Shown here piece after piece: positions 1 to 59,927 of a stretch of DNA of 59,927 nucleotides. Below the pieces are notes generated by a model. It worked only from the letters and a program-made list of their open reading frames with translations. It was not told the origin of the DNA and searched no databases. A program made the translations under genes and the position numbers. Source of the DNA: Candidatus Sulfopaludibacter sp. SbA3 (GTDB taxonomy: Bacteria; Acidobacteriota; Vicinamibacteria; Vicinamibacterales; UBA2999); NCBI GenBank assembly GCA_945903265.1, contig CAMDNQ010000020.1, forward strand, positions 1-59,927, in the 5' to 3' direction. Position 1 is the stretch's first letter; every line of letters begins with the position of its first letter.

Positions 1-146
1 CAAGATGGAGTTGTTTGATTACATCGAAGTGTTCTATAACCAACGGCGCCGGCACTCGACGCTCGGCCAGATCAGCCCGGCCGCGTTCGAACGACGGGCC
101 ACTCAAGCGGCGTAGCTAAACCGTCCACCAAATCGGATCAAGCTCA
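1..146 (+). mobile_element. Right end of an IS3-family insertion sequence
   Basis: The window opens inside a transposase reading frame that ends at 115. About 30 bases later the sequence reads as a probable terminal inverted repeat at 121-146; read outward-in on the minus strand it starts TGAGCTTGATCCGATTTGG. IS3-family ends typically carry TG/CA termini close behind the orfB stop, which fits. The left end is outside the window, so neither the full element nor a target duplication can be checked. The terminal TGA doubles as the stop codon of the neighbouring restriction endonuclease gene. Confidence 0.6.
2..115 (+). CDS. IS3-family transposase (OrfB), C-terminal end only
   Basis: Thirty-seven residues and a TAG stop are present. 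They include YIEVFYNQRRRHSTLGQISP and a following AFERR, the standard C-terminus of the IS3 OrfB DDE integrase-type transposase (FYN..R.HS.LG..SP..FE). The catalytic DDE residues lie upstream of the window. The fragment shows that a mobile element sits directly against the restriction-modification genes. Activity of the element cannot be judged from this piece. Confidence 0.8.
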   Translation, partial: KMELFDYIEVFYNQRRRHSTLGQISPAAFERRATQAA

Positions 147-929
147 CTCGCCGCCGTTTTCTTCGAACGCGCGTGTCAGCTCGCTAAGTTTCGTGTTTGT
201 CGTTGGATCAAGAACGACGAGCACAGGAACGAAACCACTCTGTCGGCAGTCAACCGGGAAATCGAGTTCCTCCCCCCAACGACCCTGGCCTGATGCCGCA
301 ATCGTGACTCGGAGTTTGAACTCGTAAGCGCGGTTGCCGCGAATGCAGTCAACTTGCCGGCCCTTGCCCGCGTCACGTGTTCGCTTGACCGGGCTCTTCC
401 TCGATGGCGCGGGGACGCCTCCGATCGCAGCTGCGATAATTGGCTCGAACAGATAGCCGGTCTCTTGACCGGCCCTGTTGTCGATGTCGAACAGCCACTT
501 GCGCCAGAGAAGGAAGCCGGTTAACGCCGAGGCGCTCATCGTTCCGAATTGCAGGAGGCCCCTCGGGCCGACTTGGTCGATCGTCGGCAGCGGTTGTACC
601 TCAAGGATGCGCTCGTACTTCAAACGCGCCTTGTGTAGTGCTGCGAGGCATCCGAAGTATGTATCCGCGTTTGGATCGAGGACGAGCAGTCGTTCGAAGA
701 GCGGCACCACGTCAGGACCTGCCAGCGCCAACGAGGCGAGAGGATACGTGCCGAAGAAGGCGGGGATCTCGGCGGGGAGTTCCGGGAACTGTTTGAGGAG
801 GTCTAGATCGCGCGCAATGACGGCAATCAGGAACCTGCACGCATCTTCCGTCAGCGCGACTGCCTGGCCTCCACCACCGAGAGCTCTCGCTCGCTCGAGG
901 ATTGCGCGCTGAGCCTGTGTCAACGCCAA
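144..929 (-). CDS. Type II restriction endonuclease, probably C-terminally truncated by an IS
   Basis: This 261-residue protein is encoded directly after a C5-methyltransferase with a 10-bp overlap, the usual arrangement of a type II R-M pair. A PD-(D/E)XK-like centre is visible: D194 in RQVDC, then E203-F204-K205 in YEFK, with E156/E162 in a preceding helix. The C-terminal third (GRWGEELDFPVDC and a following VPVLVVLD strand) resembles my recollection of the ApaLI-like endonuclease family, but I cannot verify that and specificity should be treated as unknown. The reading frame ends on a TGA that coincides with the terminus of the adjacent IS3 element, right after FEENGGE, so the natural C-terminus is probably missing. 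It may be inactive. Confidence 0.65.
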   Translation of the reverse strand: MALTQAQRAILERARALGGGGQAVALTEDACRFLIAVIARDLDLLKQFPELPAEIPAFFGTYPLASLALAGPDVVPLFERLLVLDPNADTYFGCLAALHKARLKYERILEVQPLPTIDQVGPRGLLQFGTMSASALTGFLLWRKWLFDIDNRAGQETGYLFEPIIAAAIGGVPAPSRKSPVKRTRDAGKGRQVDCIRGNRAYEFKLRVTIAASGQGRWGEELDFPVDCRQSGFVPVLVVLDPTTNTKLSELTRAFEENGGE

Positions 930-2152
930 AACGTCATCTGCTCCTCGTTGGCAGATGCCACCAAACCGAAGCGGCGTTGCACTCGCTCGGTGATGCTCTC
1001 GAGCACTGGACTCATTCCGATCGACATAGTAGGAACAAAACTCAAGAGGCGCCCCCCGCAGGTACTTGGGCGTGCTTGCTCCAGTTGTTGCTTCAATGTT
1101 TCCGCGATAACACGGGCGAGGCGCGGCGGAACCGCGTTCCCGATCAACTGCTGTCGTTCTGAAGGCGTTCCAGCGAATCTAAATTCGTCGTCGAACGTCT
1201 GGATCCGAGCGCATTCGCGAAGAGTCAAAAACCGATCTGCTGTCGGATGAAGAAACTCGTTTCGTGCTGCACCCGTAATGGCCTTAGACGGTTCGTGTGG
1301 GCGGAGGCGACGAAGGCCGGCTGGCGCACCTCCCCGCCGATCGGATGGGGTCCCGTCCATGACGCGACGGAACGCGCGACGCCGAAAGCTCTCGTGTTGC
1401 AAATTGGGAGGTAAATCCCGCATCGTCTGACCGGGAGTTAACTGAAGCGCTCGCTCCAAATCGATCCCCCCCAATCGCGCAGCGTAGTGATCCTCTGGCA
1501 TACCTGGCGGCTCGCTAGTAGGTTCCGGCATTCCGCTCAGCGCGTCTGCAAGAGTTGGCGTGTACGGCAAGTGGCGAGCTGCGAGGTGCGCTCCTGGGGC
1601 TCCAAATGCTGAGTGCGTGGGTTCTGGGAGTGCTGGTGACCATCCCAAGCCGCCTATAGCGAGCACACGTTTTCGATGCTGTGGCACGCCATAGTTGGCG
1701 GCGTTTACTTTTCGAACGTGGACGCAGTACCCAGAATCGATCAACGGCTCGAGTAGCTCGAAGACGTGGAACCCATCTTCCGCGGTCAGGAATCCTTCGA
1801 CATTCTCGAACACGAATGCCGCAGGACGGATTCGAGCGATGGTCTCCGCGAACCAGCCGACCAGGGTATTTCGATGGTCGCCAACTGCCCGTGTACCTGC
1901 CGAGGAGAAGCCTTGGCAGGGAGGGCCCCCGACCACGACAGCAACGTGCGGAAAATCAGACAGACCGGTCACGTCAACGCTTTCGACCGGGCTGTCGAAG
2001 TTCAACCGGTGCGTTTCAACCGCGGCTTCGTTGTGATCGAGAGCAAGAGTGCAGCGAAAACCCGCGTCAACGAACCCACGTGAAAGTCCGCCAGCACCGC
2101 AGAACAGATCAAGAAAATCGAAGTCGGACACTCGAGAAGTCTCCGCGGCCAC
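920..2152 (-). CDS. DNA (cytosine-5-)-methyltransferase of a type II R-M system
   Basis: At 410 residues this has the ordered motifs of m5C methyltransferases. Motif I is DLFCGAGGLSRGF (about 15-27), for AdoMet binding. Motif IV is GGPPCQGFSSAG with catalytic Cys79. Motif VI is ENVEGF (116-121), motif VIII is NYGVPQHRKRV (about 153-163), motif IX is RECARIQTF and motif X is IGNAVPPRLA near 355. The variable stretch at about 170-320 should hold the target-recognition domain. It would methylate host DNA to protect it from the downstream endonuclease. The start is GTG. A 21-bp palindrome lies about 80 bp upstream and may be its operator. Codon use looks less GC-biased than in neighbouring genes, consistent with horizontal gain. 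Confidence 0.92.
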   Translation of the reverse strand: MAAETSRVSDFDFLDLFCGAGGLSRGFVDAGFRCTLALDHNEAAVETHRLNFDSPVESVDVTGLSDFPHVAVVVGGPPCQGFSSAGTRAVGDHRNTLVGWFAETIARIRPAAFVFENVEGFLTAEDGFHVFELLEPLIDSGYCVHVRKVNAANYGVPQHRKRVLAIGGLGWSPALPEPTHSAFGAPGAHLAARHLPYTPTLADALSGMPEPTSEPPGMPEDHYAARLGGIDLERALQLTPGQTMRDLPPNLQHESFRRRAFRRVMDGTPSDRRGGAPAGLRRLRPHEPSKAITGAARNEFLHPTADRFLTLRECARIQTFDDEFRFAGTPSERQQLIGNAVPPRLARVIAETLKQQLEQARPSTCGGRLLSFVPTMSIGMSPVLESITERVQRRFGLVASANEEQMTFWR

Positions 2153-2228
2153 CCGATTTCCGAAGGACGTGGGGAGGCCCTCTGGATTGGGGGCCGTGTA
2201 ACGACCGCCTCTATAACATGTGCGTTTT

Positions 2229-2249
2229 GTTGTAGATCCGTTCTACAAC
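2229..2249. promoter_or_regulatory. Perfect inverted repeat upstream of the methyltransferase (candidate operator)
   Basis: Arms GTTGTAGA and TCTACAAC (8 bp, perfect) flank a 5-bp spacer TCCGT. On the minus strand a TATAGA -10-like box lies at 2210-2215, so the palindrome covers the likely -35 region of the methyltransferase promoter. R-M systems are often controlled at such sites by the methyltransferase or a C protein. No C-protein gene is visible here. The rest of 2153-2451 holds no recognisable gene. Confidence 0.45.
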
Positions 2250-2439
2250 TGACCGCTGACAGGTCTGGTCACGATTCTCATCGGGCCATGGAGGGACAAT
2301 CCGTTGGACGAAACCTGAGGAGTCTCGCCCAGAGCCCTCCGGCCAAAAACGACTGACAGCTCGTAACCGCTTGACCTACATCACCCGCAATGCCTGCGAT
2401 CAAAATCATCTCGATGGATGGGGTTGCAGCGGCGGAAAG

Positions 2440-2445
2440 TACAAT
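2440..2445 (+). promoter_or_regulatory. -10-like box TACAAT, 6 nt before the start codon
   Basis: TACAAT is followed by GTCGCC and then ATG at 2452, with no Shine-Dalgarno sequence in between. It matches the TANNNT-plus-6 spacing seen before many genes in this window and predicts a leaderless transcript. No convincing -35 box is visible. Confidence 0.5.
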
Positions 2446-2451
2446 GTCGCC

Positions 2452-3669
2452 ATGGCGGCGAGCGACACCATCGAGGCCGAAGGACACCTGATCGACTCGG
2501 GTCTCCTCTCGGCGATCTTCGACAAAATCATCGAGTTCAAGGCGGCGTACGAAATCGTCGATTTCGACATCGGCAAGACCAATGACGATGCGTCGCGGAT
2601 CAAGATGCGCATCACGGCGGCCGACACCGCGCTGCTCGACGAGCTGCTCCAGCAGTTGACGGGGTTTGGCTGCCACCCGGTCAAGGAGCGCAACGCCATC
2701 CTGAAGCCGGCCGAGAAGGACCGCTGCGTCCCCGACGACTTCTATTCCACGACCAACAACCGCACCCATATCCGCGTCGGCGGCAAATGGGCGGAAGTCG
2801 AACAGCAGCGCATGGATGCCGTCATCGTGGTGAGCGAGGGGCGCGCCGCGTGCCGCAAACTGCGCGACGTACGCGCCGGCGAGCCGGTCGTCTGCGGCCA
2901 CGAAGGCATCCGCGTCACGCCGGAGTTCAAGGAACGCGACCGTCTCGGCTTTGCGTTCATGAGCAACGACGTTTCGTCCGAGCGCCGCGTCGAGGGTGTC
3001 GTCTCCAAGATCGCCGACATGATGCGGCAGGTGAAAAAGAGCGGCGGCCGCATCGCCGTCGTCGGCGGTCCCGTCGTCGTCCATACGGGCGGCGTCGAGC
3101 ATTTTTCCGAACTGATCCGGCTCGGCTACGTCGACGTGCTGCTGGCGGGCAACGCGCTGGCGGTGCACGACATCGAGTACGCCCTGTCCGGCACGTCGCT
3201 CGGCATCGACCTCATGGCCGGCGCGGCGGTCGAGCAGGGCCACCGCAATCACATGGCGGCCATCAACACCGTGAACCGGGCCGGCGGCATCCGCGAGGCC
3301 GTTCAGACAGGCGTCCTGAAAAAGGGCGTGATGTACGAGTGCGTCAAGAACGGGGTCGACTACGTGCTGGCCGGCAGCGTCCGCGACGACGGCCCCCTGC
3401 CCGATACGCTGATGGACCTCGAAGAGGCACAGAACCGGTATTCGGCGGCGCTCGGCAACAACGTCCAGCTCGTGCTGATGCTCGCGTCGATGCTGCACAG
3501 CATCGGCGTCGGCAACATGCTGCCGTCGTGGGTCCGTGTGGTGTGCGTCGACATCAACCCGGCGGTCGTCACGAAGCTATCGGATCGAGGGTCGTCCCAG
3601 ACGGTCGGCGTCGTCACGGACGTGGGGCTGTTTCTCCACCGGCTCGCCGAACGCCTCCGCACAGGCTGA
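2452..3669 (+). CDS. TIGR00300 family / ornithine cyclodeaminase-type protein
   Basis: A protein of about 405 residues of the LOR/SDH-related TIGR00300 family. Members include archaeal ornithine cyclodeaminase and the C-terminal half of cyanobacterial AgrE/ArgZ, which convert ornithine to proline with NAD. Recognisable segments are EAEGHLIDSGLL at the N-terminus, the middle HIRVGGKW region and a Rossmann-like GGRIAVVGGPVVVHTGG, followed by VLLAGNALAVHDIE and VDYVLAGSVRDDGPLP. A longer frame begins with TTG at 2371, but family homology starts near the ATG at 2452, which also has TACAAT 6 nt upstream. The stop codon lies inside a REP-like hairpin, so the last residues come from that repeat. The exact substrate here is inferred from the family. 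Confidence 0.8.
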   Translation: MAASDTIEAEGHLIDSGLLSAIFDKIIEFKAAYEIVDFDIGKTNDDASRIKMRITAADTALLDELLQQLTGFGCHPVKERNAILKPAEKDRCVPDDFYSTTNNRTHIRVGGKWAEVEQQRMDAVIVVSEGRAACRKLRDVRAGEPVVCGHEGIRVTPEFKERDRLGFAFMSNDVSSERRVEGVVSKIADMMRQVKKSGGRIAVVGGPVVVHTGGVEHFSELIRLGYVDVLLAGNALAVHDIEYALSGTSLGIDLMAGAAVEQGHRNHMAAINTVNRAGGIREAVQTGVLKKGVMYECVKNGVDYVLAGSVRDDGPLPDTLMDLEEAQNRYSAALGNNVQLVLMLASMLHSIGVGNMLPSWVRVVCVDINPAVVTKLSDRGSSQTVGVVTDVGLFLHRLAERLRTG

Positions 3670-3718
3670 AGCCTGCGCTCTACACCGTTCGCGTAGCGCG
3701 GGGGCTTCAGCCCCCGCG
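3662..3718. repeat. REP/BIME-like pair A (two head-to-head GTAG hairpins)
   Basis: The first hairpin is CAGGCTGAAGCCTG (3662-3675, perfect), ending in CTAC at 3680-3683, i.e. GTAG on the other strand. The second begins with GTAG (3693-3696) followed by a perfect 22-nt palindrome at 3697-3718 with 10-bp arms around TC. GTAG followed by a hairpin is the hallmark of REP elements mobilised by RAYT (TnpA_REP) transposases. The first hairpin contains the TGA stop of the upstream gene; the second ends just before the htpX -10 box. Confidence 0.75.
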
Positions 3719-3735
3719 TGATAATCTGATCGTCT

Positions 3736-4617
3736 ATGGGCAAGCGAATTTTTCTCTTCCTCCTCACCAACATCGCGATCGTCCTGACGCTGTCGGTCGT
3801 CATGAGCCTGCTCGGGGTGGGCAACTACGTCACGGCGTACGGGCTGGACCTCGAATCGCTGGCGATCTTCTCGCTCGTCTGGGGCATGGGCGGGGCGTTT
3901 CTCTCGCTCCAGATGTCCCGCTGGATCGCCAAGCGCGCGACCGGCGTGAAGCTGGTGGACGGGCGCAGCGGCAATCCGGATGCGGACTGGGTGTACGCCA
4001 CCGTGGCGAAGCTCACGCAGCAGGCGAGCCTGCCGATGCCGGAAGTCGGCATCTACGAGTCGCCTGAAGTGAACGCGTTCGCGACCGGTCCAAGCAAGAG
4101 CCGCAGCCTCGTGGCGGTTTCGAGCGGTCTGCTGCGCGCGATGCGGAAGGAAGAAGTCGAAGGTGTCCTGGCGCACGAGGTCTCGCACATTGCCAACGGC
4201 GACATGGTGACGATGACCCTGCTCCAGGGGGTGATGAACGCGTTCGTGATGTTCTTCGCGCGCATCATTGCCTTCGCGCTGGCCTCACGCGGCGGATCGC
4301 GCGACGATCGCGGCGGCGGGGTCAACTACATGGTCGTCTTCATGCTGGAGATCGTGCTGGGAATACTCGGATCGACGGTCACGGCCTGGTTCTCACGGCA
4401 GCGTGAGTTCCGCGCGGACCGCGGCGCGGCGACACTCGCCGGGAAGGACCGCATGATCGCGGCGCTTCAACGGCTCGCCGGCAACCGCGAGCTGGTCGAC
4501 ACCAGCCAGCCGGCGCTGGCGACGTTGAAGATCAACGGGACGCGCGGCTGGATGGTTTTCTTCTCGACGCACCCGCCGCTCGAGGCGCGCATCGCCGCGC
4601 TACAGCGTCTTCAGTAA
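3736..4617 (+). CDS. htpX: Protease HtpX, membrane zinc metalloprotease
   Basis: At 293 residues this has the HtpX/M48B layout. Two N-terminal membrane segments (about 5-27 and 40-60) precede a cytosolic catalytic domain with the zinc motif HEVSH (147-151). A hydrophobic pair of helices follows, then REFRADRGAATLAG, which supplies the third zinc ligand (Glu). The C-terminal HPPLEARIAAL is also typical. HtpX degrades misfolded membrane proteins together with FtsH. Upstream is a GATAAT box (3720-3725) ten bases before the ATG and no clear ribosome-binding site. The 3' end overlaps the convergent lipoprotein gene by 18 bp. Confidence 0.93.
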   Translation: MGKRIFLFLLTNIAIVLTLSVVMSLLGVGNYVTAYGLDLESLAIFSLVWGMGGAFLSLQMSRWIAKRATGVKLVDGRSGNPDADWVYATVAKLTQQASLPMPEVGIYESPEVNAFATGPSKSRSLVAVSSGLLRAMRKEEVEGVLAHEVSHIANGDMVTMTLLQGVMNAFVMFFARIIAFALASRGGSRDDRGGGVNYMVVFMLEIVLGILGSTVTAWFSRQREFRADRGAATLAGKDRMIAALQRLAGNRELVDTSQPALATLKINGTRGWMVFFSTHPPLEARIAALQRLQ

Positions 4618-4992
4618 GAAGTCGCGTCCCGCGTCGAGATCGCCCGGGTCTACCTCCGTCGGAGCGGGCGCGGTGGCGACGGTTTCGCCGGATCGCAGCT
4701 CCATCTCGAGCCGGTACGTGCCCGGGGGCACCCGCATCGTGTACCCGCCTGTGGACGTCGTCGAAGCCTCGACCTTGGCGCCTGTCTGGGTGTTGATGGC
4801 TGTCACCTTGCGCGCGCTCACAGGTACGGCCCCGCCGCTGGCGCTCACGGTCCCCGAGATGGTGCCATCGACTGCGGGCCTCGCGCCGGGATCCAGAACC
4901 GGACGGTTCGGATGACACGCCAGGCTCAACAGCACGGCGGCGGTTGCGAGCGAAACGGGCATAGTGCTTCCTCGTGCGGTGGTTCGTAGCAT
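4600..4992 (-). CDS. Lipoprotein with a carboxypeptidase-regulatory-like domain
   Basis: A 130-residue protein. The N-terminus carries a hydrophobic signal ending in a lipobox, LLSLAC, so it should be lipid-anchored at Cys26. The remainder (about 42-130) is a single Ig-like/transthyretin-like fold (GTISGTVSASGGAVPVSARK, then GGYTMRVPPGTYRLEMELRS). This matches CarboxypepD_reg domains, which are usually cell-surface adhesive or structural modules. The upstream ATG at 4992 is preferred over the ATG at 4962 because it has AGGAG six bases before it. Function beyond an envelope location cannot be assigned. Confidence 0.7.
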   Translation of the reverse strand: MLRTTARGSTMPVSLATAAVLLSLACHPNRPVLDPGARPAVDGTISGTVSASGGAVPVSARKVTAINTQTGAKVEASTTSTGGYTMRVPPGTYRLEMELRSGETVATAPAPTEVDPGDLDAGRDFLLKTL

Positions 4993-5035
4993 CCTTCACT
5001 CCTGAGCGGCATAAGGTGCAACCCGAAGACCACGT

Positions 5036-5902
5036 ATGACCTACACGACACTCATCTCTACAGAGGAACTCGCCGCGCGCCTCGACGGCACATGGACGAT
5101 TGTCGATTGCCGGTTCGACCTGCAGAACGATGCGTGGGGGCCGGACGAGTACCGCCGCAGCCACATCCCTGGCGCCGGGTACGCAAGCCTCTCCCGCGCG
5201 CTCGCCGCACCGGCCGGTGGCAGTGGAGGCCGTCATCCGCTGCCAGACCGACGGGTGCTCGAAGCCACATTCAGCCGGCTCGGGATTTCCGCAGGAAGAC
5301 AGGTCGTGGCGTACGACCAGGAGACAGGGATGTTTGCAAGCCGGCTCTGGTGGCTGCTCCGCTACATGGGCCACGATGCGGTCGCCGTCCTCGACGGCGG
5401 ATGGACGAAGTGGATCCGCGAAGGACGGCCCACGCGGGCGGGCGAGGAAACCATCGTCAAGGGAGCGTTCACAGGGCAGCCGCGTGAAGAGATGCGCGTC
5501 AGCGTCGCGGATGTCGCGGCGAAAGTGGCCACGGGATCCGCGCTGCTCGTCGACGCACGGTCGCCCGAGCGTTTCGAGGGACGCTCCGAACCGATCGATC
5601 GCGTGCCCGGCCACATCCCGGGCGCCGTCAATCTCTACTACAAGGAGAACATGACGGACGGAGGCGAGATGCTGCCAGCCGTCACGCTGCGCGAGCGGTT
5701 CTCCAGCGTCCTTGGCGGTCGCCCGCCGGATCAGACCGTCATGTATTGCGGGTCAGGCGTCAGCGCGTGCCAGAACCTGCTGGCACTCGAGCATGCCGGC
5801 ATCACGGGCGTCAGGTTGTACGTCGGTTCGTGGTCGGAATGGTCGAGCGATCCGACGCGGCCGGTTCAGACCGGACCGACGGTCGCGCGGAAGCCTTCCT
5901 GA
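5036..5902 (+). CDS. sseA: Sulfurtransferase (tandem rhodanese; thiosulfate/3-mercaptopyruvate type)
   Basis: At 288 residues it contains two rhodanese domains (about 5-125 and 150-280). The N-terminal inactive domain shows IVDCRFDL and HIPGAGYASL. The C-terminal domain has LLVDARSPERFEG, HIPGAVNL and the active-site loop MYCGSGVSACQN. The loop CGSGVSA is closer to the mercaptopyruvate type (CGSGVTA) than to the bovine-rhodanese type (CRKGVTA). It transfers sulfane sulfur to thiophilic acceptors such as cyanide. Its 3' end overlaps the convergent gene at 5866 by 37 bp. Choice between the two donor substrates is inference. Confidence 0.9.
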   Translation: MTYTTLISTEELAARLDGTWTIVDCRFDLQNDAWGPDEYRRSHIPGAGYASLSRALAAPAGGSGGRHPLPDRRVLEATFSRLGISAGRQVVAYDQETGMFASRLWWLLRYMGHDAVAVLDGGWTKWIREGRPTRAGEETIVKGAFTGQPREEMRVSVADVAAKVATGSALLVDARSPERFEGRSEPIDRVPGHIPGAVNLYYKENMTDGGEMLPAVTLRERFSSVLGGRPPDQTVMYCGSGVSACQNLLALEHAGITGVRLYVGSWSEWSSDPTRPVQTGPTVARKPS

Positions 5903-6291
5903 TTGGGCGCCGCGTACTGGCGATGGTGCCGGATGCGCGAATACGGCACCTTCACGAGCACGCTGGCGCGCTCGCCCGGCTCCGGCTCGACCTGGATCGC
6001 CACATCGGAGATCGCGGTCTCCATCAGGCGAGCCGTGTCGGCATCCGTGAATGCGACGACGAAGGTGTCGCCATTCGCCAGCTTGTGAATCTCGTAGCTC
6101 CGGTAGCGACGCGCCGCAAATAGCGGCGCATTCAGAAGGCCCGGCGAATACGTGAAGCCGTAGACGCCGCCCGGAAGCTGGTTGACGGGGGTGCCCTCTT
6201 CCTGTTCCGTGACAATCCTGACCTGATGGATCGCGCGAAGCGGCTCCTGATCGACGGTATCCGCTGTGTTTGTATAGACGACTCTGGACAT
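5866..6291 (-). CDS. Conserved hypothetical protein downstream of msrA
   Basis: A 141-residue soluble protein that I do not recognise. It has no signal peptide or membrane segment. Notable stretches are LPGGVYGFTYSPGLLNAPLF and RASVLVKVPYSRIRHHRQY. Predicted character is mixed alpha/beta. It starts only 4 bases after the msrA stop on the same strand, so the two are probably co-transcribed. Its role may be linked to oxidative repair, but only context suggests this. The 3' end overlaps the rhodanese gene. Confidence 0.6.
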   Translation of the reverse strand: MSRVVYTNTADTVDQEPLRAIHQVRIVTEQEEGTPVNQLPGGVYGFTYSPGLLNAPLFAARRYRSYEIHKLANGDTFVVAFTDADTARLMETAISDVAIQVEPEPGERASVLVKVPYSRIRHHRQYAAPNQEGFRATVGPV

Positions 6292-6295
6292 AAAT

Positions 6296-6874
6296 CTACG
6301 CTGTCACTCCAACCGGGCAGGCGACGCCTGTGCCGCCATGCCCGCAGTAGCCGCCGGGGTTTTTCGCCAGATACTGCTGGTGATACTCCTCGGCATAGTA
6401 AAACGGCGGCGCCTCGGCGATCTCCGTGGTGATGCGCCCGTAGCCCGCCTCTTTCAATCGATCCTGATACGCGCCGCGCGACGCTTCGGCGGCGCGGTGT
6501 TGCGCGGGAGAGAATGTGTAAATCGCCGACCGGTATTGCGTGCCCACGTCGTTGCCCTGCCGCATCCCCTGTGTCGGATCGTGATTCTCCCAGAAGACCT
6601 TGAGCATCGCATCGTACGTCGTCTGTCCCGGATCGAACACGACGAGCACCACTTCCGTATGCCCGGTCGTGCCGGAGCAGACATCCCGGTAGGTGGGATT
6701 CGCCGTGTGGCCGCCTGCATAGCCGACGGCGGTGGTGTACACCCCGGGTTGCTGCCAGAACGCCTTCTCGGCCCCCCAGAAACACCCCAACCCGAAGACC
6801 GCCTGCTCGAGGCCGTCCGGAAACGGGGGCGTGAATCGATGGCCGTTGACAGAATGCGTATCCACGAGAGTCAT
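6296..6874 (-). CDS. msrA: Peptide-methionine (S)-S-oxide reductase
   Basis: About 192 residues; the family is typically 160-210. The signature [12 protein letters not shown] gives the catalytic Cys near residue 31. It is followed by [21 protein letters not shown] and the C-terminal [17 protein letters not shown], with a likely resolving Cys. The enzyme reduces methionine-S-sulfoxide in proteins using thioredoxin. ATG at 6874 is chosen; an in-frame GTG lies three codons earlier at 6883. The pseudouridine synthase gene diverges from it. Confidence 0.93.
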
Positions 6875-6947
6875 ACGGTACACGATGCCTGAAAACGGCG
6901 GGCCAATTCAATTGCCTCCACGGCGCCCGCGCCCCGAGGGGGAGGCG

Positions 6948-7598
6948 ATGGACCTTGCCGTCCTGTATGAAGACGACGCCGTTGTCGCGGTCGCCAAACC
7001 GCCAGGCATGGTGGTCCATCCCACGTACAAGAACTGGTCCGGGACCCTCCTGAACGGATTACTCGCCCGCTACCAGGAGCCGCGGATTGTCACGCGTCTG
7101 GACCGCGATACCTCGGGCCTCGTCCTTGTCGCCCTGGGCGCCGACATGCACGCCCGCATGCAGCGCGACTCGATTGCGGGGCGCATGAAGAAGGAATACC
7201 TCGCCGTCGTCTGCGGCACGCCGATCCCCGCCTCCGGCTCGATCGCCGCTCCGCTCGCGCGCAGCGCGGACGATCGGCGCCGCGTTGTCGTGGACCCGGC
7301 CGGTCAGGCGAGCCAGACGGAGTACGAAGTGATATCGATCGGAGAGGGCGTCGCGCTGGTCCGATGCCGTCTGATGACCGGCCGGACGCATCAGATCCGC
7401 GTCCACCTTGCGTCGATCGGCCATCCGGTCGTTGGGGACACGGTGTATGGGACGCCTCACGACGGCGTCCCCCGCCAGGCGCTTCATGCGTGGCGCGTCG
7501 CCTTTCCGCATCCGACAACGCGCGCGCTGCTGGAGGTCGAGGCTGGTCTTCCTCCCGATCTCCAGCAGCTGCTGCGTCGTCAGAACCTCACGTTGTAG
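6948..7598 (+). CDS. RluA-family pseudouridine synthase
   Basis: A 216-residue catalytic domain without an S4 domain. It has VVAVAKPPGMVVHP, the catalytic motif VTRLDRDTSGLVLVA (nucleophilic Asp in RLDRDTSG), MKKEYLAVVCG and CRLMTGRTHQIRVHLASIGH. It isomerises uridine to pseudouridine in rRNA or tRNA; which site cannot be told. The start at 6948 is supported by a GGGGGAGG Shine-Dalgarno at 6937-6945, although an in-frame ATG exists at 6885. It overlaps the convergent TonB receptor gene by 19 bp. Confidence 0.88.
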   Translation: MDLAVLYEDDAVVAVAKPPGMVVHPTYKNWSGTLLNGLLARYQEPRIVTRLDRDTSGLVLVALGADMHARMQRDSIAGRMKKEYLAVVCGTPIPASGSIAAPLARSADDRRRVVVDPAGQASQTEYEVISIGEGVALVRCRLMTGRTHQIRVHLASIGHPVVGDTVYGTPHDGVPRQALHAWRVAFPHPTTRALLEVEAGLPPDLQQLLRRQNLTL

Positions 7599-9844
7599 AG
7601 CACCTTGAAGTTCCGCCCCATCTCGGGCACGAGCTCCTTGATGAGCGACAGATGGTTCCGATACAGCTCGTTCGTCGCGTTATCCAGACGCGCGGTAATC
7701 GTGTTGGTCGCCGCGCCGGTCTGGAAGGAATAGGACGTGAAGAACTTGAGCAGCGTGTAGCCGTCGGTCGGCTCCTCGATGCCAGACACACGGTCCTGCT
7801 TCGCCACGCCGAGCACTTCGCCGCCCGCCTGGAACGCGTTGTACTGATATCGCGCCCCGCCGCGCACCCGGAAGGGCGGCATGCGGGGGAGGGGATCGGC
7901 GGTGTCCTTGACCCCGCCGCGAATGTAGTCGGCGCCGACCTCGACGAAGACCCGTTCCGTCAACGCGACGTCCACGTGTCCCTCGACGCCCTGAAGCAGC
8001 GAGTCGCGCCCGAGGAATTCGACGATGGCAAGCTCCTCGTCCCCGGCATGCGGCTCGCCTTCAGCCTCATGCTCGTGCCCCGCGGGCTCGCGACCACCGA
8101 AGCGCGCGACGAATTCGTCCTCCCGCTCTTCGAACTCCTCTTCGTCCAGCAGCCTCCTGTAGATGAAGTTGCTGATGTCATTGCGGAAGTAGGTGATTTC
8201 TCCGGAGGCGCGGCTTCCCCGCCACCGCGCCGACAGGTCGAGTCCCAGCGCCTTTTCTGATTCGAGATCGGGATTGCCGACCTCGAGCGCGAAGTTGCCG
8301 TGGTGAAGGCCGAAAAAATACAGCTCCTCGAGGGCGGGGGGACGGGCCGCGTACGCCAGGCTCGTGGCGATCGTAAAGCGGTCGTCCGCCGCCGCCGGCC
8401 GGATCAGCAGACCCACCGATCCCGATCCGTCGGTGAAGTCGCGGTCCATGCCGTCGACGGGGGCATAGCTGTTACGGTCCACCCGGCCGCCGAACTGCAG
8501 CGTCACGTGCGGCCAGGCAATTTCCTCGAACAGAAACGCGGCAAAGCCGGTCTGGTCCACGGCCGGTGACAGCGCTTCGGCACCCGTCGCGTCGAACGCG
8601 CGATTGAGGAACCAGCCGCCCAGGCTTCCTTTCAGGCGTCCGGCCTGGCGGTGCGATCCCATCACTTCGATTTCGGCGGTGTTGTTGGTGAACGCCGTCC
8701 CCACGTCGTCGCCTTCGAGCTCGTCATGCTTGTAGCGTCGGACACCAAGGGTCGCGCGAAACGAATCGAACATGCCGTCAAGGCCCTGTCCGCCGCCGCG
8801 CACCGAGAACGAATGCCGCCGCGGCGTTAACTGAAGGATGCCCTCTTCGACGACCGGGATGCCGTACTTCGTGTCGTCGTAGCCGTAACTGCCGCCAACG
8901 TAGCTGCGTTCGCCGGTCCACGCGAGGCCGAGGTTACCGAAGCCGTTCCGCGACTGCGAGTTGCCGACCTCGCCCTCAGGGGTTTCGACGTCGCCCGACC
9001 GGCGCCCGCCGCCGCCGGCCCGGAATGCCAGCCGTCCGTTTCCGGCGCGGATGTCCGCGGCCGCGGCCCCTTCCTTCGCGGCGGTGCCGACGTCGAACGT
9101 CATGTTCCCGCTGGTTCCATTGATCGGGCGCGTCGGAATGTCCTCGGTGATGATGTTGACGAGGCCGCCGATGGCGTTCGCACCGTAGAGCAGGGTCGCC
9201 GGCCCGCGCACGACTTCGATGCGCTGGGCGGCCGCCGGATTGAAGCTGACGCCGTGGTCGCCCGACTGGCTCGAAAGGTCGCCCATGCGCTGACCGTCCT
9301 GCAGAATCTGCACGCGATCGCCGTCAAGGCCACGGACGACGGGCCGCGCCGGCGCCGGCCCGAAACTGCGCGACGACACACCCGGCTGGCTCTCGAGCGT
9401 CGCGCCGAGCGACATCTCGAGCTGCTGCGTCAGATCCTGGCCCGCCAGGACCGCGGTCGGCTGATACACCTCGAACTGGCTGCGAGCTTCGCCCGTCACG
9501 GTCGTCACTTCCTCGAAGTGCAACTCCGGATCGACAGTGATCTGCAGGCCCGCCGGCGCCGCCGTACCAACGACGACCTCGGTGCGCCGCGATGAATAGC
9601 CCTGGGTGTGAATCGACAGGTGATACGTGCCGGGCGGCACGTTGTCGAACGTAAACATGCCGCTCGCATCGGACGTCACCGTCCGGCGCAGCTCGTCGAT
9701 CTGCACCGCGGCATCCGGAATAGGGTCACCCGACAGCGAATTCAACAGCTGGCCCGACAGGCCGACACCGGTCTGCGCCACCGCATCGATCGCGGAAAAC
9801 AGAATGAGAAGGACACACACACCGAAGGAATGGCGTACACGCAT
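7580..9844 (-). CDS. TonB-dependent receptor, histidine-rich, ZnuD-like
   Basis: A 754-residue outer-membrane receptor. A signal peptide (1-24, ending DAVAQ) is followed by a CarboxypepD_reg domain (about 28-110). The plug (about 120-235) has VVRGLDGDRVQILQDGQRMG and EVVRGPATLLYGANAIGGLV. The 22-strand barrel ends in the aromatic-type strand FKVLYNVRF. An extracellular loop near residues 585-605 is rich in His and acidic residues (PAGHEHEAEGEPHAGDEELA), as in ZnuD-type zinc receptors. The upstream small His/Cys-rich gene strengthens a metal-uptake reading. Zinc as the substrate is inference; copper or a metallophore is possible. Confidence 0.88.
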   Translation of the reverse strand: MRVRHSFGVCVLLILFSAIDAVAQTGVGLSGQLLNSLSGDPIPDAAVQIDELRRTVTSDASGMFTFDNVPPGTYHLSIHTQGYSSRRTEVVVGTAAPAGLQITVDPELHFEEVTTVTGEARSQFEVYQPTAVLAGQDLTQQLEMSLGATLESQPGVSSRSFGPAPARPVVRGLDGDRVQILQDGQRMGDLSSQSGDHGVSFNPAAAQRIEVVRGPATLLYGANAIGGLVNIITEDIPTRPINGTSGNMTFDVGTAAKEGAAAADIRAGNGRLAFRAGGGGRRSGDVETPEGEVGNSQSRNGFGNLGLAWTGERSYVGGSYGYDDTKYGIPVVEEGILQLTPRRHSFSVRGGGQGLDGMFDSFRATLGVRRYKHDELEGDDVGTAFTNNTAEIEVMGSHRQAGRLKGSLGGWFLNRAFDATGAEALSPAVDQTGFAAFLFEEIAWPHVTLQFGGRVDRNSYAPVDGMDRDFTDGSGSVGLLIRPAAADDRFTIATSLAYAARPPALEELYFFGLHHGNFALEVGNPDLESEKALGLDLSARWRGSRASGEITYFRNDISNFIYRRLLDEEEFEEREDEFVARFGGREPAGHEHEAEGEPHAGDEELAIVEFLGRDSLLQGVEGHVDVALTERVFVEVGADYIRGGVKDTADPLPRMPPFRVRGGARYQYNAFQAGGEVLGVAKQDRVSGIEEPTDGYTLLKFFTSYSFQTGAATNTITARLDNATNELYRNHLSLIKELVPEMGRNFKVLYNVRF

Positions 9845-9864
9845 CAGTCGTCTCCGAAAATCTG

Positions 9865-9960
9865 GTCCGGCTAAAGCCGGACACTACGTACGTAGCGCCT
9901 GCCTGAAATCGACACCACGGTACGAATACGACCGTACGTAGTGTCTGCCTTTAGGCAGAC
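9865..9960. repeat. REP/BIME-like pair B
   Basis: The perfect palindrome GTCCGGCTAAAGCCGGAC (9865-9882) is followed by CTAC (9884-9887). On the right, GTAG (9938-9941) leads into the perfect palindrome GTCTGCCTTTAGGCAGAC (9943-9960). A third GTAG at 9892-9895, followed by GCGCCTGCCTGAAA, looks like a decayed copy. The element sits between the small His/Cys protein and its co-oriented TonB receptor gene, where the hairpins could lower read-through or stabilise mRNA. Confidence 0.75.
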
Positions 9961-9972
9961 CGTGAAAGTCAG

Positions 9973-10335
9973 CTACGAGCGAGAAGACGGCGGGGAGCGG
10001 AGCGGCGGCTGCGAGACGGGAGCAGTCGCGGAAGTCGAGAAGCGCTCAAGGGGAAGACTGATACCGGCATCAGTCGCCGGCAGGGACGCGGTGCGGGCCT
10101 CGGTCCGTGGGCGGAACGCGCGGACCCAGTGGCAGACGAGACAGTGCAGTGGATGGTTGTCGACGTCCGCGTCGGCCGCTTCGACGCGGTGCGCCGAGTG
10201 GTCATGCGTGACGGCAAATGCATAGGTATCGTGCGAATCGTCGTCGTGCGGAACGATCGCCGATGCGCCGACGACGGCCATCCAGACCATCGTGACGGCC
10301 GCAATGCGCGCTGTATGGGCGCGAAACCACTGCAT
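9973..10335 (-). CDS. Small His/Cys-rich membrane-associated protein (DUF2946-like)
   Basis: About 120 residues. One N-terminal hydrophobic segment (about 9-28) is followed by a His/Asp-rich stretch (VPHDDDSHD, THDHSAH) and a DNHPLHCLVCHWVRAF motif. The CxxC flanked by histidines resembles small DUF2946-type proteins encoded next to copper or zinc TonB receptors. It precedes the His-rich receptor on the same strand. A TTGACA/TAGGCT promoter places the start at ATG 10335 with almost no leader; a longer GTG frame from 10365 would overlap that promoter. Metal binding is inferred from composition. Confidence 0.65.
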   Translation of the reverse strand: MQWFRAHTARIAAVTMVWMAVVGASAIVPHDDDSHDTYAFAVTHDHSAHRVEAADADVDNHPLHCLVCHWVRAFRPRTEARTASLPATDAGISLPLERFSTSATAPVSQPPLRSPPSSRS

Positions 10336-10342
10336 CCAGACC

Positions 10343-10372
10343 AGCCTAGTGAGGTGGTCAGCCACGTGTCAA
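10343..10372 (-). promoter_or_regulatory. Promoter of the small His/Cys gene (TTGACA / TAGGCT)
   Basis: On the minus strand TTGACA (10367-10372) and TAGGCT (10343-10348) are 18 bp apart. The -10 box ends 7 nt before ATG 10335, predicting a leaderless mRNA. No Zur-box-like palindrome is apparent nearby. Confidence 0.6.
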
Positions 10373-10397
10373 GCCACCGGTATAGGATCTGGGCCGC

Positions 10398-11960
10398 ATG
10401 CCGCTGAGTCGTCGCCGGTTCCTGTGGAGCACCGCCGCCTATGCAGCAGGCTCGGCGGCCGCGCTCTCCACTCGGTGGTCCGGAGCGGGCCTCGCGCATG
10501 CGCAGAGTGCGGGCGGACAGGTGTTTGCCCACGGCGTCGCGAGCGGTGATCCGCTGCCGGACCGCGTCGTGCTCTGGACGCGCGTGACCCCACCTGAGAG
10601 CGTGACGACCGTCGACATCGAATGGCGGGTGGCCTCGGATGAGGCCTTGACACAGGTCGTGGCGCGAGGACGCGTGACGACCAGCGCCGCGCGGGACTTC
10701 ACCGTCAAGGTGGACGCCGGCGGCCTGCAGCCGGGGCGCGCGTACCACTACACGTTTGAGGCGCTGGGAGCGCAGTCTCCGATCGGCCGCACCAAAACCC
10801 TGCCGACCGGGCCGCTCGCGCGCCTCCGTCTCGCGCAACTGTGCTGCTCGAACTACCCCGCCGGCTTCTTCAACGTCTATCGCTGCGTCGCCAATCGAGA
10901 TGATCTCGACGCCGTCGTGCACGTGGGCGACTACATCTACGAGTTCGAGAATGGCGTGTACGGAGATGGCAGCACGCTCCTGCGCATCCCCGAGCCGCGC
11001 CGCGAAGCCGTCACACTCAGCGATTATCGGATTCGGTACGCGACATACCGGACGGATCCGGATTTACAGGATGCGCACCGCCGCCATCCGTTCATCGCCG
11101 TCTGGGACGATCACGAGCTGACGAACGACGCGTGGGCCGGAGGCGCGGCCAATCACAATCCGGAACAGGGTGAGGGCGACTGGCCGTCACGCCAGGCGGC
11201 GGCGTACCGCGCGTATCTGGAATGGATGCCCGTGCGCGAAACGCCTGGCGCTGGCATCCGGCTGTATCGCGCGTTCAGATTTGGCGACCTGGTCGATCTC
11301 GTCATGCTCGACACGCGCGGCCTCCGCGACCGCCAGGTTGCAACCGACGATCTGGCCGGGCTGATCGCTCCGACGCGATCGATGCTCGGAAGCGAGCAGG
11401 AAGCGTGGGTCCTGTCGCAGCTGCGCGGGTCGCAGGCGTCCGGCACGGCGTGGCGCGTGCTGGGCCAGGGGGTCATGTTTTCGCGGCTAGTCCCGCCAGG
11501 GCAGCCGGTGCTGCTGTCGGATACGTGGGAGGGGTATCAGGCCAGCCGCGATCGGATCTTCGACTTCATTCAGGCCGAGCGCATCCGGGACCTGGCGGTC
11601 CTGGGCGGCGACCTGCATAGCTCGTGGGCGCTCGACGTTCCCCGGAATCCTGTGACCGGGTACCGCGCCGCCACCGGTGAGGGGTCGCTCGCGGTCGAGA
11701 TTCTGGCGCCCGCCATCAGCTCGCCGGCGCTCTTCGCCGCACCCGGACTGCGCGAGCGCGCACCGCTTCTGCGCGCGCTCCTGCAGAATCTCAAATATCT
11801 CGAGGGAGAGAGCCGCGGCTACGTGATGGTCGACATTACGCGCGAGCGGCTGCAGGCGGAGTTCTTCTTCGTGCCGACGGTCACCGAGCGGTCGGCCGTG
11901 GAAACCCGCGCCGCGGCGTTTGTGTGCGAGCGCGGCTCGTCCCGGCTCGTGCCGGCCTAG
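10398..11960 (+). CDS. phoD: Alkaline phosphatase D (PhoD-like phosphodiesterase), Tat-exported
   Basis: A 520-residue protein with a twin-arginine signal (SRRRFLWSTAAYAAGSAAAL, residues 4-23) and a PhoD N-terminal domain (FAHGVASGDPLPDRVVLWTR). The metallophosphoesterase domain includes LCCSNYPAGFFNVYRC, VVHVGDYIYE, FIAVWDDHELTNDAW and VLGGDLHSSWALDV. These motifs hold the conserved Asp, Asn and His metal ligands. PhoD enzymes release phosphate from diesters and monoesters in the periplasm, usually with Fe/Ca. A TATAGG box lies 11 nt before the ATG. Control by phosphate is expected from the family but no Pho box is recognisable. Confidence 0.92.
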   Translation: MPLSRRRFLWSTAAYAAGSAAALSTRWSGAGLAHAQSAGGQVFAHGVASGDPLPDRVVLWTRVTPPESVTTVDIEWRVASDEALTQVVARGRVTTSAARDFTVKVDAGGLQPGRAYHYTFEALGAQSPIGRTKTLPTGPLARLRLAQLCCSNYPAGFFNVYRCVANRDDLDAVVHVGDYIYEFENGVYGDGSTLLRIPEPRREAVTLSDYRIRYATYRTDPDLQDAHRRHPFIAVWDDHELTNDAWAGGAANHNPEQGEGDWPSRQAAAYRAYLEWMPVRETPGAGIRLYRAFRFGDLVDLVMLDTRGLRDRQVATDDLAGLIAPTRSMLGSEQEAWVLSQLRGSQASGTAWRVLGQGVMFSRLVPPGQPVLLSDTWEGYQASRDRIFDFIQAERIRDLAVLGGDLHSSWALDVPRNPVTGYRAATGEGSLAVEILAPAISSPALFAAPGLRERAPLLRALLQNLKYLEGESRGYVMVDITRERLQAEFFFVPTVTERSAVETRAAAFVCERGSSRLVPA

Positions 11961-12014
11961 CCGGGTCCAAAGGACCGGGCCTACATATGTAGCGCAGTTC
12001 CGGCTACAGCCGGA
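11961..12014. repeat. REP/BIME-like pair C between convergent genes
   Basis: The left hairpin has arms GGTCC/GGACC (11964-11976, loop AAA) followed by CTAC (11981-11984). GTAG (11989-11992) starts the right unit, with the palindrome TCCGGCTACAGCCGGA at 11999-12014. It lies just after the phoD stop and before the stop of the convergent amidohydrolase, where it could act as a bidirectional terminator. Confidence 0.65.
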
Positions 12015-12023
12015 CACGACGTA

Positions 12024-13214
12024 CTAACGCGGCAACCCTGGCGTGATCCGCAACGCGTTGTCCTGATACACCTTCCGCAGCACTGCATCCGGCAACTGCA
12101 TGCCGTACAGCTGCCAGTACGCGTGATAGTCCCGGTAGTAATCGAAATACTCGTCACGGGTCTCGAGCACGCGCCAGTAGTACGGGAACTCTGACGGCGC
12201 GTACGTGTCCTTCCCGAACAGAATCCGGTCCTGATACTTGACGAAGAAGTCGTGCGCCGTGCGCGGCTGCCGTCCCAGGTCATAGAGGATCGCGGCGAGC
12301 TCCAGCGTGACATTCGGATGCTCGTCGAGGAGCCTTCCCGCGCGACCCAGATCGTGGCCGTGCCAGCCGAAGTGCGCCGAGATGAAGCGCGTCTTCGGAT
12401 GCTTCTTGAACAGATCGTCGCGCTCCGACATGAGCAGGTTGAACGACACGTTCTTGTTCAGATACTGACGACGGTCGGGAAAGAGCGCCAGCTCGAGCCA
12501 GCGCTCGTTGTGCATGTCGAGCGGGTCGAAGAACGCCTGCGGCTCGGCGGTGTGCACGATGACGGGGATGTTCAGCCGGCCGGCGGTCTCCCAGATCGGC
12601 GCAAGCTCTGGATCGTTGATCGTCAGGCGCGTACCGTCCTTCTTCAAGGTGTCCATGCCCGTTTCCTTGAAGATCTTGAATCCGATCGCGCCGTTCTTCA
12701 CGTCCTGCTCGAGCTGCGCTGCCGCCTGCTTCCCGTAGCCCGGCTCAACGTCGCGGAAACGGTTCAAGCCGTTCGCGAACAGCGTGAAGCGGTTCGCGTA
12801 CTTCGTGCTGCGGATGTAATCGACCCGCTGCTTCAGCTCCGGTCCGAATCCGCCACTGAGATTGTTCAGGACGCGAATATTGAGGGCGTCCATCTCCTTG
12901 ATCAGCTGATCGATGTTCTGCGGCGTCGGACCCGTATGACTGTGAATGTCGACCACCGGAAACTTCGCGCGCGGCACCGGGTGCTCCTCGACCTTGAGCA
13001 GCGACTGGGGACGGTAGTCGACGATGCTTGGCGGGGGGAATCCGGGCGCCTGGCACTGACCGACGCGCACCAGGGTCGTCCCGGGAGGACACTCGCCGCC
13101 GGGTGCGACCGGGACGGCGCCGCCGCGCCCGCCCCCGCCTTGTCCCGCTACGCCCTCAACCGACGTCAACGCCGCCAGCAGCGCGGCCCCGAACAGCGTC
13201 AGATAACGTGCCAT
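12024..13214 (-). CDS. Secreted amidohydrolase (Amidohydro_2 / TIM-barrel hydrolase)
   Basis: About 396 residues. A signal peptide (ARYLTLFGAALLAALTSVEG) leads into the mature protein, which has DIHSHTGPTPQN (HxH metal motif near 97-99). Further motifs are IPVIVHTAEPQAF (His), FISAHFGWHGHDLGR (His) and ILFGKDTYAPSEFPYYWRVL (Asp). This is the metal-dependent Amidohydro_2 barrel also found in decarboxylase-type ACMSD relatives. Natural substrate is unknown. The start ATG at 13214 is preferred over the longer frame from 13424 because it begins the signal peptide and has TATGAT 6 nt upstream. The divergent M19 peptidase starts 89 bases away. Confidence 0.82.
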   Translation of the reverse strand: MARYLTLFGAALLAALTSVEGVAGQGGGGRGGAVPVAPGGECPPGTTLVRVGQCQAPGFPPPSIVDYRPQSLLKVEEHPVPRAKFPVVDIHSHTGPTPQNIDQLIKEMDALNIRVLNNLSGGFGPELKQRVDYIRSTKYANRFTLFANGLNRFRDVEPGYGKQAAAQLEQDVKNGAIGFKIFKETGMDTLKKDGTRLTINDPELAPIWETAGRLNIPVIVHTAEPQAFFDPLDMHNERWLELALFPDRRQYLNKNVSFNLLMSERDDLFKKHPKTRFISAHFGWHGHDLGRAGRLLDEHPNVTLELAAILYDLGRQPRTAHDFFVKYQDRILFGKDTYAPSEFPYYWRVLETRDEYFDYYRDYHAYWQLYGMQLPDAVLRKVYQDNALRITPGLPR

Positions 13215-13220
13215 GAGCAC

Positions 13221-13226
13221 ATCATA
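13221..13226 (-). promoter_or_regulatory. -10-like box TATGAT, 6 nt before the amidohydrolase start
   Basis: On the minus strand TATGAT is followed by GTGCTC and ATG (13214). No Shine-Dalgarno is present. The spacing predicts transcription starting at or next to the start codon. Confidence 0.55.
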
Positions 13227-13291
13227 TCGAACCACCCTACGTGGGGCGGGTCCGACGGCGAGCCAGGTGCCACCGAGCCGGCGACCCGCCG

Positions 13292-13297
13292 TAAGAT
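13292..13297 (+). promoter_or_regulatory. -10-like box TAAGAT, 5 nt before the M19 peptidase start
   Basis: TAAGAT is followed by TCTTC and ATG at 13303. There is no Shine-Dalgarno sequence. It pairs with the divergent box at 13221-13226. Confidence 0.5.
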
Positions 13298-13302
13298 TCT
13301 TC

Positions 13303-14418
13303 ATGCACCGCCTGGCACTGCTCTTCGCCCTGCTGATACCCATGACTGCCCACGCCCAGCAACCCGATTTCGCCGCCCGCGCCGCCGCCCTGCACAAGGA
13401 AGTGCCGCTCATCGACGGCCACAACGACTATCCGTGGGCGCTGCGCGAGCACAACGCGGCGCTCGATCTCGACACGCTGGACATCCGCATGCCGCAGCCG
13501 AAGCTGCACACCGACATCGCGCGGCTCCGTCAGGGCGGCGTCGGCGGGCAGTTCTGGTCGGTCTACGTGCCCGCCACGACGCAGGGGCCGGCGGCGATCC
13601 GCGCCACGCTCGAACAGATCGACGTCGTCCACCGCATGGTGCGCAAGTATCCCGAGACGTTTGAGTTCGCGACCACGGCGGCCGACATCGAGCGCATTTT
13701 CAAGACGGGACGGATTGCGTCGCTCGTCGGCATGGAGGGCGGCCATTCGATCGACAATTCGCTGGCCGCGTTGCGCATGTTTCACGCCGCGGGCGCGCGC
13801 TACATGACGCTCACGCACAGTACGAATATCCGCTGGGCCGACTCCGGCACCGACAAGCCGCGAGCCAATGGACTGACCCCGTTCGGTGAAGAGGTCGTAC
13901 GGGAAATGAACCGGCTCGGCATGATGGTCGATCTGAGCCACACGTCGCCCGACACCATGCGCGACGCGCTGCGCGTCTCCGAAGCACCCGTCATTTTTTC
14001 GCATTCCGATGCCAGGGCGTTGAACGACCACGGCCGCAACGTTCCGGACGAGATCCTGAAGCTGCTGCCGTCGAATGGCGGGATGGTGATGGTGACGTTC
14101 GTCCCGGTCTTTCTGCGCGCCGGCGGCAAGGCGACGCTTGCCGACGTGGCCAACCACATGGATCACATCCGCACGGTGGCCGGCGCCGACCATGTCGGCA
14201 TCGGCAGCGACTTCGACGGCATCCCCGCTGTTCCCGCGGGACTCGAAGACGTCTCGAAGTATCCGGCGCTGACCATGGAACTGCTGCGCCGCGGGTGGCC
14301 GGACGAGGATGTGCGGAAGGCGCTTGGCCTGAACGTGCTGCGCGTGATGCGCCGCGCCGAGGCGGTGGCGGCGCAGCTGCAGAAGACGCGCGCGCCCTCA
14401 GTCGCGACGATGAATTAG
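13303..14418 (+). CDS. Membrane dipeptidase (peptidase M19), exported
   Basis: A 371-residue protein with a signal peptide (1-19, ending AHAQ) and the full renal-dipeptidase fold. Zinc ligands are visible as H40/D42 in IDGHNDYPW, Glu in LVGMEGGHS, His in VDLSHTS and His in VIFSHSDARALNDHGRN; the Asp of HVGIGSDFDGIP is also present. Such enzymes cleave dipeptides in the periplasm or cell envelope, often with loose specificity including D-residues. The longer frame from 13213 overlaps the divergent promoter, so ATG 13303 is taken. The 3' end overlaps the convergent hydrolase by 21 bp. Confidence 0.9.
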   Translation: MHRLALLFALLIPMTAHAQQPDFAARAAALHKEVPLIDGHNDYPWALREHNAALDLDTLDIRMPQPKLHTDIARLRQGGVGGQFWSVYVPATTQGPAAIRATLEQIDVVHRMVRKYPETFEFATTAADIERIFKTGRIASLVGMEGGHSIDNSLAALRMFHAAGARYMTLTHSTNIRWADSGTDKPRANGLTPFGEEVVREMNRLGMMVDLSHTSPDTMRDALRVSEAPVIFSHSDARALNDHGRNVPDEILKLLPSNGGMVMVTFVPVFLRAGGKATLADVANHMDHIRTVAGADHVGIGSDFDGIPAVPAGLEDVSKYPALTMELLRRGWPDEDVRKALGLNVLRVMRRAEAVAAQLQKTRAPSVATMN

Positions 14419-15432
14419 TGCACGCGGATTGATGAGTTCCGGGTGGCGCTCGGCGAACAGCCGCAGAGGCTCCGCCGGAATCCGCCCCTGCGTGTCGGTC
14501 CCGCTGAAGCTCCACGGCCACGCGCCCGCGTAGCCTGACGCCAGAGCGAATTCGAGATACTGCTCCGCCGATTCCGCCGGGTACTCGCCGATGATCACTC
14601 GGCGGCGCATGCCGAGCGCGTCTGCTGGCACGTCAAGGACGCTGCCACTCGGGTATGAATGGACCTGCAGCACGTCGAGCCCCAGCGCATCGTCATCCCA
14701 TGCCCACAGGTTGTGGGGCCGCGCGCATCCGATGGTCGTCAGCACGCCGGGATGATGGGTGTGCACGATCGCGCTCAGCCGCGCCACCAGATCGGCGAGG
14801 AGCTCGAACGGCAGCGGACGCGGAACGCGCGGACTGAGATCGCGCTCCCATTCCTCGACGACGAAGTCGGGCTCGTTCATGAACTCGTACGCGAAGATGG
14901 CCTCCCCAAGATCCGCGCGGGCGCCCGCCGGTCCGTACCGTCGCACGAGAGGGCGACAGATCGCTTCGAGCAGCGCCTCGCGGCCTGGCGCCGATAACAG
15001 CACCTCCGCGCGCCCCTCCGGCAGTTGCACCTCGTACAGGACTCCGCTTGCCGGGTCGGCCAGGCGGTGGGTGATGCCGCGAAACATCCAGTGGAAGTCG
15101 AGCAGTACGAGATCGAGCCGCACGCCGCAGCGCAGCGCGGCGTCGAGACCGGCGTCGAGATCGATGAAGAAATGTGGATCGAGCCCGGCCGGAATACCGC
15201 GCTCGTCGTAGTCAATGCCCGAACGGCCGTCGCAGAAGACAAACCACCGGGCGACGGTGAAGCCGAGCGCCGCTATCTGTTCGAAGTCGGCACGAACGGC
15301 CGGAAGCCGTGTGGACACCCCAAGGTGGGAGCCCCAGACGTTGGCTCCGAAGTCGAGCCCGTAATAGACAGTGTCCCCGTCAGTCGACCACGGGTAATTG
15401 CAACCATGAATAAAGTCCAAAGCATGAACCAC
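14398..15432 (-). CDS. GH5-like (clan GH-A) glycoside hydrolase, cytoplasmic
   Basis: A 344-residue (beta/alpha)8 hydrolase with no signal peptide. GFTVARWFVFCDGRSG resembles the early barrel strands. FAYEFMNEPDF carries the NEP acid/base Glu on strand 4 and RVIIGEYPAESAE a plausible nucleophile Glu on strand 7, the spacing expected for clan GH-A. Substrate cannot be read from sequence; mannan, glucan or unusual glycosides are all possible. The start is GTG at 15432, inside one arm of a repeat, with no ATG nearby in frame. The 3' end overlaps the M19 gene. Confidence 0.75.
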   Translation of the reverse strand: MVHALDFIHGCNYPWSTDGDTVYYGLDFGANVWGSHLGVSTRLPAVRADFEQIAALGFTVARWFVFCDGRSGIDYDERGIPAGLDPHFFIDLDAGLDAALRCGVRLDLVLLDFHWMFRGITHRLADPASGVLYEVQLPEGRAEVLLSAPGREALLEAICRPLVRRYGPAGARADLGEAIFAYEFMNEPDFVVEEWERDLSPRVPRPLPFELLADLVARLSAIVHTHHPGVLTTIGCARPHNLWAWDDDALGLDVLQVHSYPSGSVLDVPADALGMRRRVIIGEYPAESAEQYLEFALASGYAGAWPWSFSGTDTQGRIPAEPLRLFAERHPELINPRALIHRRD

Positions 15433-15509
15433 GAAGGCACGAAGAAAACGAAGAACACGAAACCTTAAGGTGCTTCGTGACCTTCGACGCCTTCGCGTCC
15501 TTCGTGGTT
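15427..15509. repeat. ACGAAGG-type intergenic repeat with 11-bp inverted arms
   Basis: AACCACGAAGG (15427-15437) and CCTTCGTGGTT (15499-15509) form perfect inverted arms. Between them the motif ACGAAG recurs (GGCACGAAGAAAACGAAGAA, and CTTCG on the right). One arm contains the GTG start of the GH5-like gene and the other the stop of the VWA-TPR gene, so the repeat defines both gene boundaries. Confidence 0.7.
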
Positions 15510-18240
15510 ACCGTCTCATGATTTCGAGATACTTCGCGAGGAGCGGCTGGTAGGGACCGGTATAGGCGCGCACGTAGCGCGCCATCTTGGCCTGCTCCGG
15601 CTGCGACAGGGCCAGCTTCTCGCGCGTGATCACGTGGTACTGCGCGTAGACGGCGGCAAAGAGCGCGACCTGATCCTCGGGGTGCTGGGTGAGGTATTTA
15701 TCGAGAACCGGCAGCGCTTCCGCATAGCGTCCGGTCATGAGGTACGCCGCCGTCAATCGCTGGTTGATATCGACGTCGGTCGGATTGCGCTCCTGCGCCA
15801 TCTTCAGGACATCGACGACCGAGTCCGCCTGGCCGTCGCGAAGCCGCGCATCCGCAAGGACGAGGTACGCCACGACCGGCCTGGGCTCGGTCCCCAGCGC
15901 CAGCTGCCAGATGCCGGCCGCTTCGCGGTCGCGCCCGCCGGCGGCGTAGGCCGCGCCAAGATAGAACGCAGCGGGAAAGAAATCGCGTCGAGGACCCGCC
16001 GCAAGCGCGAGCTGTGTCACCGCTTCGTTGAGCTGCCCCTTGGTGAACCACTCGAGTCCCTTGAAGAACGCCGCGGCAACCTGATCGCCGGCGACAAGGG
16101 CATCGAGCGCCGCCGCGCCATAACGTCCGGCCTTCGCGTCGGCCACAGGCCCCTTGAGTTCCGGTGAACGCTTCAGGACCGCGTCGATCATGCCGTTGAG
16201 CAGATCGCGCTGGAGCATCACCTTCGGGTCGAACCTCCCGACGTTGCCGCGGAGGAACGGCGACGCCGCCGGGCCGCCGGCCGCCTCGAGGATGAACGGC
16301 CTGACCAGAATGCCGGCGACATTCGTCCCGCGCATGACGCGGGCGCGAGCCATGTATCGGCCCGGAGGCAGCATCGCCGGCGAGATGAGCCCCTGGACCA
16401 TCAGGCGCGTCGGATCCGATCCCTTCAGCACTTCGGCCGGCGAAGACAACAGCGCCGGCGTGTCCTGGTCATCCGCGATCTCGAAGCTCACGGTGGATCC
16501 CGTAAGAATGTCCGGCGACGTGGAATACATCTCCAGGAAGGCCGCGAGATTGCCGGTCACTCGAGGCTCCACACCAGGACGGATGTTCCTCCGGCCGTCG
16601 GAGCCGGCGTCGCCGATCAACATGTCGCCAAGCGCGAATTCTTCCCCACCGAGCTTCCATGCGTTCACGTCGCGAATCACGCCGCCCCGCCGGCCCGTCG
16701 GATCGACCACGCCGAACCGCAGCGAATAGTTGCCGGGCTCGACGAGCACCTCTGTCAGGAAGTCCCTGGGCGAACCAGGTGACGTCGTCGGCACGGTGAG
16801 CGTTCGCTTGTCCGCCGTGCCGGTGACCACCGTGCCCGTCTCGTCGAGCAGCACGTAACCGACGGTGTACTCCTCCGGCTCGCCGCCCGGCTGTCCGACT
16901 TCGGCGGCGATCATCAGGCGCGCCTTGTCGCTCCCCGGATCTCTCTGCGTGAACGTGGTGACACGGACAGGCACCTCCGCCACCCCGAACGGCGACTTCA
17001 GGGTATCCATCAGCGTCTCTTCCGCCGTCTGCCGGGTGGTCGTCGCCGACGACAGCACGAAGGCGCGGCGCGATTTCACCGTGACATTGCGGCGGCGCAC
17101 TTCGACGTCAATGCGGTGCTGCTTGCCGTCGCGGTCGGTCGGCGCCTGCTCGACGCCGAGCATGTAATACGCGAGCGTGTCGGATCCGATGCGATCGAAG
17201 ATCGACTCGCCGGTGCCGGCCACGTAATAGAGCGATCCCCGGGTGCTGGCCGCCAGGTCGCCCAGCCCCTGCACCTGCATGTCGCGGTCCTCGGTCGGCG
17301 TCGGCTGCAGGCGCGTGATCGTGATGTCGTGCCGCGGCACGTCGAGGAGCAGCACCTGGATCGACACGCGCGCGAAACTCGCCGCCCGCACCACGTCGTC
17401 CAGATCGCTCGGGCTCTCGAGCACCATGCCTTCGGAAATCAGGATCAGGGTCTTCTGCCCTTCGATCACCGAGAGACCCATCAGCAGGTTGTAGAGGCCG
17501 CGAAGCGATTCGATCGTGTCCTGACGGACCTGCCGGACCAGTGAGTTCGCTTCGCTCAGCACGTCGCGTTCGCATTGCTCGAGCGCGACGCCAATCAGGC
17601 GGGGGCATTCACGCTGAATGACCTGGGCGAACACGCGGCCATCGCCCTTCTCCGAGATCGCGATCGCTTCATACAGGCCAATCGTGAAACGCCCCTGGAA
17701 CGACTGCTGCCGTCCGACGACGCGCGACATCGCGTTCTTCAGGCGGAGCCGGTCGTCCGTGAAGGCCACCTGGATGCCCGGATCCGGGTACGCGACAAAC
17801 GCCGTGCGATCCGCAGGACTCAGCTTGTCGATGAATTTGGAGGCGGTGTCGAGCAGGCCTCGCGCTCCGCCGAAGCGGATACTGAGCTGGTCGACAGCGA
17901 TGACGAACATGCGGCCGTTCGGCGGCTTGAGGTTCGTCGTATACAGCGTCTCGAAGGGGTCTGCCGCTTCACGCCGCGCGGCTTCGAGATCGATCCGGAC
18001 GTGCTCCGAAGACACGACGCGGCGCAGCTGGCCGTCGATCTTGACCTCGAAGTCGGGCGGGAGGAGATCTTCCACCGGCTCGCCCTTGCCGTCGGTCACC
18101 GCGACATCCACGGCAATCACCTCGACGCCGGTGCGGAACGTCGGGCCGCCCTGGGCCGGAGGCTCTGTCTGCGATTGGGCCGCCGCCGGCGCCGCCGCGC
18201 CAACCGCCAATGTGAGGACGAGCGCGAACAGCTTTTTCAT
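15508..18240 (-). CDS. VWFA-related secreted protein with C-terminal TPR array
   Basis: A 910-residue exported protein with signal peptide 1-21 (VGAAAPAAAQ). An Acidobacteria-type VWFA-related domain (about 35-390) starts with VIAVDVAVTDGKGEPVEDL; its metal-site region is FVIAVDQLSIRFGG, so the classical DxSxS is not conserved. The middle region (about 410-690) is beta-rich. The C-terminus (about 700-905) holds TPR-like repeats such as AAFYLGAAYAAGGRDREAAG and LTAAYLMTGRYAEALPVLDK. A periplasmic or surface scaffold is likely. The upstream region is the GGGATCA repeat rather than an obvious promoter. Confidence 0.85.
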   Translation of the reverse strand: MKKLFALVLTLAVGAAAPAAAQSQTEPPAQGGPTFRTGVEVIAVDVAVTDGKGEPVEDLLPPDFEVKIDGQLRRVVSSEHVRIDLEAARREAADPFETLYTTNLKPPNGRMFVIAVDQLSIRFGGARGLLDTASKFIDKLSPADRTAFVAYPDPGIQVAFTDDRLRLKNAMSRVVGRQQSFQGRFTIGLYEAIAISEKGDGRVFAQVIQRECPRLIGVALEQCERDVLSEANSLVRQVRQDTIESLRGLYNLLMGLSVIEGQKTLILISEGMVLESPSDLDDVVRAASFARVSIQVLLLDVPRHDITITRLQPTPTEDRDMQVQGLGDLAASTRGSLYYVAGTGESIFDRIGSDTLAYYMLGVEQAPTDRDGKQHRIDVEVRRRNVTVKSRRAFVLSSATTTRQTAEETLMDTLKSPFGVAEVPVRVTTFTQRDPGSDKARLMIAAEVGQPGGEPEEYTVGYVLLDETGTVVTGTADKRTLTVPTTSPGSPRDFLTEVLVEPGNYSLRFGVVDPTGRRGGVIRDVNAWKLGGEEFALGDMLIGDAGSDGRRNIRPGVEPRVTGNLAAFLEMYSTSPDILTGSTVSFEIADDQDTPALLSSPAEVLKGSDPTRLMVQGLISPAMLPPGRYMARARVMRGTNVAGILVRPFILEAAGGPAASPFLRGNVGRFDPKVMLQRDLLNGMIDAVLKRSPELKGPVADAKAGRYGAAALDALVAGDQVAAAFFKGLEWFTKGQLNEAVTQLALAAGPRRDFFPAAFYLGAAYAAGGRDREAAGIWQLALGTEPRPVVAYLVLADARLRDGQADSVVDVLKMAQERNPTDVDINQRLTAAYLMTGRYAEALPVLDKYLTQHPEDQVALFAAVYAQYHVITREKLALSQPEQAKMARYVRAYTGPYQPLLAKYLEIMRR

Positions 18241-18300
18241 CGGGGACTCCCGGACCGGTCGATCACAAACCTTTGCAGAACAAAACGCAAGCGCTACCTT

Positions 18301-18353
18301 GGGGGGGATCGGGGATCAGGGATCAGGGATCAGGGATCAGGGATCAGGGATCG
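18301..18353. repeat. GGGATCA heptamer tandem repeat
   Basis: Six to seven consecutive copies of ATCAGGG or a close variant follow a run of seven G. The pattern G3-N4-G3-N4-G3-N4-G3 meets the formal definition of a G-quadruplex motif on the plus strand. It fills the gap between the aconitase stop and the VWA-TPR start. Confidence 0.9.
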
Positions 18354-18358
18354 GGTTC

Positions 18359-20311
18359 TCAGATGCCGAACCGTTCCGGATCCCATGTCAATCCCAGCTC
18401 GGACGGCGGTCCCATGTAGCCCAGAAGCGCCGATGCCGCCACCACCGCGGGGCTGGCCAGATACCCTTCCCCGCCGAGTCCCATCCGGTTCTGCCAGTTG
18501 CGGTTGAACGAGGTGATCGCACGCTGGCCTGGCGCCAGCGCGTCCGGTCCCTGCCCGAAGCAGGGGCCGCACCAGGACTGCCGAATCTCGCCCCCAACCG
18601 AGCGAAAGACCTGGCCAATCGACTCCCCGTGCAGCCGCGCGTCTGGCCGTTCGATCTGCGTTGCGACGCCGCCCGATCCGGGAAACACGATGAACGGCCG
18701 CGCGGCGCGCGTGGCGCCGGCGACGCGCGCATGACGGATGACGAGCGCGGCCTGCATCAAATCGTCATAGCTGCCGTTGGTGCACGAGCCGATCATCGCC
18801 TTGTCGAAGGTGATCCGTTCGCGCGCGACCGCGCCCGCCGGAAACGCGTTTCCCGGGCTGAACGGCTTGGCAATCATCGGAGCGATTTCCTCGAGGGCCA
18901 GGTCCTCGTCGATCGCATACTCCGCGTCGACGCCCGGGGTGATCCGCGGGTACGGGAACGACGTGATGCCCTTGGCGGCGTACCACGCGTCGGTCACCGC
19001 GTCCGCCGCAAAGATGCCATTCATCGCTTCCGCCTCCGCCATCATGTTCGCGATGGTGTTGCGATAGGCGATCGGCAGCTGCCGGTTGGCATCGATGAAC
19101 TCGACCGACATGCCCTGTGCCTGCTGCGGGCCCCATCGGCGCAGCAGCTCCAGGACGATGTCCTTGCCACTGACCCACGGCTGGAGCGCTCCCGAGAATG
19201 TCACCCGCCGGGCGCGCGGCACCGTGAAGTAGATGTACCCCGTGGCCCAGCCGAAACCGAGCGTCGTCGACCCGACGCCGATCCCGACGGCGCCATACGC
19301 GCCGTACGCACGGCTGTGAGAGTCGGCGCCGGGGATGAACTGGCCGGGAAGGACGAGACCCTGCTCGGGGAAATAGAAATGGAAGATGCCGTCGCCGGGC
19401 GTGGCGTAGTACGGCGGCTTCAGGCCATGCTGCTGCGCGAACGCGCGTCCGATCGCTGTCTGTCGCTCGTCGTCATCACGCCCCGTGAATACAAAGTGAT
19501 CGTTGGCGATGGCCGCCTGACGCGGGGCGCGCCCGTCGCCGGTGATCTGGTTGAACGTGTGGATGGCGAACGGCGCCGTGCCATCCGATGCCGGGAGCAG
19601 GTCGGCGTACACGCGCAGGGTGTCGCCGGGGCGCAGCGTCTCCCTGTCGGTGTCCACGCGATGTCCCCACAGGATCTGCTCGGTTGTCGTTAGCGTCCGC
19701 GCCAGCACCGGATCGGGGAAGGCCAGCGGCCCCCGGTCCCGCGCGCTCGACGCGAGCTCGCGCCGGCCCAGCGCGATGATGCCGCCCCCGCGGCGAATCT
19801 CCTCTTCCTTCGGCGTGAGCGGCAGCGGCTCATATGTCTTGCCCTGCGTCACGTTCTCAATGCGGCGCGAGACGGTGTCGAACTGGAGCTCGTCCCCGTC
19901 GCGCGCGTCGGCGACCGCGTCGGGCGACTGGACGACATGGAGGCCGAGATTGAGGGCGTTGCGGCGGAAGATGTCGCCCATGTTGTGGCCGCAGACGATC
20001 ACCATCTCCAGGCCCGCTTCGTCGGCGATCCCCTTGAGGCCGGCCGGACTCATCTCGCGGGACGATCCGATGGCGAAGCGGTCCCCCGCAATGACGAACG
20101 TCTGGCCCTGGTGCACCCGGGCCCTGAAGTCGGGCATCAGATATCGAAACGCCCCAGCTTTCCACCTTTCGTCGAGCGTTTCGAGGCTCTCCGAGACACA
20201 GTCGGCCGCCGGCGTAATCTGGTCCGTGTCGATAGCATCGAGTTTCCGGGCGTATTTCGAGCCCGGAAGTCGCGGATCCCAGAAAATCAGCGCGTTACCC
20301 CGAACGATCAT
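18359..20311 (-). CDS. Aconitase/isopropylmalate-dehydratase family protein, swivel domain first
   Basis: A 650-residue protein. Residues 1-190 are a LeuD-like swivel domain (FVIAGDRFAIGSSREMSPAG, then VICGHNMGDIFRRNALNLGL). Residues 200-650 are the LeuC-like core with TLTTTEQILWGH, GQFIPGADSHSRAYGAYGAV, the cluster ligand in MIGSCTNGSYDDL and the CxxC pair in SWCGPCFGQGPD. All three 4Fe-4S cysteines are therefore present. The order is reversed relative to aconitase A and resembles AcnB without its HEAT domain. It should dehydrate and rehydrate a citrate- or malate-like acid; which one is unknown. A TACTAT box lies 8 nt before the ATG. Confidence 0.8.
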   Translation of the reverse strand: MIVRGNALIFWDPRLPGSKYARKLDAIDTDQITPAADCVSESLETLDERWKAGAFRYLMPDFRARVHQGQTFVIAGDRFAIGSSREMSPAGLKGIADEAGLEMVIVCGHNMGDIFRRNALNLGLHVVQSPDAVADARDGDELQFDTVSRRIENVTQGKTYEPLPLTPKEEEIRRGGGIIALGRRELASSARDRGPLAFPDPVLARTLTTTEQILWGHRVDTDRETLRPGDTLRVYADLLPASDGTAPFAIHTFNQITGDGRAPRQAAIANDHFVFTGRDDDERQTAIGRAFAQQHGLKPPYYATPGDGIFHFYFPEQGLVLPGQFIPGADSHSRAYGAYGAVGIGVGSTTLGFGWATGYIYFTVPRARRVTFSGALQPWVSGKDIVLELLRRWGPQQAQGMSVEFIDANRQLPIAYRNTIANMMAEAEAMNGIFAADAVTDAWYAAKGITSFPYPRITPGVDAEYAIDEDLALEEIAPMIAKPFSPGNAFPAGAVARERITFDKAMIGSCTNGSYDDLMQAALVIRHARVAGATRAARPFIVFPGSGGVATQIERPDARLHGESIGQVFRSVGGEIRQSWCGPCFGQGPDALAPGQRAITSFNRNWQNRMGLGGEGYLASPAVVAASALLGYMGPPSELGLTWDPERFGI

Positions 20312-20319
20312 TCCGGCAA

Positions 20320-20325
20320 ATAGTA
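20320..20325 (-). promoter_or_regulatory. -10-like box TACTAT, 8 nt before the aconitase-family start
   Basis: On the minus strand TACTAT is followed by TTGCCGGA and ATG (20311). No Shine-Dalgarno motif stands at the right distance. Confidence 0.45.
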
Positions 20326-20394
20326 CGGCATCGGTCCTGCAGAGTTACCCCATGGTCACTATGGGCACCTCAGCTGTTACGTCGCTCTGCTAAT

Positions 20395-22602
20395 ATGGCC
20401 GGCCCTGGCGCTCCCAAATCTATGGATTCTTCCCGTGACGCCGCCGTTGTCGAACGGCGACAGTCGAGATCAAAACGACACACCGCACGCCTCGCACCCC
20501 GGCCCGTACTCCGCGTCGTCCCGCCGGCGGAGGTGGACCCCGGAGATCTCAAGAATCCGGCTCTGTATATCAATCGTGAGCTGAGCTGGCTCGAGTTCAA
20601 CCAGCGCGTCCTCGGGCAGGCGCTCGACTCGACGCACCCGCTGCTCGAACGCGTGAAGTTCCTAGCGATCACCGCCACGAACCTCGACGAATTCTTCATG
20701 ATTCGCGTCTCGACGACGCAGAAGAACCTGAGGCACGGGATCGAGGACGTCGCGCCCGACGGTCTCAACACGCAGCAGCAGCTCGACGCGATGCGCGCGC
20801 GCGGCGTCGAAATGCTCCGCGACATCACCGCCTGCTGGGAGCAGCTGCGGCCTCTGCTCGCGACCGAAAACATCGCGCTGCTCGAGCCGTCAGAGTGGGC
20901 GCCCGAGATCAAGGACTACCTCCACAGCTTTTTCTCGCGGGAGATCTGCCCGATCCTTACGCCGCTGGCCTTCGACCCCGGACACCCGTTTCCGCTGATC
21001 TCGAATCTGAGCAAGAACTTCGCGGTGGTCGTGCGCCACGGGGGCCGCACGAAGTTCGCGCGCGTCAAGGTGCCGGACGTGCTGCCGCGGTTCATTCCGA
21101 TTCCGCAGGCGCTCAGCCCTGGCAAGACGCTGTCGTTCGTATTCCTCGAGGACGTGATTCGCGCCAACCTCCACTACCTGTTTCCGGGAACCCAGGTGAA
21201 GGGCATTCACCTGTTCCGCATCGTCCGCGACGCGGATCTGGAGATCGAACAGGTCGAAGCCGACGACCTGCTCGAAACGGTCGAAACGAGCCTGCGTCAA
21301 TTGCGGCACAGCGCGGTTGCGCTGCTGCAGGTTGGCTCGGATATGCCGGCGCGCGTCCTGAACATCCTGATCGAGAATTTCGGAACCGACGAAGAGCACG
21401 TCCAGCGGACCGACGGCCGGGTTGGATTCGGCGACTGGATGCAGCTCATGAAGATCCACCGGCCGGAGCTGAAGGACGCCCCGTATTCAGCGCGGTCGCT
21501 CTGGCGTCCCGACGAGGATCCTGAAGTGATCTTCGACCAGATCCGGTACCAGGATCAGATGGTCCATCACCCGTATCAGTCGTTTGGATCGTTCGAGGCA
21601 TTCCTCCGCGCCGCGGTCAGGGATTCGCACGTCGTGGCGATCAAGATGACCCTGTACCGGATTGGACCGAATTCGCCGCTCATCGACCTGCTGATCCAGG
21701 CGGCGGAGGCGGGCAAGCAGGTCGCGGTCCTGGTGGAGCTGAAAGCCCGGTTCGACGAACGCAACAACATCATCTGGGCCAAGCAGCTGGAAGCCCACGG
21801 CATCCACGTCGTCTATGGCTTTGCCGACATCAAGACGCACGCGAAGCTGTGCCTGGTGGTGCGGCAGAAAGCCGACGGCGTGCAGACCTACGTGCACACC
21901 GGCACCGGTAATTACAACCCGGGGACGTCGAAGGTCTACACCGACATCGGCCTCTTCACGGCCGACCGCGACATCGTCGCTGACGCGTCGGAGATCTTCA
22001 ATTACCTGACCGGGTACTCGAACCAGAAGGAATTCCGCAGCATCCTGGTGGCGCCCATCCAGCTGCGCACACGGCTGTCCGAGCTCGTCGCGCGCGAAGC
22101 GGAGCACGCGCGCGCCGGCCGCGAGGCGCGGATCATCATCAAGGTCAACGCGATTACCGACGACCAGATGATCCGGGTGCTCTACAAGGCATCACAGGCG
22201 GGCGTGTCGATCGACCTGATCATCCGCGGCATCTGCTCGCTGCGGCCCGGCATCCCCGGTGTGAGCGACAACATCCGCGTCCGGTCGATCGTCGGCCGCT
22301 TCCTCGAACACTCGCGGATCTACTGGTTCATGAACGGCGGGCACGAGGAGATGTACATCGGCAGCGCCGATCTCATGGAGCGCAACCTGGATCGGCGGGT
22401 GGAGGTGCTGACGCCGATCCGCGACACCGAGATCCTCGAGCACGTGCGCGACGTCGTCCTGGGGTCGTACCTGCGCGACACGGACCGCGCGTATGTGCTG
22501 GATGCGGCCGGCGCCTATTCACACCCCGAGGCGGTGGGCGCGGGCAGTTTCAACTCGCAGGACTTCCTGCTCCGCCATTACACGGAAGCGCTGACCGAAT
22601 AG
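20395..22602 (+). CDS. ppk1: Polyphosphate kinase 1
   Basis: At up to 735 residues this matches PPK1: N domain YINRELSWLEFNQRVL, then ATNLDEFFMIRV, the head domain, and two phospholipase-D-like C domains. The autophosphorylated His is in TYVHTGTGNYNPGTSKVYTD (about residue 501) and the second essential His in EHSRIYWFMNGG (about 639). It polymerises ATP gamma-phosphate into polyphosphate. A GCTAAT box abuts the first ATG, so initiation may be at ATG 20422 (MDSSRDAA). Another phosphate-related gene, phoD, lies 8 kb away. Confidence 0.95.
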   Translation: MAGPGAPKSMDSSRDAAVVERRQSRSKRHTARLAPRPVLRVVPPAEVDPGDLKNPALYINRELSWLEFNQRVLGQALDSTHPLLERVKFLAITATNLDEFFMIRVSTTQKNLRHGIEDVAPDGLNTQQQLDAMRARGVEMLRDITACWEQLRPLLATENIALLEPSEWAPEIKDYLHSFFSREICPILTPLAFDPGHPFPLISNLSKNFAVVVRHGGRTKFARVKVPDVLPRFIPIPQALSPGKTLSFVFLEDVIRANLHYLFPGTQVKGIHLFRIVRDADLEIEQVEADDLLETVETSLRQLRHSAVALLQVGSDMPARVLNILIENFGTDEEHVQRTDGRVGFGDWMQLMKIHRPELKDAPYSARSLWRPDEDPEVIFDQIRYQDQMVHHPYQSFGSFEAFLRAAVRDSHVVAIKMTLYRIGPNSPLIDLLIQAAEAGKQVAVLVELKARFDERNNIIWAKQLEAHGIHVVYGFADIKTHAKLCLVVRQKADGVQTYVHTGTGNYNPGTSKVYTDIGLFTADRDIVADASEIFNYLTGYSNQKEFRSILVAPIQLRTRLSELVAREAEHARAGREARIIIKVNAITDDQMIRVLYKASQAGVSIDLIIRGICSLRPGIPGVSDNIRVRSIVGRFLEHSRIYWFMNGGHEEMYIGSADLMERNLDRRVEVLTPIRDTEILEHVRDVVLGSYLRDTDRAYVLDAAGAYSHPEAVGAGSFNSQDFLLRHYTEALTE

Positions 22603-22847
22603 AGCCACCAGAGCGATCCCGCGAGCAGCCACAGCGGGATGCCAATCTTCGGGAACGCGACCGGCAGCGCGGCGAGCAGCAGCGTAACCGTCACCACGAA
22701 GGCGAGCGGGCCGACCGGCCACAGCAGGGCGAGCGCGACGCGCGCCACCGGGCGTGCATCGGTCATGATAAGACCCCATAGCACTCCGGCGACATAGACG
22801 CCGAGCACCAGATCCCAAACTCCAAATACCGACAGCGTGGCGCTCAC
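22578..22847 (-). CDS. Small hydrophobic membrane protein
   Basis: An 89-residue protein with three predicted membrane segments (about 8-28, 34-60 and 65-85), no signal-cleavage site and no recognised motif. It ends convergently with ppk1 with a 25-bp overlap. An alternative frame over the same stretch reads as low-quality Arg/Ala-rich protein, which favours this frame. Function is unknown. Confidence 0.45.
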   Translation of the reverse strand: MSATLSVFGVWDLVLGVYVAGVLWGLIMTDARPVARVALALLWPVGPLAFVVTVTLLLAALPVAFPKIGIPLWLLAGSLWWLYSVSASV

Positions 22848-22884
22848 GCGCCGGATCTTAACCCTGCTACACTGGCGCGCAACA

Positions 22885-24153
22885 ATGATGAAGTTCGCGA
22901 AGGCGCTCCTTGCGTGCGCTTTTACCGCGATCGCATCTACGGCGGTCGCTCAACAATCCACGGGCAGCATCGCAGGACGCGTCGTCGACGATCTCGATGC
23001 CGGCATTCCCGGCGCAGCCATTACCGCGCGAAACCTCGACACGGGATTCCTCCGGGAAGCCGCGAGCGGCGACAACGGCGTGTACCGGCTGGCCGGTCTT
23101 CCGGTCGGCACGTACCGCGTCGAAGCCCAGCGCGCCGGACTCGTCCGGTTCGAGCGTGACGGCATCATCGTCAATGTCGCGCGCACCTCCGACGTCGACG
23201 TCATCCTGCGCGTCCCGGTGCTTACGGAAACCGTGACGGTGGCCGCCGAGGTGCCGCTGCTGCCGGTCACCTCGTCGACCGTCGGCGAGATCGTCGACAC
23301 CGCCCGCATCGAAGGCCTGCCCCTCAACGGCCGGCAATTCGCGAATCTTGCCGCGACCGTCCCCGGCGTGGGGCTCGGGTTTCATTCGGAGCTGACCAAG
23401 AGCACGCAATACAGCCCGCAGATCAGCGGCGGGAACGGCCGCAACGTCAGCTACGTGGTGGACGGCGGAGACAACAACGACGATACCGTCGGCGGACTGC
23501 TGCAGCTCTATCCGCTGGAGGCGATCCAGGAATTCAACGTGATGACGCAGCGGTTCGACGCCGAATACGGCCGCGGCGGCGCCGTCATCAACGTCGTGAC
23601 GAAGAGCGGCACGAATGATCTGCGCGGGAGCGCCTTCACGTTCCTCCGGCATGACGCGCTGAATGCACGGACGTTCAGCGAGCAGGCCAATCAGATCGAC
23701 AAGCAGGCGTACCGCCGCTACCAGTTCGGCACCAGCCTCGGCGGTCCGATCGTCGTCGATCGCGCGCACGTGTTCGGGGCCTACGAGCGCACGCAGCAGG
23801 ACACGCGGCAGGTGGTCAACACGCTGGGAATCTTCCCGCTCGAGGATGGCGTGTTCGACGTGCCCTTCCGCGAGGACCTGCTGACGGCGAAGGTGACGAC
23901 GACCGTCACGCCCGCGCACTACCTGGCACTGCGCTACGGCCGCGACGGCAACTCGCAGCCCGCGGGCGCCGGCCTGCGCGCCGCGCGGTCGTCCTGGGCG
24001 ACCAGCAGCAACACCTACCACTCCGTCAATGCCAACCATAACTGGATGATTGGCGGCGCGAGCCTGAACGAGCTCGTCGTGCAGTACTCCCGCTTCGTCA
24101 ACGAGATCCCGCCGACGAACATGGGGCCGCCCTCCGTTTCCCGAACGGTGTGA
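22885..24153 (+). pseudogene. TonB-dependent receptor, N-terminal part before a frameshift
   Basis: Residues 1-20 form a signal peptide (STAVAQ). A CarboxypepD_reg domain follows (STGSIAGRVVDDLDAGIPGA), then the plug and the first barrel strands, including VDGGDNNDDTVGG and the Oar-like NVMTQRFDAEYGRGGAVINV. The frame breaks after GPPSVSRTV. Adding one base in the T run at 24137-24139 would restore GPPSVFPNGVTTG and join the downstream frame. The complete receptor would be about 975 residues. The start at 22885 begins the signal peptide and has TACACT 11 nt upstream. It could be a sequencing error, a real mutation or a slippage site. Confidence 0.75.
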
Positions 24154-25814
24154 CGACGGGCACCAGCACGGTCGCAGACCAGGGCACGCAGCAGACCAAG
24201 TGGCAGTTTCGTGACGACATCTCGTGGAGCACGACGCGCCTCGGCGGGTTGGGCCATGAGCTCAGGGGCGGGGCGAACTGGATTCACGAACCGCGCCTGT
24301 TCGTCCACGTGGGCCAGGGCACCACCGGCATCTTTGGCCTCGGCGCCAACACGATTGACGCGCCGGTCACCTCGATCCTCGTCATCGGCGGCACGACCGA
24401 CTTCAATATCCCGATCGACAGCTACGCGTTCTACGTGCAGGACGACTGGCGGGTGAACACGCGCCTGACGCTGAACCTCGGCGTGCGGTGGGACTACGTG
24501 AGCGGCATCCCCTTCGATCAGAGCCGGAATCCCAACTTCCAGGCGCTCCAGACGGCGGGACAGGCGGGCAGATTTGCGGGGACCGCGCTCGAAGGTTTCG
24601 GCGAGGAGACACGCGGCGACAAGGACAATGTTCAGCCGCGGTTCGGGTTCGTGTACGACCTCAACGGCAGCGGCCGGCAGATCATCCGCGGCGGCTGGGG
24701 CGTGTACACCGACTTCGCCTATACGAATTCGAACGTGCTCACCGCCGCCATCGATGCGATCGGCGGAGGCGGGCCTGTGTTTGTGGCGAACGCGCCGGCC
24801 GGCATCCGGCGGCCCGACGGTGCATTGTTCCGCGTCGGCGATCCGTTGTCGGTGATTGCGGCGCAGAACCAGGTCAACCCGAATATCCCGTCGCTCGCCG
24901 GCGAAGTGATCTCGCCCCTGCTCGAGCAGCCGTACACGATGCAGTCGAATCTCGGGTGGGCACGCGAACTCGATCCGTGGACCGCGGTGACCCTGGACTA
25001 CGTGCGCGTGGACGGGCGTGAACTGAACCTGCGGCTGCGCCCGAACGCCCTTGTCGGCGGGCGGCGGTACCTCGCGGATCTGGCCATCCAGCCGAATGCC
25101 ATCAATTTCCGCACGGCCCTCAGCAAGGGCTCCAGCCGCTACGACGCGCTGATTGCCGCGATCCGGCGCCGGATGTCGCGGGGCCTCGACCTCAATGCGT
25201 CGTACACCCTTTCGAAGGCGACGAGCGACGTCGGCACCGCCTACGACGAGATCGTCGGGAACCTGGTGCAGGACGTCCGCGATCCGTTCGCGGATGTGCA
25301 GCAGGGGCCGTCCACGCGCACGGATGCGCGCCACCGGATCACCCTGAGCGCCATCATCGAAGCGCCATGGGGCATCCGGGTGTCCCCGATTTACATGCGG
25401 CGGTCGGCGCTGCCGACGCATTCGTTCGAAGGCCTCGATCTGAACGCCGACGGCAACGTCAATGACAAGACCGTCCGCGCGTACCGGTTTACCGGGATGA
25501 ATGACGCCGGAACTGCTTCCTTCGAGGAGATGGGCGACTGCGAGACCGTCAACTGCAGCCGCCGCGCCCCGTTCTCGCAGCTCAACCTGCGCGTCAGCCG
25601 CGCCTTCCCGGCCTGGGGATCGATGCGGGTGGAGGCGATCGCGGAAATGTTCAACGTGTTCAACGCGACCAATCCGTCGATCCCGCTGACGACGCAGCGG
25701 CTCTCGCCGGCGGGCGCGCCGCTTGCCTCGTTCATGCAGCCGACGGCATATGCCGGCGATGTCCAGCAGCCCGAACAGCGCGTCGGCCAGCTCGGCTTGC
25801 GGATCACGTTCTGA
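24150..25814 (+). pseudogene. TonB-dependent receptor, C-terminal barrel after the frameshift
   Basis: This 554-residue continuation of the receptor starting at 22885 lies in the next frame. It opens with VTTGTSTVADQGTQQTKWQF and holds typical outer barrel strands (SYAFYVQDDWRVNTRLTLNL, RGGWGVYTDFAYTN, RVSRAFPAWGSMRVEAIAEM) and a terminal strand ending GLRITF. The apparent GTG start is an ordinary internal Val codon. Without the N-terminal signal and plug it could not be exported, so it is non-functional unless the shift is corrected. Confidence 0.78.
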
Positions 25815-26698
25815 TCAACGACGCGCACTGCCATTTCTTCTCGCCAGCCTTCTTCGACGCGCTGGCCAGGCAACGCGGCGCCGGCACCCCCTCAGACATC
25901 CTTCGCGAGTTGCAGTGGGACGATCCCGCCAGCGCTGAAGCGCTCGCCGACCGATGGGTCCAGGAACTCGATCGGCATGGCGTCACCCGCACGGCGCTGA
26001 TTGCCAGCATCCCCGGCGACGAATCGTCGGTGGCCGCCGCTGTCGCGAAACACCCTTCCCGATTCGTCGGCTACTTCATGGTGGATCCGTCGGCCGCGGA
26101 CCCCGCGGAGCGGACGCGGCGCGCGCTGACCGATCTCCGCCTCCGCGTCGTCTGCCTCTTCCCCGCCATGCATCACGTGCCGGCCGATGACGAGCGGACG
26201 CATCGGATCGTCGAGGCGGCGGCCGCAGTACCGGGCACGGCGGTGTTCGTGCATTGCGGCGTGCTGTCGATCGGCGTGAGACGAAAGCTCGGTTTGCCCA
26301 GTCGCTTCGATCTGCGTCTCGGCGATCCGCTCGCGGTCTCGCGTCTTGCGATGGCCTTCCCGGCGGTCCCGTTCCTCATCCCGCACTTCGGCGCGGGCCT
26401 GTTTCGCGAAGCGCTGATGGCGGCCGACGTCTGCCCGAACATCCATTTCGATACATCGAGTTCGAACAACTGGGTTCGCTACGCGCCAGGGCTCACGCTC
26501 GAGGCGGTATTCAAGACTGCCCTGGCCGTGCTCGGTCCCTCGCGGCTGTTGTTTGGGACCGATTCATCATTCTTCCCTCGCGGATTTCAGAAGGCGATCT
26601 ACGACCAGCAAAGGGAGATCGTCAACGCGATTGGCGTCCCTGATCGCGACGCCGCGCTGCTCTTCGGCGGTAACTTCGCGCGTCTCTTTCCGCTGTAG
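25811..26698 (+). CDS. Amidohydrolase (Amidohydro_2) with an apparent non-canonical start
   Basis: About 295 residues. Metal-binding motifs are INDAHCHFFSP (HxH at the very N-terminus), AVFVHCGVLSIG, FLIPHFGAGLFRE and LLFGTDSSFFPRG (Asp). The HxH motif lies upstream of the first in-frame TTG (25910), so the gene must start earlier. No ATG, GTG or TTG exists between that point and a position well inside the receptor gene. The only plausible site is CTG at 25811, overlapping the receptor's TGA stop (CTGA). It is probably translationally coupled to the broken TonB receptor. Substrate is unknown. Confidence 0.75.
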   Translation: MINDAHCHFFSPAFFDALARQRGAGTPSDILRELQWDDPASAEALADRWVQELDRHGVTRTALIASIPGDESSVAAAVAKHPSRFVGYFMVDPSAADPAERTRRALTDLRLRVVCLFPAMHHVPADDERTHRIVEAAAAVPGTAVFVHCGVLSIGVRRKLGLPSRFDLRLGDPLAVSRLAMAFPAVPFLIPHFGAGLFREALMAADVCPNIHFDTSSSNNWVRYAPGLTLEAVFKTALAVLGPSRLLFGTDSSFFPRGFQKAIYDQQREIVNAIGVPDRDAALLFGGNFARLFPL

Positions 26699-26718
26699 GG
26701 AAAAGGGAAAAGGGAAAA
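26698..26718. repeat. GGGAAAA heptamer repeat, three copies
   Basis: Three exact GGGAAAA units begin at the last base of the amidohydrolase stop codon. A related inverted stretch (CCCTTTTCCCTATGCCCTA) lies at about 27239-27257, so the pair brackets the four-helix-bundle gene. Confidence 0.8.
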
Positions 26719-26731
26719 TTCTGTCTGAGCC

Positions 26732-27106
26732 TCACCGCTGGGGCGACGGGCTCCCTGCCTTCGCGTTCACAATAATGGCGCCAAGAATTCTCGCGATCTG
26801 GCCAGCCTCCCCGAGCAGTATTGGGCCTGTGTGCGGATCTCCGATCTCTGTCGACGAGAGTGCCCGCAGCCATAAGACAGACTCGTTGGCGCTGCGCAGG
26901 GCGATTTGGTTATAGCGAATGAATTCTTTCTTCGACGAGGCACCGTTTGCTTCCTGACGATTGGCCGCGATAGAACCAGCGGCCGCGATCACCTGATCGA
27001 CAATACGACGAATCCCAGGCTCCGGCCTGATCGCGCGCGCGAACCGAATCACTTCGCACAGGAAGACAAAGGCTCGTTCATCCACTCCACCATGCGGCAA
27101 TGGCAT
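26732..27106 (-). CDS. Four-helix-bundle protein (S23/IVP-like family)
   Basis: A 124-residue helical protein. The stretch AAGSIAANRQEANGASSKKE followed by FIRYNQIALRSANES and LWLRAL matches the four-helix-bundle family first seen in 23S rRNA intervening sequences (pattern S..aN..Ea....s..eF......a..Sa.Et..WL). In non-rRNA locations the role of these small proteins is unknown. It is bracketed by inverted G-rich heptamer repeats, suggesting the unit may have been inserted as a block. Confidence 0.8.
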   Translation of the reverse strand: MPLPHGGVDERAFVFLCEVIRFARAIRPEPGIRRIVDQVIAAAGSIAANRQEANGASSKKEFIRYNQIALRSANESVLWLRALSSTEIGDPHTGPILLGEAGQIARILGAIIVNAKAGSPSPQR

Positions 27107-27272
27107 GACGGGCGGCGCAGCAAGACGACTGCCGTGAGGTATGCTCCGACAAAGCGCCCGAACGCCCCCTCATGTGTTCGAAACGAACGTGGATCTGCGA
27201 GCCGGCGTAGCTCATTTCTGCGAACAATTAAGGGTTTACCCTTTTCCCTATGCCCTAAGGAGCAGTGCGCTG

Positions 27273-28235
27273 ATGAAAGCTGTTGTTGTACGTGAATTCG
27301 GCGCGCCCGAAGTACTGAAGATCGAAGAGGTCCCTGTGCCCACGCCGGGACCGACGCAGGTGCTCGTGCGCGTCAAGGCGATTGGCGTCAATCCGGTTGA
27401 GACGTACATCCGGACCGCGTCGTACGTGAAGAAGCCGAACCTTCCTTACACGCCTGGCACGGATGCGGCCGGGGTCGTGGAAGCCGTGGGGGCGAATGTG
27501 ACGAGCGTCAAGGCGGGCGACCGCGTGTATACGCACGGCACGGTCAGCGGATCGTACGCGGAGGCGACGATCTGCGAAGAAACCCAGGTCCATGCGCTGG
27601 CGTCGCGGCTGTCGTTCGCTCAGGGCGCCGCGGTCGGCGTGCCGTACGGAACGGCGTGGCGGGCACTCTTCCTGAAAGCCCAGGCGCGGCCCGGCGACAC
27701 CGTCTTCATTCATGGCGCCAGCGGCGGCGTCGGCGTTGCGGCCGTGCAGATTGCGCGGGCCTCAGGCCTGCGCGTGATCGGCACGGCGGGGAGCGACAAG
27801 GGCATTGCCCTCGTGCGCGAACAGGGTGCCCACGAGGTGCTGAATCACCGAGACCCCGACTATCTCGCCAAGGTCCTGCCGCTGACCGGTGGACGCGGCG
27901 CCGACGTCATTCTCGAGATGCTGACGAACGTGAACCTCGACAAGGATTTCGACATCCTCGCCCTGCGCGGACGCCTCATCGCCATCGGTAACCGCGGGCG
28001 GATCGAAATCGACCCGGGCAAGCTGATGACGAAGGACGGAATCCTGCTCGGAATGCGGATGTTCAACGCGACACCAGAGGATCACCGCGTGATTCACTCG
28101 GCAGTCGTGGCGGGACTCGAGGCGGGAATGTTGAACCCGGTGGTGGGCCGTGAAATGCCGCTGGGGGACGCGCCGAAGGCGCACGTCGCGGTGCTGGAGC
28201 CGGGGGCCTACGGAAAGATCGTGTTGAATCCCTAA
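27273..28235 (+). CDS. NADPH:quinone oxidoreductase (zeta-crystallin-like MDR enzyme)
   Basis: A 320-residue zinc-independent medium-chain reductase. The N-terminal GroES-like domain shows MKAVVVREFGAPEVLKIEEV and YTPGTDAAGVVEAVG. The nucleotide-binding domain has VFIHGASGGVGVAAVQIARA (AxxGxxG, NADPH) and the C-terminus PGAYGKIVLNP. The catalytic zinc cysteines of alcohol dehydrogenases are absent. It probably reduces quinones or other electrophiles. The ATG at 27273 follows a good TAAGGAG ribosome-binding site; longer in-frame extensions lack support. It ends with a 4-bp overlap with the convergent DsbA-like gene. Confidence 0.88.
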   Translation: MKAVVVREFGAPEVLKIEEVPVPTPGPTQVLVRVKAIGVNPVETYIRTASYVKKPNLPYTPGTDAAGVVEAVGANVTSVKAGDRVYTHGTVSGSYAEATICEETQVHALASRLSFAQGAAVGVPYGTAWRALFLKAQARPGDTVFIHGASGGVGVAAVQIARASGLRVIGTAGSDKGIALVREQGAHEVLNHRDPDYLAKVLPLTGGRGADVILEMLTNVNLDKDFDILALRGRLIAIGNRGRIEIDPGKLMTKDGILLGMRMFNATPEDHRVIHSAVVAGLEAGMLNPVVGREMPLGDAPKAHVAVLEPGAYGKIVLNP

Positions 28236-29281
28236 CGCGCTCTCGCCAGCTCCTCGTCGATGACCGACACGAACGTCTCATAAGGCTGCGCGCCGGTCAG
28301 CAGGCGGCCGTTGATGTACACGGCCGGAGTCGAGTTGACGCCGAGCTCGGCTCCCACACCCATCTGCGCCTGCACACGTTCGGCGTACTTCGCCGTATCG
28401 AGGCACGTTCCGAACTTCGCGGCATCGAGACCGGCGTCGGCCGCGTACTTCTTGAGCGATTCCACCTGCAGCGTCTGCTGGTTGGCGAACAGCCGGTCGT
28501 GATACTCCCAGAACTTCCCCTGCTCGTGCGCGCACTGCGCTGCTTCCGCCGCCTTGAACGCCTGCGGGTGGATGGACGTCAGCGGAAAGTCCTTCCAGAC
28601 GATCCGCACGCGGTCGCCGTACGTCTCACGCACGCGCTTCAGCGTCGGCGACACGCGCTGGCAGAACGGGCACTGGAAATCCGAGAACTCGACGATCGTG
28701 ACGCGCGCAGTGGCGGGTCCCAGCACCGGATCGCCGGCATCGACCGCGACCTCCGAGCGGGGCGCATCCAGCACCATCGTCACCGCCGGTCCCGCCTTCT
28801 TCAGGTCATTGACGAACGCACGGTACGCGTTGGCGCGCTCCTGCTCCTCGAGATAATTCCGAATCGGCGTCGTCATCGCCTGCAGCGGCTGCCCCTGCAT
28901 CTGCGCCTGGTTCTCCTGAAAGAAGCTGACGATCTGTCCTTCCGTGACCGGCTTGATGCGGCTCGCGACTTCGGCTTCCGTGTACTGCTCCACCGCCATG
29001 CCCTTGCCCTTGGCGGCCTGCTCGATCAGCATCTGCGCGACGATGGCCTCGAGCGCGCCGCGGCGCCCCTCGTACAGCTGGTTCAGCGCCTGCGCCTGCT
29101 GCGCCGGGTCGTTCTGCCGCCATCGATCGTCGAGCTCCTTCAGCGTGATCGTGCGATCGCCCACGCGCGCCGCGACATCCGACGCCGCAGCTGATCCGGC
29201 CTGCCCGGCGGCGGGCTGCTGGGCGGGCGTCGAACAGGACAGAGCGAGCAGAATGGCGCCGGTCGCGAACGTCGTTCTCAT
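28232..29281 (-). CDS. Lipoprotein with SurA-like region and DsbA-type thioredoxin domain
   Basis: About 349 residues. A lipobox (LLALSC) gives a lipid-anchored protein. Residues about 35-160 resemble a SurA N-terminal chaperone region (VGDRTITLKELDDRW, IVAQMLIEQAAKGKGM). Residues about 185-345 form a thioredoxin_4/DsbA-like domain with FSDFQCPFCQRVSP (CPFC redox pair) and a cis-Pro loop NSTPAVYINGRLL. It likely handles disulfide exchange or folding of exported proteins. ATG at 29281 is preferred over 29293 because TATGAT stands 7 nt before it. Confidence 0.85.
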   Translation of the reverse strand: MRTTFATGAILLALSCSTPAQQPAAGQAGSAAASDVAARVGDRTITLKELDDRWRQNDPAQQAQALNQLYEGRRGALEAIVAQMLIEQAAKGKGMAVEQYTEAEVASRIKPVTEGQIVSFFQENQAQMQGQPLQAMTTPIRNYLEEQERANAYRAFVNDLKKAGPAVTMVLDAPRSEVAVDAGDPVLGPATARVTIVEFSDFQCPFCQRVSPTLKRVRETYGDRVRIVWKDFPLTSIHPQAFKAAEAAQCAHEQGKFWEYHDRLFANQQTLQVESLKKYAADAGLDAAKFGTCLDTAKYAERVQAQMGVGAELGVNSTPAVYINGRLLTGAQPYETFVSVIDEELARAR

Positions 29282-29288
29282 GAAAAAC

Positions 29289-29294
29289 ATCATA
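29289..29294 (-). promoter_or_regulatory. -10-like box TATGAT, 7 nt before the DsbA-like gene
   Basis: On the minus strand TATGAT is followed by GTTTTTC and ATG (29281). The upstream side is the GGGATCA repeat, so no ordinary -35 box is possible immediately behind it. Confidence 0.55.
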
Positions 29295-29333
29295 AGGGAT
29301 CAGGGATCAGGGGTCAGGGGTCAGGGATCAGGG
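29295..29333. repeat. GGGATCA/GGGGTCA heptamer tandem repeat
   Basis: Five consecutive heptamers (three GGGATCA, two GGGGTCA) plus a final GGG. It contains six G-tracts with 4-nt or shorter spacers, so it is a formal G-quadruplex motif. The last units supply the TGA stop (29328-29330) of the neighbouring TonB receptor gene. Confidence 0.88.
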
Positions 29334-29621
29334 TAAAAAGACGCGGACGCCGACCCGCACCGTGCGGGGCCAGCCGATGGTACGAATCGGCGTGCGGCCG
29401 ACATCGTAGTCCGCATCAAGCACGTTCTCGACCGCGGCAAACACACTCAGCCCGCGCCGCACGGCCTGGCTCGCCGACATGTCCATGAGGCTGAACGACT
29501 CGAGCGCGAAGAGATTCAGGTCGTCGTCGTACTGCACGCCCAGGCGGCGCGTCTGCAGCGAGCCGGTAAAGCCGCGAGGATCGACATACGTGATGGTGCT
29601 GCCGAACTGATAGGACGGTAC
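29328..29621 (-). pseudogene. TonB-dependent receptor, C-terminal end beyond an in-frame amber codon
   Basis: This stretch continues in the same frame as the receptor N-terminus at 29622-31526, directly after a TAG. It encodes VPSYQFGSTITYVDPRGFTG, a middle QYDDDLNLFALESFSLMD, SVFAAVENVLDADYDVGR and a final barrel strand ending VGVRVFLP. That ending is a proper outer-membrane C-terminal strand, so the fragment is plainly the missing end of the same receptor. A short internal frame from 29537 alone would not make a protein. The stop lies in the GGGATCA repeat. Confidence 0.8.
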
Positions 29622-31526
29622 CTAAGGCACCCGTTTCCCTTCGATCGCCGGCTGCGCGGGTGCGTCGACGAACCTCGAGCGCGTGAATCCGGCCAGCGCC
29701 CCGAGCATCCATCGCTGATGCACGCGCACATCGCCCTCCAGCTCGATGCCGCGTGCACGGACCGTGTCGGTGTTCTGCCGCTGCCTCGTGATCTGAGTGC
29801 CGACGATGCTCGTCGTGACGTTCGTCACGGCGCCATCGAGCTCGTTCCAGAACCCGGTGGCGCGCGCCGAGACTCCGTGCCACGACCAGAGGATGCCACC
29901 ATCCATCCCGGTCAGCTGCTCAGGATCGAGCTCCGGGTTCGGATTGGTGACGGCGTTGCCGACACTGAACCCGCGATGCAGCTCATTCAGCGTGGGCGTC
30001 CGATGCGCGCGATAGACAGACGCGTGCACCGACGCGGCGGGGCTCAGCGTCCAGGCCGCGGCCGCGCGCGGACTGAAGAAGCTGGCGGAGTGCGTGGCGA
30101 GCGCCGCGTCGAGCGGCGTCGATTGCCAGAAATCTCCGCGCATGCCCATCGTCAGCGTCAGCCGCTCGACGGGAATCACGCTGACGCGCGCGAACATGGC
30201 GCCCGACTGCTCGGTGCCGCCCAGAAGGAACGGCCCGCTCTGCACCCCAGCCACGGAGTACCGGAGCTCTTCGACGGTGGATTCGGTTCGTTTGGCTTCG
30301 ACGCCAAGGAGCCAGACCGTCTTCGATGTGCCCTTGGTCCACTGGGCGGCGCCCGTGGAGAAGGAGGAAGGGATTGACTGCTCGAACGTGAGCCGCTCTG
30401 TGGCGCGTCCTGCCAGGACCGCGCTGAACGTCTGGTCGTACGTCTGGGTACCCACCGACGCGCGCGCCTGCCACGCGCCGTCGCCGACCGAACCTGCAGC
30501 CTCGCCCGATGCCTGCGTCCAGTCGGTGGTGTTCACCGTCCGGGGCGTACCGTTGCCACGCTCTTCGGCGTACAGACTGAGACGTGCCGATGCGTGCCAC
30601 GCGCCCTGGTTGACTCCGCCGCCAAGGAATCCCGTCGTGTAGTCGCTGTCGGCGCGGACGTCGACGAGGCCGCGCACCTCTTCGCCCACGGTGACGACGC
30701 CGTCGGTTCGCAGCCATTCGCCCGCGGCGTCGACATTCCATGGGCCGCGCTGCGTACCGCCGAAGCCCGAGAACCGCGCCGTGTCGTGCGACCCTGCCTC
30801 ACCCATGGCACGGAACCGGGTGCGTCCGGGTTGAAACGTCAGGACCTGAACGACGCCGCCGAGCGCGTCGGCGCCATACAAGTCACCTGCGGCACCGCGG
30901 ACGACTTCCACGCGTTCCACCGCCGCCTGCGGAATGCGGTTCCAGTAGACCCAGCTGCCGAAGGGATCGTTCAGCGGCAATCCGTCTGCGAGCACGAGCG
31001 TCCGGCTCGCGCCGGATCCGGAGACGCCCCGCAGCGTGACGCCCTGTGTCGTCGGATTCGACACCCGTGACGACGACCGGCGAAACAGGCTGAAGCCGGG
31101 CGTGTTGCGAAGCACGTCGTCGAGCGAGCCGGCGGCCGACGCCAGGAGCTCCGCCGACGTCACAACGGTCGTGGCTTCCGGCGTCGCGAGGCGCGCGGCT
31201 CCGCGCGACGCGGTGACGACCACCGTGTTAAAGAGCGGGGCAGGCTGGAGTGTGACGCGAACGCCTTCCACGTCGGCAGCGACAAGGAGCGCTGTGGCAA
31301 AGCCGGGCGCCGTAATCCGGATCTGGCTGCCGTTCGGTACATCGGCGAGTACGAACGAGCCGTCGTCAGCGGTGGTCGCAGTGATGGTTCCGGCGGCCAC
31401 CGTAGCGCCGCCGATCGGTGCACCCGACCCGTCCACGACGGTGCCGGCGACGTGCGCGGCGTACGCGGGAGCGGCCACGAGCGAGGACACGAGCACGAAA
31501 ACCGCCGTGAAAACCGCTGTGCGCAT
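29622..31526 (-). pseudogene. TonB-dependent receptor interrupted by an in-frame TAG
   Basis: Signal peptide (1-24, ending PAYAA) and a CarboxypepD_reg domain (about 25-95). The plug includes VTLRGVSGSGASRTLVLADG and VEVVRGAAGDLYGADALGGV. Most of a vitamin-B12/siderophore-type barrel follows, ending IEGKRVP then TAG. TonB receptors usually read RVPQVP or similar here; CAG to TAG is a single transition, and the frame stays open for 97 more codons to a normal terminus. The whole gene would be 733 codons. ATG at 31526 has TAAGAT 7 nt upstream. Loss of function, readthrough or a base error are all possible. Confidence 0.8.
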
Positions 31527-31533
31527 GCGGGAA

Positions 31534-31539
31534 ATCTTA
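31534..31539 (-). promoter_or_regulatory. -10-like box TAAGAT, 7 nt before the TonB receptor start
   Basis: On the minus strand TAAGAT is followed by TTCCCGC and ATG (31526). It diverges from the box at 31576-31581. Confidence 0.55.
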
Positions 31540-31575
31540 GCGGAAAGCCGGTTTACTCCGCGGAACAATCGTTGC

Positions 31576-31581
31576 TAAGCT
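31576..31581 (+). promoter_or_regulatory. -10-like box TAAGCT, 7 nt before the VWA gene
   Basis: TAAGCT is followed by GCCCCCC and ATG at 31589, with no Shine-Dalgarno sequence. TTTACT about 20 bp upstream is a weak -35 candidate. Confidence 0.5.
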
Positions 31582-31588
31582 GCCCCCC

Positions 31589-32497
31589 ATGCACCACCTG
31601 GCCGCTCCGGCGCTCGCGCTCATGGCCGTCTCGATCATGGTTGCCTCTCCACAGGGACAGGCGACATTCCGTTCGAGCACGCGGATCGTCCCGGTTGTCA
31701 CCACGGTGACCGACGCCGACGGCAGGCTCGTGCCTGGTCTGGAACAGGACCAGTTCGAGATCCTCGACAACGGCAAGCCGCAGGACATCACGTTCTTCGA
31801 GAACGACATCCAGGCGTTCACCGCGGTCGTGATGATGGATTACAGCGCCAGCATGACGGCGAATCTCGATCGCCTGCAGGCGGCCGCCGAACAGTTCCTG
31901 CTGCGGATGCTTCCCGAAGACATGGCGCAGGTGGGATCGTTCAGCGACAAGATTCAGTTCAGCGGCGAGTTCACCAACGACCGCGACGACCTGATCTTCG
32001 CGCTCAAGGATCTGCAGTTCGGCAATCCGACCAGGCTGTATGACGCCATCAACGAAAGCATGGCGATGCTCCGCCAGGCCGGGAATCGCAAAGTCGTGCT
32101 GGTCTTCACCGATGGAGACGACACGGCGAGCCGCGTCGGCATGGGAGACGTGCTCGATCGCGCACGAGACGAAGAGGTGATGGTCTATACGATCGGCCTG
32201 GAGTCGGAGTTTTTCAACGGGCAGCGGCGCGTGCGGACGCGGCCCGATCGCGGGCTCCGCCGGCTGTCGGACGAAACCGGAGGCGGATACTTCGAGCTCA
32301 AGAAGGCCGACGAGCTCGGACCGACCTTCAGCCGCGTCGCGCAGGAGCTTCACAGCCAGTACACGCTCGGGTTCACGCCGGCGACGCTGGACGGCCGCGA
32401 GCACAAGCTGGTCGTCCGGGTGAAACAGCCGGGCATGAACGCGCGCGCCCGCCGGACCTATATCGCCTCACCCGAGCGACTGTCCCCTGCGGAGTGA
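31589..32497 (+). CDS. VWFA-related secreted protein
   Basis: A 302-residue protein with a signal peptide (about 1-22) and one VWA domain of the Acidobacteria VWFA-related type. VPVVTTVTDADGRLVPGLEQ precedes the metal-binding MIDAS motif VVMMDYSASM (DxSxS intact, about residues 82-86). VVLVFTDGDDTASR supplies the second Asp loop. The C-terminus includes RVAQELHSQYTLGFTPA. These proteins are exported and probably mediate protein-protein contacts; no client is known. It diverges from the interrupted TonB gene. Confidence 0.88.
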   Translation: MHHLAAPALALMAVSIMVASPQGQATFRSSTRIVPVVTTVTDADGRLVPGLEQDQFEILDNGKPQDITFFENDIQAFTAVVMMDYSASMTANLDRLQAAAEQFLLRMLPEDMAQVGSFSDKIQFSGEFTNDRDDLIFALKDLQFGNPTRLYDAINESMAMLRQAGNRKVVLVFTDGDDTASRVGMGDVLDRARDEEVMVYTIGLESEFFNGQRRVRTRPDRGLRRLSDETGGGYFELKKADELGPTFSRVAQELHSQYTLGFTPATLDGREHKLVVRVKQPGMNARARRTYIASPERLSPAE

Positions 32498-32560
32498 CCT
32501 GAACGAAGGTCAAAGGCCGGAAGTTCGAGCTTCAAAACGTCTGTAAACCGCTCGATCTGC

Positions 32561-33019
32561 GTGGCTTATGGTTTGCAGCCTGAGCTTGTGGTGTCCTGGA
32601 AATCTGCCTTCACCGTTGCCCTCACCACGGTCTGCCTCGCGGCGGTGCCGATGTCCGGTGCGCTCGACGCGCAGGGACGCGGGAGGGGTGCGGATCGCGG
32701 TAGCGGTGATCGAGGCAGTGTTGATCGAGGCAACGGCAACGCGCGCGGCCGCGCGCTGAACCGCCAGGCGCCGCTGCAACGGCAACTTCCCCGGAGCCAG
32801 CAGGAACCGGCGTTCGTGCGCGGATACGACGACGGGTATCAGGATGGCGCGGGGGACGGGAGGCAGGGCCTTCGTTACGACCCGGCCGACAGCCGTCAGT
32901 ACCGGGATGGTGACGGCGGCTACGTGGACGCGTACGGCACCCGCGACGCCTATCGCAACAACTACCGCGCTGGTTTCAGGCAGGGCTACGAAGCCGGCTA
33001 CCGCGGCGCAACGCGATAG
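32561..33019 (+). CDS. Small exported Gly/Arg/Tyr-rich protein
   Basis: A 152-residue protein starting with GTG. A hydrophobic signal near residues 13-37 (FTVALTTVCLAAVPMSGALD) is followed by a G/R/D-rich linker. The C-terminal region contains regularly spaced aromatic-glycine units: GYDDGYQDGAGDGRQGLRYD, then SRQYRDGDGGYVDAYGTRDA and YRAGFRQGYEAGYR. Similar G-Y-x3-G-x2-D repeats occur in short exported proteins, with no known function. A later GTG could also be the start. It ends just before the GGGTTCC repeat. Confidence 0.65.
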   Translation: MAYGLQPELVVSWKSAFTVALTTVCLAAVPMSGALDAQGRGRGADRGSGDRGSVDRGNGNARGRALNRQAPLQRQLPRSQQEPAFVRGYDDGYQDGAGDGRQGLRYDPADSRQYRDGDGGYVDAYGTRDAYRNNYRAGFRQGYEAGYRGATR

Positions 33020-33023
33020 AGGC

Positions 33024-33066
33024 CCGTTCCGGGTTCCAGGTTCCGGGTTCCGGGTTCCGGGTTCGG
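33024..33066. repeat. GGGTTCC heptamer tandem repeat between convergent genes
   Basis: Five to six degenerate copies of GGGTTCC, with one A-containing variant. Four GGG tracts lie in a 3-4-nt-loop arrangement. It fills the space between the two converging stop codons at 33019 and 33077. Confidence 0.85.
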
Positions 33067-33076
33067 TTTGCTGTTC

Positions 33077-34870
33077 TTAGTTCGCGACATTCCCGGCAAT
33101 GTGAATCCCGTCGCTGTTGCGTACCACGACCGGCTGCGTGAAATCGGCGGTGAGCTGCGCCTGCTCCACCTGCGCGACACCCACCATCGGCAGACCGGGC
33201 CGCCGGTTGTGCCGCTCGATGACGTTGTCGCGGATGCTGCCGCCCAGGATGCTCGACACCCAGATGCCGGAGCGGCCTGAGTCTGAAATGCGATTGCCGG
33301 CGATCGTGATGCCGGTATTGACGCGAGCGGTCACGAATCGTCCCGAGACCGCCGACGCGACGGAGATGCCACCGAGCGCGGCAAAGGATCCCGTCGCGAT
33401 CGTGCCGACGCCAATCGGGTGCTCGATGACATTCCCGAGAATCTGAATGTCGTGCGAGGGCGGGACCGCGAACCCGGGAACCTGCATCGCCTGCCAGATG
33501 ACGATGCCCCCGGACGTGGTGCGCCGAACGATGTTGTTGCGCACGATGACGCCCCGCGGCCCGGCGATGTAGATGCCGCGGGCGAACTGGACGTCCTCGA
33601 TCAGGTTGTGTTCGACGACCGTTCCTTCGCCGCGCGCGGCGGCACTCGCAAGCACCAGCCCGGAGCTCGCGGCGACCGCGGGCAACCCACGATCGAATTC
33701 CAGACGCACGGTTCCTTCGGATACGACCGGCGCCCCGTAGGCCGGGTCCTGCGAAAGGATCGTGCCGCCGGTGAGCTCCGCCGCGGTCGTGAAATGCACG
33801 AGCGACATGGCCAGCCCGTTCTCGAACGTGGTGTTGGCCTTGCGCCGCACGGTCAGGCGGTTTGGGACAGGCGACTCGAGCACCGACGCCATGAACGTGG
33901 AGTTCACCGCAATCGCATCGTCCATTGTGCGCCGCACCTCGCAGTGGCGGATGATGCTGCCCGCCTGCACCAGTGTGAGGTTAAGCCCGTCGGCGTTCGC
34001 GCTGATTAACCGGGAGGTCCCTGGCCTCGGGATGACGCGCGTGCGTTCGAGGCGGGCGGCGCCGACGCGAATGAACAGGATCGCCATGGAGGGGCTGGCG
34101 TACACGTCGACGTCTTCGAACGCGATATCGCGGCCGCCGTCGATACGAACCGCCGTGCCCTGCTCTCCTCGGCCGAGAATGACCAGCGTGTCTCCCGGGA
34201 GGATCCGCGCGAGCGCCGCGGGCTCGCTCTGATAGCCATCCGCCGACGCCTGGAGCGTCGCCGCGCCAATGGATCGTTCGATGCCGAATCGTCCCGTATC
34301 GGGCACGACGGCGCCGTTACGGAACGCAAGGCCAAACAGCGGCGGCGCCTCCCCGTTCGGCGTGCGGACGTCGTTGAAGTCCGTCGCGTTTCGAAACCCG
34401 GCCAGCGGCTCGAACCGGATCGTCCGCGCCGACGGCGTGACGGCGGCAACCGTCACCTGCGTGAAGGGGAGGTCGAGAAAGTCGACGGTGAAACCCGAAA
34501 ACGTGATGCGTTCCGAGTCCACCACCTGCATGGCGAAGAGCGCGTACGGGTTCTTGAAGAAGAAGTGTGCGCCGGCAAACGCGAACGCGACATCCCGCAA
34601 ATTCGCGAGATAGATATATCGCCCGTTCGTCTGGGTTGTCAGAAAGTAGTAGTTGCCGGGGTCGAGCGTGACACGAGTGATCCCGCGCTGCCGCACGTAG
34701 TCGACGGCCGCCTGGAATAGCGGACGCGCATCCAGGTCCGATCGGTCTGGCTCGATGTTCGAGGCCGCGACCCCGAGCCGCACAAGATCCTGGCTGAGAT
34801 TGAGGCCCTGGGCCGCCGAGGGGACGGCCCAGGACACGACGACGATCGCCGGAATCAGAAGACGGAACAT
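33077..34870 (-). CDS. Secreted right-handed beta-helix protein
   Basis: About 597 residues. A signal peptide (MFRLLIPAIVVVSWAVPSAA) is followed by a pectate-lyase-like N-terminal segment (PLFQAAVDYVRQRGITRVTL, typical of Pectate_lyase_3). A long run of beta-helix coils follows, such as IEDVQFARGIYIAGPRGVIV, then VRNNIVRRTTSGGIVI and IAGNRISDSGRSGIWVSSIL. The fold suits polysaccharide binding or cleavage, but no catalytic residues can be assigned. ATG 34870 is chosen as the start because it begins the signal peptide; a longer frame to 34972 overlaps the NHL gene. Confidence 0.82.
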   Translation of the reverse strand: MFRLLIPAIVVVSWAVPSAAQGLNLSQDLVRLGVAASNIEPDRSDLDARPLFQAAVDYVRQRGITRVTLDPGNYYFLTTQTNGRYIYLANLRDVAFAFAGAHFFFKNPYALFAMQVVDSERITFSGFTVDFLDLPFTQVTVAAVTPSARTIRFEPLAGFRNATDFNDVRTPNGEAPPLFGLAFRNGAVVPDTGRFGIERSIGAATLQASADGYQSEPAALARILPGDTLVILGRGEQGTAVRIDGGRDIAFEDVDVYASPSMAILFIRVGAARLERTRVIPRPGTSRLISANADGLNLTLVQAGSIIRHCEVRRTMDDAIAVNSTFMASVLESPVPNRLTVRRKANTTFENGLAMSLVHFTTAAELTGGTILSQDPAYGAPVVSEGTVRLEFDRGLPAVAASSGLVLASAAARGEGTVVEHNLIEDVQFARGIYIAGPRGVIVRNNIVRRTTSGGIVIWQAMQVPGFAVPPSHDIQILGNVIEHPIGVGTIATGSFAALGGISVASAVSGRFVTARVNTGITIAGNRISDSGRSGIWVSSILGGSIRDNVIERHNRRPGLPMVGVAQVEQAQLTADFTQPVVVRNSDGIHIAGNVAN

Positions 34871-34892
34871 GCTTCTGATTACCTCGGCGCGT

Positions 34893-36182
34893 TTACTTCC
34901 AGGCCGAATAGACGTGGCGACCAACCAGGTACTCCGGGTTGGCGCCCTGGCGCGGCGCGAACTTCTGCACACCGCTGCGGCCGACCGCCGCCAGGTACAG
35001 GTTCTGTTCCTGATCGACGCTCATACCGTGCACGCCCCACAGCGCACCCGGATGCGCGCCCAGACTGCCCCACGAGTACACGAGCCGGCCGTCAGCCGTG
35101 AAGCGCGCGAGCTTCTGCGCGACCTGGTCGAAGACCCAGATCTTGCGGTCGGCGTCGATCTGTACGAAATGCAGGTTCGCGCGATCCCACGTGAGCGACC
35201 ACATGCGCAGGAACTTGCCGTTCTCGTCGAAGATCTGAATCCGGCGGTTGTTGCGATCGTTGACGTACACCTCGCGGGTTTCGGGATCGACCGCGACGCC
35301 GTGCACGTTGTTGAAGTAGCCGGGCCGTGTTTCCTTGCCCGCCTCGCCCGCCTGGCCCCACGCGGTGAGGTAGTTGCCGTCCTTGTCGAACTTCACGACA
35401 CGGGTGTTCAGGTAGCCGTCGGCTACGTAAAAGCTGCCGTCGGTCTGGAACGCCATGAACGTCGGACGATAGAAGTGCTTCTCGTCGGACGCGTGGACGT
35501 TCGGCTCGCCGATCGTCTGCACGAGCGTCTTCCCGTCGTTGGTGAATTTGAAGATCGCGTGACGGAAGTCGTCGACGACGTAGACGTGCTTCTCGGGATC
35601 GTACGGGCTGATGTACACCGAGTGCGGCCTGCGCAGCATCTTGTCCCACTGCGACCAGGTCTCGACGATGTCGCCCGCGCGATTGAAGATGACGATGCAG
35701 TTGGCCCACAGGAAGTCGACGCCGGCCTGACCTGCGTCGGAGTCGTCGCCTACCTTGCCGTTGACTTCGAGCGCTCCGGGGGGGCTGGCCTGCGTGGCGT
35801 TGCGAAGCAGGTTCATGACCGGGAACTGCAGGCTGGGCGCCACGTTCCCTAACGGCACCGGCTTCACGCCGGGCAGGACGGGCAGCTGTCCGCGCTGAAT
35901 GTAGAGCACGCGGTCCGGGCTCTCCGCGAAGACGCCCTGGCCGGCGCCGAACGTCCACTTCTCGTTGCCGGGAATCGTGCTGAGATCCTTCGGCCATCCT
36001 TCGACAACGTTGTACGGACCGGTATGGTCGAGCGACCCGATGTCACCCGGGACCGCCGCGGCCGGGTTATCGAAGCCTTCTTCTCCCTGACCCTCCAGAG
36101 GGGCCTGCTTGTTGGACACGACATACCCGCCGAGAAACGCCACGAGGATGGCGGCCGTAATGACTAATGATCGCTTGGACAT
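34893..36182 (-). CDS. NHL-repeat (six-bladed beta-propeller) secreted protein
   Basis: About 429 residues with an N-terminal hydrophobic anchor or signal (LVITAAILVAFLGGYVVSN). NHL-type blades include PHSVYISPYDPEKHVYVVDD, PTFMAFQTDGSFYVADGYLN, VHGVAVDPETREVYVNDRNN and WGVHGMSVDQEQNLYLAAVG. The arrangement resembles peptidylglycine-lyase-like propellers, but the enzymatic Zn/Ca sites cannot be confirmed. A strong AGGAG ribosome-binding site lies 7 nt before ATG 36182, fixing that start. It diverges from the TonB receptor at 36255 and lies 22 bp upstream of the beta-helix gene, probably as one unit. Confidence 0.85.
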   Translation of the reverse strand: MSKRSLVITAAILVAFLGGYVVSNKQAPLEGQGEEGFDNPAAAVPGDIGSLDHTGPYNVVEGWPKDLSTIPGNEKWTFGAGQGVFAESPDRVLYIQRGQLPVLPGVKPVPLGNVAPSLQFPVMNLLRNATQASPPGALEVNGKVGDDSDAGQAGVDFLWANCIVIFNRAGDIVETWSQWDKMLRRPHSVYISPYDPEKHVYVVDDFRHAIFKFTNDGKTLVQTIGEPNVHASDEKHFYRPTFMAFQTDGSFYVADGYLNTRVVKFDKDGNYLTAWGQAGEAGKETRPGYFNNVHGVAVDPETREVYVNDRNNRRIQIFDENGKFLRMWSLTWDRANLHFVQIDADRKIWVFDQVAQKLARFTADGRLVYSWGSLGAHPGALWGVHGMSVDQEQNLYLAAVGRSGVQKFAPRQGANPEYLVGRHVYSAWK

Positions 36183-36254
36183 TTGATCTCCTTCTGCTGG
36201 CTGCGAGGGCCGAATGTTAGGAGATTCCACTCCGGGAAGTCATCATTAATTCAT

Positions 36255-38684
36255 ATGGCGAAATCACTCATCCTTTTGCTGGTCCTCTTATCCCCCGCCA
36301 GCGCTTTCGCACAGGGCACGGCCGTCCTTTCGGGGCGCGTACTCGACATGCGCGACGACGCCCCGGTCGGCTTTGCGACCATCGTCATCGAGAACGCCGC
36401 GGGTCAGCCGCTGTCAGGCGCGCTTGCCGGTGAAAACGGCCGCTTCCTGGTGCAGGGGCTGGCCACCGGCTCGTACACCATTCGGATCACGTTTCCCGGC
36501 TTCCTCGAAGCGGAGGCGGACGTGGTGGTCAGTCCCCTGAACCAGACGTACGACCTGGGCGACATCCGCCTCCCGCGCATCGCGGGCGTCGAGGAACAAG
36601 TCACGGTCACCGCCGAGGCCATCCGGGCTGCCGGTATCGACACGCAGGTGTTCACGCTTGGCGATGGCCCCGTCCAGTCGACCGGCACCATGCTCGACGC
36701 GATGAAGAACCTTCCAGGGGTGACCGTCGATCAGGAAGGCAAGGTCTCCCTGCGCGGCAGCGACAAGGTCGCCATCCTGATCGACGGGCGACAGTCGAGC
36801 CTGACCGGATTCGGTACGCAGCGTGGTCTGGACAGCATCTCGGCGGCGAACATCGAGGCGATCGAGATCATCAACAACCCGTCCGCGCGCTTCGACGCCG
36901 CCGGCATGGCGGGCATCATCAACATCATCTACAAGAAACAGCAGCAACTCGGATGGTCCGGGGATATCGGCTTCGCGCTCGGAGTGGGGCAGTTCACGAG
37001 ACAGCGCCGCGACCTGCCAACCGATGTGGGTCTTCCACATAATCGCGGCAGCTTCACGAACAACGAGAAGCTGATTCCGAGCGTGAACCTGAATTACCGC
37101 ACGCCGCGGACGCGCACGTTCATGCAGGGCGATTTCACGCTCCAGGATCGGCTGCCAAACAACGAGTTCACCACGCGTTTTTACGACGACGGCCGCGTCA
37201 TCGAGTCGCAGGTGCCGGAAAACCGCGAGCAGTACATCTATACGATCCGCGGCGGGTCCGACCTCACCCTCAACAGCAACAACACCCTGACCCTGTCCGG
37301 AGTCCACAACTACGAGCACCACGTCGACATCGCGCAGGTGCCATTCATCCTCCAGCCGGCCGGCCAGTTCGAGCGCCTCTGGTTCTGGCGCGAAAGCGAA
37401 GGCACCGGTTTCACGAACGCCAATGTCGACCTGACGCACAGGTTCGGCGCGCCCGGTCATGAGCTCGGCGTCACCCTCCAGTTCACGCGCGGCAAGGAAG
37501 ACGAAGCGTATTTCCTGAACGAGGAATCGCCCATCCGCGTCGGCACCGACGACACGCACATCATCGCCATCGAAAACACGCTGCCGCTCAACATCGACTA
37601 CACGCGGCCGCTGGCCACCGGCCGCATCGAATTCGGCACCAAGCTTCAGCGGCGCTGGATTCCTGTGACGTACACGGTGCGTCGAGGCGTCCAGAGCGTG
37701 ATTTACGAGGGCCTGGGTGAAACCTCGGACTGGGACGAGAACATCTTCGCGGGCTACGCCAACCTGGTGCGCATTACGCCGCGCTACACGCTCGAGGGCG
37801 GCGTGCGGCTGGAGGAGACGCAGGTCTCATACACGATTCCCGCGGAGAACATCTATTACCCGGGGAGCGATAAGTACAACTACTTCAGCGTGTTCCCGAA
37901 TGCCAAGCTGACGGTGAACCTGACCAGCGCAAACCGGCTGACGGCGGCGTACAACCGGCGCGTCGACCGTCCAGGGGAACCGGAGCTCCGCATCTTCCCC
38001 AAGTACGACGACCCTGAAATTCTCAAAGTGGGGAACCCGTTCCTCCGCCCCCAGTTCACCCATGCGTACGAGGCGGGGGTCGCGCGCTCATGGACGGGCG
38101 GAACGGCCAGCACCGCCGTCTACCGCCGCGACGTCAGCGATGCGTTCATGCGGATCTTTGCGATCGACAACTCGAATCCCAACTACGACATTGTCAACCG
38201 CATCTTCGAGAACGCCGGCAATTTCCGTCAGACCGGCGTCCAGCTGACGGCGTCCCAGGAGATTGCCCGGCCGTGGCGGATGACCGGCAGCGTGAACTGG
38301 TTCCAGAACGACATCGACGCGCTCGAGACGATCCTGTTCTTCCCGACGAGACGGACGTTTACCCTGTCCGGTTCGAAGGACAACACCTGGGACATGACGC
38401 TCAACAACCGCTTCGTCCTGCCCCGCGGGGTCGAGCTGCAGGCGAATTACATCCGGTACGCGTCGCGGAACGTGGCGCAGGGGCGCGAACGGGCCCGTTC
38501 GTCGCTCGATTTTTCCGCCAAGAAGCTCGTCATGAACGATCGGGCCGAGGTCGTCTTTACCTTTACCGACATCTTCAACGACTTCGCGCTCCAGCACGAG
38601 ATCACCGGCAACGGCTTCACGGCGCTCTACCAGAACTTCCTGGAGACGCAGATCGCGACCCTCGCCCTGAGATATAGGTTCTGA
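36255..38684 (+). CDS. TonB-dependent receptor / outer-membrane beta-barrel protein, intact
   Basis: A 809-residue receptor with a signal peptide (LVLLSPASAFAQ). A CarboxypepD_reg domain (GTAVLSGRVLDMRDDAPVGF) is followed by a plug with VTVDQEGKVSLRGSDKVAIL and IEIINNPSARFDAAGMAGII. The barrel is of the OMP_b-brl_3 class, with the FNDFALQHEITG region near the end and a terminal strand ending LALRYRF. The substrate is unknown. It is the only TonB receptor of its 22-38 kb neighbourhood with an uninterrupted frame. Start chosen at the signal-peptide ATG; no ribosome-binding site is obvious. Confidence 0.88.
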   Translation: MAKSLILLLVLLSPASAFAQGTAVLSGRVLDMRDDAPVGFATIVIENAAGQPLSGALAGENGRFLVQGLATGSYTIRITFPGFLEAEADVVVSPLNQTYDLGDIRLPRIAGVEEQVTVTAEAIRAAGIDTQVFTLGDGPVQSTGTMLDAMKNLPGVTVDQEGKVSLRGSDKVAILIDGRQSSLTGFGTQRGLDSISAANIEAIEIINNPSARFDAAGMAGIINIIYKKQQQLGWSGDIGFALGVGQFTRQRRDLPTDVGLPHNRGSFTNNEKLIPSVNLNYRTPRTRTFMQGDFTLQDRLPNNEFTTRFYDDGRVIESQVPENREQYIYTIRGGSDLTLNSNNTLTLSGVHNYEHHVDIAQVPFILQPAGQFERLWFWRESEGTGFTNANVDLTHRFGAPGHELGVTLQFTRGKEDEAYFLNEESPIRVGTDDTHIIAIENTLPLNIDYTRPLATGRIEFGTKLQRRWIPVTYTVRRGVQSVIYEGLGETSDWDENIFAGYANLVRITPRYTLEGGVRLEETQVSYTIPAENIYYPGSDKYNYFSVFPNAKLTVNLTSANRLTAAYNRRVDRPGEPELRIFPKYDDPEILKVGNPFLRPQFTHAYEAGVARSWTGGTASTAVYRRDVSDAFMRIFAIDNSNPNYDIVNRIFENAGNFRQTGVQLTASQEIARPWRMTGSVNWFQNDIDALETILFFPTRRTFTLSGSKDNTWDMTLNNRFVLPRGVELQANYIRYASRNVAQGRERARSSLDFSAKKLVMNDRAEVVFTFTDIFNDFALQHEITGNGFTALYQNFLETQIATLALRYRF

Positions 38685-38730
38685 GGATTCGTGGCACACT
38701 GACGGCCGCCAACAGCAGGAGGAGAACGAC

Positions 38731-39927
38731 ATGAGATTTCGTCTCGCGGGATGGGGATTCGCGGTAGCCGGCGCGCTCGCGTCTGGCGGCGTTTGGAGCG
38801 ACGTCGTGCTGGCGCAGAACGTGCCGGCACAGTTCGTCGTCAGCGGCAAAGCCGCCGAACAGATTCAGGACTTCACCACCATCAACCTGGCGACGGCACA
38901 GCGCATCGCCGAGGCGTGCCAGAGGCTGGCCGTCGAGCAGAAGGTCGCGATCAGCATCTACGTGCTCGACAACGACGGCAACCACGTCTACATGGACCGC
39001 ATGGATGGCCAGGGTTACCTGAACATCGTCACCGCCGAGATGAAGGCGCGGACGGCGTTGATGGAGCGCGGACCGAGCAAGACCGTCATGAACCGCGTGC
39101 GCCGTAACCCGAATGACGAACTGCAGCGCATCCAGCTCGGGATGTTCCCGAACTCCGGCGGTCTGCCGATCGTCGTCAACAAGCAGCTCATTGGCGTCAT
39201 GGGCATCGGCGGCTCTGCGCCGCGTGTGCCGGTGTGGAGCGACGAGATCTGCGGCCACAAGGCGATGCAGGAAGTGCTCGGCGCCGCCAACGTCGCGCCG
39301 CTCATCGAGGATGTGCCGAACCAGCCGGCCGCCGCGCCCGCGAACCCCGCGCCCGTCCCGCGCTTTGCGTCGGCCACCATGCCGAAGACGAGCGTCTCGA
39401 ACCCCGCGTGGGTCGTGGGCGGCAGCGGCGCGACCAACATCTACGACGGCAACCAGATTTCGCTGTCGGCCGCGAAGAACGTCGCGCGCGTCTGCCGCGA
39501 GTTCGCGGCGGCGAAGGGCGGCAGCATGTCGCTCTACATCATCGACACGCACGGTGAGCTGGTACACATGGAGCGGATGGACGGCCAGGTGTTCAACAAC
39601 ATCCGGACCGCGCTCCTCAAGGCGCAGACGTCGCTGCAGTCGCGCGTGCCGACGTCGGTCTACACGGCGCAGGGGCGCAACAACCCCGGCGGCCTGAACC
39701 GCACGATCGCGCAGTACGACTTCTTCACGAACTCGGGCGGCATGCCGATCGTGGTCGATGGCCAGATGATCGGCGCGATTGGCGTCGGCGGTGGCGCAGG
39801 TGGCGGCGGCGACGAGAACTGCGCCATCGAGGGGCTGAAGGCGACGTTCGGCGAGCACGTCACGCTGCCGGTTTACCCGGCGGCGGCGCCCGCGCCGACG
39901 TCGACGACGTCCGGCGCGACGCGCTGA
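38731..39927 (+). CDS. Exported tandem GlcG/HbpS (heme-binding) protein
   Basis: A 398-residue protein with a signal peptide (about 1-29) and two GlcG/HbpS (DUF336) domains. The first (about 45-195) has NLATAQRIAEACQRLAVEQK and MFPNSGGLPIVVNKQLIGVM. The second (about 235-385) has SLSAAKNVARVCREFAAAKG and FFTNSGGMPIVVDGQMIGAI. A Pro/Ala linker (about 205-220) joins them. Family members bind heme or act in glycolate or aldehyde pathways; heme binding here is inferred. Spacing to an AGGAGGAG ribosome-binding site is excellent. The internal duplication is unusual for a family normally of one domain. Confidence 0.85.
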   Translation: MRFRLAGWGFAVAGALASGGVWSDVVLAQNVPAQFVVSGKAAEQIQDFTTINLATAQRIAEACQRLAVEQKVAISIYVLDNDGNHVYMDRMDGQGYLNIVTAEMKARTALMERGPSKTVMNRVRRNPNDELQRIQLGMFPNSGGLPIVVNKQLIGVMGIGGSAPRVPVWSDEICGHKAMQEVLGAANVAPLIEDVPNQPAAAPANPAPVPRFASATMPKTSVSNPAWVVGGSGATNIYDGNQISLSAAKNVARVCREFAAAKGGSMSLYIIDTHGELVHMERMDGQVFNNIRTALLKAQTSLQSRVPTSVYTAQGRNNPGGLNRTIAQYDFFTNSGGMPIVVDGQMIGAIGVGGGAGGGGDENCAIEGLKATFGEHVTLPVYPAAAPAPTSTTSGATR

Positions 39928-39946
39928 CCTGCTGAGAGCGGCGCGA

Positions 39947-40624
39947 CTACCGGAAGAATTCGAGTCGCGCTTCCCTGAAGAACACCGGGTTGAGCGGCGC
40001 CAGTGAAATGGGGCCGTTCATCCCGAGCACCGCAATCTGAATCCGCTCGCCGGGTTTGACCGCATCGCTGACCACGACCCGGTTCGGCATGTTGAATCCC
40101 ATCACGAGGTTGGGGCTCGGCTTGCCGACCGCGCGCGGCAGCTGCCCGTTCACCCACACCTCCGCGTAGTCATCGAACACGATGTGAAAGACGGCGAGCG
40201 CGCCGGCCGTGTTGAACGCGCCGATCCGCTCAGGCATCGTCAGCGTGATGCGGTACCACGTCATGAAGACCCCGCCGCCGCCAATCCGGTCGGCCAGCGC
40301 TTTGGCCTCGATCGCCGGCCACGCGGAATCATCGAATCCGGCATCACCCGCCTTCGGACGGAGGTCGTACGACACCTTCCAGCGTCCCGCGTTCGCGCGC
40401 GGAGGTGCCTCGACAATCTGCGCGTCCATGTTCCGCCACTGACCGCCGAACGCCGCAACGCCTTCCGACGTCATGAGATCCACACTGTGGGCCGGCGCGC
40501 CGGTCGGCGCCACCTTCGGCGCTGGGGCTGGCGTCGCGGCCGGTGCGGGCGGTGCCGGTTGCTGTGCGGCCGCAATCGGAATCACGCACAGGGCGATGAG
40601 CGGAACGGAGAGTCCAATTCGCAT
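39947..40624 (-). CDS. Secreted protein with a jelly-roll (galactose-binding-like) domain
   Basis: A 225-residue protein with a signal peptide (ALCVIPIAAAQ) and a Pro/Ala-rich linker. The beta-sandwich domain includes GDAGFDDSAWPAIEAK, FMTWYRITLTMP and YAEVWVNGQLPRAVG. These match the sugar-binding N-terminal jelly-roll of GH2-type enzymes, here without a catalytic domain. It may bind a glycan outside the cytoplasm. TAGCAT stands 6 nt before the ATG. The sodium symporter gene lies immediately upstream on the same strand. Confidence 0.7.
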   Translation of the reverse strand: MRIGLSVPLIALCVIPIAAAQQPAPPAPAATPAPAPKVAPTGAPAHSVDLMTSEGVAAFGGQWRNMDAQIVEAPPRANAGRWKVSYDLRPKAGDAGFDDSAWPAIEAKALADRIGGGGVFMTWYRITLTMPERIGAFNTAGALAVFHIVFDDYAEVWVNGQLPRAVGKPSPNLVMGFNMPNRVVVSDAVKPGERIQIAVLGMNGPISLAPLNPVFFREARLEFFR

Positions 40625-40630
40625 GGCGCG

Positions 40631-40636
40631 ATGCTA
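40631..40636 (-). promoter_or_regulatory. -10-like box TAGCAT, 6 nt before the jelly-roll protein start
   Basis: On the minus strand TAGCAT is followed by CGCGCC and ATG (40624). The box overlaps the stop codon of the upstream symporter gene. Confidence 0.45.
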
Positions 40637-42013
40637 CATCACGTGTTCGCGGGCAGGCGTACCGAGGCTCCCCACCCCATACAGAACGGCGGCGCTGGCC
40701 AGCGAGGTCAGGAACGGGTACGGCAGCTGGAACGCACTGGCTCCGGCGTAGCTCGCCAATCCTCCGACCAGCGCCATCGTGGCGGCGGCGGGACCGCCGA
40801 ATCTGGTGAACAGGCCGAACGACACCACGACGAGCGTGCCGGCCGTTCCGAATGACGAGGACTCTTCGACCAGTTCGGCAACCCCTCGTCCCCCGAGCGC
40901 CAGGTACAAAGACACGCCTCCGAACACCAGGACGCCGATTCGCGCAAGGCGCAGTTTGATGCGATCGTCGGTGACCTTGAACATGGGCCCGACGATGTTG
41001 TGGGCGGCAAGACCGCCGGCCACGAGCAGAATCGTATCGACGGTGGAGAGCACCGCCGAGATCAGGGCGCCGAGAAAGATCACATACCCGGCCGTCGGAA
41101 GTGTCGCGAGGGCCAGCGCAGGCAGAAACTGTTCGGCATCCGCGAGGTCAGGCACGAGCCCGGCCGCGATGAGACCGAGGAACACCGGGATGACGCCGAT
41201 CAGGACGTACAGGCCTCCGGCGATGACCGCGCCGTTCCGCGCCACTTCAGGACTCCGCGCGGCGATCACGCGGCTCAGGAGCTCCACCGCCACCACGCTC
41301 CCCGCAATCGGGATCGCGTATTCCTCCAGTAGTCCAAGGAACGTCGGCGTGACATCGGGACCGACCAGCGAGATGCGCGAGAGATCAATGCCGGATACAG
41401 CCGCCATGAATCCGCCCTGATTACTGACGACGACTACGGCGAGAAGCACCAGGCCGAGAATGAGAACCAGGCCCTGAATCAGGTCGGTGATCGCGTCGGC
41501 GAGAAGTCCGCCGAGCACGGTGTACCCGATGCAAAACGCTGCCGCAACGACAATGGCGGTGTCGATGTTGAAACTGGTGACCGTCGTCAGGACCTGACCG
41601 AAGCCGCGGAGCTGCGCCGCGGCCCAGAGGATGCCCGGGGGAATGAGCATCACGGCGGCGAGCTTCTCCACCCGGCTGTCGAAGCGCACACGGAAGAAGT
41701 CGGCCATCGTCGTCAGCTTCAGGCGCCAGATCGGCACCGCGAAGATGACGCCGGTGAGCATCAGCGTGAGGCCGTAGGCAAACGGCTCCGCGGTGGTGAA
41801 CGAGAACCCCTGCTCGTAGGCGCGACCGGCCGACGCGATGCACGTCTCGGCGCCGAACCATGTCGCGAAGATTGAGAAGATGGTGAGCGGATATCCGAGC
41901 CTGCGGCCTGCGACCAGGTAGTCGGATTCCGTGTGAATCTTGGGCGCCAGCCACGCGCCAATAGCCAGCTGGATAGCCAGGTAGCCGACGAGCGCCAGCA
42001 GGACCCCGTTCAC
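40634..42013 (-). CDS. Sodium:solute symporter family transporter
   Basis: A 459-residue integral membrane protein with about 12-13 membrane segments. It has the SSS-family fold: VGYLAIQLAIGAWLAPKIHT at the N-terminus, then ESDYLVAGRRLGY, FSIFATWFGAETCIASAGRA and a Na-site-like FLGALISAVLSTVDTILLVA. It moves a small organic solute with sodium across the inner membrane; sugars, amino acids or carboxylates are all possible. The start is GTG at 42013. It precedes the jelly-roll protein on the same strand, hinting at a glycan-related solute. Confidence 0.85.
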   Translation of the reverse strand: MNGVLLALVGYLAIQLAIGAWLAPKIHTESDYLVAGRRLGYPLTIFSIFATWFGAETCIASAGRAYEQGFSFTTAEPFAYGLTLMLTGVIFAVPIWRLKLTTMADFFRVRFDSRVEKLAAVMLIPPGILWAAAQLRGFGQVLTTVTSFNIDTAIVVAAAFCIGYTVLGGLLADAITDLIQGLVLILGLVLLAVVVVSNQGGFMAAVSGIDLSRISLVGPDVTPTFLGLLEEYAIPIAGSVVAVELLSRVIAARSPEVARNGAVIAGGLYVLIGVIPVFLGLIAAGLVPDLADAEQFLPALALATLPTAGYVIFLGALISAVLSTVDTILLVAGGLAAHNIVGPMFKVTDDRIKLRLARIGVLVFGGVSLYLALGGRGVAELVEESSSFGTAGTLVVVSFGLFTRFGGPAAATMALVGGLASYAGASAFQLPYPFLTSLASAAVLYGVGSLGTPAREHVM

Positions 42014-42140
42014 GACGCGCCCCTGAGCATGAGCGGCGCCATCGTATATCGAGGGTCGTTCAATTCACGAGCTGAGAGCGAGCGGTGAATCCCTGAAAGG
42101 AAGGGCCCGGTGTGAAAGCCTACCGGGCACTCACGGGGGG

Positions 42141-42329
42141 CTAGACGACCGCTGGAGGCAGTTTCTCTTTCTGCTCCGAGTGGGAGGTTGAATACGTTCG
42201 CTGCACCTTTGCTTCGAGCGCGGCCCGTCCGTTCGCCGGTGCTGCCGCAATCCGCGCGCGCAGCTTATTCCGCTTTTTCGCCCGGTGCTGACGTAGATGT
42301 ATGTCGGTGTGTCGATGGCTTGCACTCAT
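42141..42329 (-). CDS. Small basic protein (DUF6800-like)
   Basis: A 62-residue, strongly basic protein beginning SASHRHTDIHLRQHRAKKRN and continuing KLRARIAAA. The RRxRRxKLxKLRAR-like N-terminus resembles short proteins found across several phyla and may bind nucleic acid or a ribosome-like partner. The ATG at 42329 has GAGGAG eight bases upstream, better than the in-frame ATG at 42353. No partner gene is evident. Confidence 0.55.
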   Translation of the reverse strand: MSASHRHTDIHLRQHRAKKRNKLRARIAAAPANGRAALEAKVQRTYSTSHSEQKEKLPPAVV

Positions 42330-42446
42330 GATCACGCTCCTCGAAGCAAGCATACCTCGCCGATGTTCCCGTCAGCTGTTCACAACAGCTCACTGAATCC
42401 GTACCCGCCCGGCCGGCGACGGGGACCATCACGAGCCCGTCATCGG

Positions 42447-42611
42447 CTAGGACCGAGGCTGTCCGGGTTTCTGGCTGCCGAGACCGGGATCGTCGCTCGG
42501 CTTTTCGGTTCCCATGCCTTCCTTACCGGACTTGCCGGCGCCGGCATTGCCGCCGCTGTTCCCTTCGCGAGGTTGATCTTTCTTCTCTTTGTCAGTCTCT
42601 TGATTCGGCAT
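42447..42611 (-). CDS. Small hydrophilic Gly/Lys-rich protein, 54 residues
   Basis: Reads from ATG at 42611 to TAG at 42447. The sequence starts MPNQETDKEKKDQPREGNSG and ends LGSQKPGQPRS, and is rich in G, K, D and P with no hydrophobic segment. A clear GGAGG stands 5 bases before the ATG. The composition and the periodic G-K-x-G-K motifs look like a disordered small protein rather than a random frame. The overlapping Arg/Ala-rich frames on both strands are much less protein-like. Confidence 0.6.
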   Translation of the reverse strand: MPNQETDKEKKDQPREGNSGGNAGAGKSGKEGMGTEKPSDDPGLGSQKPGQPRS

Positions 42612-42663
42612 CGCGCCTCCATTGACTACTTTTTACGGATTGAATCGAGCCTCACAGCCGCGA

Positions 42664-43155
42664 CTATGTCAGTTCCGACGGCCGCCAGTGGCCCAGGAGC
42701 GTTCCTCGGGTCGACAGTTCGAGATCGCGCCACTGATCGATCGGGAGGCTGATCTGCGCGAGCGCGGCGGTCGGCAAGTCCTGCCATTCGCCGGTGAGCT
42801 GCTTGACCAGATCTTCGAGCCCGGGGTTGTGGCCGACGATCATGATGCTCTCAGCGTTCTCCCGCACCGTTTGCAGCAGCGACAGGATGTCGGCGGGGCT
42901 CGCTAAATAAAGGCGCCGGTCCAAGAGGATCTCGCCCGCATAGCCCGCCGCCTCGGCCACGGCCTCAGCTGTGAGCTGTGCCCGCACCGCGTCGGAGCTG
43001 ACGATCACATCGGGTACCAGTCCGTATTCCCGTACCAGCTCTCCGATCCGCGGCCCATCCCGGCGGCCGCGCTCATTCAGCGGTCGTTCATGGTCATCAA
43101 GGGCCGAGTCATTCCAGCTCGACTTCGCATGCCTGAGCACCAGGAGAGTCTTCAT
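42664..43155 (-). CDS. sixA: SixA-type histidine phosphatase
   Basis: A 163-residue single-domain phosphatase of the phosphoglycerate-mutase superfamily. It starts MKTLLVLRHAKSSWND, with the catalytic His of RHAKSSW, and has a second His in IMIVGHNPGLEDLVKQL. SixA dephosphorylates phosphohistidine of HPt or PTS proteins. The ATG at 43155 begins the family homology; a longer frame reaches into the tRNA. It lies 24 bases downstream of tRNA-Glu on the same strand and could share its transcript. Confidence 0.88.
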   Translation of the reverse strand: MKTLLVLRHAKSSWNDSALDDHERPLNERGRRDGPRIGELVREYGLVPDVIVSSDAVRAQLTAEAVAEAAGYAGEILLDRRLYLASPADILSLLQTVRENAESIMIVGHNPGLEDLVKQLTGEWQDLPTAALAQISLPIDQWRDLELSTRGTLLGHWRPSELT

Positions 43156-43179
43156 TCTAAGGATTCGACGACGGTGGGA

Positions 43180-43254
43180 TGGTACCGGTACGGGGATTCG
43201 AACCCCGGTTCCATGGTTGAGAACCATGTGTCCTAACCCCTAGACGATACCGGC
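43180..43254 (-). tRNA. tRNA-Glu (anticodon CTC)
   Basis: A 75-nt cloverleaf on the minus strand. The acceptor arms GCCGGTA/TACCGGT pair with one G-T end, followed by discriminator A and an encoded CCA. The anticodon stem CATGG/CCATG encloses TTCTCAA, giving CTC. The T arm CGGGG-TTCGAAT-CCCCG is perfect. It reads GAG glutamate codons. Confidence 0.95.
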
Positions 43255-43266
43255 GCGGGGGCCTGT

Positions 43267-43303
43267 CCCACCGAAGGTGGGGCATGGCCCGCCGAAGCGG
43301 GCC
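43267..43303 (-). terminator. Tandem hairpins after DUF1501 and before tRNA-Glu
   Basis: GGCCCGC-TTCG-GCGGGCC (43286-43303, 7-bp arms with a stable UUCG loop) is followed by CCCACC-TTC-GGTGGG (43267-43281). No U-tract follows, so it is either a processing or weak termination signal separating the DUF1800/DUF1501 unit from the tRNA. Confidence 0.5.
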
Positions 43304-43346
43304 AACTGTTTGATGTTAGCGGATGGATAGGGCCTGGTAAAGGCCG

Positions 43347-44510
43347 CTATTTCATGAGGTCGTAGGCGCCCCGTACCGCATCGGATCCGGGAAATACGCG
43401 CGCGAGCTGTGCCGGCGTCAGATCGAACGTGCCGGCGACTGCGGCTTTCAGCAGCGCCCGCGTGTCGAGCGTCGGCCTCAGGTCGCGGCCCTCGAACAGC
43501 GCGCCGTCCGCCAGTCCCGGCCAGTCGGCGTAGACGGCCGACCGCGCCACCTTCGGACCAATCACGAAGCCGGCTCCCGCTGTCCCGTGATCGGTGCCTC
43601 GCGTGCCGTTCGGACGCGCGGTCCTGCCGAACTCCGTCATCACCACGACCGTTGTGGCGGACCACGCGGTTCCCATCTCCGTCCGGAGCTCGATCAGGCC
43701 TTCCGCGAGCTGACCGAGCAGCCGGTCGAGCGCGCCCCCGGCCAGTCCCTGATTCGCGTGTGTGTCCCATCCACTGAATTCAACCGCGGCAATGTTGGGG
43801 CCTTCCGGTTGTTTGAGGATGCGTCCCGTGGCGCGCATGAGCGGCGCTATGCCGCCGCGACGAGCGCCCTGCCCCGCCATCGGCTCTTCGCCGACGAGCG
43901 CCTGCTGCTGCAGCGCCGCCTCGAAGCGGCCGTGCAGGACGGGATCGTGGCGATACAGCGTGGCAAGCCGCTCGAGATATTCGTCGTTCACGGCACCGAG
44001 CTCGGTGGGCGACCAGGTCTGCACGTCGAACGGCCCGCTCATCGACCGCGGCAGGCCCGAGGCAACCGCAACGCCCGAGCGCGTACCGGACATCACCTGC
44101 AGCAGCCGGTTCAGCCAGCCGTCCGACGATCCGAGCGGCTTGTCGATGCCGGTCTCGAGGATCGCCTGGCCGTCGAAGTGGCTGCGCGTCCGGAACGGAA
44201 TCGCCATCGCATGGACCGCGACGAGCTCGTTGCGCTGCCAGAGATCGCCGAGCGGCGCGAGCCCCGGCGCAAGGCCGAAGACATCGGTCAACTCGAACAG
44301 ATCGGATTCCTGGAACGCCAGCGGCCCGCGGAGCTCCGCATATCCGGTATCGCCGAACGGGACGACAGCCGCGAGGCCGTCGAAGCCGCCGCGGAGCAGC
44401 ACGAAGACGAGCCGCCCGGAGTGGCGCACCTGCGCGAAGCTGACGAGCGGCGCCGCAAACGTGGCGACGCCGCCCGCGCACATGTGTCGAAGAAACGCGC
44501 GGCGATCCAT
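43347..44510 (-). CDS. DUF1501 protein, Tat-exported
   Basis: About 387 residues with a twin-arginine signal (MDRRAFLRHMCAGGVATFAA). The DUF1501 domain shows LVFVLLRGGFDGLAAVVPFG, AVHAMAIPFRTRSHFDGQAI and VVVMTEFGRTARPNGTRGTD. The fold is related to alkaline-phosphatase/sulfatase proteins, but no activity is established. The ATG at 44510 has GGAG six bases upstream and starts exactly at the Tat motif; ATG 44522 overlaps the DUF1800 stop. The two genes almost always occur together in these phyla and may form an exported pair. Confidence 0.88.
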   Translation of the reverse strand: MDRRAFLRHMCAGGVATFAAPLVSFAQVRHSGRLVFVLLRGGFDGLAAVVPFGDTGYAELRGPLAFQESDLFELTDVFGLAPGLAPLGDLWQRNELVAVHAMAIPFRTRSHFDGQAILETGIDKPLGSSDGWLNRLLQVMSGTRSGVAVASGLPRSMSGPFDVQTWSPTELGAVNDEYLERLATLYRHDPVLHGRFEAALQQQALVGEEPMAGQGARRGGIAPLMRATGRILKQPEGPNIAAVEFSGWDTHANQGLAGGALDRLLGQLAEGLIELRTEMGTAWSATTVVVMTEFGRTARPNGTRGTDHGTAGAGFVIGPKVARSAVYADWPGLADGALFEGRDLRPTLDTRALLKAAVAGTFDLTPAQLARVFPGSDAVRGAYDLMK

Positions 44511-44512
44511 GG

Positions 44513-45772
44513 CTATCTCCATTGAAAGGACGGACCGGCAATCATCAGCGCCATCCGATCGCCAGGGTCCTGACCGGCCAGGCGCCGCACGAGCGTCCGC
44601 GCGAGCTCGGCGCGATTCAGGAGCGAGTCAGGATCCGCCCACTCCTGCATCGTGTCGCCGAAGCCCTTGGGCGCCTGCGGCGACCAGATCGGATGACGCA
44701 GCTGGCGAAGCGCGTTGATCAGGCGCGCATCAGGATCGGTCGCGCCGAATGTCCGGAGCACCGCCACGAGCCAGTCCTGCGGCGTCCGGAACTTGCGCGT
44801 CTCGCCGCTCCACGCCTCCGGCAGTTCAATCAGGGCGTTCGACACCTCCCGAAGGTCCCCCCCGGTCCGCCGGAACACGGCAGCAATGCGCTCGACGGCG
44901 CCGTCCGGTGGTTGATCGGCGACGAAATGCGTGACGAGCTTCGTGGCGACGAACGTGGCGGTGGCAGGATGCCGGCAGAAATCACGGATGGCGCGTTCGC
45001 CCTGCTCCACGCTGTCATCGCCATACGCCTTCCCGAGGACCGTCCGCGTGCCAGGCTCATGCCGCATGGGATCGAACATGAATCCAAGCCGGCCGCCGCC
45101 GGCGCCGCCAGCAAGCCCGCTGATGGTCCACCCGGTCAGAACCTTGGCAAGCTCCAGCACGTCCTGCTGCGTGTAGCCGCCGTCGACGCCGAGCGTGTGG
45201 AGCTCGAGCAGCTCCCGGGCGTAGTTTTCGTTGAGCCCGCGCTGGAGCCGCCGGCGCCCCCGCGCTGCCGCCCGCGAGCCCGGCCCGATCGACTGGAAGT
45301 TATCCAGGTAGGCGAGCATCGCGGGGTGCTTCGCCGACGCGAGCACCATGTCGTCAAATTGCCCGAAGACGTGCGGCCGGATGGCGTCGCGCTCGTAGCT
45401 GCCCGCCATCGGCGCGACGAGTACTTTGGCCGACGCGGACACGCACAAGTGGTTCGACCAGAAGGCCACCAGCCGCTCGACATACGGTCGATCGCTCGTG
45501 ACGCGCTGCGTGAGGGCAGCGCGCGCCTCGGTCGCGGCGATGTCCACGAGGCGGCGCCGCGCCTGCTGACGTGCCTGCCTGTTCCCCTGACCGGCGCTGC
45601 GGAACGACGCGATCGCCTCGGCAAGGGCCGACGCACTCACGGGCGGCTGCAGCACTGGCGGCGCGCCAGTGAGCTGCGCGCGAAGCCATCCACGCGGATC
45701 GCCGAGCGTGCGGGCCTCGCCTGGTCTCGCTCCCAGGCCGAACCGGTTCAACGCGTGGAGCGCGGGGTCCAT
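44513..45772 (-). CDS. DUF1800 protein
   Basis: A 419-residue mostly helical protein with HALNRFGLGARPGEARTLGD, LVAFWSNHLCVSASAKVLVA and NENYARELLELHTLGVDGGY. VLTGWTISGLAGGAGGG and the C-terminal RPLAGQDPGDRM-like end also fit. The central NENYARELLELHTLG signature is characteristic of DUF1800. Its function is unknown. It has no clear signal peptide although its partner DUF1501 is Tat-exported. TAGATT ends 6 nt before the ATG. It probably forms one transcript with DUF1501. Confidence 0.88.
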   Translation of the reverse strand: MDPALHALNRFGLGARPGEARTLGDPRGWLRAQLTGAPPVLQPPVSASALAEAIASFRSAGQGNRQARQQARRRLVDIAATEARAALTQRVTSDRPYVERLVAFWSNHLCVSASAKVLVAPMAGSYERDAIRPHVFGQFDDMVLASAKHPAMLAYLDNFQSIGPGSRAAARGRRRLQRGLNENYARELLELHTLGVDGGYTQQDVLELAKVLTGWTISGLAGGAGGGRLGFMFDPMRHEPGTRTVLGKAYGDDSVEQGERAIRDFCRHPATATFVATKLVTHFVADQPPDGAVERIAAVFRRTGGDLREVSNALIELPEAWSGETRKFRTPQDWLVAVLRTFGATDPDARLINALRQLRHPIWSPQAPKGFGDTMQEWADPDSLLNRAELARTLVRRLAGQDPGDRMALMIAGPSFQWR

Positions 45773-45778
45773 GTCAGC

Positions 45779-45784
45779 AATCTA
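45779..45784 (-). promoter_or_regulatory. -10-like box TAGATT, 6 nt before the DUF1800 start
   Basis: On the minus strand TAGATT is followed by GCTGAC and ATG (45772), with no Shine-Dalgarno. It faces a divergent TATAAT at 45827-45832. Confidence 0.5.
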
Positions 45785-45826
45785 AACCCTCGGCCCGGCA
45801 GGCCGTCGTGAAAAAACGGTGACAGG

Positions 45827-45832
45827 TATAAT
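45827..45832 (+). promoter_or_regulatory. Consensus -10 box TATAAT, 6 nt before an ATT
   Basis: TATAAT is followed by CACGAC and ATT at 45839, which opens the frame of the M23 peptidase. The spacing equals that seen before ATG starts elsewhere in the window. Confidence 0.6.
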
Positions 45833-45838
45833 CACGAC

Positions 45839-47230
45839 ATTCTCCTGCTGCTGAGATTCCTCTTCATCGCGCTCGTCCTCGCCCTCGTCGTCGGCGGAGC
45901 AGGATGGTTCTGGGCCGGACGACAGGCAGGGCCGGCCATCGAGATCCGGCAGCCCGATCGTTTCGTCGGTCAGGCCACTCCGCTCGATCTGGTCGTCGAG
46001 TCTCCAGGTGGCCAGTTTTCTCGCGTGGACGTCATCCTCGAACAAGGTGGCCAGTCGTATCCGGTCTTCAGTCTGAATCAGCCGGCGCAGGGTGACGTGC
46101 GCCAGGAGACAGCCGAACGGCTGTTCATCATGCGGCGCATCGGCAAGAGCGAAGTGCCGCAACTCCAGGCCGGCCCCGCGCGCATCGTCGTCCGCGCCGC
46201 GCGCCCGGTGCTCTTCGGCCTGCGGCAAGTGGAATCGGAAGCGGCGCGCGACGTCGAAGTGAGGCTCGAGCCGCCGCGCGTCAGCGTGATGTCGACCTTT
46301 CATTACGTCAACCATGGCGGCGCCGAATTCGTCGTCTATCGCGCCACGCCGTCGGATGTCGAATCCGGGGTCCGTGTCGGTGACGTGACGTATCCGGGAT
46401 TTCCAGCCAGCGGCGCCGGCATCACGGGCGACGAAGCGACGAGGGTCGCGTTCTTCGCGCTGCTCCACGACCAGGACCTTACGACGCCTGTCAGCCTTTT
46501 TGCGCGCGACGGGGCCGGCAACGAGGCGTCAACGCCCCTCGATCACCGCCCGTTCGCCAAGCCGTTCGCCCGGAGCCGCATCACGATCGACGATCGCTTT
46601 CTCCAGATGGTGGTCCCGGCCATCGCGTCGACGACGCCCGACATGAACCTGTCGACGACGCCCGACGATCTGCTGCCTTCGTTCCTGCGCATCAACAACG
46701 ACCTGCGACGAAGCAATAACGAGACGCTTGTGGAGCTGGCGAAGAAGACCGCGCCGGAGATGCTGTGGAAGGACGCGTTTCAGCCGCTCGTGAACGCGGC
46801 CGTTGAATCCCGGTTTGCTGACAACCGCACCTACGTCTACGAGGGCAAGGACGTCGATCAGCAGGTGCACCTCGGCTTCGATCTCGCGGTCACGCAGCGT
46901 ATCCCCGTGCTGGCGGCCAACAACGGGATCGTCGTCCATGCGGCCGATCTCGGCATCTACGGCAACTGCGTGGTGGTCGACCATGGCCTTGGCGTGCAGT
47001 CGCTGTATGCGCATCTGTCGTCGATGGACGTCAAGCCGGGAGACCGCGTCGAGAAGGGGCGCCAGCTCGGTCGCAGCGGTCTCACCGGCCTCGCGGCCGG
47101 CGACCACCTGCACTTCACGATGCTCCTCAACGGGCACGCGGTGAATCCGGTCGAATGGTGGGACCCGAAATGGATGCAGGACCGCGTCCTGCGCAAACTC
47201 GCTGAAGGACGTGCGCCTGCCCCGCCGTAG
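45839..47230 (+). CDS. Membrane-anchored M23 metallopeptidase, unusual start
   Basis: About 463 residues. An N-terminal membrane anchor (FLFIALVLALVVGGAGWFWA) and a beta-rich periplasmic region (about 30-330) precede a LytM/M23 domain. That domain has VHLGFDLAVTQRIPVLAANN (HxxxD metal site) and GDHLHFTMLLNGHAVNPVEW (HxH). It likely hydrolyses or senses peptidoglycan cross-links. No ATG, GTG or TTG precedes the anchor within the open frame, which begins after a stop at 45809-45811. The first candidate is ATT at 45839, 6 nt after TATAAT. Starting at GTG 46025 would remove the anchor. Confidence 0.75.
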   Translation: MLLLLRFLFIALVLALVVGGAGWFWAGRQAGPAIEIRQPDRFVGQATPLDLVVESPGGQFSRVDVILEQGGQSYPVFSLNQPAQGDVRQETAERLFIMRRIGKSEVPQLQAGPARIVVRAARPVLFGLRQVESEAARDVEVRLEPPRVSVMSTFHYVNHGGAEFVVYRATPSDVESGVRVGDVTYPGFPASGAGITGDEATRVAFFALLHDQDLTTPVSLFARDGAGNEASTPLDHRPFAKPFARSRITIDDRFLQMVVPAIASTTPDMNLSTTPDDLLPSFLRINNDLRRSNNETLVELAKKTAPEMLWKDAFQPLVNAAVESRFADNRTYVYEGKDVDQQVHLGFDLAVTQRIPVLAANNGIVVHAADLGIYGNCVVVDHGLGVQSLYAHLSSMDVKPGDRVEKGRQLGRSGLTGLAAGDHLHFTMLLNGHAVNPVEWWDPKWMQDRVLRKLAEGRAPAPP

Positions 47231-47275
47231 CCACGAGCGCGGGCGGGGTGAGATAATTCACGGTTGGAGATGAGC

Positions 47276-48058
47276 ATGACGCGACGTGTGTATACGGCGA
47301 TTCCCGTTTTCATCATTACGGTTCTGACAGCCCTTCTGGCAGCAGCGTGCGGCGGCGGAAACACCGAACAGGCGGCGGTGCCCGACGCACCCACCGTCAG
47401 TCCGGTCGACGCTGCGACGGCAGGCAATGTCACCGGCCGCGTCACATTTGCGGGGACCGCGCCGAAGCCGGCTGCCGTGCGCATGGAATCGGACCCGAAC
47501 TGCATGCCACCCGGCGGCGCGGCGACCGATGAAGCGGTGGTCCTCGGCCAGAACGGCGCGCTGCAGAACGCGTTCGTCTACGTGAAGGACGGCCTGGGCG
47601 ACCTCCGGTTCCCTATTCCGTCGAACACGCCCGTCCTGGATCAGAAGGGCTGCCTCTACACCCCGCACGTCATCGGCGTGCAGGTCGGCCAGTCGATCGA
47701 AATTCTCAACAGCGATCCGACGCTGCACAACGTCCACGCCGTGCCGACGTCGAACCAGGAGTTCAACACCGGCCAGCCGCTGCCTGGGATGAAGCATACG
47801 CACCGCTTCAGCACGCGCGAAGTCATGGTGCCGTTCAAATGCGACGTCCATCCCTGGATGCGCGCGTATGTCGGTGTGCTCGATCACCCGTATTTCGCCG
47901 TGACGGGGCCCGACGGCTCGTTCGACCTGAAGGGGCTGCCGCCCGGGACCTACACGATCGAGGCGTGGCACGAAACACTCGGCACGCAGACACAGACCGT
48001 GACAATCGCCGCGAAGGAATCCGGGACCGCCGCGTTCGAGTTCAAGCCGAAGTCATAA
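47276..48058 (+). CDS. Cupredoxin-like lipoprotein upstream of ctaA
   Basis: About 260 residues. Lipobox LLAAAC anchors the mature protein. A cupredoxin-like domain (about 45-205) carries candidate copper ligands in NSDPTLHNVHAVPTS and KCDVHPWMRAYVGVL (Cys, His, Met). A C-terminal CarboxypepD_reg domain (PDGSFDLKGLPPGTYTIEAW) follows. ATG 47276 is preferred with GGAG six bases upstream; in-frame TTG 47264 and ATG 47270 are alternatives. Position directly before ctaA and ctaB suggests a role in copper delivery or electron flow for a heme-copper oxidase. Confidence 0.8.
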   Translation: MTRRVYTAIPVFIITVLTALLAAACGGGNTEQAAVPDAPTVSPVDAATAGNVTGRVTFAGTAPKPAAVRMESDPNCMPPGGAATDEAVVLGQNGALQNAFVYVKDGLGDLRFPIPSNTPVLDQKGCLYTPHVIGVQVGQSIEILNSDPTLHNVHAVPTSNQEFNTGQPLPGMKHTHRFSTREVMVPFKCDVHPWMRAYVGVLDHPYFAVTGPDGSFDLKGLPPGTYTIEAWHETLGTQTQTVTIAAKESGTAAFEFKPKS

Positions 48059-48062
48059 GCCG

Positions 48063-48995
48063 ATGCTTCACCGCTTTGCCGCGCTCGTGGCGGCGTCCAC
48101 CGCCCTGCTGATTTTCGCGGGCGGCCTCGTGACCAGTACGGGTTCGGGACTGTCCGTTCCCGACTGGCCGACCACCTACGGGTGGAACATGTTCACGTTC
48201 CCGATCGACAAGTGGGTCGGCGGCATCTACTACGAGCACACGCATCGGCTGATCGCCAGCGTCGTCGGCTTCCTGATCGTCGTGCTGGCCGTCTGGCTGT
48301 GGCGGGTGGAGCCGCGCGCGTGGGTGCGTCGGCTCGGGTACGTCGCGCTCGCGGCAGTGATCACGCAGGGCATCCTGGGCGGCATCACGGTCCTGTGGTT
48401 CCTGCCGCCTCCGGTCTCCATCGCGCACGCGGGCCTCGCGCAACTCGTCTTCTGCCTCACTATCGCGATCGCGCTCGTCACGTCGCCCGGGTGGTCGCGC
48501 GGCGCTGCTGGTGACTCTGCCGCTGACGACCGGACGCTGCAGCTGGTCGCGGCCGTCACGACCGCTGTGATCTACGTACAGATCATCGCCGGCGCGACGA
48601 TGAGGCATACCGGTGCGGGACTGGCGATTCCGGACTTTCCGCTCGCGTTCGGACAGATCGTTCCGTCGGTCTGGAGCGGTCCGATCGCGATTCACTATGC
48701 GCATCGCGTGGGGGCGGTGATCGTCTCGCTGCTGGCCCTCGCGACCGCCGGTCATGTCCTGTATCACCATGTCCGCGAAGGCGGCCTGCGGCGCCCGGCG
48801 GTCCTGCTTGTGGCGCTTCTCATCGTGCAGGTGACCCTCGGCGCACTGACGGTGCTGAGCGGCAAGCACTACGTCATCAACTCGCTCCACGTTGTGACGG
48901 GGGCGCTCGTCCTCGGCACCTCCCTGGTACTGGCGCTGCGGGCGAACCGCGCGCGGTTTACAACGCAGGCCGAACGGATGCGGGTGGCCGCGTGA
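48063..48995 (+). CDS. ctaA: Heme A synthase (CtaA/COX15)
   Basis: A 310-residue, eight-helix membrane enzyme. Heme-ligand and signature motifs include VTSTGSGLSVPDWPTTYG, YYEHTHRLIASVVG, VSIAHAGLAQLVF, AGATMRHTGAGLAIPDFPLA, IAIHYAHRVGAV and VINSLHVVTGA. It oxidises the C8 methyl of heme O to make heme A for cytochrome oxidase. It begins 4 bases after the cupredoxin stop and overlaps ctaB by 4 bp (GTGA). Confidence 0.95.
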   Translation: MLHRFAALVAASTALLIFAGGLVTSTGSGLSVPDWPTTYGWNMFTFPIDKWVGGIYYEHTHRLIASVVGFLIVVLAVWLWRVEPRAWVRRLGYVALAAVITQGILGGITVLWFLPPPVSIAHAGLAQLVFCLTIAIALVTSPGWSRGAAGDSAADDRTLQLVAAVTTAVIYVQIIAGATMRHTGAGLAIPDFPLAFGQIVPSVWSGPIAIHYAHRVGAVIVSLLALATAGHVLYHHVREGGLRRPAVLLVALLIVQVTLGALTVLSGKHYVINSLHVVTGALVLGTSLVLALRANRARFTTQAERMRVAA

Positions 48996-49912
48996 AGCCG
49001 GCGGCGCACGTGGCAGAGGCGGGACGGCCATTCCCGGTCCCGGTCGAGCACGCCGGGCGGCTTGCGGATTTCGTCGCGCTCACGAAGCCGCGGCTGAATC
49101 TTCTCGTTCTCGTGACCGCGGTCGCCGGCCTGTACCTCGCCTCACCTGAAGGTGTGCCGACCTCGATCCTTCTCCACACGATCCTCGGCACCGCGCTCGT
49201 GGCCGGAGGCGCCGCGGCGTTCAACCAGGTCTGGGAGCGTGAGACCGACGCGCTGATGAAGCGCACCAGGACACGGCCAATTCCGAGCGGTCGGCTGGGG
49301 AGGACCGAAGGACTGGTGTTCGCCTCCCTGTTCTCGACGGCGGGGATCGTCGATCTGGCGATCGCGGTCAATCTTCTCTGCGCCGGTGTAGCGGCACTGA
49401 CGCTGCTGACCTACGTGGTGATCTACACGCCGCTGAAGCGCCGGACCTCGCTCGCGACGCTCATCGGCGCCGTCCCGGGCGCCCTGCCGCCGGTCATCGG
49501 ATGGACCGCGGCGACCGAAAGCCTCTCGCTCGCGCCACTCGTCCTGTTCGGCATCGTATTCCTCTGGCAGATGCCGCATTTCCTGGCGATTGCGTGGCTG
49601 TATCGCGACGAATACGCCGCTGCCGGCATCCCCCTCCTGCCGGTGCTGGAGCCGGATGGCCGGCGTACCGGCCGGCAGGCGCTGCTGTACGCGGCGGCGC
49701 TCTGGCCGGTGAGCCTCATGCCGACGCTGCTCGGTCTGGCGGGCGGGGCATACATTGCGCTCGCAACGGTCCTCGGGGGCGGACTGATTATTTTGTCGGC
49801 CCGGTTCGCGCGCGATCGCTCGACGACGGCCGCGAGGCGGCTCTTCCTGTTCTCGATCATCTATCTGCCGCTGCTCTGGGGTGCGCTCGTCGCGGATCGG
49901 CTCTGGATCTAG
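48992..49912 (+). CDS. ctaB: Protoheme IX farnesyltransferase (heme O synthase)
   Basis: A 306-residue UbiA-family prenyltransferase with about nine membrane helices. The first Asp-rich motif is AAFNQVWERETDALMKRTRT followed by RPIPSGR (N..D..DxxMxRT..RP), and the second region is PHFLAIAWLYRDEYAAAG. It adds a farnesyl chain to heme B, the step before CtaA. The start codon is GTG, overlapping the ctaA stop, so translation is coupled. Confidence 0.95.
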   Translation: MKPAAHVAEAGRPFPVPVEHAGRLADFVALTKPRLNLLVLVTAVAGLYLASPEGVPTSILLHTILGTALVAGGAAAFNQVWERETDALMKRTRTRPIPSGRLGRTEGLVFASLFSTAGIVDLAIAVNLLCAGVAALTLLTYVVIYTPLKRRTSLATLIGAVPGALPPVIGWTAATESLSLAPLVLFGIVFLWQMPHFLAIAWLYRDEYAAAGIPLLPVLEPDGRRTGRQALLYAAALWPVSLMPTLLGLAGGAYIALATVLGGGLIILSARFARDRSTTAARRLFLFSIIYLPLLWGALVADRLWI

Positions 49913-49919
49913 CGCCCTG

Positions 49920-50336
49920 ATGGAGATCGCGGACCTCCCTGCTGTGAACGCGGTGCTGAACGGCACCGCGGCGATCTTTCTTACCGCCGGCTACATCCTG
50001 ATCCGCCGCGGCCAGCAGGCGCTGCACAAGCGCTGCATGCTGGCGGCGCTCACCACGTCGGCGCTCTTCCTCGTCTCCTACGTCATCTACCATCTAAACG
50101 TGGGATCGCGGCCGTTTCCCGGGCAGGGGCCGATCCGGGCCGTGTACTTCTCGATCCTCATCACGCATGTGATCCTGGCGGCGACGATTGTGCCCCTCGC
50201 GCTCGTCACGGCCGCACGGGGCCTGTGGGCCCAGTACGATCGCCACGTCCGCATTGCGCGGTGGACGCTCCCGATCTGGCTGTACGTGTCTGTGACGGGC
50301 GTCGTGATCTATCTGATGCTCTATCAAATGTACTGA
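49920..50336 (+). CDS. DUF420 membrane protein (cytochrome oxidase assembly-linked)
   Basis: About 138 residues with four membrane helices: AVLNGTAAIFLTAGYILI, CMLAALTTSALFLVSYVIYH, YFSILITHVILAATIVPLAL and LPIWLYVSVTGVVIYLMLYQ. Conserved His residues (HKR, YHLN, THVIL) fit DUF420, whose genes commonly sit beside caa3/ba3 oxidase assembly genes (CtaM-like). The ATG at 49920 lies 8 bases after the ctaB stop; a longer frame from 49881 overlaps ctaB. Exact function is unknown. Confidence 0.85.
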   Translation: MEIADLPAVNAVLNGTAAIFLTAGYILIRRGQQALHKRCMLAALTTSALFLVSYVIYHLNVGSRPFPGQGPIRAVYFSILITHVILAATIVPLALVTAARGLWAQYDRHVRIARWTLPIWLYVSVTGVVIYLMLYQMY

Positions 50337-50340
50337 CGCC

Positions 50341-51564
50341 ATGCAGCCCGCGCCAGACCTGCTCGGCGTGATCGACGCAATTGGCGGCATCCCGGCGCCG
50401 GCGCCCATCCTGATTCACCCGCGGGTCTTTGCCGTGTACGGCGCGCTCGTCACCGCCGCGACGTTGACGACGCTCTACCTGTACCGGGGCCGTCCGTTCA
50501 TCGTCTACTGGATTGGCTCGTGGCTGTTGTTCGCCGGATCGCTGGCGCTGCTCGCGCGCGGATACGCCGATGCGCGGCTGGGCAGCGTGATGGTCGGCCT
50601 CGCGCAGCTGCTCTCGGTCTGGTCGGCGGGGCTGCTGATGCTTGCGGCCGGAAGCTTTCCGCTTGGCCGACTCAAGTGGACGATCCCCGTCCGCGTTGCG
50701 GCCGGCACCGCCGTCTGGTTTCTCGCGGCGCCATTTGTCCTGTCGCTCATGGTCGTCGTCGCGACGGGGCTGGTTGCCACCGCCATCCTGCTCGGATGGG
50801 GAGGGGCACGCTACCTGACGCTCGCGCCGCGCACCCGCTACGTGGGCGTCGCGGTGATCGGTACCGGGCTGGTGCTGTTGTGCGCGACAAGCGCTGCTGG
50901 AGCCGCGGTCAGCACCGGCGCGTTATGGGATCCGGGCGCGCTCAACCAGCTGCTCGCGATCAACGTCATCGTGAACATGTTCGTCGCCCTCGGCATGCAC
51001 GTCCTGGTCTTCGAGGACATGACCGACGAGCTGCGCCGGACCAACCGCGACCTGGCCAAAGCGCACCAGGAGGTGAAGCGTCTCGCCATTACCGACACGC
51101 TCACCCGCTGCCATAACCGCCGCTTCTTCGACGAGATTCAGCGGCGCGAAGTCCAGCGCCACCGCCGCTATTCAGCGCCCCTCTCCGTCGTGTTCGTGGA
51201 CGTCAATCACTTCAAGCAGCTGAACGACACCCTGGGACACGACATGGGCGACAAGGTGCTCAAGGCGATCGGCGCCCTGCTCCGCCGCCACGTGCGCGAA
51301 TCCGATTACGTCATCCGATGGGGTGGAGATGAGTTCCTCCTGCTCCTGACCTGCAGCGTCGCCGAGGCAGAAAGGAAGGCGACGGAGCTGAAGCGCGCGT
51401 TCGAGCAGGAGCGCGACGTCACCGCATTGCCGGCCGGCATCGGCCTGAGCATCGGCGTCGCGGCGGCCGATCCGGAGGCCGACGACCTGGCGGACGCCAT
51501 CCGTCTCGCGGATGAGCGGATGTACCGGGACAAGCAGGGAGAGCGGTCTGCTGCACTAGAATAG
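50341..51564 (+). CDS. Membrane diguanylate cyclase (GGDEF)
   Basis: A 407-residue protein with six to seven N-terminal membrane helices (about 25-220), a short coiled linker (RTNRDLAKAHQEVKRLAI) and a GGDEF domain. DTLTRCHNRRFFDE begins the domain. The active motif RWGGDEF (GGDEF at 328-332) is intact, and RESD (319-322), five residues earlier, is an intact product-inhibition I-site. It should make cyclic di-GMP. It starts 4 bases after the DUF420 stop, tying the signal to the heme A/oxidase-assembly operon. Confidence 0.92.
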   Translation: MQPAPDLLGVIDAIGGIPAPAPILIHPRVFAVYGALVTAATLTTLYLYRGRPFIVYWIGSWLLFAGSLALLARGYADARLGSVMVGLAQLLSVWSAGLLMLAAGSFPLGRLKWTIPVRVAAGTAVWFLAAPFVLSLMVVVATGLVATAILLGWGGARYLTLAPRTRYVGVAVIGTGLVLLCATSAAGAAVSTGALWDPGALNQLLAINVIVNMFVALGMHVLVFEDMTDELRRTNRDLAKAHQEVKRLAITDTLTRCHNRRFFDEIQRREVQRHRRYSAPLSVVFVDVNHFKQLNDTLGHDMGDKVLKAIGALLRRHVRESDYVIRWGGDEFLLLLTCSVAEAERKATELKRAFEQERDVTALPAGIGLSIGVAAADPEADDLADAIRLADERMYRDKQGERSAALE

Positions 51565-51573
51565 GTGCGACAC

Positions 51574-53715
51574 ATGCGGTCCACTTCGCCTGCCCCACCA
51601 CGCCGCTGGCAGGCCACGATCATCTTTATTCTCTTTGGGTTGGCGGTCACAGCCTCTGCAGTCACGGGCTGGTGGTACGCCCGCGAATCGACCCCGCATC
51701 AGGGGCCGATCATTCTCATTTCCGTGGACGGACTCCGGCCTGCCGACCTCGAGGCCTATGGCGGGGCGTCGGGCACGCTCCCGGCTATCGACGCGCTTTC
51801 AGCGGAGGCGGTCGTCTTCGAGCGCGCCTACGCGCACTCGCCGCTCACGCTGCCCGCGCACGCGTCGATTCTGGCCGGTCAGCTGCCGTTCGAGCACGGG
51901 GTCCGCGACGAGGTCGGCTTCACCCTGAAAGACGAGGCGCGATCCCTGCCGGAGCTGCTGCGGAACCGCGGCTTCGAGACGGGTGCCGCGGTGTCGTCGT
52001 TCCTCCTGCGGCCCGAATCGGGCGTCGCGCAGGGCTTTTCGTTTTTCGATGCCGAGACGTCCGGCGCCGCGCGTCCGAACGCGCCTGTCCTCGTCCGCGA
52101 CGGCCTCGAGACGACCGATGCCGCCGAACGGTGGCTGCGCGCCAGACGTGGGCATCGCTTCCTGCTGTTCGTCCAGGTTGGTGAGGCGGCGGCCGATGCC
52201 ACGGTGACGAGGCTCGTCCAGGAGCTCAAGGCGCAGGATCTTTACGATCAGGCCACCATCATCCTGACCGCGGATCGCGGCGAAGCGGGGACGGGGCTGT
52301 CGCTCAACGAGGCCGCCCTCCGCGTGCCGCTGCTCGTGAAGCAACCGGACGGCGACGGCGCGGGACGCCGGATTGCCGTACCCGTGCAGCACATCGATCT
52401 CCTGCCGACGGTGCTCGATCTGGTTCGCGCGCCGATTCCGTCCGGCCTGCGCGGCCGCTCGTTGCGCGCAGTTCTGGACGAGGGCGATGAAGAGATGCTC
52501 GGCAACCGGCCGATTTACGCCGAGACGCTGGCCGCGCAGTTCCGCTTCGGAGGGCCCGGCAAGTTCTCGCTCGTGACGCCGACCACCCGCTACATCCGCG
52601 GCGGGCGCGATGAGGTGATCGATCTCGGGTCCGGTGCGGTCATGCCGGTTGACGACACGCCCGAGACCGCCGCGCTGCGCTCCGAGCTGGAGGAGTTGAT
52701 CGAGCAGCAGAGCGCGGCATTGCCCCAGGACATCACGCCGGCGGACGAGGATCTGTTTGCGGCGATCGGATATCTCGGCGGTGGGCTTCTGTTCGATCCC
52801 GGCGCGGAGCCGCTGGAGCCGGACGAGGAGGCCTCGCTCGTGGAAACGCACAGCGCCGCAGCCACGCTGGCCAGCCAGCGGGACTATTCCGGCGCCATCG
52901 TGCAGCTCCGGCAGATCGCACGCATTCACCCGCAGATGGCGGTCGTCCAGTATCAGCTCGGCACGCTGCTCGCGCGCATCGGCCGCTTCGACGAGGCGCG
53001 GCGCGCGTTTGGCGCCGCCGCCGCCGCGGAGCCTGACAATCCGCACGTCCCCATCGCGCTGGCCGGCATGCTCATCCGCGCGCGGCAGCCGCAGGACGCC
53101 GGGCCTCACATCGCGCTGGCCATTGCGCTAGCCGAGCATGGCGACGCGCAGTCGCGCCTGGCGGCCCATGAAATGGCCGCCCGCGTCGCCATCGCGCTCG
53201 AGGACTTTCCTGCCGCGGAAGCGTACGCCGAAGCCGCGCAGCGCGACGATCCCGCCACGCCGCTGATGCCGTTCGTCCGCGGGCGCGCCCGGCTGGCCGA
53301 CGGGCGTTTCGAGGAGGCGCTGACGGCGCTCGAACAGGCGCTGGACGCCGCGACGGGCGGCGAGACGACGCTCGAGGATCTCCACCTGCAGCTCGGCCAG
53401 ACGCTGGCGCGGCTCGAACGCTTCGACGAGGCGGAGGAGCAGTACCGAACGGAGATGCGCGTCTATCCGCGCAACGTCGCGGCCTATTCGAGCCTGGTCT
53501 CGCTGTACCAGGCGTCCAACCGCTCGGCGGATGCCGAAGAGATCCTGGATCTGCTGGTGGAATCGGTTCCGACGCCGGAGGCCTACGAAACGGCGGCCGG
53601 TTTGTGGACCGTGCTCGGGGAGCCTGCGCGCGCCGCGGCGGTCAGGGCTGACGCGCGGGCCCGCTTCCGGACGGCTCGGCCGGCGGCGCGGATTGCGCGG
53701 GGTGGGCCGCGATAA
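51574..53715 (+). CDS. Sulfatase-like TPR membrane protein with degenerate active site
   Basis: About 713 residues. One N-terminal membrane helix (about 15-35) precedes a compact alkaline-phosphatase-superfamily domain (about 48-350) and TPR-like repeats (about 430-690; SQRDYSGAIVQLRQIARIHP, YQLGTLLARIGRFDEARRAF). The N-terminal metal Asp is present (LISVDGLRPADLEAYGG) and HSPLTLPAHASILAG fits the nucleophile loop. The expected DHGE is DRGE (LTADRGEAG), and the usual lid region with metal His residues is missing after FLLFVQVGE. It is probably a non-catalytic scaffold. It follows the GGDEF gene directly. Confidence 0.8.
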   Translation: MRSTSPAPPRRWQATIIFILFGLAVTASAVTGWWYARESTPHQGPIILISVDGLRPADLEAYGGASGTLPAIDALSAEAVVFERAYAHSPLTLPAHASILAGQLPFEHGVRDEVGFTLKDEARSLPELLRNRGFETGAAVSSFLLRPESGVAQGFSFFDAETSGAARPNAPVLVRDGLETTDAAERWLRARRGHRFLLFVQVGEAAADATVTRLVQELKAQDLYDQATIILTADRGEAGTGLSLNEAALRVPLLVKQPDGDGAGRRIAVPVQHIDLLPTVLDLVRAPIPSGLRGRSLRAVLDEGDEEMLGNRPIYAETLAAQFRFGGPGKFSLVTPTTRYIRGGRDEVIDLGSGAVMPVDDTPETAALRSELEELIEQQSAALPQDITPADEDLFAAIGYLGGGLLFDPGAEPLEPDEEASLVETHSAAATLASQRDYSGAIVQLRQIARIHPQMAVVQYQLGTLLARIGRFDEARRAFGAAAAAEPDNPHVPIALAGMLIRARQPQDAGPHIALAIALAEHGDAQSRLAAHEMAARVAIALEDFPAAEAYAEAAQRDDPATPLMPFVRGRARLADGRFEEALTALEQALDAATGGETTLEDLHLQLGQTLARLERFDEAEEQYRTEMRVYPRNVAAYSSLVSLYQASNRSADAEEILDLLVESVPTPEAYETAAGLWTVLGEPARAAAVRADARARFRTARPAARIARGGPR

Positions 53716-54637
53716 TCGCGAGCCCGACGCCGGTCCAGAACAGATTCCGCACCTTCCGCACCACGGCCAGCGTAATGCCCGCCGCCGGATCGAGCGCCAG
53801 CATCGGCGCCGCCGCACCGGTCAGCGCTTCGTCAATTCCCACGCGGAACGGCACAAACTTGAACGCCACGATCACCGCCCGGTTCAGCGCCTCGAACGCG
53901 ATCGCCTGCGTGAGCGAGGGACTGCGATCGCCGAGTACCCATCGCAGCGTCAGGAACACTTCCAGCACCGCCGTCGCGTGGTAGAGCAGGTCAAGGGCAT
54001 ACGCGCGCTGGAACCGGCCCGTCTGGCCGTCTGAAAACGCCGTCACCGCCTGCCGTACCGCGGCAATCTGTTCCCGCCATCGCGGACGCGATCCGCGGCT
54101 CTCGTCCCACGTGCCGCGCAGCAGCCGCCGCCCGGCAATGACCGCCGCGGCAATCCCTGCCAGCGCCGCGCCGAGGCTCCACTGCCATGTCGACGGCAGC
54201 GGCACCGTCAGCAGGACGACCAGCAGGCCCACCGACACCATCGTCGCCACCGACGCGGCGTAGATGACGTTCTCGGCGGCCAGCGAGGCGACGGCGTCCC
54301 GCGTGACCAGGTGATGACGGGAGAGAAAGACCTTCGTCGGCTCGCTGGCCACCAGCCCGAGCGGCGTGACGTTGCCCACGGAATCGCCGGCGAGGAACGC
54401 CATGAAGGCGCGGCCGAGCGGCAGCCGCGACCCGTCCGGCATACAGAGCCTCCAGCACTGGGATCGGAGGATGAAGCGGAAACCGGCGAGAAGAAGAAGC
54501 ACGACGAGACCCCCGCCGACGCGCTGGATCCCGTCGATGATTTCGGCGGCGCCGGCGCGCCGCACGACATAGACGAAGAGTGCGGCGCCGGCGACTGTGC
54601 AGACCGCGGTCAGGAGGCGCCGGCGGCCGGTGTTCAC
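53642..54637 (-). CDS. Flippase-like / lysylphosphatidylglycerol synthase TM-region protein
   Basis: A 331-residue membrane protein of the UPF0104 (LPG_synthase_TM) group with about eight helices. It includes SVGNVTPLGLVASEPTKVFL and a related downstream loop AFKFVPFRVGIDEALTG. Such proteins often act in lipid or glycolipid transport. Its start overlaps atpF by 4 bp (ATGA), so it is the last gene of the F0 operon transcript. Its last 74 bp overlap the convergent sulfatase-like gene. No functional link to ATP synthase is known. Confidence 0.78.
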   Translation of the reverse strand: MNTGRRRLLTAVCTVAGAALFVYVVRRAGAAEIIDGIQRVGGGLVVLLLLAGFRFILRSQCWRLCMPDGSRLPLGRAFMAFLAGDSVGNVTPLGLVASEPTKVFLSRHHLVTRDAVASLAAENVIYAASVATMVSVGLLVVLLTVPLPSTWQWSLGAALAGIAAAVIAGRRLLRGTWDESRGSRPRWREQIAAVRQAVTAFSDGQTGRFQRAYALDLLYHATAVLEVFLTLRWVLGDRSPSLTQAIAFEALNRAVIVAFKFVPFRVGIDEALTGAAAPMLALDPAAGITLAVVRKVRNLFWTGVGLAIIAAHPAQSAPPAEPSGSGPARQP

Positions 54638-55140
54638 ACGCGGGGCTGGGATTCGACCTGCTTGAGCGTTTCCTCGATCAACGCCTGATTGTCTTCCTTC
54701 GACATCTGGCGCCGGAGGATCTTGGACGCGATCGCCACCGACAGGTCGACCGCCTCGCTGCGGATCTGCTGGACCGCGCGGGCGGTTTCCGTCTGGATCT
54801 GCTTCTCCGCGTTCTTGACGATCGACGCGGCCTCGGCGCGCGCCTTCTGCTTCAGCTCCTCGCGGAGCGCTTCGGCATCCGAGCGGCTCCTGGCGATCAC
54901 GCTTTCCGCCTCGATCCGCGCCTGCGCCATCATCTGGGCCGACTCACGCTGGATGCGCTCGAGCTCCTGCCGGGCGCGCTGGGCCTCCTCGAGCGAGGCG
55001 GCGATGGTCTGCTGACGCGCGTCGAGCGCCTGCAGCAGCGGCCGCCACGCGAACTTCGCGAGCAGCCCCACCAGCACGAGGAACGTGAGGATGGTCCAGA
55101 TGAACAGCCCGGGGTCGGGCTGGACCAGAGGATTGTCCAT
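54634..55140 (-). CDS. atpF: ATP synthase F0 subunit b
   Basis: A 168-residue protein. One N-terminal membrane helix (FIWTILTFLVLVGLLAKFAW) is followed by a long charged coiled coil (DARQQTIAASLEEAQRARQE and following heptads) that forms the peripheral stalk. Length and pattern are standard. It follows atpE by 9 bases and overlaps the next gene by 4. Confidence 0.93.
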   Translation of the reverse strand: MDNPLVQPDPGLFIWTILTFLVLVGLLAKFAWRPLLQALDARQQTIAASLEEAQRARQELERIQRESAQMMAQARIEAESVIARSRSDAEALREELKQKARAEAASIVKNAEKQIQTETARAVQQIRSEAVDLSVAIASKILRRQMSKEDNQALIEETLKQVESQPRV

Positions 55141-55149
55141 GACCTACAC

Positions 55150-55374
55150 CTACCGCAGAAGGACGATCAGCAGACAGAAGACCTCGGCGAGAATCGCAAC
55201 GCCTTCGAGCAGGAAGAGCGGCAGGTTCACTGCGCCCGTGATCTGCGCCGCGGCACTCGGCTGGCGGGCGATGCCCTCCGCGAGCCCCGCCGCAAGCTTG
55301 CCAATTCCCAATCCCGCGCCGATGACGGCCAGACCCAGGCCGATGCCGGCGCCCATGTAGTGCATGAATTCCAT
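55150..55374 (-). CDS. atpE: ATP synthase F0 subunit c
   Basis: A 74-residue hairpin of two membrane helices joined by the ARQP loop. The ion-binding Glu is in LPLFLLEGVAILAEV. Positions corresponding to sodium ligands are not conserved (GIGK rather than GIGQ in helix 1), which favours proton coupling. A strong AGGAGAGAG ribosome-binding site precedes the ATG, fitting the high copy number of c in the ring. The 113 bases to atpB hold no other gene. Confidence 0.94.
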   Translation of the reverse strand: MEFMHYMGAGIGLGLAVIGAGLGIGKLAAGLAEGIARQPSAAAQITGAVNLPLFLLEGVAILAEVFCLLIVLLR

Positions 55375-55487
55375 GTCGTCTCTCTCCTTGTAATTGACAG
55401 GTCACGACGTCGCACCTGCCGCAGCCTCAGCACGGACACCGGGGGGTGCCGTCTGCCTTGCAGCCTGTGCCTAGTGCCCTGCCACTC

Positions 55488-56429
55488 TTAGTGGTGCGCG
55501 TGAATGGCCATGCCGATGAACACGGCCGTCAGCAGCGTAAACACGTACGCCTGCACCAGAACCACGATGATTTCGAGCGCCGAGATGCCCACCGCCAGCG
55601 GCACCGAGAACGCGAGCCCGATCCCCATGCCGACCGCCTGCCCGGCCATCTCCGTAAAGATGAACACGAACGACAGGATGGCGAGGATCGCGATGTGACC
55701 GCCCGTCATGTTCGCCGCAAGTCGCATCGTCAGTGCGAACGGGCGGACGAGCATACCAAGGATCTCGATGGGAATCAGGGCGATGGCCAGCGCGGGCGAT
55801 ACGCCGTGCGGCACCAGGTTCTTCCAGTGGCCGATGGCGCCATGGGCCTTCGACCCGGCGACGATGATCGTGAAGAAGCTGACGATGGCGAGCGCCGCGG
55901 TGACGTTGAAGTTCGAGGTCACCGTCGATCCGCCGTGCAGCAGCTTCGCGAAGAACGTCTCCTCGCCGAAATGGAAGACCCAGTGATTGAGCAGCCCGAG
56001 GACTTCGAAGATCGGGATCATCCCGATCGCGTTGGCGACCATGATGAACAGGAACAGCGTCAGCAGCAGCGGCGTCCAGGTGCCGACCCACTTGTCGCCG
56101 ACACTCGGCCGGACGACGGTGTCGCGGATGAACTCCACGAGGGTCTCGAGGGCGTTCATGAAGCCGGTCGGGACGAGCCGTTCCTGGCGGACGTACCGGC
56201 GCACGGCGGCGGTGACGATCACAAAGATGATCGCCGACACGACCCACAGCATGAACACGTGCTTGGTGACGGAGAAGTCGATGCCGGCAATCGTCGGGAG
56301 GTGAATCAGCGGATGATCGATCGGGCTGTTGGCGACGTGCTCGATGATCACCTCACCCGCGTTGAATCCCTCGGCGGCCGTTTCGGCCGCTTCCGCGCCA
56401 TGTTCCTGAACTGCAGCGTCGATTTGCAT
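55488..56429 (-). CDS. atpB: ATP synthase F0 subunit a
   Basis: About 313 residues with six membrane helices. The essential Arg is in FALTMRLAANMTGGH; TWTPLLLTLFLFIMVANAIG and the long C-terminal helices are typical. The ATG at 56429 (MQIDAAVQEHGAEAAE) is chosen over 56459 because it avoids overlap with the upstream stop. Genes for the F1 part are not in this window. Confidence 0.92.
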   Translation of the reverse strand: MQIDAAVQEHGAEAAETAAEGFNAGEVIIEHVANSPIDHPLIHLPTIAGIDFSVTKHVFMLWVVSAIIFVIVTAAVRRYVRQERLVPTGFMNALETLVEFIRDTVVRPSVGDKWVGTWTPLLLTLFLFIMVANAIGMIPIFEVLGLLNHWVFHFGEETFFAKLLHGGSTVTSNFNVTAALAIVSFFTIIVAGSKAHGAIGHWKNLVPHGVSPALAIALIPIEILGMLVRPFALTMRLAANMTGGHIAILAILSFVFIFTEMAGQAVGMGIGLAFSVPLAVGISALEIIVVLVQAYVFTLLTAVFIGMAIHAHH

Positions 56430-56442
56430 TCTCAAGCTCACC

Positions 56443-56802
56443 CTAGACCCGGCCCGCAAAGAGGCGCTGCAGATACAGCGCCTCGACGATGTGCAACGTA
56501 ATGAAGTACGCCGTGAAGCTGGCGACGAACGGCATCGGCTGCAGCATGACGACTTTCAACATCACGGCGATATACGCCCCGAAGAACAGCAGCTTCGCGC
56601 CAAAGGTCGCGACCATCATCGACGTCAGCAGATCGGGGCGCCCCGGAAAGAGCCGTGCCGCCGTCACCCAGGTCAACGCCGCGCCGGCGAGCGGCGCCAG
56701 CATGCCGAAGACCACTTCGCGATCGCTGTCGAAGCCCGGGATCATGACGATCGCCAGCGCCGTAGCCAGACTTGCCGCGGTCATCGCCCAGAGTGGCTTC
56801 AC
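56443..56802 (-). CDS. atpI: ATP synthase subunit I family protein (AtpI)
   Basis: A 119-residue protein with four membrane helices (WAMTAASLATALAIVMIP, VVFGMLAPLAGAALTWVTAA, LLTSMMVATFGAKLLFFGAY, ASFTAYFITLHIVEALYLQ). Size, helix count and location between atpZ and atpB match AtpI, a helper for c-ring assembly. Sequence similarity in this family is weak, so the call leans on context. Confidence 0.75.
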   Translation of the reverse strand: MKPLWAMTAASLATALAIVMIPGFDSDREVVFGMLAPLAGAALTWVTAARLFPGRPDLLTSMMVATFGAKLLFFGAYIAVMLKVVMLQPMPFVASFTAYFITLHIVEALYLQRLFAGRV

Positions 56803-56824
56803 AGTGCCTTCCCCGACGCAGGCT

Positions 56825-57055
56825 TCATGATCGCCAGATCGTCTTGGCCAGCTCGTAGAAGCCGACGATGAGCCCGAGCACCAGTCCGCCGAAGAGAAAC
56901 CAGGGCGAGGTGCCGCGCCACATGTCCACCATGTAGCCGAGGCCCCCGAGCAGGATGATCGCGCCGATGAGCGTGTAACTGGCCCCCGCCGCGGGACCCG
57001 ATCGCTGCATCGTCGATTGCAGCGCCTTCAGTGAGTCTTTTCGGGCCCCAAACAA
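56825..57055 (-). CDS. atpZ: AtpZ-type F0F1-ATPase accessory protein
   Basis: A 76-residue protein with two helices: GASYTLIGAIILLGGLGYMV, then a short loop MWRGTSPW and LFGGLVLGLIVGFYELAKTI. This matches ATPase_gene1/AtpZ, which partners AtpI in magnesium or c-ring handling. It starts with TTG at 57055, 7 nt after a TACGAT box and 22 bases before atpI on the same strand, making it the first gene of the operon. Confidence 0.85.
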   Translation of the reverse strand: MFGARKDSLKALQSTMQRSGPAAGASYTLIGAIILLGGLGYMVDMWRGTSPWFLFGGLVLGLIVGFYELAKTIWRS

Positions 57056-57062
57056 ACGCTCA

Positions 57063-57092
57063 ATCGTAGCAGACGCGCATTGACAGTGGCAA
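57063..57092 (-). promoter_or_regulatory. Promoter of the atpZ-I-B-E-F operon
   Basis: On the minus strand TTGCCA (57087-57092) and TACGAT (57063-57068) are 18 bp apart; the -10 box ends 7 nt before the TTG start. It overlaps the divergent promoter of the VWA gene, so the two could compete for polymerase. Confidence 0.6.
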
Positions 57093-57110
57093 CGCGGCGG
57101 GGACTATACT
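57080..57110 (+). promoter_or_regulatory. Promoter of the VWA gene (TTGACA / TATACT)
   Basis: TTGACA at 57080-57085 and TATACT at 57105-57110 are 19 bp apart, a near-consensus sigma-70-type promoter. The ATG at 57128 gives a short leader of about ten bases. Confidence 0.65.
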
Positions 57111-57127
57111 CGACCCGTAGGGGCACC

Positions 57128-58021
57128 ATGCGCACGGTCAGCATTTCCCGCCTGGCGCTGTTCGCGGTCGTGTCGGCGGGGATCCTCGCCGGCGGCGTTA
57201 CCGGTGTGCGCGCGCAGGCCGGCCTTCGCGAGCGGACGGTGTTCGTCAGCGCCGTCGATTCACGCGGCAATCCCGTCGAAGGCCTCGGCCCCTCCGATTT
57301 CACCATCACCGAAGACGGACGCCAGCGCGAAGTCCTTCGCGTCACGCCCGCGCTCGAGCCGATCGACATCGCGCTGCTCATCGACAACAGCGCCGCCGCG
57401 AATCGGACGATCGCGCCGACGCGCGAAGCCGTGCGGAAGTTCGTCGCACAGATGGCAGTCGGCAATCAGATCGCCATCATCGGCCTCGCCGATCGTCCGA
57501 CGATTCTCGTCGATTTCACGTCGAGTCCCGAGCGGCTCGAGCAGGGCGTCGGACGGCTGTTCGCCATGAGCGGCAGCGGCATGACGCTGCTCGACTCGAT
57601 CGTGGAGACCTCGAACGGCATGCGGAAACGCGACGCGCCGCGGGCGGTGATCGTGCCGATCATCACGACCGGCGCCGAATTCACCAACCGGTACGCGCGC
57701 GACGTGACCGCCGCCCTCAAGAATTCGGGCGCGGCGCTGCACACGATCGTCGTCGGCAACCTGACCATGGACTCGACCGAAGAACGGGAGCGCGCGCTGG
57801 CCGTCGGCCAGGGGTCGCGCGACTCGGGCGGCCAGCACGTGACCCTGCTGGCGGAAACCGCCATCGAGTCCGCACTGCAGAAGCTGGCCCGCGAGCTGGC
57901 CTCGCAGTACAAGGTGGTCTACGGCCGGCCGGAATCGCTGATCCCGCCGGAGAAGATTGTCGTGGGGACCAAGCGCGAGGGCGTCACGATGCGTGGGACG
58001 CCCGCACGCGGCCAGCCTTGA
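57128..58021 (+). CDS. VWFA-related exported protein, MIDAS incomplete
   Basis: A 297-residue protein with signal peptide 1-28 (GVTGVRAQ) and one VWA domain. VFVSAVDSRGNPVEGLGPSD is the typical lead-in. The metal-site motif reads LLIDNSAAANR, i.e. D-x-S-x-A rather than DxSxS, so metal binding may be weakened. VIVPIITTGAEFTNR is the equivalent of the second loop. It precedes a closely related VWA gene by 7 bases, probably a tandem duplicate that has diverged. Confidence 0.85.
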   Translation: MRTVSISRLALFAVVSAGILAGGVTGVRAQAGLRERTVFVSAVDSRGNPVEGLGPSDFTITEDGRQREVLRVTPALEPIDIALLIDNSAAANRTIAPTREAVRKFVAQMAVGNQIAIIGLADRPTILVDFTSSPERLEQGVGRLFAMSGSGMTLLDSIVETSNGMRKRDAPRAVIVPIITTGAEFTNRYARDVTAALKNSGAALHTIVVGNLTMDSTEERERALAVGQGSRDSGGQHVTLLAETAIESALQKLARELASQYKVVYGRPESLIPPEKIVVGTKREGVTMRGTPARGQP

Positions 58022-58028
58022 GCCTGAT

Positions 58029-58991
58029 ATGAAACGAACCGTCCTCGCCGCCGCCGCGCGCAGGCTGAAGCATGCGCTCTACGCACGTAGGGCGCATGCT
58101 TTAGCGTGCGCTCTGGCGTTTCTCGCCGCCATTCCGGTCCTGGCGCAGCGGCCGCAGTTCCGGACGACGGTGGACATCGTCTCGTTGAATGTCACCGTGG
58201 TGAACGGGTCCAGCCAGTACGTCACCGACCTCGAGCAGGAAGACTTCTCGGTTTTCGAGGACGGCGTCAAGCAGGAGCTCATCTTCTTTACGCGGCGGCC
58301 GCAGCCGATCGCCCTGTCGCTCCTCCTCGACAGCAGCGCGAGCATGGAAAACAACATGCAGACGCTCCAGGTCGCGGCCACCAATTTCGTCAAGAGGCTG
58401 AAGCCCACCGACCTCGCGCAGGTGATCGACTTCGACAGCCGCGTATCGATTCGGCAGGGATTCACTGGCGATCAGGCGGCACTCGAAGCCGCGATCCAGC
58501 AGACGATCTCCGGTGGCTCGACCTCGCTGCACAACGCGATTTACGTGTCGCTGAAGGAGCTCGCCAAGGTCAAGGTGCAGGCTGACGAGGACGTGCGCCG
58601 CCAGGCGCTCATCGTGTTCTCGGACGGGGAGGATACGTCGAGCCTCGTGTCCTTCGAGGAAGTGCTCGACCTGGCCAAACGCTCCGAGACGTCGATCTAC
58701 ACCATCGCGCTCCGCGGGAACGACAACACCACCCGCGGTTTCCGCGAGGCGGAATTCATTCTCCGGCAGCTGGCGCAGGAAACCGGCGGGCGGTCGTTCT
58801 TCCCGCAGAAGGTCGACGACCTGAACGGCGTCTACGGGCAGATCGCCGACGAGCTCGCCAGCCAGTACACCGTCGGTTATTCCTCGAAGAACCCCCGCGT
58901 CGACGGCGCGTTCCGCCGGATCGTCGTCCAGCTCGCCCGACCCAACGTGACCGCCCGCACGAAGCGCGGCTACTTCGCCCCGGGACGTTGA
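58029..58991 (+). CDS. VWFA-related exported protein with a REP-derived signal-peptide region
   Basis: A 320-residue protein with an N-terminal hydrophobic region and cleavage site near AAIPVLAQ. The VWA domain has VDIVSLNVTVVNGSSQYVTD and an intact MIDAS LLLDSSASM, then ALIVFSDGEDTSSLVSF and ADELASQYTVGYSSK. Residues 11-28 (RRLKHALYARRAHALACA) are encoded by a REP-like hairpin pair inserted in frame, leaving a long basic n-region. The stop overlaps the TTG start of the next gene, so they form one unit with the first VWA gene. Confidence 0.85.
   Translation: MKRTVLAAAARRLKHALYARRAHALACALAFLAAIPVLAQRPQFRTTVDIVSLNVTVVNGSSQYVTDLEQEDFSVFEDGVKQELIFFTRRPQPIALSLLLDSSASMENNMQTLQVAATNFVKRLKPTDLAQVIDFDSRVSIRQGFTGDQAALEAAIQQTISGGSTSLHNAIYVSLKELAKVKVQADEDVRRQALIVFSDGEDTSSLVSFEEVLDLAKRSETSIYTIALRGNDNTTRGFREAEFILRQLAQETGGRSFFPQKVDDLNGVYGQIADELASQYTVGYSSKNPRVDGAFRRIVVQLARPNVTARTKRGYFAPGR
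58059..58111. repeat. REP/BIME-like pair D inside a signal-peptide coding region
   Basis: The left unit GCAGGCTGAAGC at 58060-58071 leads to GCTCTAC and differs from pair A (3661-3683) by one base over about 22. GTAG (58087-58090) leads into the near-perfect hairpin GCGCATGCT-TT-AGCGTGCGC. The whole insert stays in frame with the VWA gene and encodes part of its signal peptide. Confidence 0.7.
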
Positions 58992-59812
58992 ACGTCCTTC
59001 CCCTCGTCTTATATGCCGCCGCCGGCGTGGCGTATGCCATGCACTTCGCGCGGCGAAAGCCTCATATCGGCCGTCTCGCCACGACCCTCCTGATCCTCGC
59101 CGCGCTGAGCCATACATTTGTCATCGGCATGCAGACGATGGAGGTGCGGCACGTGCCGTTTGCCAATCCGTCGCGCGCGATCTCGACGTTCGTGTGGCTG
59201 CTCGCGCTCTCCTATCTGTATCTGGAGATCACCACCGACGAGCGCGCCATGGGCGCCTTCATCATGCCGATGCTCTTCGGCCTGCAGTCGATTCCGGCCA
59301 TCTGGCCCGGCGTTGAGCGGATGGATCCGGTACTCGACAGCCCGTGGTTCTGGGTCCACGTGTCGTCGCTGCTCTTTGCGTACGCCAGCCTGGGGCTCGC
59401 CGGCGTCCTCGGTCTCACGTACGTGGTGCAGTTCAAGGAAATCAAGAAGAAGCATCTCGGGTACCTCTACACACGCCTGCCGTCACTGCAGACGCTGGAC
59501 GTCATGAATTCGAGGGCCGTCACGATCGGCTGGATCTTCCTGACTATCGGTGTCGCGGTGGGCGCGTTCTGGACGGGGCAGGCGCGCGCCATCACGCCGG
59601 ACGACCCGAACCTGCAGGCGATGTCGCTGAACGACCCGAAGATTCTGATGGCGGTACTGACGTGGGGCGTGTATTCGTTCGGGATGTTCGCGCGCCGGAC
59701 GATGGGGTGGAGCGGCCGGCGTGCCGCATGGCTGTCGGCCTTCGGGTTTGCGATCGTGCTGCTCAACTTCGTTCCGGTCAGCTATTTCGTCACGACCAGC
59801 CATACGTTCTAG
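58988..59812 (+). CDS. CcsA/HemX-like cytochrome c assembly protein
   Basis: A 274-residue protein with eight membrane helices. The CytC_asm signature includes WFWVHVSSLLFAYASLGLAG and a terminal SLNDPKILMAVLTWGVYSFG; His residues (SHTFVIG, WVHVSS, TSHTF) are available as heme ligands. The full tryptophan-rich WWD loop of CcsA is shortened, and the gene stands directly before hemA, which favours the HemX type that tunes glutamyl-tRNA reductase level. It starts with TTG overlapping the VWA stop. Confidence 0.85.
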   Translation: MNVLPLVLYAAAGVAYAMHFARRKPHIGRLATTLLILAALSHTFVIGMQTMEVRHVPFANPSRAISTFVWLLALSYLYLEITTDERAMGAFIMPMLFGLQSIPAIWPGVERMDPVLDSPWFWVHVSSLLFAYASLGLAGVLGLTYVVQFKEIKKKHLGYLYTRLPSLQTLDVMNSRAVTIGWIFLTIGVAVGAFWTGQARAITPDDPNLQAMSLNDPKILMAVLTWGVYSFGMFARRTMGWSGRRAAWLSAFGFAIVLLNFVPVSYFVTTSHTF

Positions 59813-59822
59813 GTGACGCGGC

Positions 59823-59927
59823 GTGAATCTGTTCCTCTTAGGCGTCAGTCACCGCACCGCGCCCGTCGATCTGCGTGAGCGGCTCGACTTCTCGAGCCGC
59901 GATGTCGGATCGGCCGTCGAGGCGCTT
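59823..59927 (+). CDS. hemA: Glutamyl-tRNA reductase, N-terminal fragment cut by the window edge
   Basis: The first 35 residues are present, starting GTG. The opening NLFLLGVSHRTAPVDLRERL is the classical N-terminus of glutamyl-tRNA reductase (GvsHrtApvelRErl), the first committed step of the C5 heme pathway. It begins 10 bases after the CcsA/HemX-like gene, the usual order hemX-hemA. The catalytic Cys lies beyond the window. Confidence 0.93.
   Translation, partial: MNLFLLGVSHRTAPVDLRERLDFSSRDVGSAVEAL

Follow-up and report, generated by a model that had tools for sequence, protein, structure and literature searches.

The 5' end of a VWA protein gene in Candidatus Sulfopaludibacter sp. SbA3 raises the question of whether a dispersed palindromic repeat can become part of an export signal, and whether the cell tolerates or uses it there. 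An earlier note, made from the sequence alone, had described a pair of REP elements at this place as domesticated within a signal peptide. The window, by which we mean the whole stretch of DNA analysed (59,927 nucleotides), belongs to contig C20 of a 3.52 Mb genome that is 98.9% complete, and MAGs labelled Acidobacteria hold the nearest named relatives of the gene at 58029-58991. Genes were called with a simple, purpose-made codon model. The relevant features of the window are listed here.

57125..58021, plus strand: upstream VWA gene, whose stop codon precedes the next gene's ATG by 7 nt
58029..58991, plus strand: VWA protein gene (acidobact_VWFA), 320 aa; TIGR03436 at 212 bits, PF13519
58029..58148, plus strand: predicted signal-peptide coding part of the VWA gene, MKRTVLAAA-ARRLKHALYARRAHALAC-ALAFLAAIPVLAQ, with a putative cleavage site
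58057..58111, no strand assigned: REP doublet, two inverted REPs with the GTAG tags inside; the net in-frame gain is taken as 54 nt
58059..58082, plus strand: REP half 1, an exact match to CGCRSGCTNNAGCNYGCGCNCTAC, coding for RRLKHALY (n-region charge)
58087..58110, minus strand: REP half 2 (reverse), an exact match to CGCRSGCTNNAGCNYGCGCNCTAC, coding for RRAHALAC (charge and start of the hydrophobic core)
58988..59812, plus strand: downstream gene, cytochrome c assembly protein family (PF01578)
3660..3716, no strand assigned: second REP pair, less exact (1 and 2 mismatches), at a 3' gene end, an ordinary location
9865-9884, 11998-12017 and 15491-15507: copies of the GTCCGGCT and CCACGAAG families, the CCACGAAG copy being classed as intergenic

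The inverted repeat in the VWA gene consists of two 26 nt arms (58058-58083 and 58086-58111), 88% complementary and spaced by 2 nt, which lie within codons 10-28. Inverted arms, exact family matches in both halves and 53 exact genomic copies of the half-element pattern CGCRSGCTNNAGCNYGCGCNCTAC, against 0 for the reversed control, bear out the presence of a REP pair. The span first given for it, 58059-58111, holds at the 3' end but is slightly short on the 5' side, where the element runs from about 58057. The pair is in frame and encodes residues 11-28, 18 residues of a 40-residue signal; coordinates and frame agree with the earlier reading, and the observation that a VWA gene contains an in-frame REP pair in its signal peptide is confirmed. 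Rfam gave no match at the REP pair, and one tRNA elsewhere in the window. An RNA fold of 141 nt around the pair reached -74.6 kcal/mol (z -4.21; 0/200 shuffles were equally stable); the hairpin alone (58056-58115) folds at -47.9 kcal/mol and the single arms at -10.3 and -19.3.

Signal peptides in all genes were judged by simple measures of charge and hydropathy and by eye, rather than by a predictor. The predicted Sec features of the VWA protein are a charge of +7, VLAQ cleavage residues recognised by eye and a core hydropathy (max12KD) of 2.67; Tat targeting, prompted by the RR pairs, was set aside by eye. When 54 nt were omitted in silico, the flanks joined as MKRTVLAAAALAFLAAIPVLAQ, an ordinary short signal peptide with a core hydropathy of 2.61 (2.30-3.11 in five relatives), as had been anticipated for removal of the element. 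With ATG, GTG and TTG scanned, the first in-frame start after ATG 58029 is GTG 58170, past the signal peptide, so that a later start would lose the signal.

The VWA protein has a match in 59/59 genomes. Thirty loci were taken, 29 of them from other genomes, the distant ones of which need not be orthologues; 29 relatives' segments were tested and 28 are informative, since one (L024) ends at a contig end. The four closest relatives (G022, G013, G026 and G011) share the same upstream gene, and with GTG starts assumed they have 24, 23, 25 and 27 residues before RPQFR, compared with 40 in the window gene. Their signals are ordinary ones, for instance VHRLAVAAACLVLVAALPARTGAQ in G022 and VKRLILGLLIGVAVAAAVPASAQ in G013, and the orthologue comparison proposed in the earlier note thus came out as expected, with a short ordinary signal at the same place in the nearest relatives. 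Neither RRLK nor RRAHA peptides occur in the 29 segments, and the best match to the REP DNA in them has 5-9 mismatches, the range of 150 random segments (chance level). The finding named beforehand as speaking against the idea, the same residues in orthologues without hairpin-forming codons, was encountered in none of the 28 readable loci. A wider contig scan (45 loci), from which very near records may be missing, returned G022, G013 and G011 as best and nothing closer. The flanks are too diverged for pairwise DNA alignment to place the empty site uniquely. The spacing between the upstream stop and the VDIVSL anchor (148 nt in the window) was rejected as proof of an insert, since 2 of 14 loci exceed it through other linkers (L018, 151 nt; L022, 157 nt). 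Two further VWA relatives, L035 (G024) and L038 (G029), carry a similar in-frame stretch, CTTCGCCGAGGCTACGGGGGAC and CCTCGCCGAGGCTTCGGGGGAC, in the linker after the signal peptide; these resemble another repeat.

Each REP half terminates in CTAC, which reads GTAG on the opposite strand; the pattern demands this tag, yet copies found by whole-element BLAST mostly show it too. A REP half, CGCGCAGGCTGAAGCCTGCGCTCTACG, forms an 8 bp hairpin (-16.9), and 13 of the 34 REP clusters of the source genome are inverted dimers (+-). The family agrees with the GTAG superfamily of REPs in tag, stem, inverted dimers and location. Exact copies of CGCRSGCTNNAGCNYGCGCNCTAC occur in 6/59 genomes, the source genome included (G004 154, source genome 53, G002 20, G022 15, G017 1 and G031 1). 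A census of the source genome covered 38 sites, comprising exact copies and some with one mismatch; a degenerate copy between genes (C2:163141, L112) was omitted. Thirty-five of these sites are intergenic or at the 3' ends of genes, a few of them inside the last 16 codons, in keeping with the statement that REPs usually stay outside coding regions. The remaining three are at 5' coding ends, all in predicted signal peptides. Three relatives gave 94 sites (19 in G002, 60 examined in G004, whose genome has 154 halves, and 15 in G022), 91 of them intergenic or at 3' ends. No clear in-signal case was seen at these 94 sites; three '5end' or 'body' calls (L122, L073 and L154), which by eye resemble gene-call noise, were left uncounted, and at four sites (L121, L140, L157 and L177) the frame is open through the REP and the start lies downstream of it. 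The difference between 3/38 and 0/94 in-signal sites gives a Fisher p of 0.02. Open frames of the consensus REP read RRLKPALY, RRAQASACA, AQAEACAL and VERRLQPA, of which the first two kinds appear in the three signals.

Y1_Tnp had no match in the source genome at E<=1e-3. An ORF with a Y1_Tnp domain and the HVH motif was found in G004 (L115:1240-2274), flanked by exact REPs of the window family, the arrangement expected of a RAYT; the Y1_Tnp of G002 (L114) has no exact REP nearby. The source genome seems to keep its REPs without a transposase, while G004 has the RAYT-like ORF.

The in-frame REP in the window is not isolated, as two more genes of the same genome have the same REP in a signal peptide.

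C2:43042: PQQ/cytochrome protein, with the REP called inside the 5' coding end
C11:19152: cytochrome c (CYQCH), with a REP; the call began just downstream, and the start was moved by hand to the ATG before the REP

The start at C11:19152 was moved because the later one leaves no basic residue, and the site was reclassed by hand from 'between genes' to 'signal peptide'. The two signals read MRRSHFVT-RRLKPALY-VTLAAAMAAAWPAPALAQ, with GGAG ahead of the ATG, and MRNLPR-RRAHASACAL-LAVTLTTIGIAQAQ. Both hold single REP halves, with hairpins (-16.9 and -14.3) weaker than that of the window pair. The REP was absent from the relatives read (6 of the PQQ protein and 9 of the cytochrome c), in which the best matches had 5-9 mismatches, compared with 0 and 1 in the source genome's genes. 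In the PQQ protein the core is weaker with the REP (max12KD 1.88) than in two relatives (2.67 and 2.84).

High-copy repeats in the signal region of the cytochrome c (L211; relatives L213, L216 and L217) differ between the four genomes, each having a family of its own there. Within the signal or directly behind it, G013 has GTAGGGCGGGTCC..., G014 has GTGTCCGGCT..AGCCGGAC and G002 has CCACGAAGG.... With up to one mismatch, their genomes hold 26, 364 and 191 copies, respectively, and reversed controls gave 0-1 per genome; the G014 pattern is nearly palindromic and therefore stands for fewer sites than its 364 matches. The G002 cytochrome c signal, MKTFQPRRPRRSRSLLGFFVCFATFVSFVVTLAAQ, is almost wholly one inverted repeat, the arms of which give PRRPRRSRS and FVCFATFVSFVV.

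A second repeat family, CCACGAAG, was examined at 20 sites of the source genome and at 56 sites among the matches listed in G002 (191 matches); the first 20 G002 regions were chosen mostly for inverted pairs, and the others are most of the remaining listed exact matches. At these 76 sites in two genomes the inverted repeat seems to encode parts of 12-14 signal peptides. One arm gives a basic n-region, and the other, often read as FVxFV, a hydrophobic core. An inverted repeat can spell both, since basic codons such as those in CCACGAAGG can be read as F-V-x-F-V in reverse complement.

Source genome: L309, CytoC_RC; L317, solute-binding protein; L318, SpoIID; L319, no Pfam match
G002, with Pfam match: L287, cytochrome c; L297, VWA; L302, gamma-glutamyltranspeptidase; L303, solute-binding protein; L354, M16 peptidase; L361, TPM; L375, SpoIID
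G002, without Pfam match: L293, L369 and L374

In nine of these (L287 in G002:C96, L293, L297, L302, L303, L309, L318, L369 and L375) the inverted CCACGAAG appears to encode much of the signal. Two starts are uncertain, that of L374 because no charged start lies upstream and that of L361 because it is weak; the n-regions of L293 and L297 have net charges of -2 and -1, poor for Sec. L317 and L319 read the repeat in frames other than FV; at L305, L308, L382 and L294 the start lies downstream of the repeat. A clear non-signal case is L358 (G002:C40), a cytoplasmic UbiE with CCACGAAG in frame. All the in-frame starts listed for this UbiE-like methyltransferase are within the repeat, which may supply its start codon.

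Among the in-frame 5' cases with a Pfam match, 10/11 belong to commonly exported families, the exception being UbiE (L358); we take the export assignment of these families from general knowledge. Against a rough background of 15/44 window genes (15/62 others), this gives p = 1.6e-4. Counting proteins exported by their looks, with L374 excluded, gives 13/14 (p = 8e-6), a partly circular count. Both are subject to a bias, in that starts in 5' repeat genes were chosen so as to yield a signal, and a core encoded by the repeat lends a protein an exported appearance. The FV frame is used in 10 of the 13 signals that have a second arm (p = 0.0016 vs 1/3). Counted by hand without pre-selection for signals, it is used in 12/20 open second arms (p 0.013 vs 1/3), and in 12/18 when the often-closed third frame is excluded (p 0.12 vs 1/2). 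Owing to these unselected counts, a preference for the FV frame is weakly supported and suggestive only.

In two proteins the CCACGAAG repeat occupies the same place in two genera with conserved upstream DNA, namely the solute-binding protein (L317/L303), in which the pair is read in different frames, and SpoIID (L318/L375). The source genome's solute-binding copy (L317) resembles a lipoprotein signal (LVCVGC). The CytoC_RC relative in G022 reads MTDHPRRLRRIRRHRWMPVVAFVFLAVDVGFVALSAQ, and its DNA aligns to the source genome's repeat signal better than 2000/2000 half-wise codon shuffles. It contains 0 CACGAAG and 2 CTTCGTG motifs, where the source gene has 3 and 2; the other 11 CytoC_RC relatives read have 0 CACGAAG and one CTTCGTG in total. 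This suggests from sequence that repeat-derived signals can persist as the palindrome decays, the alternative being that the G022 signal arose independently of the source genome's repeat signal.

For the window gene, it is very probable that a GTAG-type REP doublet (REPIN-like) was inserted in frame in the VWA signal, where it would have replaced the front of the core, and that the signal still works. The doublet would have been mobilised, probably by a RAYT transposase (none was found in the source genome), and would have entered after codon 9 with the frame preserved. The original hydrophobic core would thereby have been split and its front replaced by 18 repeat-encoded residues, with RRLKHALYARRA extending the n-region, whose charge would rise from +2 to +7, and HALAC joining the leftover core ALAFLAAIPV. 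Sec signals tolerate long basic n-regions, and REP open frames spell basic or mildly hydrophobic residues; the REP-bearing signal is therefore probably functional and the protein presumably exported. Direct support comes from the dispersed repeat in frame in the signal, the ordinary signals of the nearest relatives and the near-absence of the family from other coding sequence. We infer the insertion event, RAYT mobility, retained export and lack of harm; the evidence base for the window copy is one MAG.

An assembly error in that single MAG or a wrong gene start could imitate such an insertion, and the gene caller did place the C11 cytochrome c start downstream of the REP. However, the reading frame is kept, three genes are affected, the frame and the point where the mature protein begins are set by the relatives, and the window gene has no further start codon before the end of its signal, all of which makes an artefact very improbable. 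The REP might also act as an RNA element, the hairpin, which begins some 28 nt past the first AUG base, slowing translation or setting mRNA stability, with the encoded residues incidental. Its very high stability (-47.9 kcal/mol), the translational coupling to the upstream gene that the 7 nt gap makes likely and the RNA roles proposed for many REPs in the main text of PMC3733652 would suit such a role. Yet the REP is translated regardless, no later start keeps the signal, and the two other REP signals have only single halves with weaker hairpins (-16.9 and -14.3), so we regard an RNA role as unlikely.

An insertion that is simply tolerated has about an even chance of being the right account of the window copy: the signal peptide would accept 18 extra residues, only such insertions would survive and the REP would be unused. 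The copy was seen in one genome only, 35/38 sites avoid gene bodies and 5' ends, and there are 0 clear cases at the 94 sites of three relatives. What argues against neutrality concerns the phenomenon rather than the window copy: neutrality is unlikely for the second family because its repeat often supplies the hydrophobic core itself, and the solute-binding protein and SpoIID repeats keep their place in two genera. With one genome showing the window copy, tolerance and use are not separable for it; the in-frame REP in the signal stands, and the earlier term 'domesticated' goes further than this evidence.

Beyond the in-frame doublet, repeats in this bacterium and one relative seem to supply parts of several further export signals, apparently because their reading frames spell charged and hydrophobic stretches. 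We put forward, as a proposal that could equally prove right or wrong, that mobile palindromes serve this bacterial family as a permanent supply of signal peptides, that an insertion brings an n-region arm and a core arm, and that signals of this kind take the place of ordinary ones in conserved exported proteins and persist across genera as the palindrome decays. If true, one insertion of an inverted repeat would provide a ready-made export signal. The origin of signal peptides is seldom readable, since they diverge so fast; here the source DNA is recognisable and relatives keep ordinary signals, and it would become possible to test directly how a repeat-derived export signal is acquired, which frame it takes and how it is retained.

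In the literature searched, outside which most subscription papers and supplements lay, no paper was found that describes REPs serving as signal peptides, such a recurrence or coding by two arms. The available text of PMC3733652 (Di Nocera 2013) describes the GTAG REP superfamily as 24 families with a terminal GTAG tag, a short stem, inverted dimers and a mostly intergenic location. The window family shares the tag at one end, the short stem, the inverted dimers and the location mainly between genes, and the window dimer has its tags inside. According to the same text, some REPs are intragenic, and over half of these insertions consist of dimers or groups coding for 20-30 aa; many N-terminal REPs may be extragenic, genes for DNA synthesis and repair are singled out, and 'signal peptide' and 'signal sequence' have 0 occurrences in the main text. 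Rickettsia palindromic elements (Ogata 2000, 2002, as cited in PMC3733652, PMC10969869 and PMC2229807) are palindromes of about 150 bp in frame in protein genes. Compared by description, they are alike in being in-frame palindromes; they are longer and occur in many kinds of protein, whereas the in-frame copies of the window's REP family are in signal peptides. The direct precedent for a palindrome in a signal peptide is RU-2 of Yersinia, which the available text of PMC2759123 (Delihas 2007; reviewed in PMC2229807) reports as a mobile palindrome in the predicted signal peptide of YPO1552. RU-2, a MITE-type element of 168 bp, lies in a 144 aa putative exported protein, whereas here a REP doublet in a conserved family is involved, several genes are affected, and the two arms of the second family appear to give n-region and core.
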